Below, piece by piece: positions 1 to 42,789 of a DNA stretch of 42,789 nt. Positions within the stretch are counted from its first letter, which is position 1; each line of letters starts with the position of its first letter. The position numbers were made by a program, and so were the translations under genes. The notes beneath the pieces were generated by a model. It worked only from the letters and a program-made list of their open reading frames with translations. It was not told where the DNA came from and made no database searches. The stretch spans positions 1 to 42,789 of IMG/VR virus record IMGVR_UViG_3300030380_002546; one strand, written 5' to 3'. Origin of the DNA: a virus.

Positions 1-1
1 A

Positions 2-256
2 GTAAGTTCTTACAACTATCCTTTTAGCGACATGCAAAAAGGACAATCTTTTATGATACCTGTGGTTGCTACAGCAGAAGAAGATGATCTTAATAAAGCT
101 TTAACTAGATTAAGACATCGTTTACGTAATGCAGTTAATAGATATAAAAAGACTACCGAGGGTGGGTCTTCATTAAAATTTGCAGTTCACCAAGTTTTAG
201 AAAAAGGTGTAGATAATGCAACTATTAACGGTGTTAGAGTTTGGCGGGTAGAATAA
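2..256 (+). CDS. Partial phage protein of unknown function (3' end only)
   Basis: The frame is open from the first bases of the window with no stop upstream, so the gene begins outside and only its last 84 codons are here. An internal ATG at base 32 is probably not the start, because the codons before it read YNYPFSDM, continuous with the following QKGQSFMIPV. A YPF..M..G.SF pattern occurs at the start of many small phage proteins of unknown role. The middle is basic (LRHRLRNAVNRYKK) and the end reads GVRVWRVE. A promoter follows directly, so this gene ends a transcription unit. Function unknown. Confidence 0.75.
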   Translation, partial: VSSYNYPFSDMQKGQSFMIPVVATAEEDDLNKALTRLRHRLRNAVNRYKKTTEGGSSLKFAVHQVLEKGVDNATINGVRVWRVE

Positions 257-267
257 TCCACACTCAT

Positions 268-306
268 AAATGGCTTTACTTTGTAAAAAATGTAAAGCAG
301 TATAAT
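268..306 (+). promoter_or_regulatory. Promoter, GCTTTACTTT class (copy 1)
   Basis: AAATGGCTTTACTTTG (268-283) is followed 17 bases later by a perfect TATAAT (301-306). The same upstream box recurs before several other gene groups in this window at nearly the same distance, which is the main support. It would drive the gene starting at 339. The upstream box is not a good TTGACA, so it may be a phage-modified -35 or an activator site. Confidence 0.65.
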
Positions 307-338
307 AATGTTTTTGTTAAATAAGAAAGGAGAATAAT

Positions 339-683
339 ATGCCAAAAACTGAAAAAAAGTCAACGCTAAAAGTCGTTGCAAAAACCCCAAAGGCGAAAGG
401 TAAAATATCAATACCTGCCCCTGTAAAGAAGACACGATCTAATATTGCGTCTTCTGTAGTTAAAGTAAAACAACTTCCAGACGCTACTGCGAAGTTACCT
501 GCTCAAATGCATTCTATATTAGAAGCACTTGATACATTTAAAGGTAAACAAGCAGACGTTACGGAGTTAATGACCTTTGCTTATAAAGAAGGTATTTTAA
601 CTACTAACCAAGACCCATTAAGAATCTTTAGATTTTATAAGAAAAGATTTCTTGATGAAGGTATCTTAGAAATTGTTAGTTAA
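339..683 (+). CDS. Basic small protein, paralogue of the 7770 and 8367 genes
   Basis: This 114-residue protein has a Lys/Pro-rich, probably disordered N-terminal half (residues 1-45) and a compact helical C-terminal half. The C-terminal part (about residues 53-113) lines up with the C-termini of the proteins at 7770 and 8367: a helix, then T.Q(D)P...... YKK.....G...LV, here TNQDPLRIFRFYKKRF and EGILEIV. The layout suggests a small winged-helix or other DNA-binding fold, but that is inference. The start has a good ribosome site (AAAGGAGAAT). It sits alone behind the GCTTTACTTT promoter and ahead of the hairpin at 695-740. Function unknown. Confidence 0.85.
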   Translation: MPKTEKKSTLKVVAKTPKAKGKISIPAPVKKTRSNIASSVVKVKQLPDATAKLPAQMHSILEALDTFKGKQADVTELMTFAYKEGILTTNQDPLRIFRFYKKRFLDEGILEIVS

Positions 684-694
684 CAATTTAATCT

Positions 695-740
695 TTTGGG
701 TGAGTGAAGTATCATGGATATAATGTTTCATTCACCCAAA
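695..740 (+). promoter_or_regulatory. Hairpin enclosing a start codon (possible translational operator)
   Basis: The arm TTTGGGTGAGTGAA (695-708) pairs with TTCATTCACCCAAA (727-740): 14 pairs, one of them G-U. The 18-base loop holds the ATG at 714 and the alternative ATG at 723. The only Shine-Dalgarno-like bases (GGGTGAG) are inside the 5' arm, so the hairpin would hide them. There is no T-run, so it is not a classical terminator. Confidence 0.6.
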
Positions 741-1205
741 GGTATATTGAAAGATAATAGATTATTAGTAAGCTACGATTTAACCCACATAAAAGATTGG
801 GAGAAATTATTTTCTTATGTTGAATATGAAGAACAGGAAGAAGGTTTACAACCTAGTGATCTTGATCCAATTACCCAACAAATTATAATATGTAGTCATT
901 GGTTTAATATTCCAGAGCTAGATGATTTAGGAATACACTCATGGTTGATTAGACAACATATTTTAACTAAGTTAGATTCTTGGGAAGATCCTGTAAAACC
1001 AGAAGAATTATTTAAAAGACACGGATTAATTACAGACGTAGATTATTTAAATACTAAACAATGGTTTGAAACAAAACTTTATGAAATATGTTCTTTACAT
1101 GTTATAGAAGACATAAGAATACAACCAAATAAAATTTATAATAAATATATTGAAACTAGAGATAGAGAACAAAGACGTAATCATTTAAAATTAATTAAGT
1201 CTTAA
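714..1205 (+). CDS. Hypothetical phage protein, 163 aa
   Basis: An unrecognised soluble protein with no signal peptide or membrane segment. It is acidic in the N-terminal half (YVEYEEQEEGLQPSDLDP), has an aromatic segment around residues 60-80 (CSHWFNIPELDDLGIHSWL) and ends in a basic helix rich in Arg and Lys (ETRDREQRRNHLKLIKS), which could contact nucleic acid. The start lies in the loop of a 14-pair hairpin and has only a weak ribosome site, so translation may be regulated. The ATG at 723 is an alternative start. It shares the unit of the upstream gene at 339, and a new promoter begins at its stop codon. Confidence 0.85.
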   Translation: MDIMFHSPKGILKDNRLLVSYDLTHIKDWEKLFSYVEYEEQEEGLQPSDLDPITQQIIICSHWFNIPELDDLGIHSWLIRQHILTKLDSWEDPVKPEELFKRHGLITDVDYLNTKQWFETKLYEICSLHVIEDIRIQPNKIYNKYIETRDREQRRNHLKLIKS

Positions 1206-1241
1206 ATCGCTTTACTTTGTTTAAATTGTTATTTATATTAT
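1204..1241 (+). promoter_or_regulatory. Promoter, GCTTTACTTT class (copy 2)
   Basis: AAATCGCTTTACTTTG (1204-1219), then a TATTAT box (1236-1241) 16 bases on. The box overlaps the stop of the preceding gene, and the TATTAT lies 33-38 bases before the start at 1274. Same layout as copy 1. Confidence 0.6.
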
Positions 1242-1273
1242 AAGTATGTTAATTATTAGAAAGGAGAATTATT

Positions 1274-1690
1274 ATGGTGACATTCCCGGACGATTACGAT
1301 CCGTCTAACTTTGATAACCAAGAAGAAGATGGTCCTGATGAGGATTACAGACCTACTAAGTTATCAGATTTCGAAATAGAAAATAGAGGAGCTACTGTGC
1401 GATTAGATATGGTAGGTTCTTATATTTTACCTGCACATAAAGAAAATCTAGATTTAATATTAAAGTTATTAGAACAGATAAATCGAGTGCAAACTTTATA
1501 TATAGATGGTAAAAAGTATAGAAAAATAGATGAGTCTACTGCTTTAGAACCTACTGTATATATCGATGCTAAAGGTGTTTATTTACGTGATAAAAAATTA
1601 TTAGTAGATAAAAATACACCTATGCAAGAAGCTATTACTGCAATGGTTATTGATACAGCTAAAGCTTATGGAGGTATTAAAGATGACTAA
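1274..1690 (+). CDS. Hypothetical acidic protein, 138 aa
   Basis: First gene of a five-gene overlapping cluster (1274-2675). Residues 1-35 are very acidic and probably flexible (DDYDPSNFDNQEEDGPDEDY). The rest looks like an alpha/beta domain with a strand pair around IDGKKYRKI and YIDAKGVYLRDKKLLVD. A clear AAGGAGAAT ribosome site precedes the ATG. The end overlaps the next start by 8 bases, which implies translational coupling. I do not recognise the family. Confidence 0.87.
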   Translation: MVTFPDDYDPSNFDNQEEDGPDEDYRPTKLSDFEIENRGATVRLDMVGSYILPAHKENLDLILKLLEQINRVQTLYIDGKKYRKIDESTALEPTVYIDAKGVYLRDKKLLVDKNTPMQEAITAMVIDTAKAYGGIKDD

Positions 1691-1859
1691 ACCTAATATG
1701 GATGTAATAGAAAAAGCTGTTCAAAATCTTGAAAGATCTTTGTGCCACGAATTAGATATTGATTTAGGACATGATGTTTTAAGAACATTAGATGACTGGA
1801 GTGGATTAAGAAGAAAAATTCAAGACCATCTTCATTTTGATTCGGAGGGTTCTACATGA
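1683..1859 (+). CDS. Hypothetical small protein, 58 aa
   Basis: I place the start at 1683 because a strong GGAGG lies 8 bases upstream and the ATG overlaps the previous stop, a pattern repeated through this cluster. An in-frame ATG at 1650 would deeply overlap the previous gene and has no ribosome site. The product is a helical, charged peptide (MTKPNMDVIEKAVQNLERSL...). Its stop overlaps the next start (ATGA). It may be a small binding protein or subunit; no function is recognisable. Confidence 0.75.
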   Translation: MTKPNMDVIEKAVQNLERSLCHELDIDLGHDVLRTLDDWSGLRRKIQDHLHFDSEGST

Positions 1860-2191
1860 GTGAAATACCTGAAATAGATTACCAAAGATATAAAAAAGAC
1901 TTTAAATATGCTACTCTTGATATGATTAGAGCAGTAAATAATAGAGCTATCGAAGGTGAGAAAAATAGATCTATCGAAATAGATAAACTAGAAAAAGCTG
2001 TTATTAGCCAAGGTTATGACCCAGAAGAAGTTAAATTTCCAGTAACGTGGACTATGGAGCATAACGATATAGAAGTTAGAACAACTTTTGTTTTTGGTCA
2101 AGAGCCACATAGTTTAGAAAGGTTTACTATCGATATGAGTTATGAAGATTTTAATAACTTACCAACTTTTACAATGGAGGGGTGGGAATGA
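1856..2191 (+). CDS. Hypothetical protein, 111 aa
   Basis: A soluble, charged protein. The first 55 residues are helical (DYQRYKKDFKYATLDMIRAV, then IEIDKLEKAVISQGYDPEEV) and the second half looks like beta strands (FPVTWTMEHNDIEVRTTFVF). It begins in an ATGA overlap with the previous gene after a GGAGGGT ribosome site. It ends overlapping the next tiny gene. No family recognised. Its place in the overlapping cluster suggests co-translation with its neighbours. Confidence 0.85.
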   Translation: MSEIPEIDYQRYKKDFKYATLDMIRAVNNRAIEGEKNRSIEIDKLEKAVISQGYDPEEVKFPVTWTMEHNDIEVRTTFVFGQEPHSLERFTIDMSYEDFNNLPTFTMEGWE

Positions 2192-2283
2192 TAGTAAGAG
2201 GAATTAAGATACCTAAACACTTAGAACATTTATCTAGGGAAGCGTTAAGGAATCTTATATATTTATTTAGACAAAGAACATAA
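2188..2283 (+). CDS. 31-aa micro-protein
   Basis: A very short gene supported by context: a strong ribosome site (GGAGGGGTGGGA) directly before the ATG, overlap of the ATG with the previous stop, and a TAATG junction with the next gene. The product starts MIVRGIKIPKHLEHL and ends LRNLIYLFRQRT. It is a basic amphipathic helix with no membrane segment. Without this gene there would be a 90-base gap in an otherwise overlapping cluster. Function unknown. Confidence 0.65.
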   Translation: MIVRGIKIPKHLEHLSREALRNLIYLFRQRT

Positions 2284-2675
2284 TGGAAATAGACGGGGTA
2301 TATTATTGCGAACTTTGTTATGCCGAAATAGATTTTTATGTTAATAGCAATCATAAACACGTAACCCGTTCTAAAACTATTTGTCAAAAATGTCAAGAAG
2401 AAGGTAAAACTATTCAAAACACATTTTATGGAATACACCAACACGAAAAACTTGATGATGATGATAAAGATGATCAACCAAGGTATGTTACATTTTATGA
2501 AGAATATAGTGTAGATCCAATGATATTACAAGAAGCAGAAAATTATGAAGTTTCTAATATACACCGTTGGCAGCATATGATTGGAGCGATTAAATCAGTT
2601 TTAAAAATACATGATGGACGCAAGGTAGGACCTTTTAAACGAGCTAGACATAACGCTAAAAATCGCTTTACGTAA
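2283..2675 (+). CDS. Putative zinc-binding protein, 130 aa
   Basis: Two Cys pairs, C9-x2-C12 (CELC) and C34-x2-C37 (CQKC), with His24 and His26 between, form a likely zinc-ribbon or treble-clef knuckle in the first 40 residues. An acidic linker (DDDDKDDQ) follows, then a basic C-terminus (KRARHNAKNRFT). Small zinc-binding proteins in phage early regions often bind host proteins or nucleic acid, but nothing here fixes the target. It starts in a TAATG overlap. Its last codons contain an extra half-copy of the promoter box (ATCGCTTTACG, 2662-2672), just before the real one. Confidence 0.85.
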   Translation: MEIDGVYYCELCYAEIDFYVNSNHKHVTRSKTICQKCQEEGKTIQNTFYGIHQHEKLDDDDKDDQPRYVTFYEEYSVDPMILQEAENYEVSNIHRWQHMIGAIKSVLKIHDGRKVGPFKRARHNAKNRFT

Positions 2676-2709
2676 ATCGCTTTACTTTCTTTTAAATGGT
2701 TTTTATATT
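2674..2709 (+). promoter_or_regulatory. Promoter, GCTTTACTTT class (copy 3, box doubled)
   Basis: AAATCGCTTTACTTTC (2674-2689), then TATATT (2704-2709) 14 bases later. A second AAATCGCTTTAC begins 15 bases upstream, at 2659-2670 inside the preceding gene, so the box occurs as a tandem pair. It would drive the gene at 2737 and possibly the structured leader and mazG. Confidence 0.55.
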
Positions 2710-2736
2710 TATTTAGTAATAAATAAAGGAGGTTTT

Positions 2737-2937
2737 ATGACTAAATACGATTGTAAATTATGTTCCGAGCCAGTAGATAAAGGTCGATGGGCTTTAGGAA
2801 AACATACTTGTTTAGAGTGTGGTGAAGCGTTAGCTAATGAGATTAGCTTACAGCGTAGGCGACAGATTGCACCTGTTTATAATAAAGGTGCCTATCAATA
2901 TATAACTAAAAATGATTTAAAAACTATTGGGAGATAG
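2737..2937 (+). CDS. Small zinc-finger-like protein, 66 aa
   Basis: Two close Cys pairs, C6-x2-C9 and C25-x2-C28, frame a conserved-looking GRWALGKHT segment. The C-terminal QIAPVYNKGAYQYIT resembles the tail of small zinc proteins I associate with marine phages. A four-Cys zinc knuckle is very likely; the partner and role are unknown. AAAGGAGG precedes the ATG. It is the last gene before the 273-base structured non-coding stretch leading to mazG. Confidence 0.87.
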   Translation: MTKYDCKLCSEPVDKGRWALGKHTCLECGEALANEISLQRRRQIAPVYNKGAYQYITKNDLKTIGR

Positions 2938-3200
2938 AGAAAAGTTAGCGAGGTAATCTTTGAGCGGTCACACCTCCTGTAAAGCTATGAGTATTAGCTT
3001 AGATTGTAAAAGAAAATTACGTTTGACCGCATCAAATTCATATGCGTAATTTTCATACTCAGAGCAAGGGGACTCCGTTCTCCTGTTTAACAAGATTAGA
3101 TCACTTGTGCTCAAAAACGATCTTGTGGTGCCTTAATACAAGGATGAGGCTTAAAGGAACAATCCTAATACAACGCCACACTTTAGTTTATTAATAAGAA
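2938..3200 (+). ncRNA. Candidate structured RNA / mazG leader with interlocking stems
   Basis: A 273-base gap in a gene-dense region with many inverted repeats. GCGGTCA 2964-2970 pairs with TGACCGC 3024-3030. GAAAATTACG 3012-3021 pairs with CGTAATTTTC 3045-3054, and these two interlock (a-b-a'-b'). TGAGTAT 2988-2994 pairs with ATACTCA 3055-3061, yet also lies in the loop of AAGCT 2982-2986 / AGCTT 2996-3000. GAGCA 3062-3066 pairs with TGCTC 3108-3112 and interlocks with ACAAGAT 3090-3096 / ATCTTGT 3120-3126. AGGGGA 3067-3072 pairs with TCTCCT 3079-3084. TGTGGTG 3124-3130 pairs with CGCCACA 3174-3180. I match it to no known RNA class; the tRNA, tmRNA and RNase P signatures I looked for are absent. 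Confidence 0.5.
3078..3084 (+). promoter_or_regulatory. Anti-Shine-Dalgarno sequence facing the mazG ribosome site
   Basis: TTCTCCT (3078-3084) is exactly complementary to AGGAGAA (3201-3207), the ribosome binding site of the MazG-like gene. The same bases also form the 3' arm of the local hairpin 3067-3084, so the two pairings exclude each other. This is the layout of a translational on/off switch. Upstream, ACCTCCT (2972-2978) is likewise complementary to AGGAGG sites. Pairing is seen; regulation is inferred. Confidence 0.4.
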
Positions 3201-3210
3201 AGGAGAAAAA

Positions 3211-3522
3211 ATGATAGATGAACCAATAGAATTTTTAATTAGAGAAGTAGAAGATTGGGCGAAAGTTCGAGGGCTTTTTACTGCTGATGTCCAACCAGAA
3301 AAACAAATGTTAAAACTTGTAGAAGAAGTCGGAGAAACAGCAAAAGCAGTTGCCTATAAAGATAAATGGTCTTTAGCTGACGGTATAGGTGATTGTTTAG
3401 TTTGTTTAATAGTATTAGCAAAACAAAATGATCTGAGTATTCGTGAATGTTTAGATACCGCTTATGGAGAAATTAAAAATCGTAAGGGTGTTTTAGAAGA
3501 CGGATTGTTTAAAAAAGATTAA
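3211..3522 (+). CDS. mazG: MazG-like nucleotide pyrophosphohydrolase
   Basis: The 103-residue protein has the single all-alpha MazG domain of the NTP-PPase superfamily. EEVGE (38-42) and D57-x3-D61 (DGIGD) match the metal-binding ExxE and ExxD-type helices, and the C-terminal LDTAYGEIKNRKG is typical of the family. Such enzymes cleave nucleoside triphosphates to monophosphate and pyrophosphate. In phages they are proposed to tune nucleotide or alarmone pools; the substrate cannot be read from sequence. Length fits stand-alone phage MazG-like proteins. It has a strong AAAGGAG site that may be masked by the upstream structured leader. It is the only enzyme recognised in this block. Confidence 0.85.
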   Translation: MIDEPIEFLIREVEDWAKVRGLFTADVQPEKQMLKLVEEVGETAKAVAYKDKWSLADGIGDCLVCLIVLAKQNDLSIRECLDTAYGEIKNRKGVLEDGLFKKD

Positions 3523-3527
3523 CTGGT

Positions 3528-3566
3528 AAATGGCTTTATTTTCGTTAGGCTGTTTTTTATTATTTA
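3528..3566 (+). promoter_or_regulatory. Promoter, GCTTTACTTT class (copy 4)
   Basis: AAATGGCTTTATTTTC (3528-3543), one base off the consensus box, then TATTTA (3561-3566) 17 bases later, in the gap after mazG. It would drive the cluster from 3598 to 5124. Confidence 0.5.
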
Positions 3567-3597
3567 TATAGTTAAAAAATCTTATTAGGAGGATATT

Positions 3598-3831
3598 ATG
3601 ACTAAGAAAAAGAAACTACTCACTATTTGTGAGTCAAATATGTTTTGGACTCCCGAGAGCCAAGAAGAACTTAATGCACGTATAGATAAACATATACCTG
3701 AAGAGGCTATGTTGATGCATATGGCTTGTGCATTCCAACAAAACTTGATTGTTAATACCGTATTGAAATATGGTATTGAAAACACCGAGTTTGTTGCTGC
3801 TGGACCATTATTTAAAACTGTAGAAAAATAG
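3598..3831 (+). CDS. Hypothetical protein, 77 aa
   Basis: A small soluble protein: a Lys-rich start (TKKKKLL), then a helical stretch with Met-rich segment EEAMLMHMACAF. No family recognised. The start is preceded by AGGAGGATATT, an initiation cassette found almost unchanged before four other genes (3841, 5208, 5535, 5906). The next gene's ribosome site overlaps this gene's stop codon. Confidence 0.83.
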   Translation: MTKKKKLLTICESNMFWTPESQEELNARIDKHIPEEAMLMHMACAFQQNLIVNTVLKYGIENTEFVAAGPLFKTVEK

Positions 3832-3840
3832 GAGGATATT

Positions 3841-4215
3841 ATGAATGAACCAAGATTAACTTTTACTACTGATGTTAGACGTTCTGATTATTGTGAAGGA
3901 TGTCAAAAAGAAGGTAGTAATCAAGTGAGCGGAGTTAAAAGACACCGTTCATTACCTTTAGATACATGGCTAATAAAGATAACTATGGAAGGTAGGGATG
4001 ATTGTGCTTGGCATGTTTTTTGTGCAGATTGTTTAGAGTCTGCAAATAAAGAAGAAAATATTACCGTTATACATGATGGTGATATATTTAAGAGGGCTAA
4101 CGTTGGCATGATGTTTATGGAGCCAGAGGATAAGCCTAAAATTAACCACGATAATTATCCAGATGATGTTAATTATCAGGTCGAAGAAGACCGATTATTA
4201 AAGGAGGAAAAATGA
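3841..4215 (+). CDS. Putative zinc-binding protein, 124 aa
   Basis: C18-x2-C21 (CEGC) and C61-x2-C64 (CADC), with C55 and H58 (CAWHVFC) nearby, form a likely split zinc-binding site in the first 65 residues. The remainder is acidic and ends in a charged tail (VEEDRLLKEEK). This is the third Cys-pair protein in the left block. The AGGAGGATATT cassette precedes the ATG and the end overlaps the next start (ATGA). The partner is unknown; host takeover would be guesswork. Confidence 0.85.
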   Translation: MNEPRLTFTTDVRRSDYCEGCQKEGSNQVSGVKRHRSLPLDTWLIKITMEGRDDCAWHVFCADCLESANKEENITVIHDGDIFKRANVGMMFMEPEDKPKINHDNYPDDVNYQVEEDRLLKEEK

Positions 4216-4601
4216 TACACGGATTACTTATAGACCCGTTTGAGCAAAGTGTTACTAGAGTAGGATTAAGTGATAATAACACTTTAAAAGATGCAAAGTT
4301 TTTTATGAAGCTTGATGGACCTATTGATATTGTTACCTTAACCGATGATACGATGGTAATAGTTGATGATGAAGCATTACTTAAAAACGATATGCGATAT
4401 TTTAAATTATCAGAGTTTCATCAACCATTAGCAAACCGAGCTATAGTCGTAGGTTATGGTGAAGAAGGTGAAACAGTTAGTTTTATTTATGATAATTCTA
4501 TAGATAAATTTATAGAAACTATCGAGTGGATGCCTGAAGATCATGTCGAAGAACCTTTTATGCAGTTTATACCAATACCAGATGAAAAGGAGATGAACTA
4601 A
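4212..4601 (+). CDS. Hypothetical protein, 129 aa (DUF3846-like pattern)
   Basis: A soluble alpha/beta protein. The central segment HQPLANRAIVVGYGEEGETV resembles the end of small phage proteins of the DUF3846 type, in which a conserved plain of strands precedes an NRAVVVGYDEEG-like turn. The match is from memory and weak. The start overlaps the previous gene, has AAGGAGG six bases before it, and the stop overlaps the next start, so the genes at 3841, 4212 and 4601 are probably co-translated. Function unknown. Confidence 0.83.
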   Translation: MIHGLLIDPFEQSVTRVGLSDNNTLKDAKFFMKLDGPIDIVTLTDDTMVIVDDEALLKNDMRYFKLSEFHQPLANRAIVVGYGEEGETVSFIYDNSIDKFIETIEWMPEDHVEEPFMQFIPIPDEKEMN

Positions 4602-5035
4602 TGGGATTAGATTGTTATATTGTACACGGTAATGACCGTGAGAAAGCTTTTACTTATGAAGATGACCCACGTATAAAAGATGTTAATTTATGCGGTGGTA
4701 TGATGAGCAACCACGGGGCTGACGGATCGTTTAGAGGTAAATGGTACGACCCTTTAGTTAGTGAATTATTAGAAGAAGATTGTGTATGGTATCCAGATGA
4801 AGGTGAATATATCCAAGCTGACCAATTAAAGAAACAAGCTAAAGCATTAGCCGATTTAATTCATGCAGTTGAATCTGACGCTAGAGAAGAAGAACGTACT
4901 TTAAAACCAGATACAATAATTTACCAAACTAGACATAATTCCCCGTATGAATATTCTTACCAAGAAATCCAAGATTTAGAATTATTATTACGTTGCGGAA
5001 GTGAAAGAGGTTGCGTTATGGAGTGTTGGTATTAA
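4601..5035 (+). CDS. Hypothetical phage protein, 144 aa
   Basis: Begins MGLDCYIVHGND and carries LCGGMMSNHGADGSFRGKWY (31-50), a Gly-rich signature I associate with a family of small phage proteins of unknown role. A long helix (QADQLKKQAKALADLIHAV) follows, and the end holds three Cys (LLLRCGSERGCVMECWY). No membrane segment is present. A good ribosome site (AAAAGGAG) precedes the start. It overlaps its neighbours on both sides by one base (ATGGG after TA, TAATG to the next gene). Confidence 0.85.
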   Translation: MGLDCYIVHGNDREKAFTYEDDPRIKDVNLCGGMMSNHGADGSFRGKWYDPLVSELLEEDCVWYPDEGEYIQADQLKKQAKALADLIHAVESDAREEERTLKPDTIIYQTRHNSPYEYSYQEIQDLELLLRCGSERGCVMECWY

Positions 5036-5124
5036 TGTTAGAACCAGAAAATTTATTAATGTTTTTTCTATTAGGGATAGTTGCCCTAATTATTAGTTCT
5101 TACTTAGCTATTGTAAGCTGGTAA
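5035..5124 (+). CDS. 29-aa single-span membrane micro-protein
   Basis: MLEPENLLMFFLLGIVALII then SSYLAIVSW: an acidic N-terminus followed by one hydrophobic segment of about 20 residues. The start overlaps the previous stop (TAATG) and the gene exactly fills the gap before the next promoter. Phage genomes often encode such single-span peptides that act on host membrane proteins, but there is no direct evidence of role. The lack of a separate ribosome site lowers confidence; coupling could supply initiation. Confidence 0.6.
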   Translation: MLEPENLLMFFLLGIVALIISSYLAIVSW

Positions 5125-5157
5125 ATGCCTTTTTTCTTTTTTAATGTTTTTTATAAT
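5123..5157 (+). promoter_or_regulatory. Probable promoter (weaker copy 5 of the box)
   Basis: AAATGCCTTTTTTCTTTT (5123-5140) is a degenerate upstream box, then a perfect TATAAT (5152-5157). The spacing is a few bases shorter than in the other copies. It lies ahead of the 5208-6713 gene group. Confidence 0.5.
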
Positions 5158-5195
5158 ATATAAAGTAAAAAAATTAATTTTTACGATTTTAATCC

Positions 5196-5223
5196 AAGGA
5201 GGATATTATGGATGATAATAAAA
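5196..5223 (+). repeat. 28-base direct repeat, copy 1 (ribosome site plus start codons)
   Basis: The 28 bases from the ribosome site through the fifth codon (encoding MDDNK) are identical to 5523-5550. Copies lie 327 bases apart. The proteins differ after the repeat, so only the initiation cassette is shared. Confidence 0.9.
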
Positions 5224-5459
5224 GTAAGTGGAAAGAACTTGAGCACGGAGGCGAATACTTTGTAGGAGCCGACGCTAGTGATTTCCCTGAGATAGATTTA
5301 GGTAAAGAAGTAGGTAGATATGATGAAAACAACGAGCATTTTGTTTTCCACGTGAATAAGACCAACGGTTACAATTACCTTACGATAAGAATGCCAGAAG
5401 AGGGTGGTGATTTAGGTATAACCCTTAGATTACCTACATGGGAAGATTGGCAACAATAG
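5208..5459 (+). CDS. Hypothetical acidic protein, 83 aa
   Basis: A small acidic protein whose pattern is mostly beta: HGGEYFVGADASDF, then NEHFVFHVNKTNGYNYLTIR and DLGITLRLPTWEDW. No Cys, no membrane segment and no family recognised. It starts with the AGGAGGATATT cassette, and its first five residues (MDDNK) and ribosome site are duplicated at the gene at 5535. It is first in the transcription unit that ends at the strong terminator at 6727. Confidence 0.83.
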   Translation: MDDNKSKWKELEHGGEYFVGADASDFPEIDLGKEVGRYDENNEHFVFHVNKTNGYNYLTIRMPEEGGDLGITLRLPTWEDWQQ

Positions 5460-5488
5460 ACTGCCGAAAGGTTATTAATATTAAAACA

Positions 5489-5516
5489 ATATGGGATGAC
5501 ATAAGTTATCCCATAT
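5489..5516 (+). promoter_or_regulatory. Stable intergenic hairpin
   Basis: ATATGGGATGAC (5489-5500) pairs with GTTATCCCATAT (5505-5516) around a 4-base loop: 12 pairs including one G-U. There is no T-run behind it, so it is more likely an RNA processing or stability hairpin between two co-transcribed genes than a terminator. Confidence 0.55.
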
Positions 5517-5522
5517 ATAACA

Positions 5523-5550
5523 AAGGAGGATATTATGGATGATAATAAAA
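5523..5550 (+). repeat. 28-base direct repeat, copy 2
   Basis: Identical to 5196-5223, covering the ribosome site and the codons for MDDNK of the gene at 5535. It could be a recent copy or a homology tract used for gene shuffling. Confidence 0.9.
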
Positions 5551-5891
5551 TATACGAAATATACGCAAACAACGAGCTCTGGGATAAGACCAGTTGCCCG
5601 TTCGGGACTGAGGTGTTGAACCGAGAAGCTTACGATATTAATATGGGAGAACTTGATAGTTTTGAGTTGTGTGACCAGTTGGAAGCTGCAAAAATAGAGT
5701 ATAACGAAAGTAAAGACGCTCTATTTGTAGAGACGCAATGGGAAGATGATGATTATAAGGCAGAACATGAAATGGTATGTATTGCGTATATATACGACGG
5801 ATATGTTTATACTGTAAAGACGGCTTGGATTGACGGATGTGGTGGATACACTATGACGAGAGAGCCACAGTTTAACAAAAAATATTTATAA
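5535..5891 (+). CDS. Hypothetical acidic protein, 118 aa
   Basis: An acidic soluble protein rich in aromatic residues (YEIYANNELWDKTSCPFG; IAYIYDGYVYTVKTAWIDG). Apart from the first five residues it is not similar to the gene at 5208. The C-terminal third looks like a beta sheet with a Gly-rich turn (DGCGGYTM). It starts from the duplicated initiation cassette after a 12-pair hairpin. Family and function not recognised. Confidence 0.85.
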   Translation: MDDNKIYEIYANNELWDKTSCPFGTEVLNREAYDINMGELDSFELCDQLEAAKIEYNESKDALFVETQWEDDDYKAEHEMVCIAYIYDGYVYTVKTAWIDGCGGYTMTREPQFNKKYL

Positions 5892-5905
5892 AAAAGGAGG
5901 ATACT

Positions 5906-6100
5906 ATGAAAATATTTACTAAAGAGCAAATTGCCGCTCAGAATAAAGGCATTAACGATGCTAAAGCAGGATTACCTTGCGATGCATCAACAACACGAAA
6001 AACAGCTAACTATCATGGAAAGTATGTTAACGATTATTACAAAGGCTACAAGCTAGGCTTTGCGGAAAAAAGATTACAAATACCACAGGAGGTGGCGTAA
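5906..6100 (+). CDS. Hypothetical small protein, 64 aa
   Basis: A short basic protein containing FTKEQIAAQNKGINDAKAGL followed by a Tyr-rich helix (YHGKYVNDYYKGYKLGFAEK). The repeated aromatic/Lys spacing suggests an amphipathic helix. The AGGAGGATACT cassette precedes the ATG. Its stop lies one base before the next start, with the next gene's ribosome site (AGGAGGTGG) inside its final codons. Not recognised. Confidence 0.82.
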   Translation: MKIFTKEQIAAQNKGINDAKAGLPCDASTTRKTANYHGKYVNDYYKGYKLGFAEKRLQIPQEVA

Positions 6101-6101
6101 A

Positions 6102-6713
6102 ATGTTAGAAAAACTAATAAAAGAAAATGTTACCAGGATTAACAAACTGTTGAAAGCAGCGGGTGATCCTGAATTTATACAGATGACCAAACATAACATT
6201 TGGTTAGCTGGAAGTAAGATAGAAATCAAAGATGATTGGTATAGAGCGACTAATAGTTATATTAACCATAATATAGTAGTAGAGCCTAGATATTATTTTG
6301 ATTTAAATTCATTATTTAAAAGTGAAAGTTGGGATAGAACTGCTGTGTCGAGACCAGTAGATGAACATGAATATATCTACACCGACTGGCAAGAGGATGA
6401 AACTATAGGTAGTGGAATGTTAACTTTAACTTCGAAACAGTTTAAAACTTTTGAAAATAGGAAATTACCTAAAATGTTTATACAGTTTTTGAAAGAAAAG
6501 TATGAAGATCATCATTGGAAAGAAGCTTACGATAAGTTTTTAGCTAATGATGATGAAGTTATACATATTATTATTTCAATTCATGATCAAGACACGATTG
6601 CTAATATTAGGCATTTTGTATACGATAATCTTGAAGGAGATCATCTAGAATCAGCGATGCGATACTTAACCGAAAGAGTTGATATTGCCGATTTATTAAA
6701 CTTTAGTTATTAA
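6102..6713 (+). CDS. Hypothetical protein, 203 aa
   Basis: I start it at 6102, directly behind AGGAGGTGGCGT. An in-frame ATG at 6060 has no ribosome site and lies inside the previous gene. The product is a soluble, charged alpha/beta protein with no recognised motif. It contains a two-strand region near residues 30-60 (NIWLAGSKIEIKDDWYRATN), an acidic patch (DWQEDETIGSG) and a helical C-terminal third rich in His, Asp and Ile. It is the last and largest gene of the left block, followed at once by a strong terminator. Confidence 0.85.
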   Translation: MLEKLIKENVTRINKLLKAAGDPEFIQMTKHNIWLAGSKIEIKDDWYRATNSYINHNIVVEPRYYFDLNSLFKSESWDRTAVSRPVDEHEYIYTDWQEDETIGSGMLTLTSKQFKTFENRKLPKMFIQFLKEKYEDHHWKEAYDKFLANDDEVIHIIISIHDQDTIANIRHFVYDNLEGDHLESAMRYLTERVDIADLLNFSY

Positions 6714-6726
6714 TATTTAATCTTTG

Positions 6727-6761
6727 CCCTCGGTCAGCGGTGCGTTGGTCGGGGGTTTTTT
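6727..6761 (+). terminator. Strong rho-independent terminator
   Basis: CCCTCGGTC (6727-6735) pairs with GGTCGGGGG (6747-6755) over nine pairs including G-U, with an 11-base loop and six T behind it (6756-6761). It closes the left gene block just after the stop at 6713. Confidence 0.85.
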
Positions 6762-6859
6762 ATGTCTATCATGTTCTATTAAATTATTAGTGTTATATAG
6801 TTATTTCTAAAATATTTTATTTTTATAAAAAAATTCTTAAAACTACTAATATCTTCAAT

Positions 6860-6960
6860 AAAGTAATAGATCAATGCTGTATGTCTCTAAAATATAGTCT
6901 TTTTTGGTCTATTACTTTTTCTTAAATATATTACTTTTTAACCGACCTATTACTTTTTTA
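6860..6960 (+). repeat. Spaced TATTACTTT repeats (3 direct, 1 inverted)
   Basis: CTATTACTTTTT 6909-6920, TATTACTTTTTA 6929-6940 and CTATTACTTTTTTA 6947-6960 begin 19 and 20 bases apart, close to two helical turns. AAAGTAATAG at 6860-6869 is the reverse complement. They could be binding sites for one regulator or initiator. The TTACTTT core is shared with the GCTTTACTTT promoter boxes. Confidence 0.6.
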
Positions 6961-6963
6961 CAG

Positions 6964-6991
6964 TTGTGAGCCAACAAGTGTGGCATACTAT
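6964..6991 (+). promoter_or_regulatory. Probable promoter for the small terminase gene
   Basis: TTGTGA (6964-6969), 16 bases, TACTAT (6986-6991), just after the TATTACTTT repeats. The spacer contains a weak palindrome (GCCA...TGGC, 6970-6984). No GCTTTACTTT box is present, so it looks like a different promoter class. Confidence 0.5.
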
Positions 6992-7076
6992 ATAAAACAG
7001 AAAGGAAAAGTTTTTTCTTTTTATTATTTTATTTTTATATTAGAAATATATACTGTAACAACAAGGGTAATAACCG

Positions 7077-7610
7077 ATGAAAGATTTAGAATATACAAGA
7101 TTAGAACCTACTGATGATGGTAAAGCCTTAGTAGATACCGATGGTAAGATTTGGCAACCGTTAAACAATAAACAAAAACTATTTGTTAAAGAGTATTTAA
7201 AAGGTGAAAGTGCTACCCAATCAGCTATAAAAGCAGGCTATACTAAAAACCGTAATGCAGCCAAAAGACAAGGGAGCGTGTTACTAAATCATAACCCAGT
7301 AGTCCGAAACCACCTTATAGACCAATCGATTAAGTTGCAAGACAGGGCTCAGGTGAGCATGGATTCTCATCTTGCAGCACTATATGACTTAAGAGAAGAA
7401 GCCAAAGACACTGGTCAACTGTCTGCTGCCATCACAGCCGAGGTCCATCGTGGTAAAGCCGGTGGTCTATACGTCGATCGTCGAGAAGTCATCCAACAAC
7501 AAATCCAATCTATGCCTAAAGAGGAAATCATCCAACGTCTTGAACAACTCGTCCAATCCAATTTCCCTAAAATAGTCGAAGCTCAAGTCGTCAAATCGTC
7601 TACTGACTAA
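7077..7610 (+). CDS. terS: Terminase small subunit
   Basis: Residues 28-75 (PLNNKQKLFVKEYLKGESAT, then QSAIKAGYTKNRNAA and SVLLNHNPVV) match the helix-turn-helix start of the small terminase family, whose LT.kQ..FV.eYl....at.AA..AGY pattern is distinctive. The small subunit recognises the viral packaging site and loads DNA into the large subunit. The helical middle and charged tail are typical for oligomerisation and contact with the motor. It lies about 2.3 kb ahead of the large subunit, separated by two small genes. The ribosome site (AAGGGTAA) is modest. The last codons are written in ATCGTC/CAATC-rich DNA continuous with the repeat tract behind the gene. Confidence 0.8.
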   Translation: MKDLEYTRLEPTDDGKALVDTDGKIWQPLNNKQKLFVKEYLKGESATQSAIKAGYTKNRNAAKRQGSVLLNHNPVVRNHLIDQSIKLQDRAQVSMDSHLAALYDLREEAKDTGQLSAAITAEVHRGKAGGLYVDRREVIQQQIQSMPKEEIIQRLEQLVQSNFPKIVEAQVVKSSTD

Positions 7611-7638
7611 TCTTCAATCGTCAATCGTCTTTCGTCGC
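7587..7638 (+). repeat. CAATCG/TCGTC degenerate repeat, left tract
   Basis: Short units such as TCAATCG and TCTTTCG run across the end of the small terminase gene and past its stop. The same units form the longer tract at 8094-8236, so the single-gene unit at 7675-8092 is bracketed by related repeats. Confidence 0.6.
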
Positions 7639-7674
7639 ACAGACCATAAAAACAGGACGGATAAACTAGATAAT

Positions 7675-7711
7675 AAACCGCTTTACTTTATTGCCGTTTT
7701 AAAGTTATAAT
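7675..7711 (+). promoter_or_regulatory. Promoter, GCTTTACTTT class (copy 6)
   Basis: AAACCGCTTTACTTTA (7675-7690), then a perfect TATAAT (7706-7711) 15 bases on. It drives the single gene at 7770, which has its own terminator. Confidence 0.65.
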
Positions 7712-7769
7712 ACCCTATGTTAAATAAATGGGTTATTTAACAATAAACGAATTTTAAAAAGGAGTAACT

Positions 7770-8051
7770 ATGAAAAAATTCGAAAAACCAAATGTCACTG
7801 TTCGATCTGCCGAGGGAGTGACCGCCTTTAAATTGACTTGTGAGACCATACCAAAAATGGCTCCACAGGCGATGCTTATACTTTGGGCGATTAGTCAATG
7901 TACCAATAAAACAGGTGTAGCATCTGTTGAAGATGTTGTTGACTTCTTACAAAAAGTTGACGATTTCAAAACCGTCCAGCCGGTGATTAAAGTAATAAGA
8001 CATTACCAAAAAGCACTGGTCGAAAGATCATGTGTTGAGTTAATAGCTTAA
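7770..8051 (+). CDS. Small protein, paralogue of the 8367 and 339 genes
   Basis: This 93-residue soluble protein shares its C-terminal 60 residues with the protein at 8367 (FKTVQPVIKVIRHYQKALVE here; FKTTQPISKVVAHYKKALSD there) and more distantly with the one at 339. The predicted layout is helix, helix, strand-turn, helix, LV-type end, compatible with a small winged-helix fold. A DNA-binding or regulatory role is only an inference. It is a complete one-gene unit with a GCTTTACTTT promoter, a good ribosome site (AAAAAGGAGT) and a UUCG terminator, inserted between terminase genes. That independence suggests separate timing or acquisition. Confidence 0.85.
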   Translation: MKKFEKPNVTVRSAEGVTAFKLTCETIPKMAPQAMLILWAISQCTNKTGVASVEDVVDFLQKVDDFKTVQPVIKVIRHYQKALVERSCVELIA

Positions 8052-8066
8052 TTACATTTTAAGATT

Positions 8067-8092
8067 AAGGGATCTTCGGATCCCTTTTCTTT
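8067..8092 (+). terminator. UUCG rho-independent terminator
   Basis: AAGGGATC (8067-8074), the tetraloop TTCG, GATCCCTT (8079-8086), then a T-rich tail. A perfect 8-pair stem with the very stable UUCG loop. Confidence 0.92.
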
Positions 8093-8093
8093 A

Positions 8094-8236
8094 TCCAATC
8101 CAATCGTCCAATCGTCCAATCCTCCAATCATCTTTCGTCCAATCGTCCAACCAACCAAGGTCCAATATCCAATATCCTCGTCTATCGTCGCATCGCTACT
8201 CGTCGCTCGTCGTTCGTAACTCGTCCCTCGTCGCTT
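8094..8236 (+). repeat. Decayed TCCAATCG minisatellite
   Basis: About seventeen tandem units of 6-8 bases. They begin as TCCAATCG, TCCAATCC, TCCAATCA, pass through TCCAATA, and end as TCGCTCG, TCGTTCG, TCCCTCG. The strand is almost free of G at the start and pyrimidine-rich throughout, unlike the surrounding DNA. There is no credible gene in it. Together with the terminator before it and the promoter behind, it accounts for the 315-base gap 8052-8366. Confidence 0.8.
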
Positions 8237-8299
8237 ATTTATAGTTTATTACGCTTAAATATAAGCTTAAAATAAATAGTATTATTTACGCTTATACTC

Positions 8300-8330
8300 T
8301 TGACTATTAGTAAAATATCATTAATATAAT
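8300..8330 (+). promoter_or_regulatory. Probable sigma70-type promoter
   Basis: TTGACT (8300-8305) and TATAAT (8325-8330) with a rather long 19-base spacer, ahead of the gene at 8367. Repeated ACGCTTA/AAGCTTA words lie just upstream (8251-8293) and may be regulator sites. Confidence 0.5.
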
Positions 8331-8366
8331 AAGTATCTTTAATCAATTATATATATAGGAGGTAAT

Positions 8367-8708
8367 ATGAAAAAAGATAAACAAACTGTTAAACAAGCTA
8401 TAGAGGCGGTAGACGCTAAAAAAGCTTTATTTAATAATGTTAAACAAACTGCCTTTAGAGGTTCTTCTAGTTCTACGTATGAGCTTATTAACCCTCAAGC
8501 TTATAGAGGTAGTTCTAGCCAAGTGTTAGCTATTATTAATTGTATGGTAGATATAGCTAACAAATCTAATAGCCCTATTATAGATAATGATACGCTATTA
8601 GAAACCTTAGCAAGTTGTGATAGCTTTAAAACTACACAACCTATTAGTAAGGTAGTAGCTCATTATAAAAAAGCTTTATCTGACTGCGGTGTTTATAAAT
8701 TAGTGTAA
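8367..8708 (+). CDS. Small protein, paralogue of the 7770 gene
   Basis: A 113-residue protein whose last 65 residues align with those of the gene at 7770. Its N-terminal half holds a short internal repeat, AFRGSSSSTYELIN then AYRGSSSQVLAIIN. The second copy leads directly into the shared domain. Like its paralogue it is a one-gene unit with its own promoter, strong ribosome site (ATAGGAGGTAAT) and terminator. Small self-contained units like this often encode regulators or host-interaction factors. No function is established. Confidence 0.87.
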   Translation: MKKDKQTVKQAIEAVDAKKALFNNVKQTAFRGSSSSTYELINPQAYRGSSSQVLAIINCMVDIANKSNSPIIDNDTLLETLASCDSFKTTQPISKVVAHYKKALSDCGVYKLV

Positions 8709-8724
8709 ACCGCTAAGCTTAATT

Positions 8725-8755
8725 AAGGGCAATTAATTTTGCCCTTTTTTATTTT
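8725..8755 (+). terminator. Rho-independent terminator
   Basis: AAGGGCAA (8725-8732) pairs with TTGCCCTT (8739-8746) around a TTAATT loop, followed by a run of T. It ends the 8367 unit. Confidence 0.92.
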
Positions 8756-8761
8756 TAAAAC

Positions 8762-8783
8762 TGTAAGTTAGTACTTACTTACA
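8762..8783. promoter_or_regulatory. Imperfect 22-bp palindrome, operator candidate
   Basis: From 8762 to 8783 the sequence is its own reverse complement except for one symmetric pair of positions (8769/8776). It is centred on GTAC with TGTAAGT and ACTTACA arms. It lies in the gap between the 8367 terminator and the head-module promoter, where a repressor or activator dimer could bind. Confidence 0.5.
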
Positions 8784-8842
8784 TACTAAAGACCGCTTGT
8801 ATAAGGTTCATAGCGTTTAACCAATATAAGCTTAACTTATAA

Positions 8843-8896
8843 CCACCCCCCACCCCCATAAACTACGCTTATAGGGACCGTCCCACCCACCCTCCC
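8843..8896 (-). other. G-quadruplex motif (G-rich on the minus strand)
   Basis: CCCACCCACCCTCCC at 8882-8896 reads on the other strand as four runs of three G separated by single bases, the pattern of a very stable parallel quadruplex. A C-run block just upstream (8843-8857) gives further G5/G6 tracts. The palindrome GGGACCGTCCC (8874-8884) abuts it. In DNA this rich in A and T such a cluster is exceptional. Confidence 0.75.
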
Positions 8897-8937
8897 TTAT
8901 TGGGCGGACTCAATGGTAGTAACTTTACGAATAAAAT

Positions 8938-8966
8938 TTTACCTATTACCACTTTTGGAATATAAT
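8938..8966 (+). promoter_or_regulatory. Probable promoter of the head module
   Basis: TTTACC (8938-8943), 17 bases, TATAAT (8961-8966), then a leader with AAGGAGAT before the ATG at 8998. No terminator is seen from here to 18637, so it may serve the whole packaging/head operon. Confidence 0.55.
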
Positions 8967-8997
8967 CGAAATTAGTAATTATTAAGGAGATAATATT

Positions 8998-9255
8998 ATG
9001 ACGAAAGTAAAGAGCAATAAACAACGTAAAAAAGCAGTAGCTCAAGCTGTATCAACAGTAAAAGCTGCTTCTACGACAAAGAAAAGAGCCAGAACAGCTA
9101 AAGGTCAATATATTGCTGATGACCCTTCTACACCTAATATTAATGAAGCTTATGTTCAAGAACCTAAAGAAAATAATTATTCTTTAGGTGATTACTTATT
9201 TGCTATTTTAATTTTAGGTGCTATTATAGGTTTTGTATACGTATCTAATATATAA
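8998..9255 (+). CDS. Basic protein with C-terminal membrane span, 85 aa
   Basis: The first 37 residues are Lys/Arg-rich. A KGQYIADDPSTPNINEAYV segment follows, of a kind I associate with small marine-phage proteins of unknown function. Residues 60-82 form one hydrophobic span (SLGDYLFAILILGAIIGFVY). It would sit in the inner membrane with the basic part in the cytoplasm. It is the first gene of the head operon, has a clear AAGGAGAT site and is followed 7 bases later by the next gene. Role unknown. Confidence 0.85.
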   Translation: MTKVKSNKQRKKAVAQAVSTVKAASTTKKRARTAKGQYIADDPSTPNINEAYVQEPKENNYSLGDYLFAILILGAIIGFVYVSNI

Positions 9256-9262
9256 TTAAATT

Positions 9263-9904
9263 ATGGCAGAAGTTTCACCAGAACTAATCAAATTAGCACA
9301 AAACATAAAACCACAAATTGAGTTAGAGCTTAAAAAACGTGGTATCCCCCTAATGGCTGATTTAAGTAATTCTCAAATGAATGAAATCATTAAAAAAGCT
9401 CCTGCCATGTCAAATCGTTTAGATGCTTTAATGCAACCCGTAGGCTCTACAGGTATAGAATCAATGATGATGAATGTAGTAGGTCCTGCTAAATTTACTA
9501 AATTATTTAAATTACCTACTAATTTATTAGATGATATATTACCTACTATGCAAAAAGTTTTTAAAGAATTTAATAAATTAACAGGTAAAGATAAAACTGA
9601 AGCAGCAGAATTTTTAAAACCTAAAATTGCTGATTTAACCACTAGAGCAAAAAGAACACAAACTATAGAAGATGCAGACCCTATGTTTACTGGCTCTGAG
9701 ATTATAAATAAAAATGTTATAGCTTTAGAACAATTTGATGATATATTAAAAAACGTTCCAAAAGCAGCTACTATTAGAAAAACAAAACAACCTAACGTCG
9801 ACCCTCAAATGGCTGAAACGGTTGGTAAAAGTTTTATGAAAAAAAGCGGTTTAGCTAACGGTGGTTTATTATCAGCTTTAGATAGAATAAAATCTAATAC
9901 ATAA
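9263..9904 (+). CDS. Hypothetical protein between small membrane gene and terminase, 213 aa
   Basis: A soluble, mostly helical, Lys-rich protein with Met-rich segments (IESMMMNVVG). It ends in GLANGGLLSALDRIK, a Gly/Leu tail of the kind seen in virion-associated phage proteins. I recognise no domain. It lacks a strong ribosome site (only AATTAAATT before the ATG), so it is probably translated by coupling with the gene 7 bases upstream. Its place just ahead of the large terminase suggests a packaging or internal virion role, which is inference. Confidence 0.83.
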   Translation: MAEVSPELIKLAQNIKPQIELELKKRGIPLMADLSNSQMNEIIKKAPAMSNRLDALMQPVGSTGIESMMMNVVGPAKFTKLFKLPTNLLDDILPTMQKVFKEFNKLTGKDKTEAAEFLKPKIADLTTRAKRTQTIEDADPMFTGSEIINKNVIALEQFDDILKNVPKAATIRKTKQPNVDPQMAETVGKSFMKKSGLANGGLLSALDRIKSNT

Positions 9905-9909
9905 AAATC

Positions 9910-11427
9910 ATGGCTCATATAGAGCAATTACAAAACATTGACCTTTCTCATCTTAGCGAAAACGAAGCTAAAGAATATATTTTATTATTAGAAGAACTTG
10001 AACGTAGGCATAATAGAGAAGCAGCTACTTCAAATTTTTTAACTTTTGTAAAAACCCTATGGGATAGTTTTATAGAAGGTGAACATCATAAAAAGATGGC
10101 AAAAGTCTTTGATGATATAGCTGAAGGTAAAACTAAAAGAGTTATTGTTAATATGGCACCCCGTCATACTAAATCTGAGTTTGCTTCACATTATTTTCCG
10201 GCTTATTTATTAGGTAAAAAACCCGATCTAAAAATTATACAAGCAACTCATACCGCAGACCTTGCGGTTAATTTCGGTAGAAAAATTAGGGACTTAATTG
10301 ATAGTGAAGAATATCAAAAATTATTTCCTGATACATCTCTAAAAGCAGATTCTAAATCAGCCGGTAAATGGAATACGTCTAAAGGCGGTGAATACTTTGC
10401 TGCTGGTGTTGGTGGTGCGTTAGCCGGTAGGGGAGCGGACTTATTTATTATTGATGACCCACATTCTGAACAAGACGCAATGTCAGAAAAAGCTTTAGAT
10501 GATACTTATGAATGGTTTATGACAGGTCCTCGACAAAGGCTACAGCCCGGAGGAGCAATAGTTATTGTAATGACCCGTTGGTCAAAACGTGATTTAACAG
10601 GTAAATTAATTAAAAAGATGGCTACCGATGAAAACGCAGATCAATGGGAAATTATAGAGTTCCCTGCTATATTGCCTAGTGGTAATCCTTTATGGGGTAA
10701 TTTTTGGTCGTTAGATGAATTAGAAAAAGTAAAAGCTAGTATATCCCCTAGTAAATGGTTTGCTAATTATATGCAACAACCTACTGGCGGTGAGATTGCT
10801 ATTATTCCTAAAGAATGGTTTAAAATCTGGGAAAGTGAAGATGCACCTTATTGTGAATATATTATTCAATCTTTCGATACAGCTTTTTTGAAAAAAGAAT
10901 CTGCTGACTTTACCGCAGTAACGACTTGGGGTATTTTTTATCCTAGTGGAAAAATAGGGGAAGAATATTACGATGGTAAACAAGCCCATATTATTTTGCT
11001 AGATGTCCTCCATGATCGGTTTGATTTTCCTGAATTAAAAGAAGCTGCAATAAAATATTATAAACAATGGCAACCTGATTCTGTAATTATAGAAGCTAAA
11101 GCAAGTGGCTTACCTTTAACACAAGAATTAAGGGCAGTAGGAATTCCTATTTTTAACTTTACACCTAGTCGAGGACAAGATAAAGTAGCAAGAGTAAATT
11201 CAATAAGTTCCATTTTAGCTGATGGTAAAGTTTGGGTTCCTCAAACAAACTGGGCTGAAGAACTTGTAGAAGAAGTCAATGACTTTCCTAGTGGAGAGCA
11301 TGACGACTTAGTCGATAGTATGACTCAAGCCTTAATGAGATTTAGGCAAGGAGGGTTCTTAAGATTAAGTAATGATTGGGCGGATGAAGAGGAATCTTCA
11401 TCGTTTAATAACAGAGTATATTATTAG
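9910..11427 (+). CDS. terL: Terminase large subunit (packaging ATPase-nuclease)
   Basis: Pumps DNA into the prohead and cuts the concatemer. The N-terminal ATPase shows a Walker A-like MAPRHTKS (82-89), Walker B LFIIDD (178-183) and a likely coupling segment MTRWS (221-225). The C-terminal RNase H-like nuclease has SFDTAF (D323), SVIIEAKASG (E395) and EHDDLVDSMTQAL (D466, D469) as metal ligands. At 505 residues it is of normal length and appears intact. Translation probably depends on coupling, as no good ribosome site precedes the ATG. The small subunit lies 2.3 kb upstream, not adjacent. Confidence 0.95.
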   Translation: MAHIEQLQNIDLSHLSENEAKEYILLLEELERRHNREAATSNFLTFVKTLWDSFIEGEHHKKMAKVFDDIAEGKTKRVIVNMAPRHTKSEFASHYFPAYLLGKKPDLKIIQATHTADLAVNFGRKIRDLIDSEEYQKLFPDTSLKADSKSAGKWNTSKGGEYFAAGVGGALAGRGADLFIIDDPHSEQDAMSEKALDDTYEWFMTGPRQRLQPGGAIVIVMTRWSKRDLTGKLIKKMATDENADQWEIIEFPAILPSGNPLWGNFWSLDELEKVKASISPSKWFANYMQQPTGGEIAIIPKEWFKIWESEDAPYCEYIIQSFDTAFLKKESADFTAVTTWGIFYPSGKIGEEYYDGKQAHIILLDVLHDRFDFPELKEAAIKYYKQWQPDSVIIEAKASGLPLTQELRAVGIPIFNFTPSRGQDKVARVNSISSILADGKVWVPQTNWAEELVEEVNDFPSGEHDDLVDSMTQALMRFRQGGFLRLSNDWADEEESSSFNNRVYY

Positions 11428-11437
11428 GAGAATAAAT

Positions 11438-11575
11438 ATGCCAAGAAAAATGTCTAAAATGCGTGTAGGCGGCGGAGTTAAAAAATCCAAAATGAAATCC
11501 CGTGGTGGAGTTAAAAAATCCAAAATGAAATCACGTGGTGGAGTAAAGAGAAAAGTAGGACGTAAAAAAAGATAA
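11438..11575 (+). CDS. Extremely basic 45-aa repeat protein
   Basis: I start it at the ATG at 11438 behind TAGGAG; a longer in-frame reading from 11372 would lie inside terL. The product is almost only Lys, Arg, Gly, Met, Ser and Val, built from an 11-residue repeat (GGVKKSKMKSR, twice, then a partial copy) written in a 33-base DNA repeat. It resembles a protamine or histone tail, so nucleic-acid binding is very likely. A role in packaged DNA or in the head is inferred from position between terL and portal and from similar basic proteins elsewhere in the window. Confidence 0.75.
   Translation: MPRKMSKMRVGGGVKKSKMKSRGGVKKSKMKSRGGVKRKVGRKKR
11474..11550 (+). repeat. 33-base tandem repeat inside the basic 45-aa gene
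   Basis: Two nearly identical 33-base units begin at 11474 and 11507, with a partial third from 11540. In-frame expansion or loss would change the number of 11-residue basic repeats without breaking the gene. Confidence 0.85.
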
Positions 11576-11578
11576 AAA

Positions 11579-12265
11579 GTGCCTTACTTAATTTCTAACA
11601 TCCCGCATTTTAAATGCTGGGTGCGAAAGGAATTTACAGCTAATCATCAAGATTACCATGGAGAATATCTTCATGCCCTTGCCATAGCGGTAAATACCAT
11701 TCCTGACAGATCTTTATCTTTTCAAGTTGTTTTTACTGGTTGTGAGATAGAGTTAGACGATGAACAAGAAACAAGTGTTCATGGCGGTGCAATGTGGGCA
11801 CGTATGCCTATACAAGCATTAGTTGCTGATATACCATTAGAACAATGGGGAGAACGTATGGAAAGTCATTTAGCACAACCTTGGGATTGCGAATCACGTG
11901 AACATAGTGTTGTAGTTATAGATAGAGTTAGTTCTAGCCCTTGGCAATGTAAAATTGGCAGTGAATTTTATACTGGTAAATATTTATTTACCGTAGATTA
12001 TACTGGTAACGATATAGCTGATGATCCGGCTCAACATAAACAAAGTCATGTATTATATTTAACTGACGCAGGGAAGTGGACGGGTAATTTTGTAGCTTTA
12101 CCTAATAACCGTGTTAGAGCAACAAGTCCTGCACTTTGGGTTACCGGAGAAGGTGCACCTGATTTTACTCCTTCACAATATTTAAATTCTGCAGAAGAAC
12201 ATGATAGTTATATGGATCCTGATATAACTTTTGATAACTTATATAATGATAAGGAGAAAAAATAA
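11579..12265 (+). CDS. Conserved-looking phage protein, 228 aa (GTG start)
   Basis: Begins at GTG three bases after the previous stop. The first 55 residues (NIPHFKCWVRKEFTANHQDY, HGEYLHALAIAVN, FQVVFTGCE) have the look of a strongly conserved domain, and I recall similar sequences near terminase genes in marine phages, with no known role. It is rich in Trp, His and Cys, has no signal or membrane segment, and ends in an acidic, Tyr-rich tail. A minor head or packaging factor is possible from position only. Confidence 0.82.
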   Translation: MPYLISNIPHFKCWVRKEFTANHQDYHGEYLHALAIAVNTIPDRSLSFQVVFTGCEIELDDEQETSVHGGAMWARMPIQALVADIPLEQWGERMESHLAQPWDCESREHSVVVIDRVSSSPWQCKIGSEFYTGKYLFTVDYTGNDIADDPAQHKQSHVLYLTDAGKWTGNFVALPNNRVRATSPALWVTGEGAPDFTPSQYLNSAEEHDSYMDPDITFDNLYNDKEKK

Positions 12266-12267
12266 TT

Positions 12268-12432
12268 ATGGCTCATTATACTAAAGACCTTAACGAAATT
12301 ATTAAAGGCTTAAAAAAAGCCAGTAGACTACACGCAGCACAAGCTAAAAAATTAGAAAAGATTAATAAAGATCAAAAAAGATTAAGTGTAGTAAAAGCAC
12401 CAAAAAAGAAAAGAACACCTAAAAGAAAATAA
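12268..12432 (+). CDS. Small Lys-rich coiled-coil protein, 54 aa
   Basis: A short gene behind AAGGAGAAAAAATAATT that ends in a TAATG overlap with the portal start. The product begins MAHYTKDLNEIIKGLKKA, continues as a charged helix with heptad-like Leu spacing, and ends in a basic tail (APKKKRTPKRK). The overlap and ribosome site make it a convincing gene. Its basic tail places it with the other nucleic-acid-binding-like small proteins in the head module. Function unknown. Confidence 0.78.
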   Translation: MAHYTKDLNEIIKGLKKASRLHAAQAKKLEKINKDQKRLSVVKAPKKKRTPKRK

Positions 12433-14870
12433 TGGCTATCGAAAAAGAAAACCTACAACAAGTTGAAACTGAAGGACCTCTAGAAATAGAGATTGATGAA
12501 TCACAACAAGAAATACCACAAGACTTAGAAGTTTTAATTAAAGAAATAGGTGATCTTGACGTAGATGAGCTAAGCATGGAAAGTATTACTTTTGGTGATA
12601 ATTTAGCAGAAAGTATTGAAGAAGATATTTTAAATACTTTATGTTCTTCGTTAAGCGACCATTATCAAGAAGATTATGATTCTAGAGAAGATTGGTATAA
12701 CGCTTTTACTCAAGGTCTTGAACTATTAGGTATCAAATACGATCAAGAAAGAACACAACCTTTTCAAGGTGCAAGTGGTGTTCATCACCCATTATTAGCA
12801 GAAGCTGTTACTCAGTTCCAAGCTCAAGCTTATAAAGAATTATTACCTGCCGGTGGACCTGTAAATACGCAAGTAGTTGGTGATATGACTAACGAAATTG
12901 CTAAACAAGCCGAAAGAGTTCGTGAATTTATGAACTATCAAATAATGCACGTAATGGAAGAATACGATCCAGATATGGATCAATTATTATTTTATTTACC
13001 TTTATCTGGTAGTGCTTTCAAAAAAGTTTATTTCGACCCTGCTATGGCTAGGGCTTGTTCTAAATTTATTATGGCTGAAGATTTAGTTGTTCCTTATTAT
13101 GCTACTGACTTAATGACTAGCCCTAGAGTAACTCACGTAATTAAAATGCCTTATAACGATTTACGTAAATTACAAGTAAATGGTTTTTATAAAAATGTTG
13201 AATTAAGTGACCCTGCTTACGAAGAAACAGAAGTGCAAGAAAAAATGGAGGAACTACAAGGTTTATCTGGAATTAATGAGGATGAAGAATATACTTTATT
13301 AGAAATGCACGTAAACCTAGATTTAGAAGGGTTTGAAGATGTAGATGAAGAAGGTAATCCTACAGGTATAGCCTTGCCTTATATAGTAACTTTTGTAAGT
13401 GAAACTAATACTATTTTATCTATACGTAAAAACTATAGAGAAGACGATCCTTTAAAACGTAAAATACAACATTTTGTACATTATAAATTTTTACCGGGAT
13501 TAGGTTTTTACGGTTTTGGTTTAATCCACATGATAGGTGGATTAAGTCAATCAGCTACTTCTATTTTACGACAGCTTATTGACGCAGGTACATTATCAAA
13601 TTTACCCGCAGGTTTTAAAGCTAGAGGTATGAATGTTAGTAAATTAGATGAACCGTTACAGCCGGGAGAGTTTAGAGATGTAGATATTCCGGGAGGAACA
13701 TTAAGAGATGCTATTATGCCGCTACCTTATAAAGAACCTAGCGGAACATTAGCACAATTATTAGGTGTATTAGTTGATAGTGGAAGAAGGTTTGCTTCTA
13801 TTGCTGATATGCAAGTTGGTGATAGTAATCAACAAGCACCAGTAGGCACAACGATAGCGTTATTAGAGCGTGGTTCTAAAGTTATGTCTGCTATACATAA
13901 ACGTTTACATTATGCACAAAAATTAGAATTTAAAATTTTAGCTAGAGTATTTAGCGAAAGTATTCCTGAAGAATATCCTTTTGATGTAGCAGGTGCTTCA
14001 AGAAGTGTTTTTATACAAGACTTCGATAGAAAAGTTGATGTAATACCTGTAAGTGATCCTAATATATTTTCTACTTCACAAAGAATTACAATGGCTCAAA
14101 CACAGCTACAATTAGCACAAAGTGCTCCCGGAATACATAATTTACGGGAAGCTTATAAAAATATGTATATAGCTTTAGATGTAAAAAACTTAGATGATAT
14201 ATTAAAACCAGAAGCACAACAGTTTCCTAAAGACCCTATAACTGAAAACCAAGAAGCTATGATGGGTACACCTCTAAAAGCTTTCTTAGAACAAGATCAT
14301 GATGCACATATTGCTGCACATACTGCCTTTTTACAAAACCCTAACGTTCAAGCTAATCAACAAGTAGTTGCTGCTTTACAAGCACATATACAAGAACACT
14401 TCGCATTGAAATATAGATTAGAAGTTGCTCAATTATTAGCACAACAAGGTATAGAATTACCTCCTGAAGGTCAACCATTACCTATGGAAGTGCAAAATGC
14501 CATAGCACAACAAGCGGTTCAAGCCACACAACAAGTAACAGGTAAAGATCAAGCTATAAGACAGGCACAATTAAATGCACAAGTAGACCCACAAATGCAA
14601 ATGTTCCAAGCACAAATGCAATTAGAACAAGCAAAACTACAATTACGACAAGCTGAATCACAATTAAGAGCACAAACTGAGATAGAAAGAGCTAATATTC
14701 AAGCTGAAACCGACGAAAAACGTATCGAATCAGAAGAAAAACGACAAGATGCACGTTTAGCTGTCAATTTACAGCAAGATTTAATAGAAAAAGAAGAACA
14801 AAGTTTAAAAGATATAGTAGAATTAGCAAAAGAAGCTCAACAAGCTAGAAATTTACCAGAAAATAACTAA
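12432..14870 (+). CDS. Portal protein (P22-like, with long C-terminal coiled coil)
   Basis: The dodecameric ring at the capsid vertex through which DNA enters and leaves. The 812 residues start with an acidic leader (1-70). The portal core follows, with GASGVHHPLLAEAVTQF near residue 115-131 and PLSGSAFKKVYFDP near 190. Residues from about 700 to 800 are Gln/Glu/Ala-rich with strong helical heptads (QMQLEQAKLQLRQAESQL), like the C-terminal barrel of the P22 portal. That architecture is known in short-tailed phages. It starts in a TAATG overlap with the small gene before it. Assignment rests on motifs, size and position after terL. Confidence 0.88.
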   Translation: MAIEKENLQQVETEGPLEIEIDESQQEIPQDLEVLIKEIGDLDVDELSMESITFGDNLAESIEEDILNTLCSSLSDHYQEDYDSREDWYNAFTQGLELLGIKYDQERTQPFQGASGVHHPLLAEAVTQFQAQAYKELLPAGGPVNTQVVGDMTNEIAKQAERVREFMNYQIMHVMEEYDPDMDQLLFYLPLSGSAFKKVYFDPAMARACSKFIMAEDLVVPYYATDLMTSPRVTHVIKMPYNDLRKLQVNGFYKNVELSDPAYEETEVQEKMEELQGLSGINEDEEYTLLEMHVNLDLEGFEDVDEEGNPTGIALPYIVTFVSETNTILSIRKNYREDDPLKRKIQHFVHYKFLPGLGFYGFGLIHMIGGLSQSATSILRQLIDAGTLSNLPAGFKARGMNVSKLDEPLQPGEFRDVDIPGGTLRDAIMPLPYKEPSGTLAQLLGVLVDSGRRFASIADMQVGDSNQQAPVGTTIALLERGSKVMSAIHKRLHYAQKLEFKILARVFSESIPEEYPFDVAGASRSVFIQDFDRKVDVIPVSDPNIFSTSQRITMAQTQLQLAQSAPGIHNLREAYKNMYIALDVKNLDDILKPEAQQFPKDPITENQEAMMGTPLKAFLEQDHDAHIAAHTAFLQNPNVQANQQVVAALQAHIQEHFALKYRLEVAQLLAQQGIELPPEGQPLPMEVQNAIAQQAVQATQQVTGKDQAIRQAQLNAQVDPQMQMFQAQMQLEQAKLQLRQAESQLRAQTEIERANIQAETDEKRIESEEKRQDARLAVNLQQDLIEKEEQSLKDIVELAKEAQQARNLPENN

Positions 14871-14882
14871 AAAGGAGTAAAA

Positions 14883-15083
14883 ATGGCAAAGAAACCAATA
14901 CCAGAAGGTAAAAAAGGAGCCGGTTTACGCAAATTACCCGTAGGTGTAAGGAATAAAATGGGTTTTATGCGTCAAGGTGGTCCAGTAAACGTTGGAGTTA
15001 GAGAAGTTAAGGCTATTTTAACAAAAACTAAAGGTACCGGTAAAGCTACGCAAGGTATAATGTTCCACAAACAACCGGATTAG
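14883..15083 (+). CDS. Small basic protein, 66 aa
   Basis: A Lys/Gly-rich protein (MAKKPIPEGKKGAGLRKLPV, RNKMGFMRQGGPVN) ending TQGIMFHKQPD. It lies between portal and the co-chaperonin gene with a clean AAAGGAGTAAAA ribosome site, and its stop overlaps the GTG start of the next gene. It has no membrane segment. Like other small basic products here it could bind DNA or an acidic partner such as the scaffold, but there is no direct evidence. Confidence 0.82.
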   Translation: MAKKPIPEGKKGAGLRKLPVGVRNKMGFMRQGGPVNVGVREVKAILTKTKGTGKATQGIMFHKQPD

Positions 15084-15280
15084 TGGAATATATTGATATT
15101 GTTCGTAAATTCTTAAAATTAATTAGAGAAAGGGACGAACAATTGACTGAAACGCTCAAATCGGGGTCAATACAGGATCATGAGCAGTATCAAAGGATTG
15201 TAGGCGAACTTTCAGGTCTAAGTTTCGCTGAATTTACTATTAAAGACCTGCTAGAAAATAAGGACGATATAGATGACTAA
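15083..15280 (+). CDS. Small helical protein, 65 aa (GTG start)
   Basis: Starts at GTG overlapping the previous stop (TAGTG). The sequence EYIDIVRKFLKLIRERDEQL followed by IQDHEQYQRIVGELSGLSF is a charged two-helix pattern that I associate with a common small gene near phage head genes, possibly an oligomeric head or connector accessory factor. The end overlaps the start of the GroES-like gene by 8 bases, so the two are probably co-translated. Function not known. Confidence 0.8.
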   Translation: MEYIDIVRKFLKLIRERDEQLTETLKSGSIQDHEQYQRIVGELSGLSFAEFTIKDLLENKDDIDD

Positions 15281-15719
15281 TAAAATACCGGATCAAGTAT
15301 TAAATTTCAAAAACAGAACTAATAAAACCGTCGAAGAAGACGATAAAAAAGGTATTACTACTCCAGAAGATTGCGAAAGAGAAGTAGAAAAACTTCCTAA
15401 GCCCACAGGCTATAGATTACTAATTTTGCCCTACACCATTGCTAAAAAGACAAAAGGTGGTATAGTATTAGCAAAAGAAACGGTTGAAAGAGAAAGACTG
15501 TCTACTAACGTGGGGTATGTAGTTGATCTCGGACCTGACGCTTACACCGATCCTGATAAGTATCCTTGTGGGGCTTGGTGCAAAAAAGGCGACTGGATTA
15601 TCTTTGGTAGATATGCCGGAGCTAGAATCAAAATTGACGGTGGCGAAATGCGATTGTTAAATGATGATGAAGTTTTAGCTGTTATTAAAGATCCTGAAAA
15701 CGTTGTCCACCACGCATAG
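15273..15719 (+). CDS. GroES-like co-chaperonin
   Basis: Residues 45-138 carry the Cpn10 fold signature: GYRLLILPY (a first strand), a mobile-loop-like TKGGIVLAKE (60-69) that would dock on GroEL, GYVVDLGPDAY, KKGDWIIFGRYAG (104-116) and LLNDDEVLAVI at the end, matching the GroES terminal strand. The extra 44 N-terminal residues are charged and unusual for GroES. Phage co-chaperonins such as T4 gp31 replace host GroES and enlarge the folding chamber for the capsid protein. Its place between portal and scaffold/capsid genes fits that role. No GroEL gene is in the window. Confidence 0.87.
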   Translation: MTNKIPDQVLNFKNRTNKTVEEDDKKGITTPEDCEREVEKLPKPTGYRLLILPYTIAKKTKGGIVLAKETVERERLSTNVGYVVDLGPDAYTDPDKYPCGAWCKKGDWIIFGRYAGARIKIDGGEMRLLNDDEVLAVIKDPENVVHHA

Positions 15720-15727
15720 GAAAAAAC

Positions 15728-16663
15728 ATGGCAGAACCAAAATTAACTGTCGAAGTCGAAGATAAAGATGTAGACATCCGTGAAGCAGATGTTATTAACG
15801 AAGAACAACAACATAATTCTGTTGAGTTTGAAGTTGGTAAAGACTCTGTAAAAGAAGTAGAACCTCAAGAAGAACAAGTAGCAGAAGCAAAGTCTGAAGA
15901 CGAGCTTGAGGATTATAGTGAAGGTGTTAAAAAACGTATAAGTCAACTGACTTATAAAATGAGAGAAGCAGAAAGACAGAAAGAAGAGGCTGTTAAATAT
16001 GCAGAAAACATTTTAAAAGAAAATAACACTTTAAAAAGTAATTTAAAAAATTCTGACGCAACACTAGTCAATGAAGCAGAAAGTCGTGTACAATCACAAT
16101 TAGAACAAGCTAAAAAGCAATATAAGTTAGCTTATGAAAATGGTGATGCAGATGCAATGGCTACTGCAAACGCTGATATAGGTAAACTTAGTGCTGAGGC
16201 ACAAAGCCTATCGCAGGTTAAAAAACGATTGGACTCTGAGCCAGAAGCTGAAGAAATTACAGAGATACCAAATTTAAATGCTGAAACAGAACAAGCACAA
16301 CAACCACCCCCAGACCCACGAGCTCAAGAATGGGCTGCAAAACATGAATGGTTTGGTAGGGACAGTGTTATGACTTACGCTGTATTTGGTATTCACAAAG
16401 ATTTATATGATTTAGGTTATGACCTACAATCAGATCAGTATTACGAGGAAATAGATAAAAGAATGAAAGAATCTTTTCCTCACAAGTTTTCGTCAGACAG
16501 CTCTGATGCAAATGTAAACGTAAAGCCCACAGTAGCTGCTCCTACAAGATCAGCTAACAAAGCTTCACGCAAGGTTAGGTTGACCCCTTCTCAAGTAGCT
16601 ATTGCTAAAAGATTAGGTGTCCCCCTAGAAGAATATGCTAAACACGTTAAAGAAGGAGTATAA
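15728..16663 (+). CDS. Capsid scaffolding protein
   Basis: The 311-residue protein has the scaffold profile: an acidic, disordered N-terminus (1-65), a long coiled coil (about 66-170, GVKKRISQLTYKMREAERQK onward), a Pro-rich linker, a conserved-looking segment RAQEWAAKHEWFGRD...YYEEIDKRM (about 199-250), and a basic C-terminal helix (VRLTPSQVAIAKRLGVPLEE) of the type that binds capsid protein. It would line the prohead interior and leave before or during packaging. It lies between the co-chaperonin and the capsid genes, as expected. The ribosome site is weak (AGGAAAA). Confidence 0.85.
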   Translation: MAEPKLTVEVEDKDVDIREADVINEEQQHNSVEFEVGKDSVKEVEPQEEQVAEAKSEDELEDYSEGVKKRISQLTYKMREAERQKEEAVKYAENILKENNTLKSNLKNSDATLVNEAESRVQSQLEQAKKQYKLAYENGDADAMATANADIGKLSAEAQSLSQVKKRLDSEPEAEEITEIPNLNAETEQAQQPPPDPRAQEWAAKHEWFGRDSVMTYAVFGIHKDLYDLGYDLQSDQYYEEIDKRMKESFPHKFSSDSSDANVNVKPTVAAPTRSANKASRKVRLTPSQVAIAKRLGVPLEEYAKHVKEGV

Positions 16664-16665
16664 TT

Positions 16666-17127
16666 ATGTCAGATCGCACTCCACGAACTGCTGAAACTCG
16701 AGAAAAAACTTCTCGCAGAAAACCATGGACACCCCCATCTACTTTGGAGGCTCCTCCCGCACCTGAAGGTTATAAACATCGTTGGCTTAGAGAGTCTTTA
16801 CTCGGACAAGAGGATAAGACTAATATGAGTAAACGTATACGTGAAGGTTGGGAACCAGTGAGATCCGAAGATCATCCTGATTTTGTTGCACCTACTATTG
16901 AAGGTGGAAGGAATGATGGAGTTATTGGTGTAGGTGGATTGGTTTTAGCAAAAATACCAGAAGAAACTGCTGATGAACGTAATGCTTATTATAGAGGTGT
17001 TGCGGAAAATCAAATGGAAGCTCTTGAAACAAACTTGATGAGAGAAAGTAATGATCTTATGCCTATCGAAAAACCGAAGGTATCAAGTAAAGTTACTTTT
17101 GGATCTGGTGGTTTGAAGAAAGGGTAA
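16666..17127 (+). CDS. Head-module protein of unknown function, 153 aa
   Basis: Begins two bases after the scaffold stop. The N-terminal 40 residues are basic and Pro-rich (SRRKPWTPPSTLEAPPAPEG). The core has REGWEPVRSEDHPD and VIGVGGLVLAKIPEETADER, the latter a recognisable pattern I associate with a family found between scaffold and capsid genes. The C-terminus reads KVTFGSGGLKKG. A minor capsid or assembly-factor role is inferred from position; no enzyme motif is seen. Confidence 0.84.
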   Translation: MSDRTPRTAETREKTSRRKPWTPPSTLEAPPAPEGYKHRWLRESLLGQEDKTNMSKRIREGWEPVRSEDHPDFVAPTIEGGRNDGVIGVGGLVLAKIPEETADERNAYYRGVAENQMEALETNLMRESNDLMPIEKPKVSSKVTFGSGGLKKG

Positions 17128-17157
17128 AATTAATTAATAAAAATATGGTGATATATT

Positions 17158-17697
17158 ATGGCAAACGTAAATGATCCTGATGGATTCACTCCTGCCTTTC
17201 ATCTAAGCGGTGGCACTATTAGACCTTCTGAATTTAAAATTGAAAGTGGAGCTTCAGGAGATATTTTCTCCGGTGATGTAGTTAAACTTACAAGTGGTTA
17301 TGTTCTTCAGGGTGGTGCAACAGATGCCCCTTTAGGTGTATTTTATGGAGCTGAATACCAAGATACAAGTGGTGAAGTACAATTCGTAAGAAGATTTGTA
17401 TCAGGTACTACTACACTAGGTTCTGCGGATATTAAAGCATATGTATATACTGATCCAGATATTGTGTATGAAGCACAATACACTGGAACACCAACTCAAG
17501 CTGATGTTGGTAAAGTACATACTATCTCTACTACTGCAGGTGATTCTAACAACGGACGTTCGAAGGAAGGAGTAACGACTACCACAGCTAGTGGAATTGC
17601 TAAGCAAGTAGGGTTTGTAGAAAAGCCCGGAAATAGCATAGGACAATTCGCTAGAGGGTATTTTGTATTCCCAGCTTCAACGTTTGGTAACGACTAA
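17158..17697 (+). CDS. Probable capsid decoration protein, 179 aa
   Basis: A Gly/Ser/Thr-rich, beta-type protein with almost no Cys or Lys clusters, immediately upstream of the major capsid gene. It starts MANVNDPDGFTPAFHLSGG, and the central part (GDVVKLTSGYVLQGGATDAP, LGVFYGAEYQD) reads like the beta-tulip decoration or structural proteins common beside marine phage capsid genes. Such proteins bind the outer capsid surface and stabilise it. Assignment is from composition and position. The ribosome site (GGTGATA) is poor compared with the capsid gene that follows. Confidence 0.75.
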   Translation: MANVNDPDGFTPAFHLSGGTIRPSEFKIESGASGDIFSGDVVKLTSGYVLQGGATDAPLGVFYGAEYQDTSGEVQFVRRFVSGTTTLGSADIKAYVYTDPDIVYEAQYTGTPTQADVGKVHTISTTAGDSNNGRSKEGVTTTTASGIAKQVGFVEKPGNSIGQFARGYFVFPASTFGND

Positions 17698-17710
17698 AAG
17701 GTGATTAATT

Positions 17711-18619
17711 ATGGCAATTAACAGAGCACAATTAGTAAAAGAACTCGAGCCGGGATTGAACGCACTTTTTGGTTTAGAGTACAATCGTTATGAAAACGAG
17801 CACGAAGAAATCTTTGATACAGAAACTTCTGAAAGAGCTTTTGAAGAAGAAGTGATGTTATCAGGATTTGGTGAAGCACCGGTGAAAGGTGAGGGTGCCT
17901 CAGTCAGTTATGACTACGCACAAGAAACTTTCACTGCTAGATATTCACACGAAACCGTAGCTTTAGCTTTCTCACTTACTGAAGAAGCTATAGAGGATAA
18001 CCTCTATGATACTTTGTCTTCAAGATATACTCGAGCATTAGCCCGATCAATGTCTCAGACAAAGCAAATCAAAGCTGCTAACGTGTTAAATAATGCTTTC
18101 TCAACTTCCTTCCCCGGAGGAGACGGAAAGCCTCTTTTGACTACTGACCATCCTACTTTAACAGCAGGTGATCAATCAAATGAGCCTAGCACCGCTGCTG
18201 ATCTAAATGAAACTTCTCTTGAAAATGCAATGATAGACATCTCTGCATTTAAGGATGAAAGAGGTTTAAAAGTGAACGTTCAAGCTAGAAAGCTTATCGT
18301 TCCACCACAATTACAATTTGTGGCTGATAGACTTCTTAATACTCCTAATAGAGTAGCAACATCTGATAACGATATCAATGCTTTAAGAAATATGGGTATG
18401 CTTCCAGAAGGATACACAGTAAATCATTTCTTAACAGACACTGATGCATTCTTTATCAAAACTGACTCTCCAAACGGAATGAAACACTTTGTAAGAAGTG
18501 GAATCAAAACCGGTATGGAAGGTGACTTCGAAACAGGAAACGTAAGATACAAAGCAAGAGAAAGATATTCTTTCGGCTTTAGTGACTGGCGTGGAATGTA
18601 CGGTTCACCCGGAGCTTAA
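17711..18619 (+). CDS. Major capsid protein (HK97-fold type)
   Basis: Forms the head shell. Its 302 residues, place after scaffold and decoration genes, and pattern fit the HK97 fold: a helical N-arm (LVKELEPGLNALFGLEYNRY), an extended acidic loop (FEEEVMLSGFGEAPVKGEGA), a long spine helix region (SRYTRALARSMSQTKQIKAA) and a C-terminal domain with PPQLQFVADRLLNTPNRV and the final ERYSFGFSDWRGMYGSPGA. The sequence uses more C-ending and G-ending codons than its neighbours, as often seen in highly expressed genes. A UUCG terminator follows at once, which would raise capsid output relative to downstream genes. Confidence 0.88.
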   Translation: MAINRAQLVKELEPGLNALFGLEYNRYENEHEEIFDTETSERAFEEEVMLSGFGEAPVKGEGASVSYDYAQETFTARYSHETVALAFSLTEEAIEDNLYDTLSSRYTRALARSMSQTKQIKAANVLNNAFSTSFPGGDGKPLLTTDHPTLTAGDQSNEPSTAADLNETSLENAMIDISAFKDERGLKVNVQARKLIVPPQLQFVADRLLNTPNRVATSDNDINALRNMGMLPEGYTVNHFLTDTDAFFIKTDSPNGMKHFVRSGIKTGMEGDFETGNVRYKARERYSFGFSDWRGMYGSPGA

Positions 18620-18636
18620 GTTTCATAAGTCTAATT

Positions 18637-18663
18637 AAGGGAGCTTCGGCTCCCTTTCTTTTT
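18637..18663 (+). terminator. UUCG rho-independent terminator behind the capsid gene
   Basis: AAGGGAGC (18637-18644), TTCG loop, GCTCCCTT (18649-18656), then TTCTTTTTT-like tail. Same design as the terminator at 8067. Since no strong promoter is evident just downstream, partial read-through is likely. Confidence 0.93.
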
Positions 18664-18691
18664 TAGGACATATAACATACAATAAATTAAA

Positions 18692-18748
18692 CCGAGATTA
18701 ATTGTTGTTTCAACTGGCTCGGCAGACTATCTCCATAGATGAAACAAC
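18692..18748 (+). promoter_or_regulatory. Leader RNA with possible pseudoknot
   Basis: GTTGTTTCA (18704-18712) pairs perfectly with TGAAACAAC (18740-18748). CCGAG (18692-18696) pairs with CTCGG (18718-18722), which lies in that hairpin's loop, so the two stems interlock as an H-type pseudoknot. The element lies between the capsid terminator and the gene at 18771 and leaves its ribosome site (AAAGGAG) free. Confidence 0.45.
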
Positions 18749-18770
18749 GTATTTAGTTAAAGGAGTTAAA

Positions 18771-19277
18771 ATGGCTAAATCAACATTCTCAGGTCCTGTT
18801 AGATCTATTTCTGGATTTATTACCGCAGGTAATACTTCAGTAGTAAGTTTAACAGCAGACACAACATTAACCGTAGACAGTCATGCAGGACGCATACTTA
18901 CTTGTAATGATGCTGATGGTAAATTTACTTTACCTTCAATCGTTACTACTGCACCTAGTGACCCTACAGACCCTAATTCATTAAATAATTTGGGTGCTTC
19001 ATTTACTTTTGTTATAGAAACTGCAGCTACAGACTTAGATATCAAAACTGACGGAACAGATAAGTTCGTTGGTGGATTATATATGGGTAAAAGTGACGCA
19101 GCAGGTAAAACATTCTTTTCAGGTGCTAGTAATGATGTTATCACATTAAACGGTACTACTAAAGGTGGCATAGTTGGTACTGTTATTAAAGTAACCGCCA
19201 TTGGTGCAGCCAAGTACGCAGTAGAGGGTATTAACCTTGCTTCTGGTACTGTGGTTACTCCATTCGCAGACGCTTAA
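18771..19277 (+). CDS. Probable virion structural (decoration) protein, 168 aa
   Basis: I choose the ATG at 18771 behind AAAGGAGTTAAA; an upstream in-frame TTG at 18702 lies inside a structured leader. The protein starts MAKSTFSGPVRSISGFITAG, a beginning I associate with head-region structural proteins of marine phages. It is a Gly/Thr/Ala-rich beta protein with no catalytic motif. A capsid-surface or head-fibre role is likely from composition and position after the capsid gene. The gene lies beyond a terminator, so it is probably expressed at a lower level than the capsid protein. Confidence 0.78.
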   Translation: MAKSTFSGPVRSISGFITAGNTSVVSLTADTTLTVDSHAGRILTCNDADGKFTLPSIVTTAPSDPTDPNSLNNLGASFTFVIETAATDLDIKTDGTDKFVGGLYMGKSDAAGKTFFSGASNDVITLNGTTKGGIVGTVIKVTAIGAAKYAVEGINLASGTVVTPFADA

Positions 19278-19292
19278 TTATAGGAGCTTAAT

Positions 19293-19703
19293 ATGGCAGA
19301 CGCAGTAACATCAACTACATTAACAGATAACGATAGATTATTTGTGGTTCAACTTACTAATACCTCTGATGGAACAGGGGAGTCTGCTGTAACCAAAGTA
19401 GATGTAAGTGGTTTGGCTACTAGAAGTTCAGACGGTGCAGCTTGCACTGGAGTAAGGTTAGCTAAAATTGTTTACTCTACTTTTGGTATGAGTGTAAGAT
19501 TATTGTGGCATGCAACAACTAATACTATTTGTTGGGATTTAAATTCTGATAATACACAAGACGAAGATTTTACTGAGTTTGGTGGTATTAGAAATACTGC
19601 TGCTGCTTCTGGAAAAACAGGAGACATAAAATTAACCACCACTGGTGCTAGTAGTGGTGACACCTATGTTGCTGTTTTAACTTGTTTCAAAGATTTTGAT
19701 TAA
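19293..19703 (+). CDS. Probable virion structural protein, 136 aa
   Basis: A Thr/Ser/Asp-rich beta protein (MADAVTSTTLTDNDRLFVVQ; YVAVLTCFKDFD at the end). The central VRLLWHATTNTICWDLNSDN has two Trp and a Cys of unknown meaning. It follows another decoration-like gene with TAGGAGCTTAAT as ribosome site, and its stop overlaps the next start (TAATG). Likely a minor head protein; no family is identified with certainty. Confidence 0.78.
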   Translation: MADAVTSTTLTDNDRLFVVQLTNTSDGTGESAVTKVDVSGLATRSSDGAACTGVRLAKIVYSTFGMSVRLLWHATTNTICWDLNSDNTQDEDFTEFGGIRNTAAASGKTGDIKLTTTGASSGDTYVAVLTCFKDFD

Positions 19704-20374
19704 TGGCAACTTCTGGAACAAGAGTATTTGCACTTAATACAGCAGATGTAATTGAAGAGGCATACGAATTAGCAGGATTAGAAGTTCGTACTGGTTACGA
19801 CGCTAATTCTGCTAGACGTTGTCTTAACATCATGTTTGCTGACTGGTCTAATAGAGGAGTACAACTTTGGGAAGTAGAACAGGTTACTACAAATCTTGTT
19901 AAAGACACAGCAAACTATTCTTTAAATGCATCCGATATAGATATTTTAGATGCTGTAATTAGAAGAACATCTGGAGGAACTACTAATGATTTACAGATGG
20001 AAAGAATCGATAGATCAGAGTATTTCAATATACCTGTAAAATCATCTACAGGTAGACCTTCACAATTTTATGTAGAACGAACTTTAACACCATCTATTTA
20101 TTTATACCCTACACCAGAAAACTCTACTGATCAATTAATCACCTATAGATGGAAAAGAATAGAGGATATAAATGACTCTAAAAATGATCAAGATTTGCCT
20201 TCAAGATTTATACCTTGTATGGTGAGCGGTTTAGCCTATTATATTTCTGTTAAAAAGAACCCTCAAAAATCTATGATGTTAAAACAGATGTATGAGGAAG
20301 AATTTAATAGAGCTTATGAATCTGATAGGGATAGATCTAGTTTAAGATTAGTTCCTTTTAGACAATCAATATGA
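19703..20374 (+). CDS. Head-to-tail adaptor (P22 gp4-like tail accessory factor)
   Basis: The first 60 residues (VIEEAYELAGLEVRTGYDAN, then ARRCLNIMFADWSNRGVQLW) are helical and match the gp4-like adaptor pattern, in which A..l.G......gyda..a...Ln.m...W...g..lw is typical. The middle is beta (TGRPSQFYVERTLTPSIYLY) and the C-terminus helical. Adaptors of this class bind below the portal, seal the channel after packaging and start tail assembly. It begins a run of four-base-overlap genes (19703, 20371, 21096), consistent with a connector operon. Confidence 0.75.
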   Translation: MATSGTRVFALNTADVIEEAYELAGLEVRTGYDANSARRCLNIMFADWSNRGVQLWEVEQVTTNLVKDTANYSLNASDIDILDAVIRRTSGGTTNDLQMERIDRSEYFNIPVKSSTGRPSQFYVERTLTPSIYLYPTPENSTDQLITYRWKRIEDINDSKNDQDLPSRFIPCMVSGLAYYISVKKNPQKSMMLKQMYEEEFNRAYESDRDRSSLRLVPFRQSI

Positions 20375-21099
20375 GCTACGCTAAAGGTAAGTATGCTTAC
20401 GGAATATGCGATAGATCAGGTTTAAGATATAAGTATAATGATTTAAAAAAGACTTGGGACGGTTTAAAGGTAGGACCTGATCAATATGAACCTAAACACC
20501 CACAATTACAACCAAATAGAGTTTTTGTAGATCCTGAGGCTTTATATCAGTCTAGACCAGACATAGATAAAGAAGTAAACGTTGGTATTGTTAGAACAAC
20601 AAGTAGCAACCCACAATATAATACTACTGACGATTTCATAGGTGGCAGTTTTAATTTACTGTCAGCTTTAGGCGGTGTTGGAGAAATTACTGTATCTGGT
20701 GTTTCATCGTCAACACCATCTCCTTCTCCAACACCTTCGCCTACACCAGCACCAACACCATCGCCCTCGATAACTACATATACTGTAACTGTGGCTGCTT
20801 ATTATGGGGCAAATTATTTTTACGTTGATGGTAGCAGAGCTCCTACATTAAATTTTACAGAAGGACAAACTTATAAGTTTGATCAATCAGACAGCACTAA
20901 TAACAATCACCCTTTGAGGTTTTCAATAACCTCTAATGGAACTCATGCAGGTGGAGTAGAATACACTACAGGGGTGACAACTAATGGAGTTCCCGGTGAG
21001 TCTGGTGCGTATACACAAATAGAGGTTGCTTCAGGGGCACCAACATTGTATTATTATTGTACTAACCATTCAGGGATGGGGGGTCAAATTAACACATGA
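20371..21099 (+). CDS. Two-domain neck protein with cupredoxin-like C-terminus
   Basis: Residues 1-75 form a compact domain (GICDRSGLRYKYNDLKKTWD, then EPKHPQLQPNR) of a type I associate with phage structural proteins. A Ser/Pro/Thr linker (about 113-133) joins it to a beta domain (135-242). That domain has the blue-copper layout: H180 after NNN, then C230, H233 and M236 in YYYCTNHSGMGG. These residues match the His-Cys-His-Met ligands of cupredoxins, though the C-H-M spacing is shorter than in plastocyanin. Whether metal is bound is unknown; the domain may simply be a surface module. Overlaps both neighbours (ATGA). Confidence 0.8.
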   Translation: MSYAKGKYAYGICDRSGLRYKYNDLKKTWDGLKVGPDQYEPKHPQLQPNRVFVDPEALYQSRPDIDKEVNVGIVRTTSSNPQYNTTDDFIGGSFNLLSALGGVGEITVSGVSSSTPSPSPTPSPTPAPTPSPSITTYTVTVAAYYGANYFYVDGSRAPTLNFTEGQTYKFDQSDSTNNNHPLRFSITSNGTHAGGVEYTTGVTTNGVPGESGAYTQIEVASGAPTLYYYCTNHSGMGGQINT

Positions 21100-21743
21100 G
21101 TTATACATATTCAGAACTTAAAACTGCTGTGCAGGATTATATGCAAAACGATGAAACTGCATTTGTTAATAATTTAAATAATTTTATTGAAAATGCAGAA
21201 GATAGAATACTCAAATTAGTAGAAACAGCTAATTTTAGAAAAAACGTAGAGGGTCAACTTAGTGCTAATTCACCTTATTTGACTACACCTGATGATTTTT
21301 TAGCCCCTTATTCTTTAGCAGTAAAAAACTCTAGTGGTGATTTTAGTTACTTAAAATATAAACACGTTACTTTTATAAGAGATTACTGTGCTTCACCCAG
21401 CACAACGGGGTCTCCATTATATTATGCACTTTTTGATGATAATACATTTATTATAGCTCCTGTACCAACATCTGATTTAGATGTAGAACTACATTATTTG
21501 TATAAACCTAATTCACTAACACAAGCAGGAGATAATGGAACAACTTGGGTTTCTAAAAATGCTCCAGAAACTATCCTCTATGGAACATTGGTAGAGGCTT
21601 GTGTGTTTATGAAAAATTATGAAATAATTCCTGTTTATGAGCAAAGGTTTATTCAATCATTAGATAGACTAAAAAATATGAGTGAAGGCAGAGCTACTAG
21701 ACAAGAATATAGATATGATCAATTAAGGAGAGAACCGACATAA
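21096..21743 (+). CDS. Head-tail connector / neck protein, 215 aa
   Basis: A mixed protein starting with helices (YSELKTAVQDYMQNDETAFV; NNFIENAEDRILKLVETANF). A beta domain with YLTTPDDFLAPYSLAV follows, then a helical C-terminus with NAPETILYGTLVEACVFMKN. This order is a pattern I know from short-tailed and some long-tailed marine phages near the adaptor, where it is annotated as connector or structural protein. It would lie in the neck. The exact level (adaptor, stopper or nozzle contact) cannot be decided from sequence. Confidence 0.75.
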   Translation: MSYTYSELKTAVQDYMQNDETAFVNNLNNFIENAEDRILKLVETANFRKNVEGQLSANSPYLTTPDDFLAPYSLAVKNSSGDFSYLKYKHVTFIRDYCASPSTTGSPLYYALFDDNTFIIAPVPTSDLDVELHYLYKPNSLTQAGDNGTTWVSKNAPETILYGTLVEACVFMKNYEIIPVYEQRFIQSLDRLKNMSEGRATRQEYRYDQLRREPT

Positions 21744-21928
21744 TGGCGATAAAAAAGAAAAGTAAAAAGAAAGCAACTAAAAAGAAAAAAGGTGCTACAC
21801 CAACTAATCCAGCTTTGTATGCTAGGGTAAAGGCTGAGGCTAAAAGAAAATTTAAAGTCTACCCTTCTGCATATGCAAATGGATGGTTAGTTAGAACTTA
21901 TAAAAAACGTGGTGGTGGGTATAGGTAA
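21743..21928 (+). CDS. Very basic small protein, 61 aa
   Basis: The first 20 residues are nearly all Lys (MAIKKKSKKKATKKKKGATP). The rest, NPALYARVKAEAKRKFKVYP then SAYANGWLVRTYKKRGG, is a conserved-looking domain that I associate with small phage proteins of unknown role. The net charge is strongly positive, so nucleic-acid binding is likely. It is the first of four overlapping basic genes (21743-22790) following the connector genes. It could be packaged with DNA or help fill the head; both are inferences. Confidence 0.83.
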   Translation: MAIKKKSKKKATKKKKGATPTNPALYARVKAEAKRKFKVYPSAYANGWLVRTYKKRGGGYR

Positions 21929-22272
21929 TGCCTATTAGAAGAAGTAGTATAAAAAAGTCTGTAACTAAAGGAAAAAGGAAAAAGCGTAAAGATCCTAAAG
22001 TAGGCACAGGTAAAAAGCCTAAAGGTAGTGGCAGACGTTTATATACAGATGAGAACCCTAAAGACACTGTTAGAATAAAATTTGCTACAACTGCAGACGC
22101 TAGAGCAACTGTAGCAAAAGTTAAAAAAGTTAAAAAACCATTTGCTAGAAAAATACAAATATTAACTGTTGGTGAGCAAAGAGCTAAAGTGATGGGTAAA
22201 TCCGCAGTGGCAAGTATTTTTAAAAAAGGTAAAGAAAGTATAAGAAGATCTAGGAAAAAGAAAAATGGCTAG
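21928..22272 (+). CDS. Very basic protein, 114 aa
   Basis: A Lys/Arg-rich tail (1-35) leads to KKPKGSGRRLYTDENPKDTV and RIKFATTADARATVAKVKKV, a motif pair I associate with marine phage proteins of unknown function. The C-terminus is again basic (KKGKESIRRSRKKKNG). Only the middle 50 residues look folded. It starts in a TAATG overlap and ends 8 bases into the next gene. DNA or RNA binding is probable; the actual role is unknown. Confidence 0.83.
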   Translation: MPIRRSSIKKSVTKGKRKKRKDPKVGTGKKPKGSGRRLYTDENPKDTVRIKFATTADARATVAKVKKVKKPFARKIQILTVGEQRAKVMGKSAVASIFKKGKESIRRSRKKKNG

Positions 22273-22438
22273 AAAAGGCTTATGGGCTAATATACAGGCT
22301 AAACGTAAACGTATAAAAGCAGGTTCTGGAGAACGTATGCGTAAAAAAGGTGCAAAAGGTGCACCTACAGCAGCACAAATGAAAAAAGCTAAACAAGGTA
22401 CTAAACGCAAAAGAAAAATAAGAGGTAGACGTGGCTAA
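22265..22438 (+). CDS. Very basic small protein, 57 aa
   Basis: A short gene overlapping both neighbours by 8 bases. The product, MARKGLWANIQAKRKRIKAG then SGERMRKKGAKGAPTAAQMK, follows a pattern (GLwaNI.aKRkRIkaGSGErMRk.G.KGAPT) that I recall from many phages and some giant viruses; its role is not known to me. Nearly half the residues are Lys, Arg or Gly. The conserved pattern makes it a secure gene despite its size. Confidence 0.85.
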   Translation: MARKGLWANIQAKRKRIKAGSGERMRKKGAKGAPTAAQMKKAKQGTKRKRKIRGRRG

Positions 22439-22790
22439 ACCTAAAGGTGGATTGACAGCATGGTTTGGAAAAGGACCTAAGGGTGATTGGGTAGACATTG
22501 GTGCACCTAAAAAGAAAGGTAAATTTCAAAAATGTGGTCGTAAATCCGCAAAAGGTAGTAGTAAAAGAAAATATCCCAAATGTGTTCCCAGATCAAAAGC
22601 CCGCAGTATGACAGAATCACAAAGACGTAGTGCAGTTAGAAGAAAAAGAGCTGCAGGTAATCCCGGAGGAAAACCTACTAATGTAAGAACTTTTGCTAAA
22701 AAAGCTAAAGGCGGACAAATTAAAAAGAAAATCGCTAGAGGATGCGGTGCAGTAATGTCTAATAGGAGAAAAGTTACTAAGTATTATTAG
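22431..22790 (+). CDS. Basic Cys-containing protein (DUF5872-like), 119 aa
   Basis: Starts at GTG overlapping the previous gene. The motifs KGGLTAWFGKGPKGDWVDIG, KFQKCGRKSA, KYPKCVPRSKARSM and SAVRRKRAAGNPGGKP are those I recall for a small protein family (DUF5872 type) shared by phages and large DNA viruses. Two conserved Cys in KCGR and KCVP could bind metal. The basic C-terminus ends in KKKIARGCGAVMSNRRKV. Function unknown; it is the fourth member of the overlapping basic gene run and the last before the AAAGGAG start of the next gene. Confidence 0.83.
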   Translation: MAKPKGGLTAWFGKGPKGDWVDIGAPKKKGKFQKCGRKSAKGSSKRKYPKCVPRSKARSMTESQRRSAVRRKRAAGNPGGKPTNVRTFAKKAKGGQIKKKIARGCGAVMSNRRKVTKYY

Positions 22791-22803
22791 AAAAGGAGAA
22801 AAA

Positions 22804-23538
22804 ATGACAGACGATAATCTAAAAGGCAAGAATATTGCTATTGTTGCTATGGGTGAAAGTCAACTTGACTTTCATTTAAGTTTAATTCATTCTAAAGTTT
22901 ACGACGAAGTTTGGGGGATAAACTGTATGGGGGCTATTACTAAATGCGATAGAGTATTTATGTTAGATCCAGTTAGTAGATTTATGGACACAGACGATGC
23001 AGGAACACAAACAGATATTATGCGAAGATGGCTTCCAGTAGCAGACTGCCCTATATATACTTGTGAGCTTGACGAAAGATGTCCTAGTGCTGTTGTTTAT
23101 CCCTTAGAAGAGATTGTAAGGTATGCAGACTGTGCCTATTTAAATAATACTGTGCCTTATGCTTTTGCTTTTGCTTTGTATAATGAAGTAGACACTATAA
23201 ATTTATTTGGTATAGATTTTAGTTATAAAGGTAATTTGCACTTTGCAGAGTCCGGTAAAGCTTGTTGTGAGTTTTGGCTATCTAAATGCATAGAAAGAGG
23301 TATAACAGTTAAAGTAGGTGCTAGATCAGGATTATTAGATACAGATGTGCCTATAGAATCAAGAGTTTATGGATACCATAGACTTGAAGACCCTGATATA
23401 ATGGTTCTAGATGATGCTAAAACTTATCATCAAATGAAATTATCTAAATATAAAAAACTATTACATGAAGAACAATTAAAAAATATTACAGAAATAAGAA
23501 CTGTAATTGATGCACCGCCCGAGGCAAAGAGGTATTAA
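22804..23538 (+). CDS. Rossmann-like protein of unknown function, 244 aa
   Basis: The N-terminus reads KNIAIVAMGESQLDFHLSLI, a glycine-containing strand-loop-helix of a Rossmann fold. VYDEVWGIN, DRVFMLDPVSRF and INLFGIDFSYKGNLHFAESG follow as further strand ends. This resembles the MptE/DUF115-like group related to sugar transferases and pterin kinases, and I recall relatives in marine phage head modules. No catalytic assignment is possible. It could modify a virion or host surface component. Good AAAGGAG site; the end overlaps the next start. Confidence 0.8.
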   Translation: MTDDNLKGKNIAIVAMGESQLDFHLSLIHSKVYDEVWGINCMGAITKCDRVFMLDPVSRFMDTDDAGTQTDIMRRWLPVADCPIYTCELDERCPSAVVYPLEEIVRYADCAYLNNTVPYAFAFALYNEVDTINLFGIDFSYKGNLHFAESGKACCEFWLSKCIERGITVKVGARSGLLDTDVPIESRVYGYHRLEDPDIMVLDDAKTYHQMKLSKYKKLLHEEQLKNITEIRTVIDAPPEAKRY

Positions 23539-23828
23539 TGTTAGACGATAAAGTAGATTCGTTTTTAGGATCAATAGAGGTTCAAACAGAAACTAATAAA
23601 GGACACGACCCTGAATGGTGGGCAGAACAGGCAACTAACAGAATCTGTGGTATATCAGAAAATGCAGCTCCACATATTAGACAACAAGCCGAAGCATACA
23701 AACTAGCGATTTATAATACAATCCTGTATTATATTAAAAGTGCTATTAGCAGTGATCGTTGTACGATTTCGAATATACTAAATGCACAAGGACATGAAAA
23801 TTTAGCTAAAATTTTAAAGGAGCTTTAA
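23538..23828 (+). CDS. Small helical phage protein, 96 aa
   Basis: Contains EWWAEQATNRICGISENAAP then RQQAEAYKLAIYNTILYYIK and SDRCTISNILNAQGH. This pattern of helices with W..qA.......I....a..i..qA.aYk..i....Y...ai.sdR.t is one I know from many tailed phages as a conserved protein of unknown role near structural genes. It starts at a TAATG overlap and is followed one base later by the next gene. An assembly chaperone is possible; this is inference. Confidence 0.8.
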   Translation: MLDDKVDSFLGSIEVQTETNKGHDPEWWAEQATNRICGISENAAPHIRQQAEAYKLAIYNTILYYIKSAISSDRCTISNILNAQGHENLAKILKEL

Positions 23829-23829
23829 T

Positions 23830-24258
23830 ATGGCAATTTCATCAACATTAACAACTAGTTTTAAAAAAGAATTACTAGAGGCTGTGCATAACTTTAGTGC
23901 TTCTGGTGGAAATTCTTTTAAATTAGCTTTATACACATCAAGTGCTACACTTGGTGCAACCACAACAGCATTCACTACCACAGGACAATCAAGTGGAACT
24001 AATTATACTTCTGGCGGAGCAGCATTAACAAATATAGCTCCAACTAGTTCTGGTACTACTGGTTTTTGTGATTTTAGTGATTTAACTTTTGGCACAGCTA
24101 CTGTTACAGCTAGAGGTTGTATGATTTATAACGACACTAATAGTGATAAATCAGTCGCTACCATAGATTTTGGTGGGGATAAAACATCAACAGCAGGAGA
24201 CTTTACTATAGTTTTTCCAGCTGCAGCTGCATCAACTGCTATTATAAGAATAGCTTAG
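23830..24258 (+). CDS. Probable virion structural protein, 142 aa
   Basis: A Thr/Ser/Gly/Ala-rich beta protein (FKLALYTSSATLGATTTAFT; GGAALTNIAPTSSGTTGFCD; FTIVFPAAAASTAIIRIA). The short starting helix SFKKELLEAVHNF followed by KLALYTSSATLG is a recurrent layout in phage tail-module proteins that I have seen annotated as tail or fibre-associated proteins. It has AAAGGAGCTTTAAT as ribosome site. Likely a particle component; location unknown. Confidence 0.78.
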   Translation: MAISSTLTTSFKKELLEAVHNFSASGGNSFKLALYTSSATLGATTTAFTTTGQSSGTNYTSGGAALTNIAPTSSGTTGFCDFSDLTFGTATVTARGCMIYNDTNSDKSVATIDFGGDKTSTAGDFTIVFPAAAASTAIIRIA

Positions 24259-24270
24259 TTTTAGCCTAAT

Positions 24271-24909
24271 ATGGCTATTATAAACGGTTGGGGTCGAGGC
24301 ACATGGGGCGAGGGTGCTTGGGGCGAAGCTTTACCTTTTACTTTAACAGCACCTAATGCAGCAACATCGGCATTAGGAACTGTTACTATTGATGCAGAAG
24401 CAAACTTCACTCTTACAGGATTAAGCGTAACAGCAGTCAATGGTGGTGTAGCGGTAGATGCACCGGGAGTAGTGGGAGTCAATGGTTTAGCAGGAGTTTC
24501 TGCTTTAGGAACTGTTATTACACCATCAACCAATGTTTTAACCATCTCAGGATTAGCTGGCACCTCAGCACTAGGTACTGCAACCACTGATGCAGAGGCT
24601 AATGCAAGTCTTTCAGGTTTTGCAGCTACAAGTGGTCTTGGTGCTCCAACTATTATAGCTAAAGCTAATCAAACTCCTACAGGACAGGGTGCTACATCAG
24701 CACTTGGTACTGCAAGCACCAAAACTGATAATAGGTTTGTTATCAATGTATTTGGTAATACTGTTGGATTGGTTGGAGACCCAACCTTTAATTGTAAAGC
24801 TAATGTTACAATTACAGGTGTATCAGCTACAGCAGAGGTTGGAAACGCTTTTAAATGGCAAGAAGTAGATGATTCACAAACTCCTAATTGGAAAGAAATA
24901 GCAGCTTAA
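24271..24909 (+). CDS. Virion protein with internal Ala/Gly/Thr repeats, 212 aa
   Basis: Starts MAIINGWGRGTWGEGAWGEA, a Gly/Trp motif I associate with marine phage structural proteins. About five imperfect repeats of roughly 30 residues follow, each with G....TSALGT.....A.AN, for example TSALGTATTDAEAN and TSALGTASTKTDN. The repeats are likely beta strands stacked into a fibre or ring. The last 20 residues (FKWQEVDDSQTPNWKEIAA) form a separate cap. Repeat number is likely variable between relatives. Function: particle component, probably tail or fibre. Confidence 0.8.
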   Translation: MAIINGWGRGTWGEGAWGEALPFTLTAPNAATSALGTVTIDAEANFTLTGLSVTAVNGGVAVDAPGVVGVNGLAGVSALGTVITPSTNVLTISGLAGTSALGTATTDAEANASLSGFAATSGLGAPTIIAKANQTPTGQGATSALGTASTKTDNRFVINVFGNTVGLVGDPTFNCKANVTITGVSATAEVGNAFKWQEVDDSQTPNWKEIAA

Positions 24910-24959
24910 TGCTATATAATTGATTAAATATGATTTAACATATAAAAGAGGTTTAAATT

Positions 24960-25940
24960 ATGGCAACTTACGTAAATAATCTAAGACTAAAAGAAATAGC
25001 AACAGGTGACGAAAGCGGAACTTGGGGTACTTCTACAAACACTAATTTAGAGCTGATAGGAGAAGCTTTAGGTGTTGGTACAGAAGCCATTACTACTAAC
25101 GCAGATACACATACCACAACCGTAGCAGACGGTAGCTCTGATGCAGGTAGAGCTTTTTATTTAAAATACACAGGTACTTTAGATTCAGCTTGTACGATTA
25201 CTATTGCACCTAATACTATGAAGCGAGTTCAAATTATTGAAAACGCAACAAGTGGATCTCAAAACATAATTATATCGCAAGGCTCTGGTGCTAATGTAAC
25301 TATCGCTCCTGGAAAAGTAGCGGTAGTTCAATTAGATGGAGCAGGATCTGGGGCAGCAGTTTTAGATGCACTTACAGATCTAGCTGTCACAGACAGCTTA
25401 TCAATCAACGGAACTACGTTAACTATTGGTGATGCAACAGCCGAAGACACTAAAATAGTTTTTGATGGTAATGCACAAGATTTTTATATAGGTCTTGATG
25501 ATAGTGCTGATGATCTTGTAATAGGTCTTGGCTCAACAGTTGGTACAACACCAGCTATCTCAGTAGATGAAAACCAAAATGTGACTATGCCACAAATAGT
25601 GACAGCATCTACTTCAGCTAATATAACTCAAGTAGCTTTAACAGATGGTACAGTTTCATGGGATGCAAAAGCCGCTGCTAATGCTTTCTTATTATTAGAA
25701 GAAAACTCTACAATATCTGCACCAAGTAATGCAGTAGAGGGAGCTATTATTAGTATTGAGGTAGCACAACATGCTACGAGCGGTCCATATACTTTAGCTT
25801 GGAATGCAATATTTGAATTTGTTGGGGATGTGACTCCAACACAGACCGCTACAGATGCTAAGACTGATATATACGCTTTTAGATACAATGGTTCAAAATG
25901 GCAAAACATTGGTATTAGTCAAAACTTAACACAAAGCTAA
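24960..25940 (+). CDS. Tail fibre-like virion protein, 326 aa
   Basis: Starts MATYVNNLRLKEIATGDESG then TWGTSTNTNLELIGEALGVG, an N-terminus shared, in my memory, by many phage tail-fibre or neck proteins (the ..W.G..tNtN...i.... pattern). The body is repetitive beta sequence rich in Thr, Ala, Asp and Gly, for instance IVFDGNAQDFYIGLDDSADD, a segment common in fibre shafts. The C-terminus ends in WQNIGISQNLTQS. It is the first of three fibre-type genes. The leader holds TATAAT-like words but no clear -35. Confidence 0.8.
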   Translation: MATYVNNLRLKEIATGDESGTWGTSTNTNLELIGEALGVGTEAITTNADTHTTTVADGSSDAGRAFYLKYTGTLDSACTITIAPNTMKRVQIIENATSGSQNIIISQGSGANVTIAPGKVAVVQLDGAGSGAAVLDALTDLAVTDSLSINGTTLTIGDATAEDTKIVFDGNAQDFYIGLDDSADDLVIGLGSTVGTTPAISVDENQNVTMPQIVTASTSANITQVALTDGTVSWDAKAAANAFLLLEENSTISAPSNAVEGAIISIEVAQHATSGPYTLAWNAIFEFVGDVTPTQTATDAKTDIYAFRYNGSKWQNIGISQNLTQS

Positions 25941-25941
25941 A

Positions 25942-27354
25942 ATGGAAACCCTACAGAGAACTGCTAATCGAGGAAGTGTCTCGACTGGGTATGATATTGA
26001 TTTTTCATGTAAGTTTGAAGCAGACAATCAAGAAGAACTTTTAAGAACACCTAGCTCTGCTGGTAATAGACAAACTTGGACTGTAAGTATGTGGTTTAAG
26101 TTTACAGAACTTGGCATAAATCAAATGTTATTTGGTTCCTCAGATACTTATATGTATTTAGGGAATGACGATAAAATGTATATAAACTATCGTGGTGCTG
26201 GTACAAACTTCTTTTTAGCCACCAATAGAGTATTTAGAGATACTGCCGCCTTTTATCATTTTGTAGTTGTATGTGATGCAACCAATGGAACTGCCGCAGA
26301 TAGAGGTAGGTTTTATGTCAATGGTGTAAGAGAGACAGATTATCAATTAAATACTTATGAAAATATGGACAGTGGTGATAGCACACATTGGAATAATACT
26401 GTTGCACAATCAATAGGTGGGCAAAATGGTTCAACCACTTTTCAGTCTTGTGGCTACATGGCAGAAGTTCATTCAGTTGATGGCTCTGCATTAACCTCTG
26501 ATAGTTTTGGCGAGTTTGATAGTGATACTGGTATTTGGATTCCTAAAGCATATTCAGGCTCTTATGGAACTAATGGCTTCTATTTAGATTTTGCAGATGC
26601 TTCAGACTTAGGTGATGATGAAAGTGGTAATGGCAATGACTTTGCAGAAACAAACCTCACAGCCGCAGATCAAGCGACTGATTCTCCGACCAATAATTTT
26701 GCAACTTTCAATGCACTTCAGCCTTTACAAGCAAGTGGATATATAAGTGAAGGTGCTACAAAATTTTATACTGGTTCTAATTGGCAAACAGCAGTTTCAT
26801 CTATAGCAGTATCAAGTGGTAAATGGTATGCAGAATTTTATCCTAATTCAAGCACAACTATTGTAGGATTTGTTGATGTTGAAGATGCTTATATACCACA
26901 AAACCATACTGGTTATTATTTAGGCTATGCAGGTGGCAATCAAAATAGGTCTGTAGGTATGCAAGGTAGTAATGGTGTAATTATGAACGATAATAATTCA
27001 GCGACTGGTGCTGGATTTGTAGGTGGCAATATTGTTTCTCTTGCTTTAGATATGGACAATAGGAAAGCATATTGGGCGGTAAATGGCACTTATGTTAATT
27101 CAGGCGATCCTGCTAATGGAACTAATGGTGTTACTTGGGCGACATCTTCAACTCTTGGTGATCTTTGGACTGATGTTATAACTATGGGTGTAACTGGCTA
27201 TACAAATATTATTTGGTTAGGTAACTTTGGTGGCTTTACCACTATGCCTATATCAAGTGGTAATGCGGATGGCAATGGATATGGCAATTTTGAATATGCA
27301 CCACCATCAGGCTTCTATTCAATCTGCTCAAAAAATTTAGCGGAGTTTGGATAA
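25942..27354 (+). CDS. Receptor-binding-type protein with LamG and SPRY domains
   Basis: A 470-residue fibre or tip protein. Residues about 20-195 form a concanavalin-like LamG domain (WTVSMWFKFTELGINQMLFG; YHFVVVCDATNG; FYVNGVRETDY). A linker reads GFYLDFADASDLGDDESGNG. Residues about 285-445 resemble a SPRY/B30.2 domain (GKWYAEFYPNSSTTIVGFVD; SVGMQGSNG; LDMDNRKAYWAVNG). The end, FEYAPPSGFYSICSKNLAEF, is a common closing motif of marine phage adhesins. Both domains are sandwich folds that bind sugars or proteins, so a role in host attachment is likely. The stop overlaps the next gene. Confidence 0.83.
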   Translation: METLQRTANRGSVSTGYDIDFSCKFEADNQEELLRTPSSAGNRQTWTVSMWFKFTELGINQMLFGSSDTYMYLGNDDKMYINYRGAGTNFFLATNRVFRDTAAFYHFVVVCDATNGTAADRGRFYVNGVRETDYQLNTYENMDSGDSTHWNNTVAQSIGGQNGSTTFQSCGYMAEVHSVDGSALTSDSFGEFDSDTGIWIPKAYSGSYGTNGFYLDFADASDLGDDESGNGNDFAETNLTAADQATDSPTNNFATFNALQPLQASGYISEGATKFYTGSNWQTAVSSIAVSSGKWYAEFYPNSSTTIVGFVDVEDAYIPQNHTGYYLGYAGGNQNRSVGMQGSNGVIMNDNNSATGAGFVGGNIVSLALDMDNRKAYWAVNGTYVNSGDPANGTNGVTWATSSTLGDLWTDVITMGVTGYTNIIWLGNFGGFTTMPISSGNADGNGYGNFEYAPPSGFYSICSKNLAEFG

Positions 27355-28412
27355 TGGCTTATACAAATATAGACGATCCATCAGCAAATTTTCAGACTAA
27401 GACATATTCAGGTAATAGCACTGATGATACAGCAATAACCAATGATGGTAATAGTAATCTACAGCCTGATTTTGTTTGGTTTAAAAGAAGAAATAGTGCT
27501 ACCAATCACATACTGCAAGATTCTAATAGAGGTGTTACAAAAAACTTAGAAAGTGATAACACTGCTGCTGAATATACTGCAACAAGCAGAATAAAATCTT
27601 TTGATACAGATGGTGTTACTTTAGGCACTAGTGTAGGTGTAAATGGTAGTGGCTATACATATGTAGCATGGCAATGGAAAGCCAATGGTGGAACAACCTC
27701 AAGCAATACAGATGGAAATATTACTTCTACTGTCCAAGCTAACACAGATGCAGGATTTAGTATTATTACTTATACAGGTAATGGTAGTAATAACCAAACA
27801 ATAGGACATGGATTAGGTGTTAAACCTACTTGGTGGATTGTAAAAAGACGAGAGGCAGTTGCTAGTTGGAACGTAGGCTCTAGTTTGGGTCCTTGGGGTG
27901 GTACTAGCAACTATATGCTTTTAAATGGAACTCAAGCTAATAGTGAAGTTAATAATATTTGGGGAGATTCTGCACCAAACTCAACCATTATTAGAGTTTC
28001 AGATGACGCATCCTTAAACGCAAGTAGTGGTACTTATGTTGCTTATGTATTTGCAAACAAACAGGGTTTTCAAAAATGTGGCTTTTACACAGGCAACGGA
28101 GATGCAAATGGTACATTCGTTTATACAGGTTTCAAACCTGCTTTTGTTATGATAAAGAGAAATGATGCGTCTAATAATTGGTTAATTTATGACCATAAAA
28201 GGTCAGGTTATAATCCTAAACAAGACAAACTTTATCCCGATAGTTCTTCGGCAGAAGATGCTTCAACAACTTCGGTAGATTTATTGTCTAATGGATTTAA
28301 GTTAAGAGCTTCAAGTGCATCACAAAACGCAAGTGGCGGAACATATTTTTATGCTGCATTTGCAGAAAATCCATTCGTAACATCAACAGGTATACCAACT
28401 ACAGCTAGGTAA
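27354..28412 (+). CDS. DUF7483-like tail/fibre protein with three repeats, 352 aa
   Basis: Three repeats of about 100 residues (near 12-110, 133-230, 238-345) each contain YTGN or YSGN, a P.FVW(I)KRR-type strand, a loop with SN or DHKR, and a Gly-rich YVAW/YVAY/YFYAAF strand. The end, AFAENPFVTSTGIPTTAR, is a strong signature I associate with DUF7483-type proteins of marine phages. It lies directly behind the LamG/SPRY protein (TAATG overlap) and probably works with it at the tail tip. No enzymatic motif. Confidence 0.82.
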   Translation: MAYTNIDDPSANFQTKTYSGNSTDDTAITNDGNSNLQPDFVWFKRRNSATNHILQDSNRGVTKNLESDNTAAEYTATSRIKSFDTDGVTLGTSVGVNGSGYTYVAWQWKANGGTTSSNTDGNITSTVQANTDAGFSIITYTGNGSNNQTIGHGLGVKPTWWIVKRREAVASWNVGSSLGPWGGTSNYMLLNGTQANSEVNNIWGDSAPNSTIIRVSDDASLNASSGTYVAYVFANKQGFQKCGFYTGNGDANGTFVYTGFKPAFVMIKRNDASNNWLIYDHKRSGYNPKQDKLYPDSSSAEDASTTSVDLLSNGFKLRASSASQNASGGTYFYAAFAENPFVTSTGIPTTAR

Positions 28413-28440
28413 AATAATTAATTTGAGGTAATATAAAATT

Positions 28441-28980
28441 ATGTGGGCATTAGTAGAAGATAGTAAAATAAGTAAGGTTTATAATAAACCTACACAATTA
28501 ACCATAGGGGATATTAAATACCCTAGCAATATTCATAGTCTTTGGTCAGAAGCAGAGCTAAAAGCCATAGGTATTTATGAAGTTATAATAGATAATACAA
28601 ATTATAAAGACCCTAAATATTACATCAATACAAATCAAGAGTTTGCATTTGGTAGTAATAAAGTAACAGCATCTTATGGTACTGCAACAGCAAGAGATTT
28701 AGACACTTTGAAAACAGATCATTGTCAAACAATAGATAATGAAGCTTATGGTTTATTACAACCTAATGATTGGATGGTAGTTAGAAATGCAGAAAGTTCT
28801 AAAGCCATACCTTCAGATTGGCTAGATTATAGAGTAGCAGTAAGAACAGCGGCAACTGACATGAAAACAAAAATAAATGCAGTTGCAAATGTAGATGCTT
28901 TAGCTGATCTTTATAAATATAATGATGCTACACCACCAGTAAGACCACTTGGTGAGTTTCCAACAGAACCAACTTCATAG
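28441..28980 (+). CDS. Tail fibre assembly-like protein, 179 aa
   Basis: The N-terminus reads WALVEDSKISKVYNKPTQLT then YPSNIHSLWSEAELKAIGIY, which is the start of a family found behind phage fibre genes. The C-terminal half has LLQPNDWMVVRNAESSKAIP and DWLDYRVAVRTAATDMKTKI, closely like the C-terminal segment of fibre assembly chaperones and short fibre tips. It may be a chaperone for, or the tip of, the fibre encoded upstream. Position after the two adhesin-type genes supports this. A short, weak ribosome site (GAGGTAAT) precedes the ATG. Confidence 0.75.
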   Translation: MWALVEDSKISKVYNKPTQLTIGDIKYPSNIHSLWSEAELKAIGIYEVIIDNTNYKDPKYYINTNQEFAFGSNKVTASYGTATARDLDTLKTDHCQTIDNEAYGLLQPNDWMVVRNAESSKAIPSDWLDYRVAVRTAATDMKTKINAVANVDALADLYKYNDATPPVRPLGEFPTEPTS

Positions 28981-28989
28981 GAGTAAAAT

Positions 28990-29157
28990 ATGTTAGATTT
29001 AACTTTAAAATTAATACAATTAGCACCTTGGGTAATATCAGGTGCATCACTTATTTGTGCTTTAACACCCACACCAAAAGACGACCAAATGCTTGCAAAG
29101 GTGTATTGGCTTATTGACTGGTGTGCAATTAATGTAGGTAAAGCAAAAGATAAATAA
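28990..29157 (+). CDS. Small membrane protein, 55 aa (lysis cassette)
   Basis: A short gene behind TAGGAGTAAAAT whose stop overlaps the next start (TAATG). MLDLTLKLIQLAPWVISGAS then LICALTPTPKDD gives one hydrophobic span (about 3-25). A helix with VYWLIDWCAINVGKAKDK follows. I recall the TPTPKDD...Y...D..A.N.GKAK pattern from small phage genes beside holins. It could be a holin, an antiholin or an accessory membrane protein. Confidence 0.75.
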   Translation: MLDLTLKLIQLAPWVISGASLICALTPTPKDDQMLAKVYWLIDWCAINVGKAKDK

Positions 29158-29339
29158 TGTCTGAAGTAAAGCAGGCATTAAATAAAATAGCTACACATGA
29201 AAAAGAGTGTAGTTTACGTTATCAAAACATAGAACAAAGGTTAGAGTCTGGAGCTAAACGTTTTGATAAATTAGAAAACATGATATGGGGTGTTTATCCT
29301 TTTATTGTTATAAGTGTAGTTTTAGCTAAGTTTTTATAA
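29157..29339 (+). CDS. XhlA-like small membrane protein, 60 aa
   Basis: Residues 1-40 form a charged coiled coil (KQALNKIATHEKECSLRYQN; IEQRLESGAKRFDKLENMIW) and residues 43-60 one hydrophobic span (GVYPFIVISVVLAKFL). This order matches hemolysin XhlA-type lysis accessory proteins, which sit in the inner membrane and help holin-endolysin function. The stop overlaps the next gene's start, as in other lysis cassettes. The exact mechanism cannot be read from sequence. Confidence 0.75.
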   Translation: MSEVKQALNKIATHEKECSLRYQNIEQRLESGAKRFDKLENMIWGVYPFIVISVVLAKFL

Positions 29340-29725
29340 TGGACGAGCATAGAAGTAGATTTTCTGGAGATATGGACCGTAATGAGGTTGAGATGGATCT
29401 CAATAAGTTTATGGCTATGATTGAAGAAATATCACAACTGAAAGATAAGATTAGGGATCTTGAAGATGAAACAACAAGAAACCCTCATCAAAAATGGATT
29501 CACTTAGCTCAAGCTGTTGACTCTTGGAGAATATTTCCAAGGGCTTTTTTAACTGTATATATTATTCTTTTATATACAACGGTTATGTGGTTTATGGGTT
29601 TAGAAGAACCTAATTTTGAACAATCAGGATTAATTTCTGTAGTCGTTGGAGCAGGAGCTGCATGGTTTGGTTTATATGCTGGAACAAGTGGAGCAAGCAA
29701 AAGTTTTAAAGGCGAAGATAAGTGA
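29339..29725 (+). CDS. Holin candidate, 128 aa
   Basis: A coiled-coil N-terminus (EEISQLKDKIRDLEDETTRN) is followed by two hydrophobic spans, about 69-90 (RAFLTVYIILLYTTVMWFMG) and 99-118 (SGLISVVVGAGAAWFGLYAG), and a short Lys-rich tail. The W(R)I.PRAF...Y....Y..V.WFM segment and AWFGLY end follow a pattern I know for phage holins. It would form the membrane lesion that lets the lysozyme out. The C-terminus overlaps the next gene (GTGA). Confidence 0.75.
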   Translation: MDEHRSRFSGDMDRNEVEMDLNKFMAMIEEISQLKDKIRDLEDETTRNPHQKWIHLAQAVDSWRIFPRAFLTVYIILLYTTVMWFMGLEEPNFEQSGLISVVVGAGAAWFGLYAGTSGASKSFKGEDK

Positions 29726-30846
29726 AAAACGACGACCAAAGAAAGCATGACAATATGCTTGCTTGGGCGGCAATAATGTTTTGTATTACATTAGTAGCAG
29801 GAATATCTATACAAGTAAATGCTCAATCTTCTCAACAATCTGGTACAGCTTGTGTAAACGGTACACAATATTGTGAAAACAGCAATGTTTACACTACAAA
29901 TCAGACGACCACAAATAATACAAACAGCAACACTAACACTAACACAAACACAAACAACACCACCACGAACAATACTAATGTTTCAACGAACACAAATGTT
30001 TCTACGAATACAAATACTTCGTCAAATACAAATGTAAATACAAATCAAAACACAAATGTAAACACAAATGTAAACACCTCGACAAGCACTGCCACCTCGA
30101 ATAATACAAACACAAACATCAATACATCTACTTCAACCAGTAATGTAAATTCAACAGTAAATCAAACTGTAAATAATACGAATGTAAATACATCAACTAG
30201 CACTTCTGACAATACGAACAGAAATATTAATGAATCTACTTCGCAATCAAACGTACAGACTAATAATGTAAATCAAAATAATAATAATACTAAGTCTGAC
30301 AATACGAACCGAAACATTAATGAATCAAAATCAGTTCAGACAATCAATCAAAATGTAAAATCAGAAGCACCACCTGCATCAGCTATAGCTCCTTCTATAA
30401 TGAGTTATAGTCAAGATTTATGTACAACTGGCTTAAGCGGTGCTTTTCAAGGGCAAGTATTTGGTCTATCTGGTGGTAAGTCTGTAAGGGACATGAATTG
30501 TGAAAGATTAAAACTAAGTAAATATCTTTATGATATGGGAATGAAAGTAGCCTCAGTTAGTTTATTGTGTCAAGACGAAAGAGTGTTTAAAGCTATGTGG
30601 AGTGCTGGAACACCTTGCCCCTATAACGGTAAGATAGGTGAAGAAGCTAGAAGTTTATGGGCTAAAAACCCTAACAAAAGACCAGATAAAAAAGATATTG
30701 AAGCAGAGTTTGTTGCAGAGTGCACAAAGGAAAATAACCCTAAAAGAGATAAGATAAATAAAGATGTTGTTGGAGCAGTTAAAGTTATTTATACAAGAAA
30801 AACAAAATCTAAAAAACAATGCAAAAAAGAATTATATGGGGGCTAG
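29722..30846 (+). CDS. Exported Asn/Thr-rich protein, 374 aa (GTG start)
   Basis: A signal-peptide-like segment (13-34, LAWAAIMFCITLVAG then ISIQVNA) is followed by about 150 residues made almost only of Asn, Thr and Ser in short NTN and NVNTST repeats (57-213). The C-terminal domain (214-374) has six Cys (234, 260, 283, 299, 334, 367) and the motif SVRDMNCERLKLSKYLYDMG, AGTPCPYNG, a family I recall from marine phages without function. The product is probably exported, with the disordered stretch as spacer. It overlaps the next gene by 28 bases, suggesting a joint role with it. Confidence 0.82.
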   Translation: MKNDDQRKHDNMLAWAAIMFCITLVAGISIQVNAQSSQQSGTACVNGTQYCENSNVYTTNQTTTNNTNSNTNTNTNTNNTTTNNTNVSTNTNVSTNTNTSSNTNVNTNQNTNVNTNVNTSTSTATSNNTNTNINTSTSTSNVNSTVNQTVNNTNVNTSTSTSDNTNRNINESTSQSNVQTNNVNQNNNNTKSDNTNRNINESKSVQTINQNVKSEAPPASAIAPSIMSYSQDLCTTGLSGAFQGQVFGLSGGKSVRDMNCERLKLSKYLYDMGMKVASVSLLCQDERVFKAMWSAGTPCPYNGKIGEEARSLWAKNPNKRPDKKDIEAEFVAECTKENNPKRDKINKDVVGAVKVIYTRKTKSKKQCKKELYGG

Positions 30847-33056
30847 TTCTTCTATCCTGCAATCTTCCCAGTCAATACATATACGAAGCTAATCAAGATT
30901 TATTTCAGTTACAGAAAAATGCTAATAACTTTGAAGGTGAATTAGCTTACTCTGTGGGTGATGATCAATTATCTACTTCAATAGATCTAACTTTTAATTT
31001 TACATTTTACGGTCAAACTTTTGATAAAGCTCGCATGGCAACTAATGGTTGTTTACATTTTGGTTTAGGAACAGGTAACGTGAATTATAATAATTATTGT
31101 GGTGATTACACACCTGACCCGATAGGTTCTCAATATACCTATACTATGTTTCCTTTTTGGACTGATCTTATTAGAGATAGTAATTCTCGTATGAAGTCTT
31201 GGGGGGATAATACGAAGATGATATTCGGTTGGTATGACATGAGAGAATATAACCGTAACTCTGATAATAGTTTCGAAGTTATTCTTTATCCAAATAATTC
31301 ATTTGAATATAGATACGATGAATTAGATATTATTAACCATGACGTAATTATTGGCGAAGTAGGGGCTAACTCTACTCAAGTTTATCAATATTTATTTCAC
31401 GATGAATGTAACACAGGCACTACTAATACAAGCAGCTGTGTAAATACTAATTGGAACAATACATCTTTTAATACTTTACTTGAGGGTGGTGGTAGTTTAT
31501 ACGGAGTAGGTAGTGGTAATGGGCTTGATTGTTCAGACCCTTTAAATAATAGTAGCTGTGCAGGTTACGCAGATGCTTTTTTAACACAACAATGTAATAT
31601 AAATCAGCTTTATAGTGAATCCTGCCCTAGCTATTGGTCTGCTTATGATGATCAACAGTGCGATGAAGACCCTCAATACGCACCTTTTTGTCCCGGATTT
31701 AGACAAGAGGAATCAGTAGCTTTCTTTGATGACAGAAATGTTGACTTCGGTTTTGTAGATGAACAAGAACAGTTTGCTACAGGTATATTTATAGATGATG
31801 GTCATCACCACCACGAAGAAGAACCTTTTGTAGTTATAGATGTTTTTGAAGAAGAAATGTTTCCTCCTTTTGAAGAATTTGGTCATGATGACTTTGAGGA
31901 TTTTTTTGGTGAGCCTGAGGAGGACGAATTTATTATTTTCTTTGAACCAGAGCCTTTACCATTTGTAGATAATTTTCATCATAGACATGAAGATCCTTTA
32001 CACCAAGAGGATATATTATTAGAACAATTTGTTTTACAAGAAACTTTATTTGTAGAGGATTTTAGCGAACCTGAAAATTTTTTAGCTATTAATACTATAG
32101 AAGAACTTGATGATTGGTTTGAAGAAGAAACTAGAGAAATAAGAGAGGAAATTAGAGAAGAAAGAATTGTTGAAAGAGACGAACCCGAAGAAGAATTTAT
32201 AGAAGAAATATTTGAAGAAGAAGCTGTAGAAGAAGTTTTTGAAGAACTTGAAGAAGTATTTGAAGAATTAGAAGAAGAAAGATTAGCGGAGGTTGAGGAA
32301 GAAAATAATGATGAAGTTTTAGAAGAATTAGAAATTATTGAAAACGACGAACCTACTAGTAAAAGTAAAAATAGAAGTATTGCTTTAAAAGTTATAAAAA
32401 ACGCTTTAAATACTGCCTCTAACAGTGTTAATTACGGTTCTACCTCTAGCCAAACAAACTCATCAGGAGTAATTAATTCAGTTACTAATACAGGTAATAC
32501 TAGTTCAAGTTCTGCTGGGGGTATTAGCACCTCTAGTTCACCTAGTATTTCAGACCAGTACGCTAGTGCTACAGCACAAAATAATCAAGTTTTATCTATG
32601 AGTTCTGGTGTTGGTGGAGTTAGTGTAAGTATAACCCCTATCGCATCTGTGGATGGAGGATCAGAGGTCGTTATGGCAGACGTTCAAGTACAAAATGTGC
32701 AAGGTCAAATTGATACAGCAGTTGGTGGTGTCATGACACAATCTGAGGCTGATCAAATAGCTGATAAAATTATCGCACAAAATATAGAACAACAACAAGA
32801 AGAAATGCAAGAAGAACAACAAGCTACAGGAGAATATGGAGATGAATCAAGTTTAGTAGCCTTGATAGGTTATGTACCACAATTTAATACATACACACAA
32901 TTAAATTTACCTGATCAACAGTCTTGGTATAGTTCTGAAGATATTTATAGTAATATAGTTTTAGATGATAATATAAATGCTTTTTATAATTATGCGAGTA
33001 CAAATATAAATAATTTACAAAACATGATTGATGATCAGCCTAATATATGGAGATAA
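30819..33056 (+). CDS. Nidogen-domain exported protein with acidic region, 745 aa
   Basis: The N-terminus (MQKRIIWGLVLLSCNLPS) looks like a signal peptide with a possible lipid-anchor Cys14. Residues about 50-195 match the NIDO (nidogen) domain: FTFYGQTFDKARMATNGCLH, YTMFPFWTDLIRD, FGWYDMREYN, SFEVILYPNNSFEYRYDE. A Cys-rich repeat (237-291, with CPSYWSAYDDQQC and FCPGF) follows, then an extreme Glu/Asp/Phe stretch (about 297-525), and a Ser/Asn/Gln-rich tail. NIDO domains occur in extracellular adhesion proteins. In a phage lysis module it may be a particle or cell-surface component. Starts inside the preceding gene. Confidence 0.82.
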   Translation: MQKRIIWGLVLLSCNLPSQYIYEANQDLFQLQKNANNFEGELAYSVGDDQLSTSIDLTFNFTFYGQTFDKARMATNGCLHFGLGTGNVNYNNYCGDYTPDPIGSQYTYTMFPFWTDLIRDSNSRMKSWGDNTKMIFGWYDMREYNRNSDNSFEVILYPNNSFEYRYDELDIINHDVIIGEVGANSTQVYQYLFHDECNTGTTNTSSCVNTNWNNTSFNTLLEGGGSLYGVGSGNGLDCSDPLNNSSCAGYADAFLTQQCNINQLYSESCPSYWSAYDDQQCDEDPQYAPFCPGFRQEESVAFFDDRNVDFGFVDEQEQFATGIFIDDGHHHHEEEPFVVIDVFEEEMFPPFEEFGHDDFEDFFGEPEEDEFIIFFEPEPLPFVDNFHHRHEDPLHQEDILLEQFVLQETLFVEDFSEPENFLAINTIEELDDWFEEETREIREEIREERIVERDEPEEEFIEEIFEEEAVEEVFEELEEVFEELEEERLAEVEEENNDEVLEELEIIENDEPTSKSKNRSIALKVIKNALNTASNSVNYGSTSSQTNSSGVINSVTNTGNTSSSSAGGISTSSSPSISDQYASATAQNNQVLSMSSGVGGVSVSITPIASVDGGSEVVMADVQVQNVQGQIDTAVGGVMTQSEADQIADKIIAQNIEQQQEEMQEEQQATGEYGDESSLVALIGYVPQFNTYTQLNLPDQQSWYSSEDIYSNIVLDDNINAFYNYASTNINNLQNMIDDQPNIWR

Positions 33057-33057
33057 A

Positions 33058-33405
33058 ATGGATTGGTTACAGAGTAAAACAACACAATTAATAGCTCTAG
33101 TAGGGATAGTTTCTACTTTAGCGGGATTCGGATGGACTGGTGCACAGTATGTTAATAGAATTGACAACCTAGAAGCTAAAATAGGTGGAATAGGAGACAC
33201 TAAAGACGCACAAAAAATTATTGAAGAACGTTTTGCAAGCATAGAAACGTCAGTAGATTTTCTTGAAAAAGAATTAGATAATATATCTATCCCCGACGTT
33301 ACGGAAATAAAAACTGACATAGCCACAATAAAAGCCAGTTTAAAAAGTTTAGAAGAAAAAATAGAGGATATAGAAAATGAAAATAAAAACCCTCTTGCTG
33401 GTTAG
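33058..33405 (+). CDS. Membrane-anchored coiled-coil protein, 115 aa
   Basis: I choose the ATG at 33058 behind TGGAGATAAA; an upstream in-frame ATG at 33028 overlaps the previous gene without a ribosome site. One N-terminal span (about 9-28, TQLIALVGIVSTLAGFGWTG) is followed by a periplasm-sized coiled coil (RIDNLEAKIGG; IETSVDFLEKELDNI; IKASLKSLEEKIEDIENE). It resembles inner-membrane lysis accessory proteins. It overlaps the start of a lipoprotein gene by 29 bases, giving a first membrane/lipoprotein pair ahead of the spanin pair. Confidence 0.78.
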   Translation: MDWLQSKTTQLIALVGIVSTLAGFGWTGAQYVNRIDNLEAKIGGIGDTKDAQKIIEERFASIETSVDFLEKELDNISIPDVTEIKTDIATIKASLKSLEEKIEDIENENKNPLAG

Positions 33406-33580
33406 TATATTTTGTATAGGTTGTTCAACACCATCTAAATTTATACCTATAGCAAAAGATTCTAGCTTAGAGTGGAACGATAAGTTTGACTCTGATAAAT
33501 GGCGAGAAAAATATAAAAAATGTGAGGCATTTTTATACCACGATCACGATGCTTGGAATTGGTGTATGGGTAATGAGTAA
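33377..33580 (+). CDS. Small lipoprotein, 67 aa
   Basis: MKIKTLLLVSIFCIGCSTPS is a lipoprotein signal peptide; Cys16 after Ile-Gly is the probable acylation site. The mature part is about 50 residues, charged and aromatic (DSSLEWNDKFDSDKWREKYK; HDHDAWNWCMGNE). It begins inside the upstream coiled-coil gene in another frame, and its stop overlaps the start of the i-spanin gene. It could be an outer-membrane lysis factor or an additional spanin-like lipoprotein. Confidence 0.78.
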   Translation: MKIKTLLLVSIFCIGCSTPSKFIPIAKDSSLEWNDKFDSDKWREKYKKCEAFLYHDHDAWNWCMGNE

Positions 33581-33968
33581 AGTTTTATTAGGTATAGTTT
33601 TAGTTTTGCTTGCAGTTTCTTATTATTTGTATAGCCAAAACCAAATACTTCAAACTAATAACGCAGTTTTAGAAGGTGCTGTATCTACACAAGAAGAAAC
33701 CATCAAAAGCTTGCAGGCAGATTTTGAATTACAAACCCAACAACTTCAAGATCTAAGTATCAAAAGTCAAATAGCTCAAAGAGAATTAAATAGATATACA
33801 CAATTTATACAAAATTATGAATTAGCTTCTAAAATATTAGCTAACCCTATAGAAATGGAAAGGAAGATAAATAATGGCACAAAACATATTATGGAAGACA
33901 TCGAGAAAATCAGCATTACTGTTGATAGTCTTGATGATGGCTTACAGTTGCAGTCTACTACCAACTAA
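33573..33968 (+). CDS. i-spanin candidate (Rz-like), 131 aa
   Basis: Start at the ATG overlapping the previous stop (ATGAGTAA), not at the in-frame ATG at 33486, which lies inside that gene. It has an inner-membrane anchor (4-20, VLLGIVLVLLAVSYYLY) followed by a long coiled coil (about 22-90, QTNNAVLEGAVSTQEETIKS; QADFELQTQQLQDLSIKSQI). This is the i-spanin layout. The next gene, an outer-membrane lipoprotein, starts inside this one in another frame, the classical Rz/Rz1 overlap. The pair would fuse inner and outer membranes at the end of lysis. Confidence 0.83.
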   Translation: MSKVLLGIVLVLLAVSYYLYSQNQILQTNNAVLEGAVSTQEETIKSLQADFELQTQQLQDLSIKSQIAQRELNRYTQFIQNYELASKILANPIEMERKINNGTKHIMEDIEKISITVDSLDDGLQLQSTTN

Positions 33969-34254
33969 ACAAATACAGGTTAGTGCAAAGCCTATTGAAA
34001 GGCAGATAGTGCAACCTATTATGCCAAGAGAAATAAATCTTCAAGAATTACAATGGATTGCAGTAACACCAGAAAATTGGGAAGAACAACTTGCAAAAAT
34101 AGAAAAGCAAGAGGGTGAATTAGTGTTCTTAGCTATGACAATACCGGATTATGAGATTATGGCATACAATATGCAAGAGATAAAAAGATATATTACAGAA
34201 TTAAAAGATGTTGTTGTATATTATAGAAAAGTAACAACTAAAGATAATGAGTAG
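33874..34254 (+). CDS. o-spanin candidate (Rz1-like lipoprotein), 126 aa
   Basis: A signal peptide (12-25, KSALLLIVLMMAYS) ends at Cys26, the likely lipid-attachment site. The mature part has a Pro-containing linker (KPIERQIVQPIMPREINL) and an alpha/beta domain (LQWIAVTPENWEEQLAKIEK, ELVFLAMTIPDYEIMAYNMQ). It starts inside the i-spanin gene with AAAGGAAGATAAAT as ribosome site, overlapping by 95 bases in a different frame. It is longer than Rz1 of lambda. I recall this C-terminal domain from marine phage lipoproteins. It ends 8 bases into the nuclease gene. Confidence 0.8.
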   Translation: MAQNILWKTSRKSALLLIVLMMAYSCSLLPTKQIQVSAKPIERQIVQPIMPREINLQELQWIAVTPENWEEQLAKIEKQEGELVFLAMTIPDYEIMAYNMQEIKRYITELKDVVVYYRKVTTKDNE

Positions 34255-34627
34255 TAAACCAGAACCATATGTGTATAAAGCAACTATCGAAAGAGTGGTT
34301 GATGGGGATACTATTGATGTTACCCTTGACTTAGGATTTGATGTCCGCTTGTATAAACAACGCTGCAGGTTGGCAGGCATAGACACACCTGAGTCAAGGA
34401 CTCGTGATTTAGCAGAGAAAAAATTAGGGCTTGCAGCAAAAGATAGACTAAAAGAATTATGTATTGGGTCTATAACTATTAAATCATTTGGCAAAGGCAA
34501 ATATGGCAGAATACTTGCAATCCCTTATACAGAAAATGATGAGGATATTTGCGAAATGCTTATCAATGAAGGTCATGCAGTTAAATATGATGGCGGTAAA
34601 AAAACTAAAGTATGGGGGGACTATTAA
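34247..34627 (+). CDS. Staphylococcal nuclease-like (thermonuclease) protein
   Basis: A 126-residue OB-fold nuclease. RVVDGDTIDV (16-25) supplies calcium-binding Asp19/Asp21, RLAGIDTPESR (41-51) supplies Arg41 and Glu49, and GKYGRILA (84-91) supplies Arg88. Together these match the Asp, Arg, Glu, Arg active site of SNase. Such enzymes cut DNA or RNA with Ca2+. No signal peptide is seen, so it probably acts in the cytoplasm, possibly on host nucleic acid or during virion maturation. It lies between the spanins and the lysozyme, which is unusual. Overlaps the previous gene by 8 bases. Confidence 0.88.
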   Translation: MSSKPEPYVYKATIERVVDGDTIDVTLDLGFDVRLYKQRCRLAGIDTPESRTRDLAEKKLGLAAKDRLKELCIGSITIKSFGKGKYGRILAIPYTENDEDICEMLINEGHAVKYDGGKKTKVWGDY

Positions 34628-34628
34628 T

Positions 34629-35072
34629 ATGCATATATCAAGTGAAGGTATTAATTTAATAAAAAAGTTTGAGGGTTGTGAGTTAGAGGCATACAAGGAC
34701 GCAGTTGGAGTCTGGACTATAGGATATGGTCATACAAAAAACGTTAGAGAAGGTATGACTATTTCTAAAGAACAAGCTGACAATATGTTGCTTAATGAAT
34801 TAGATGAGTATTGCGAACATGTTGAAAAAGCAGTCAAGATTGATTTAAAACAAAATGAGTTTGATGCTTTGGTATCATGGACGTATAATTTAGGTCCAAC
34901 AAATTTAAATGAAAGCACTATGTTAAAAGTTCTGAATGATAAAGATTTTAATGAAGTGCCTCATCAAATTAAACGTTGGAATAAAGCAGGAGGTAAGGTT
35001 TTACAAGGTTTAGTAAGACGTAGGGAAGCAGAAGCTTTATTATTTGAAGGTAAAGATTGGACTGAGGTGTAA
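34629..35072 (+). CDS. Endolysin, GH24 lysozyme (T4 lysozyme type)
   Basis: Cleaves the glycan of peptidoglycan to release progeny. I place the start at 34629: MHISSEGINLIKKFEGCELE is the usual beginning of the family, and the in-frame ATG at 34488 lies inside the nuclease gene. The catalytic E15, D24 and T30 have exactly the spacing of T4 lysozyme E11, D20 and T26, in FEGCELEAYKDAVGVWTIGY. Further family motifs are FDALVSWTYNLGP and LVRRREAEALLF near the end. It has no signal peptide, so export depends on the holin. Length (147) is normal. Confidence 0.93.
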   Translation: MHISSEGINLIKKFEGCELEAYKDAVGVWTIGYGHTKNVREGMTISKEQADNMLLNELDEYCEHVEKAVKIDLKQNEFDALVSWTYNLGPTNLNESTMLKVLNDKDFNEVPHQIKRWNKAGGKVLQGLVRRREAEALLFEGKDWTEV

Positions 35073-36944
35073 ATGGCGTTACAAAAATTAATATTTAGAC
35101 CGGGAATAAATAGAGAAGGCACTGACTATGATAATGAAGGTGGTTGGTTTGATGTTAATTTAGTTCGTTTTAGAAAAGGTAGACCAGAAAAATTTGGTGG
35201 TTGGTTAAAATTAACAGCTAATACTTTTTTAGGCACAGCAAGAGCTTTACATAATTGGGTTACTTTAAGTAGCACAAAATTATTAGGTATAGGAACTAAT
35301 TTAAAATATTATATTTTAGAAGGTTCTTCTTACAACGATATAACACCTATAAGATCAACAACTGCAGCAGGTGATGTAACTTTTTCTGCAACTAATTCAG
35401 ACGCTACAATAACAGTAACAGATACTGCACACGGAGCAGTAAAAAATGATTTCGTTACTTTTTCTGGTGCTTCTTCTTTAGGCGGTAATATAAATTCTGC
35501 TGTATTAAATCAAGAATATCAAATAGCAACTATTGTAAATGCAAACTCTTACACAATAGAAGCTAAAAATACTAGTGGAGTTACTGTTACTGCTAATTCT
35601 AGTGATACAGGTAATGGTGGGGGATCTGTTGTAGGGGCTTATCAGATTAATACTGGTTTAGATGTGTTCGTAGCCTCTAGTGGTTGGGGAGTAAATACTT
35701 GGGGTGATGGAGGATGGGGTTCTACTTCACCTATATCTGCATCTAATCAACTTAGACTTTGGACACATGATAATTTTGGTGAAGATTTAGTTATAAACCC
35801 TAGAGGTGGTGGAATTTTTTATTGGGATCAAACTAATGGTTTAAGTACTAGAGCGGTAGCTTTATCATCATTATCAGGAGCTAATTTAGCACCTACAAAA
35901 GCTTTACAAGTTTTAACTTCAGAAACTGATAGACATTTAATAGTTTTAGGTTCTGATCCCTTAAATGCTGATGAGGATGCTAGAACAGGGTCTATAGACC
36001 CTATGTTAATAACTTTTAGTGATCAAGAAAATCCTGCAGTATTTAAACCTTTAACTACTAATACAGCAGGAAGTTTAAGATTATCTTCTGGTTCTTTAAT
36101 TGTTGGAGGTGTAAAAGCCCGTCAAGAAATATTAGTATGGACAGATACCTCATTATATTCTATGCAATTTATTGGACCTCCTTTTACTTTTGGAATTAAT
36201 TTAATAAATGAAAATTCTGGTTTAATGGCTCCAAAAGCTGCTATTACTACACCGAAAGCTGTTTTATGGATGGGGTATGAAAACTTTTATGCTTATACAG
36301 GAGCTGTTAATAAAGTAAGGTGCACAGTGCAAAATTATGTATTTAGTGATATTAACAGAGGTCAGGCTTATAAAATATTTGCTTTTACTATAAACAATAA
36401 AAATGAAGTCGGATGGTTTTATCCTTCTGCTTCGTCTGATGAAATAGATAGATATGTAATATATAACTATGAAGAAGATACTTGGACATATGGACAACTT
36501 ATTAGAACTTCATGGTTAGACGAGGGGGTAGAAAATTTCCCACAAGCTAGTGCTAATAATTATATTTATCAACATGAAACTGGTTTTGATGATGATGGTC
36601 AACCTATGACAGGTGTGTTTATAGAAAGTTCTGATATTGATATTGGTGAGGGCGATACGTTTTCGTTTATAAATAGGCTTATACCTGATGTTAAGTTTTT
36701 ATCTAATTCTGGTGGAGGTCAATTAAATATGGTTACTAAAGTTAGAAACTTTCCTAATGAGGACTTAGCTACTGCTAATACTAGTGAAATTACTTCTACT
36801 ACAACTCAAAAACATATAAGAGCTAGGGGTAGACAGTTTGTATTTAGAGTAGAATCAGATGATGATAACGCACCTGCTAATACAGGCACAGGTTGGAGAT
36901 TAGGAGCTACAAGAGTAGATGTAAGGCAAGACGGTAGAAGGTAA
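35073..36944 (+). CDS. Large tail nozzle/hub-like structural protein, 623 aa
   Basis: The start MALQKLIFRPGINREGTDYD then EGGWFDVNLVRFRKGRPEKF is a strong pattern of a large structural protein of short-tailed marine phages. The body is beta-rich with repeated GGW and W..G motifs compatible with a propeller (for example WGVNTWGDGGWGST; WTDTSLYSMQFIGPPFTFGI; WMGYENFYAYTGAVNKV). Nozzle proteins of the T7 gp12 or P22 gp10 type form the lower tail. Assignment is by pattern, length and neighbourhood with ejection genes, so the precise role is open. It starts immediately after the lysozyme stop without spacer. Confidence 0.8.
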   Translation: MALQKLIFRPGINREGTDYDNEGGWFDVNLVRFRKGRPEKFGGWLKLTANTFLGTARALHNWVTLSSTKLLGIGTNLKYYILEGSSYNDITPIRSTTAAGDVTFSATNSDATITVTDTAHGAVKNDFVTFSGASSLGGNINSAVLNQEYQIATIVNANSYTIEAKNTSGVTVTANSSDTGNGGGSVVGAYQINTGLDVFVASSGWGVNTWGDGGWGSTSPISASNQLRLWTHDNFGEDLVINPRGGGIFYWDQTNGLSTRAVALSSLSGANLAPTKALQVLTSETDRHLIVLGSDPLNADEDARTGSIDPMLITFSDQENPAVFKPLTTNTAGSLRLSSGSLIVGGVKARQEILVWTDTSLYSMQFIGPPFTFGINLINENSGLMAPKAAITTPKAVLWMGYENFYAYTGAVNKVRCTVQNYVFSDINRGQAYKIFAFTINNKNEVGWFYPSASSDEIDRYVIYNYEEDTWTYGQLIRTSWLDEGVENFPQASANNYIYQHETGFDDDGQPMTGVFIESSDIDIGEGDTFSFINRLIPDVKFLSNSGGGQLNMVTKVRNFPNEDLATANTSEITSTTTQKHIRARGRQFVFRVESDDDNAPANTGTGWRLGATRVDVRQDGRR

Positions 36945-37255
36945 TGGCTAAATTATTACCGACTAATTTGCCTTTTGCAGTAGATGAAGTAAGTCCAGAA
37001 TTATTTAATAAATTAATTAGAATACTTGAACTTAATTTAGGGCAAGTAGATATATTAAATACTTATCAAGTAAATACTGCGGATAGAGATAAACAAAATT
37101 TTAATACTGGCACTGTAATTTTTAATACTTCAGAAAATACTTTACAACTATGGGATGGGTTTGAGTTTGTAAACCTTTCTACACCTTTTACAGTTAAATG
37201 TATTGTAGGAACTGCTACTTCAGCTGTCGGCTCAGTGACTGTTACTATAAGTTAA
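36944..37255 (+). CDS. Small tail-associated protein, 103 aa
   Basis: The N-terminal half is helical (VDEVSPELFNKLIRILELNL). The second half is beta and contains FNTGTVIFNTSENTLQLWDG, a phrase common to fibre-trimer and head/tail spike domains. It starts at a TAATG overlap with the nozzle-like gene, so it probably attaches to the tail end. It has no Cys and no signal peptide. Function is inferred from context only. Confidence 0.78.
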   Translation: MAKLLPTNLPFAVDEVSPELFNKLIRILELNLGQVDILNTYQVNTADRDKQNFNTGTVIFNTSENTLQLWDGFEFVNLSTPFTVKCIVGTATSAVGSVTVTIS

Positions 37256-37259
37256 AAAA

Positions 37260-37289
37260 CTTTATCTTATTAATAATAATAGCTATGAT
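37260..37289 (+). promoter_or_regulatory. Possible promoter (degenerate CTTTA box)
   Basis: CTTTATCTT (37260-37268), then TATGAT (37284-37289), a spacing comparable with the GCTTTACTTT promoters further left. It lies in the only sizeable gap of the right part and precedes a structured leader. Confidence 0.4.
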
Positions 37290-37300
37290 ATAAAGTATTC

Positions 37301-37358
37301 AGGAGTCAATAAGACTACCTGCATCTATTTATAGATTACATAAGGATTTGTATGCAGG
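37301..37358 (+). promoter_or_regulatory. Leader with two mutually exclusive hairpins
   Basis: Hairpin A: AGGAGTC (37301-37307) with GACTACCT (37313-37320), one bulge, AATAA loop. Hairpin B: CCTGCAT (37318-37324) with ATGCAGG (37352-37358). Both need the CCT at 37318-37320, so only one can form. Hairpin B includes part of the ribosome site (CAGGGAG) of the gene at 37365. This is a switch-like layout. Confidence 0.45.
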
Positions 37359-37364
37359 GAGTTT

Positions 37365-37667
37365 ATGGCTAAAGCAAAACGTAAAGAAAAATCTATACGA
37401 CGCACTACTAAAGGCAAAGGGGCTAATTACAGACCTACTAAAAGTGGAGCAGGAATGACTGCTAAAGGTGTAAAAGCTTATAGACGTAAAAATCCCGGAT
37501 CTAAATTAAAAACTGCAGTAACTGGAAAAGTTAAAAAAGGCAGTAAAGCTGCAAAACGTAGGAAATCTTATTGTGCAAGAAGTGCAGGACAAATGAAAAA
37601 ATTCCCAAAAGCGGCAAAAAATCCTAATTCAAGATTAAGACAGGCTAGAAGAAGATGGAAATGTTAG
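37365..37667 (+). CDS. Very basic Cys-containing protein (DUF6321-like), 100 aa
   Basis: A Lys/Arg/Ala-rich protein. GAGMTAKGVKAYRRKNPGSK followed by LKTAVTGKVKKGSKAAKRRK and SYCARSAGQMKKFP...DPNSR-like NPNSRLRQARRRWKC is the signature I recall as DUF6321, found in phages and some large DNA viruses. Two Cys (in YCARS and the last residue) are part of the pattern. Nucleic-acid binding is very likely. It sits alone behind a structured leader and just ahead of the ejection protein genes, which fits a packaged, DNA-associated protein. Confidence 0.85.
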   Translation: MAKAKRKEKSIRRTTKGKGANYRPTKSGAGMTAKGVKAYRRKNPGSKLKTAVTGKVKKGSKAAKRRKSYCARSAGQMKKFPKAAKNPNSRLRQARRRWKC

Positions 37668-38686
37668 AAAAACAAGGAATAGGTTCTTTATCTAATATGG
37701 TAGAAAAAGATTTTGAGTCTGCACCTGAGTATGGAATAGGTGGTGAACTTAGAAAAGCATTTAAAAAATTAGGTCCTGCAATCGGGGCTATCATAGGCGG
37801 TGTTATAGGTGGAGCTCCCGGTGCTGCAATCGGTGCTGGTATTGGAACGAAAACTTCTGCTAGTGATAATTATGCACAAAATATGTTACTTGCTGCTGGT
37901 CTAGCCGGTGGCTTTGGTGCACAGGGTCAAGGGTTTAGGGCTACTTTTTCAAATCCCGGACAAGCATTTAGTTCAGCTTTTGCTAATGTTGGTGATTCGA
38001 CTTTAGGTAGTTTATTAGGTATAGGTAATCAAGGGTTCGATTTTTCTAATGCAACTTTTGATAAAAAGACAAGGAAATTTGTTGATCCTAAAGGTAATTC
38101 TTTAAGTCCTCCTAAATTTTATGAAGGTAGAAGAGAGATGGTTGCAAGTAAAACTGCTGACCTAGCAGGAGATAAAACTGTATTAGATAGAATTAAAGGA
38201 GGTATAGGTAGTTTAGAAGAATTTGCTAAAGAAAATCCTCTCACAACTCAACTTGGAACACAATTAATATTTCCTAAATTAGTCGAAGCTATTTATGGTA
38301 AAGACCCATATGGAACTCAAGGTAGGTTTAGTTTTGCTGATCAAGGTCTTAGACCGGGAGTAAACCCTTTACAAAATAACCCTTATATACAAGGTTCAGT
38401 AGTTAATACACCACAGTTTCCAAATTTAAAAAATTTCGTAGGAGCAAATAGAGCAATGTTCGGTGGGAAAATAGGTTATAAAGATGGAGGACCTAAACTT
38501 GATGCTATGATGGTTAGACCAGACGGAGAAATAAGAGGTCCCGGCACACCAACAAGCGATGATATTCCTGTATACTTAAGCGACCAAGAATATGTTTTAC
38601 CGAAAGTTATGGTAGATTATTTAGGTGGCGGAGATTACGAACAAGGCATAGCTAACCTAGAACAAATAAGGACAAAATTAGTATAA
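37655..38686 (+). CDS. Internal virion / ejection-type protein with glycine zipper, 343 aa
   Basis: Residues about 40-70 form a glycine-zipper helix (GPAIGAIIGGVIGGAPGAAI, then GAGIGTK) that could insert in membranes. The C-terminal VRPDGEIRGPGTPTSDDIPV followed by YLSDQEYVLPKVMVDYLGGG is a motif (GPGT.TSD.IP..LSd.EyV.P) I know from large internal virion proteins of marine phages. It likely helps DNA pass the cell envelope. Starts 13 bases inside the upstream basic gene; ATG 37661 is an alternative start. It ends one base into the next gene. Confidence 0.78.
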   Translation: MEMLEKQGIGSLSNMVEKDFESAPEYGIGGELRKAFKKLGPAIGAIIGGVIGGAPGAAIGAGIGTKTSASDNYAQNMLLAAGLAGGFGAQGQGFRATFSNPGQAFSSAFANVGDSTLGSLLGIGNQGFDFSNATFDKKTRKFVDPKGNSLSPPKFYEGRREMVASKTADLAGDKTVLDRIKGGIGSLEEFAKENPLTTQLGTQLIFPKLVEAIYGKDPYGTQGRFSFADQGLRPGVNPLQNNPYIQGSVVNTPQFPNLKNFVGANRAMFGGKIGYKDGGPKLDAMMVRPDGEIRGPGTPTSDDIPVYLSDQEYVLPKVMVDYLGGGDYEQGIANLEQIRTKLV

Positions 38687-40140
38687 TGGCAGTAGAATCA
38701 CAACAACAAATATTAGCCCCTAACAGAATCGTACAAGATATGATTGCAGGTGGCGGAGCAGGTATTCCCGGATTATTTCCTTTATTAAATCAACAATTAG
38801 TTAATCAGTTCTCACAACTAGGTTTACCAGATACTAATCCTTTTACATATACAGGACAACGTATAGCTGACTTTACACCGCAAGAAAGACGAGCTTTCGA
38901 ATTAGGTGAACAAGCTATAGGTTCATATAGACCTTTTTTAGATAGAAGTGCGTCTTTAACAGAACAAGCTGCACAAGAATTAATGCGTAGCGGACAAACT
39001 GGTAGAGAACAAATTGCTTCTGGTTTAGCACAAGCAACAGATTTAGCAGGTAGAGGTGTATCAAGGTTAGAAGGTTCATTAGCTCCTGAATTAGATTTAT
39101 ATAGACAGGCAGAAGAAGCAGCTCGTATGGGAGCAGGTGACGTAGGTCGAGGGGTAAGTGAAGCACAGATGGGCTTTAGAGGTCTTGCAGGAAGTCAAGC
39201 TCCATTTATTTCTTCTGCATTAGGGGGACTAGGTCAAGCAGGTCTTGCAGGTCTTTTATCTACAAGAGGTTTTGATCCTAGATCAACAAGTGCTTTCTTT
39301 AATCCTTTTGAAGACGCTGTTGTACAACAAACATTACGTGATGTTGGCGAAGGTTTAGCTACATCAGATATAGCTAATAGAGCACAACAAGTTAGAAGTG
39401 GTGCTTTTGGTGGAGCTAGAGGTAGATTAGCTTCTGAAGAATTAGCTAGACGTGCAGGTCGTGGAGCAGCAGAAGCAGTAGGTGGGATAAGAGCACAAGG
39501 GTTTGGTTTAGCACAAAATGCTGCACAACAAGCATTTGAAGCACAACAAGCTAGACAAGCAAATCAAGCTAGATTATTATCACAATTAGCAGGACAAACT
39601 GGTGCATTAGGACAACAAACACTAGCCGGACAACAAGCTGGATTACAAGGTTTATTAGGTGCTACACAATTAGGTGGTGCTCAACAATCACAATTAGCAC
39701 AACAACTAGGTAGATTAGGACAAGCTGCAGGAACTGCAGGTCGACAAGTAGGTCTAGGTATCGGTCAGCTAGGTTCACAACTTGGAACTTTAGGTTTAGG
39801 TGCAGGACGTTATACAGGTGCTTTAGGTTCAAGTTTAGGACAAGGATTAGGACAATTAGGTACACAACAACTTAATATAGGTAGACAGCTACCTGCTCTA
39901 CAAAGAGGAGATGTTCAATTATTAGGTAATATAGGTGGTACACAAAGAGGTATGCAACAAACAGGTCTTGATTTAGATTATCAAAACTTTGTTGGTCAAT
40001 ATAATTTACCTATGCAAACTATTGCTAATGTAGCAGGAATATTTGGTGGGCTTGCACCATTAGCAGGTTCTACAACATCTGTAATACCAATAGGTAATCA
40101 GTTTGATATGAGTATGGGTGCAGGATTAGGTTCAATATAA
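38686..40140 (+). CDS. Gln/Gly/Ala/Leu-rich internal virion protein, 484 aa
   Basis: Composition is extreme: residues about 150-440 are made mostly of Gly, Gln, Ala and Leu in repeated LGQ, GLG and QQA patterns (LAGQTGALGQQTLAGQQAGL; LGIGQLGSQLGTLGLGAGRY). The N-terminal part has FTYTGQRIADFTPQERRAFE. Long, mildly hydrophobic helices of this kind are typical of podovirus ejection proteins that leave the head with the DNA. No enzyme motif is seen. It is flanked by other ejection-type genes and overlaps the first by one base. Confidence 0.78.
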   Translation: MAVESQQQILAPNRIVQDMIAGGGAGIPGLFPLLNQQLVNQFSQLGLPDTNPFTYTGQRIADFTPQERRAFELGEQAIGSYRPFLDRSASLTEQAAQELMRSGQTGREQIASGLAQATDLAGRGVSRLEGSLAPELDLYRQAEEAARMGAGDVGRGVSEAQMGFRGLAGSQAPFISSALGGLGQAGLAGLLSTRGFDPRSTSAFFNPFEDAVVQQTLRDVGEGLATSDIANRAQQVRSGAFGGARGRLASEELARRAGRGAAEAVGGIRAQGFGLAQNAAQQAFEAQQARQANQARLLSQLAGQTGALGQQTLAGQQAGLQGLLGATQLGGAQQSQLAQQLGRLGQAAGTAGRQVGLGIGQLGSQLGTLGLGAGRYTGALGSSLGQGLGQLGTQQLNIGRQLPALQRGDVQLLGNIGGTQRGMQQTGLDLDYQNFVGQYNLPMQTIANVAGIFGGLAPLAGSTTSVIPIGNQFDMSMGAGLGSI

Positions 40141-40141
40141 A

Positions 40142-41902
40142 ATGAATTTACAAGATTTAGAAAGAATGATAGCTCAAAGCGGAGGTTTATATCCGTTAGA
40201 TATGTATAGACGTGGCACCACTCCCGGTGGTGGTATAACTACCCTTAAAGATGTTAATCTTCCCGGAGTTGATGCACCGCAAGCAGGTGGTGTATCTATG
40301 GTTAATAATATACCTAGAGCAAATTTACCTACAGCTAATATACCTACAGGCGGTTCAGCTAATAGATTAGATGATTTAATTTCTCAAGGTGGTGGTGGGC
40401 GAAGTCCTATTAGTAGCCTTTTAAGTAATTTTGATAAAGATGAAATTAATTTAGGTAATATAGACGATATAGCTAATTTATTAACTAATGAGTTATACCC
40501 ACAAACTACTGGTCAAGACCGTGGTTTTGTAAAAGATACTGTATTAAGGTTAATAGCAGCAGGACAAAGTCCAGAGTTTCAAAGAGGCTTTTTAGCTCAA
40601 AGAGGAAAAGAAGCTAAAGCCGAAGCAGAACTAATGGCTACAAAACAAGATACTAGAAAAACTATTTATGGTAAATTATTAGATGATTTCTTAGAAGAAG
40701 GAGACTCTTTTACACCTAAATTAGAACCTGTATTTACTATAAATAGGTCAACCGGTGAAGAAACTGGTGGTGTAATAAGAAAAATTAGAGACGGTAAAGG
40801 TTTCGAAACTGATGAGGTATTTGCTTTAGCAACAAATGAAAAAGGTGAACCTTTAACTCAAGATCAAATGAGTGGAGATCAAATATTCTATCAAGGTAAT
40901 GTATATAGACCATTAGACCCCCAAGCTGAATCATGGGATAAAGATAGGTTAAATTTACGTAGTGCTTTTGATTTAGATAGACAATCTGGAAGTCAAACAG
41001 CATTTGATAAAAGAGTAGATAAATACAGTGAAAGATTATTAGCATTAGACGCATTATATGGTTTAGCTAATTCTGGTTTAAGTTTATTAGGTGAAATAGT
41101 TCCTGCTGCAACAGATCAATTTGGTTTAGCTCAAGCTGTAAAAGGGCTTGTTGTATCTGGTAATCAACAAATAAATGAAATGTCTAATTTATTATTAGGC
41201 GATGAACAAGTATCTAGTTTAGCAAAAAATATAGGAATATCAGTAGATGAATTAAAAGCACAAAACGCTGCTTCAACTGAACGAATGAGAGAAGTCTTTG
41301 ATGACCCTAATAAATTAAATGGCATAGTAGGAGCAGATGGAAATAAATTTAATTGGGATAGGTTTGGTAGACTATCTGATGATAAAGCTAAAGATTCACA
41401 ATATAAATCTATTTTATTACAAATGGCGTATCAGGCAGCGATGATTAATGGTCAAGAAGGTAGATCACTTTCTGATAAAGATATTGTAAATATGTTAAAT
41501 ATTGTTGGTGGTGAAGTTTCTGATGTAAACGGTGCTATAAGGTTAATGTCAAGTTTTGTATTAAGCACTACTGCTAATTTAGAAAAAAGAGGTAAACGTT
41601 TAAGAGAAACTTATGTAGAAGGCGTAGACAAAAAACCATATTCTAAAGAAGCAGTTGAAATAGGTTTTAAAGATCCTTTTAAAATGTTAGTAGAAGATAA
41701 ACCTAATACTACAAGATCTGTTATGAATATTATAAATTTAACTCATCCAGATTTATTAGAAACACAATTATTAGATTCTGGTTTTGATTATAAATCATTT
41801 ATAAACCCTAATACTGCCGATTCAGGCACAGCGACAAAACCCCCTCCGACACAGGAAGAAATAGAAGAAGTTTTTACTAATTTAATTATGAGAAAGCCAT
41901 AG
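40142..41902 (+). CDS. Probable internal virion protein, 586 aa
   Basis: A mostly helical protein with a Gly/Pro-rich start (MNLQDLERMIAQSGGLYPLD; RRGTTPGGGITTLKDVNLPG). Helical and charged segments follow, including RGFLAQRGKEAKAEAELMAT (about 145-165) and QMAYQAAMINGQEGRSLSDK. No catalytic motif recognised. Starts two bases after the previous stop without a clear ribosome site, so coupling is likely. Position between two ejection-type proteins supports an internal virion role; that is inference. Confidence 0.77.
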   Translation: MNLQDLERMIAQSGGLYPLDMYRRGTTPGGGITTLKDVNLPGVDAPQAGGVSMVNNIPRANLPTANIPTGGSANRLDDLISQGGGGRSPISSLLSNFDKDEINLGNIDDIANLLTNELYPQTTGQDRGFVKDTVLRLIAAGQSPEFQRGFLAQRGKEAKAEAELMATKQDTRKTIYGKLLDDFLEEGDSFTPKLEPVFTINRSTGEETGGVIRKIRDGKGFETDEVFALATNEKGEPLTQDQMSGDQIFYQGNVYRPLDPQAESWDKDRLNLRSAFDLDRQSGSQTAFDKRVDKYSERLLALDALYGLANSGLSLLGEIVPAATDQFGLAQAVKGLVVSGNQQINEMSNLLLGDEQVSSLAKNIGISVDELKAQNAASTERMREVFDDPNKLNGIVGADGNKFNWDRFGRLSDDKAKDSQYKSILLQMAYQAAMINGQEGRSLSDKDIVNMLNIVGGEVSDVNGAIRLMSSFVLSTTANLEKRGKRLRETYVEGVDKKPYSKEAVEIGFKDPFKMLVEDKPNTTRSVMNIINLTHPDLLETQLLDSGFDYKSFINPNTADSGTATKPPPTQEEIEEVFTNLIMRKP

Positions 41903-42789
41903 ATGATTGACCCTATAACAGAATCATCTGATAATATTTTAAATTTTAAATCAGGTGATGATACAGCTAGTTTATTATCTAGTGAAGATATTGATTTTAT
42001 AAATAATTATCAAAAGTTAGACGCTGAAACTAGACAAAAGTTTTTAGAAAGAGACGATGAAGTCGGTGAAAAACTTCGTAATATTTTACAAGATATTCAA
42101 AAAAGAACACAATTAAAACAAGTTTTAGAACCTAAAGAACAATTACCTCCAGAAGACCTTGGTCAAGGTTTTCAAGCAGGTGCTGCTAAAACATTACAAG
42201 GTATGGGTGAACTTCTTGGTAGCGGTTCTCAAAAATTAAGAGACATTACTCCTGAGTTTTTAAAACCTTTTAATCTACCAGCTTATACCATTGATACTTT
42301 ATCTAAAGCATATTCTGGGGTAGGTAATTTATTAGATCCAACAGGCGAAAGGAAACGATATCAAGATTTAGGTATAGACCCCTTTGATGGTTTTAACATA
42401 GGTGAAAGAGCTTATTTAGGTGTTGGTGCTACAAGAAATTACACAGTAGACGATGTTAAAACTACCTTAAATACAACTAGAGGACAAGAACCTTACTTTG
42501 TTGGGCATTTAATAGCAGGAGATAAAAATAGCCCTATCGTTTTTCAAATGAATGAAAATGATCAACCTAGAGCTGTTAATAGTCCTGGATTTACAGTAGA
42601 GGATTTAACAGAGTTCGGTGTTCAAGATGCAGCTCCTTTAATTCCAGAAATAGCAGCATCGATATTTTTAAAAAATAGATTTTTTGGTAAAGGAGAACTT
42701 TTAGAAAGTAGAGGAAAAAAAGCAGCTGCTTTTACAAGCACACAAGTTGCACCAGCTACTTTAATTAATGGTTTATATGAGTATATAAG
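41903..42789 (+). CDS. Partial large virion protein (runs off the window)
   Basis: The frame opens with ATG directly after the previous stop (TAGATG) and stays open for 295 codons to the end of the window, so the 3' end is missing. It starts MIDPITESSDNILNFKSGDD, continues with charged helices (QKLDAETRQKFLERDDEVGE), and has a Gly/Ala segment (DLGQGFQAGAAKTLQGMGEL) and NIGERAYLGVGATRNYTVDD. The last visible part is a helix with APLIPEIAASIFLKNRFFGK. Length and position suggest the largest internal virion protein, which in podoviruses often carries a peptidoglycan-cleaving domain; none is visible in the part present. Confidence 0.82.
   Translation, partial: MIDPITESSDNILNFKSGDDTASLLSSEDIDFINNYQKLDAETRQKFLERDDEVGEKLRNILQDIQKRTQLKQVLEPKEQLPPEDLGQGFQAGAAKTLQGMGELLGSGSQKLRDITPEFLKPFNLPAYTIDTLSKAYSGVGNLLDPTGERKRYQDLGIDPFDGFNIGERAYLGVGATRNYTVDDVKTTLNTTRGQEPYFVGHLIAGDKNSPIVFQMNENDQPRAVNSPGFTVEDLTEFGVQDAAPLIPEIAASIFLKNRFFGKGELLESRGKKAAAFTSTQVAPATLINGLYEYI

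Follow-up and report, generated by a model that had tools for sequence, protein, structure and literature searches.

The locus analysed here raises the question of what a gap of 273 bases in front of a phage mazG gene encodes, and whether it serves that gene. The original prediction was of a structured RNA of no described class, in which the string TTCTCCT (3078–3084) would alternately hide and free the mazG ribosome site AGGAGAA (3201–3207) in response to a nucleotide-type signal. Comparison with homologous loci (designated L003, L004, etc.) revealed compensatory changes in two parts of the gap, modules A and B. The structure ahead of mazG is therefore genuine, while a dedicated link to mazG was not upheld.

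The window, i.e. the whole stretch of DNA analysed, spans a 42,789-base virus record (coordinates refer to its + strand); a near-identical contig of 60,658 bases holds the adjoining replication genes. The gap, present as described, separates a 66-aa zinc-finger-like ORF (2737–2937; CxxC...CxxCG ... NKGAYQYI ... IGR), which gave no match in Pfam, from mazG (3211–3522), encoding a MazG nucleotide pyrophosphohydrolase of 103 aa (Pfam MazG, 9e-8) whose ribosome site is predicted to be free. Since its DNA polymerase is 52% identical to that of 023Pt_psg01, 47% to that of Pelagibacter phage HTVC023P and 45% to that of HTVC027P, the phage is classed as a relative of the HTVC023P-type phages, a group described in PMC9599517.

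ARAGORN identified no tRNA or tmRNA genes in the window. No recognisable promoter of its own was found ahead of the window RNA copy; the lone candidate (2681–2709) precedes the upstream ORF and is no better than shuffles. An intrinsic terminator (GC-rich stem followed by a T-run) was not detected on the + strand between 2600 and 3700. The promoter-like string GCTTTACTTT ... TATA(A/T)T recurs ahead of early gene clusters of the window (2681–2709, 3540–3570, 5120–5160 and 7650–7700). Elsewhere in the window, short tandem repeats, TCCAATCG and CTCGTCG, lie in the noncoding gap that follows the small terminase gene (8099–8235) and possibly mark an origin or packaging site; similar pyrimidine-rich repeats occur in L028 and in phage 023Pt_psg01.

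Signals in the single sequence

A repeat search of the gap listed eight inverted repeats (at least seven had been claimed), including the perfect 10-pair stem 3012–3021/3045–3054. Counted from 6 bases upward, perfect inverted repeats are no more frequent than in shuffles (7 versus 6.8); counted from 7 bases upward they are enriched (5 versus 1.75, a value of 5 being reached by 7 of 200 shuffles), and a 10-base perfect repeat is rare (4 of 200 shuffles). Folded with nested pairs only, the gap has an ordinary minimum free energy (z −0.66; 46 of 200 shuffles equally good), because most of the real helices are pseudoknotted. The evidence for structure from the single sequence is thus weak, and the structure emerges from comparison with relatives.

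Module B

Judging from its copies, module B (3062–3123) is almost certainly a real structured RNA of a new family. It is predicted to form a three-way junction with a pseudoknot, composed of P1 (3062–3066/3108–3112, GAGCA/TGCTC), the P2 hairpin (3067–3072/3079–3084, AGGGGA/TCTCCT), P3 (3091–3094/3104–3107, CAAG/CTTG) and the pseudoknot P4 (3098–3102/3119–3123), in which AGATC of the P3 loop pairs with GATCT located 3' of P1. The covariance model R1 scores this element at 59 bits (E 2e-11), the window itself being part of the model. TTCTCCT, which had been correctly assigned to a local hairpin (3067–3084), is the 3' arm of P2 (3079–3084) plus one base, and the sequence of this arm is not conserved.

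About 25 copies of module B, from about 12 lineages, share the three-way junction and pseudoknot, with compensatory changes in all helices. In an alignment of 14 sequences, 98% of the cells pair and 7 of the 18 pairs have changed on both sides; none of 500 shuffles reached these values, and sliding the partner by 1–3 columns, as a control, lowered the pairing to 37–49%. The result was likewise obtained with 21 distinct sequences. The relatives were fetched by MazG protein similarity and by DNA patterns that fixed the sequence of P3 and parts of P1' and P4, so that invariance there is partly the product of selection; the 5' strand of P1, the whole of P2 and most of P4' were left free. Copies found via R1 or MazG similarity vary the pattern-fixed parts too. 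Later variants comprise GAGC/GCTC, GACC/GGTC, GAAC/GTTC (L025), GAGG/CCTC (second copy of L024) and GTCGG/CCGAC (L129) for P1, CAAG/CTTG and CGAG/CTCG (L016) for P3, and GGCTC/GAGCC, GGTTC/GAACC, AGATC/GATCT and GGTGC/GCACC (L129) for P4. Of the unpaired positions, only three hardly vary (U in L1, A in L2 and A before P4'). A rival hairpin specific to the window (ACAAGAT/ATCTTGT, 3090–3096/3120–3126) is present and is not conserved.

R1 matched 17 of the 24 virus records searched whole, and gave no real match in the four closest named phages (HTVC023P, HTVC027P, 023Pt_psg01 and DSL-LC04). The module B pattern was absent from 84,980 prokaryotic genomes, and blastn of the locus and one B element against 50,697 phage records detected no related DNA. 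A descriptor search with arbitrary helices proved too permissive, yielding mostly chance matches. Relaxed DNA patterns retrieved chance matches lacking the fold (L057, L058 and L167–L172), which served as negative controls.

Module A and the CCUCC loop

Module A (2964–3061) is, with high probability, also a real structured RNA, predicted to fold into a double pseudoknot separate from B. Helix H1 (2964–2970/3024–3030, GCGGTCA/TGACCGC, 7 of 7 pairs; GGTAGCC/GGCTACC in L004) is a pseudoknot linking the 5' side of the module to the loop of P3, the 10-pair stem noted previously (3012–3021/3045–3054, GAAAATTACG/CGTAATTTTC; GATAATCTG/CAGATTATC in L004). Hairpin H2 (2982–2987/2995–3000) is formed by AAGCTA/TAGCTT (ACGTT/AACGT in L004), and in PK2 the H2 loop (2988–2994, TGAGTAT) pairs with 3055–3061 (ATACTCA), GAGTA/TACTC being unchanged in L004. 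Between the window and L004, 13 of the 28 pairs are doubly substituted and the strand order is the same; both L004 and L005 keep this order with different letters. The identity of module A between the window and the L004 family (63%) equals that of shuffled sequence (63%), and the alignment score lies above all shuffles. A pattern search for the module gave about 60 matches, real only in the window family and in L004/L005. A simpler version, a plain H1 hairpin of other letters with a CCUCC loop, occurs in L009, L012, L013, L014, L016, L017 and L024.

The anti-Shine-Dalgarno-like element that recurs is this CCUCC in the H1 loop (2973–2977 in the window), not TTCTCCT. It is present in all 14 H1 hairpins examined, and in 6 of 12 lineages CCUCC occurs no more than 120 nt ahead of module B, versus 4.4% of background windows (binomial 5e-6, for lineages that are not fully independent). 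GGAGG or GAGGT stands opposite CCUCC in most copies; it is absent in L004, L011b, L012b and L024b. The corresponding GAGGT strand of the window (2950–2954), which can pair with ACCTC of the CCUCC loop, is a remnant placed 12 nt past the ORF stop, and in L003 and L047 the same strand forms the final codons and stop of the upstream gene (GCG AGG TAA).

Module C

Module C is probably a real structured RNA, again of a new family, as suggested by reading each stem individually rather than by counting pairs. Its closing stem (GTGG 3125–3128/CCAC 3176–3179) encloses two hairpins (GCCT 3130–3133/AGGC 3147–3150 and AGGA 3155–3158/TCCT 3163–3166), and a loop pairing (AGGAT 3141–3145/ATCCT 3162–3166) is likely, with TGGAT/ATCCA compensating in L003. 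The same layout with other stems was found in L024, L026, L092 and L004, and in L092 the plan also appears as an insert within another domain. In L018 a 95% identical module C stands without A and B, behind a promoter-like sequence.

Relation to mazG

The homologous loci do not bear out control dedicated to mazG. In L003, whose MazG is 99% identical, no RNA directly precedes the gene: the RNA (4178–4409) is followed by ORFs of 51 and 79 aa and then by mazG at 5001, which overlaps the preceding ORF, so that about 600 bases and two genes lie between. The L024 RNA that follows the zinc-finger ORF, at the orthologous position, keeps the order A, B, C at a sequence identity of 54%, i.e. at chance level, and precedes a gene unrelated to mazG; L024's own mazG sits elsewhere. 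L006 and L008 have a mazG of the same family and no RNA, as do most mazG relatives. Since the RNA stands before other genes and most mazG relatives lack it, it is not a dedicated mazG regulator.

The proposed switch fared no better. TTCTCCT is indeed exactly complementary to the mazG ribosome site; in relatives, however, the 3' arm of P2 reads CCCTT, CCTCT, AACTCT, TGCCTT and so on, tracking P2 pairing while complementarity to the ribosome site is lost. In the fold ensemble (nested model only), P2 pairs at probabilities of 0.54–0.84 and the ribosome site with TTCTCCT at 0.02, the site being about 85% unpaired. With 1.03 occurrences of TTCTCCT expected in the window and 10 of AGGAGAA present, the 7-base match is near chance level. 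No conserved alternative pairing masking the ribosome site was found in module B relatives, and a nucleotide-type ligand received no support.

Copies, neighbours and spacing

The genes next after B copies include mazG, a UDP-sugar-dehydrogenase-like ORF, a 35-aa hydrophobic ORF, a zinc-finger ORF and several unassigned ones. Module B occurs in tandem in L016 and L046, and in two copies per record in L011, L012, L015, L024 and L040. As read from these sequences, modules A, B and C are copied, lost and recombined among the intergenic gaps of HTVC023P-related marine phages. The folds, their reuse before unrelated genes, the tandem copies and the independence of mazG are established at the level of sequence comparison.

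Measured from the last base of the upstream stop codon, the first arm of H1 starts between −6 and +13 nt in 13 of the 14 hairpins. The window H1 is the exception (+26), but it retains the remnant GCGAGGTAATC. In L003 and L047 this string closes the upstream gene, stop codon included, and lies 7 nt ahead of H1. Because the window keeps this gene end, the RNA seems to have moved along with the tail of another gene. On the other side, a ribosome site lies 8–17 nt past B in L009, L011b, L012b, L025, L044, L046b and L056, and in the unrelated phages L044, L048 and L056 a single B is packed tightly between a stop codon and the ribosome site. The 35-aa hydrophobic ORFs (L013, 4848–4960; L016, 4860–4965) start 9 nt after B and have no Shine-Dalgarno sequence. 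There is no obvious gene just after B in L129.

Homologues of the upstream zinc-finger-like ORF in L024, L026/L089, L090 and L092 are trailed by the module RNA or by different RNA arrays; the ORF also occurs in many relatives without RNA. Module B precedes the zinc-finger ORF in L025 (3040–3115), whereas its close relative L026 lacks the module there, a difference that represents a precise gain or loss of the module. At the same genomic place, other RNA arrays of 220–650 nt, built from different domains, are located in L026 (about 3340–3860; L026/L089), L092 (about 3200–3700) and L090 (about 3185–3400). In L089 and L092 one and the same helix tip of the domain TTGTGTGCGAGGGG...CCCACACAA bears different inserts, a pattern resembling nesting of RNA domains. 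After a series of H-type pseudoknots and a module B, the minus strand of L039 (around 4300–4650; also L081) has a 13-pair stem (TAGGTAGAAGTAG/CTACTTCTACCTA) and then TCTTTTTTT, an array that may be a stand-alone RNA ending in a terminator. Promoter-like sequences followed by a structured leader with the conserved loop GATTTTTTAGTTAGA were observed before an early gene in L018 (3900–4120), L020 (640–1010), L021 (1–300), L023 (3600–3930), L027 (1130–1380) and L028 (3250–3450); these leaders are further RNA families.

Possible function

The best explanation, which we advance tentatively, is that the compact multi-pseudoknot RNA encoded by 2938–3190 may serve as a cis-acting, gene-independent intercistronic device; the RNA is probably a general device of gene expression, not a metabolite sensor for mazG. 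It would act in cis on the polycistronic mRNA. With module A starting at the upstream gene's stop codon, a ribosome terminating there would keep the module's first helix (H1) open, and B and C would form a rigid block ending shortly ahead of the following ribosome site. Such an RNA would most likely serve to set translation of the downstream cistron, or to uncouple it from ribosomes finishing the upstream one. Control would come from the interplay of folding and ribosome occupancy, with no metabolite bound, and the CCUCC loop would be the part able to mask nearby purine-rich GGAGG/AGGAG sites.

We infer support for this device from the compensatory changes in A and B, the variety of genes behind B, the tandem copies, the scarcity of invariant unpaired bases in B, the spacing of H1 to the stop codon and the 8–17 nt between B and the ribosome site, although the lineages are partly related and the counts do not represent independent events. 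Against it, such tight stop/start spacing could merely mirror the compactness of phage genomes, the start codons in L013 and L016 lack a Shine-Dalgarno sequence, B in L129 has no obvious gene behind it, and the partner of CCUCC is missing in the four copies named above. The long stem and T-run of L039, a possible terminator, could fit a free RNA.

A stand-alone, trans-acting phage RNA lying incidentally beside mazG, for instance a counter-defence decoy or an RNA whose CCUCC loop captures the ribosome sites of other mRNAs, is rather unlikely. It would suit the shuffled RNA domains of up to 650 nt in L026/L089 and L092, the inconstant neighbours, the fast gain and loss among close relatives (L025 versus L026), the end of the L039 array and the exposure of CCUCC in many copies. 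However, the window copy has neither a recognisable promoter before it nor a terminator after it, and the single B modules of L044, L048 and L056 are wedged between stop codon and ribosome site.

By analogy with flavivirus xrRNAs, module B might be an mRNA-stability knot that stops 5'-to-3' exoribonucleases such as RNase J and thereby shields the downstream cistron, a reading that we consider unlikely. The xrRNAs of mosquito-borne flaviviruses (their fold is described in PMC5760640) are likewise viral, occur in tandem and have the same strand order (P1, P2 hairpin, P3 loop to a strand 3' of P1), i.e. a three-way junction whose hairpin loop pairs 3' of the closing helix; moreover, Xrn1-resistant RNAs also halt bacterial RNase J1 (PMC5760640). 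Module B, in contrast, comes from a DNA phage and has no sequence or Rfam similarity to xrRNA, the likeness being one of topology, which alone is not specific. The xrRNA-type ring pairing between 5' flank and junction was sought by eye in the flanks and J2/3 of 25 copies, and no consistent pairing was seen.

The translational operator of T4 gene 32 is a single simple pseudoknot bound by gp32 upstream of the ribosome site. The window RNA resembles it as a phage pseudoknot upstream of a ribosome site, and differs in consisting of multi-helix modules before unrelated genes. It is quite improbable that a phage protein binds B or A in this manner to repress or activate several cistrons. Several copies per genome before different genes would form a regulon, and the core is compact and conserved with few free bases, but no candidate binding protein emerged, and the adjoining zinc-finger ORF is also common in relatives without RNA.

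A small-molecule riboswitch formed by module B and serving several phage genes is very unlikely. Its three-way junction with a pseudoknot is a common aptamer plan, riboswitches also occur in tandem, and many copies have a ribosome site 8–17 nt downstream. Nevertheless, three invariant unpaired positions are few for a small-molecule pocket, the downstream genes share no metabolic theme, and alternative pairing with the ribosome site is not conserved. The riboswitch specific to mazG, in which TTCTCCT would hide or free the ribosome site under a nucleotide signal, is scarcely credible: it has the exact 7-base complementarity in its favour and is already contradicted by homologous loci, with the RNA apart from a 99%-identical MazG in L003, another gene downstream in L024, a P2 arm that in most relatives could not pair with the ribosome site, a predicted pairing of 2% and TTCTCCT expected about once in the window by chance.

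Further candidates were rejected. A −1 frameshift (suggested by an A-rich stretch upstream of GGAGG in L009) lacks the slippery string in L013 and L016, the reading frame of a leader peptide (LPP in L009 and L013) is not kept, and no toxin gene adjoins the type III antitoxin-like repeats.

Relation to known RNAs and significance

In agreement with the original prediction that no described RNA class has this arrangement, a search of Rfam (4227 models) with the window and 16 related loci gave no matches at the gathering threshold, and a permissive E-value search gave a best E of only about 3. The best sub-threshold scores, on the 3' side of the gap, were those of preQ1-II (RF01054) and freshwater-2 RNA (RF02980), at 17 bits versus gathering thresholds of 47 and 49.9, respectively, which at E of about 3 is chance level. 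On this comparison, the RNA modules are previously uncatalogued.

GOLLD and ROOL (Rfam; PMC12286853) are similarly phage-borne and multi-pseudoknotted with modular 5'/3' regions, some being from marine samples. They are larger (ROOL 659 nt, GOLLD above 800 nt) and lie near tRNA genes, whereas the window RNA has no Rfam match to them and the window has no tRNA. The manA, wcaG and PhotoRC-II RNAs (PMC2864571) are also structured RNAs of marine phage genomes and metagenomes; their sequences and folds are different (no Rfam match), and they are tied to particular gene functions, unlike the window RNA.

It is possible, though still doubtful, that these modules represent a new class of phage RNA, whose pseudoknotted domains are shuffled, nested and passed between gaps as cassettes, and which acts as a mechanical stop-to-start device (through coupling control or an xrRNA-like block). 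Despite the compactness of phage genomes, members of this marine group devote 220–650 bases between early genes to noncoding multi-pseudoknot RNA, whose domains they exchange. With covariance support for the set and a working model of one module, these RNAs are ready for probing. Should module B prove to block exonucleases, a DNA phage would carry an xrRNA-like fold; should module A prove to link termination with initiation, operons would be tuned by an RNA device that is independent of the genes involved.
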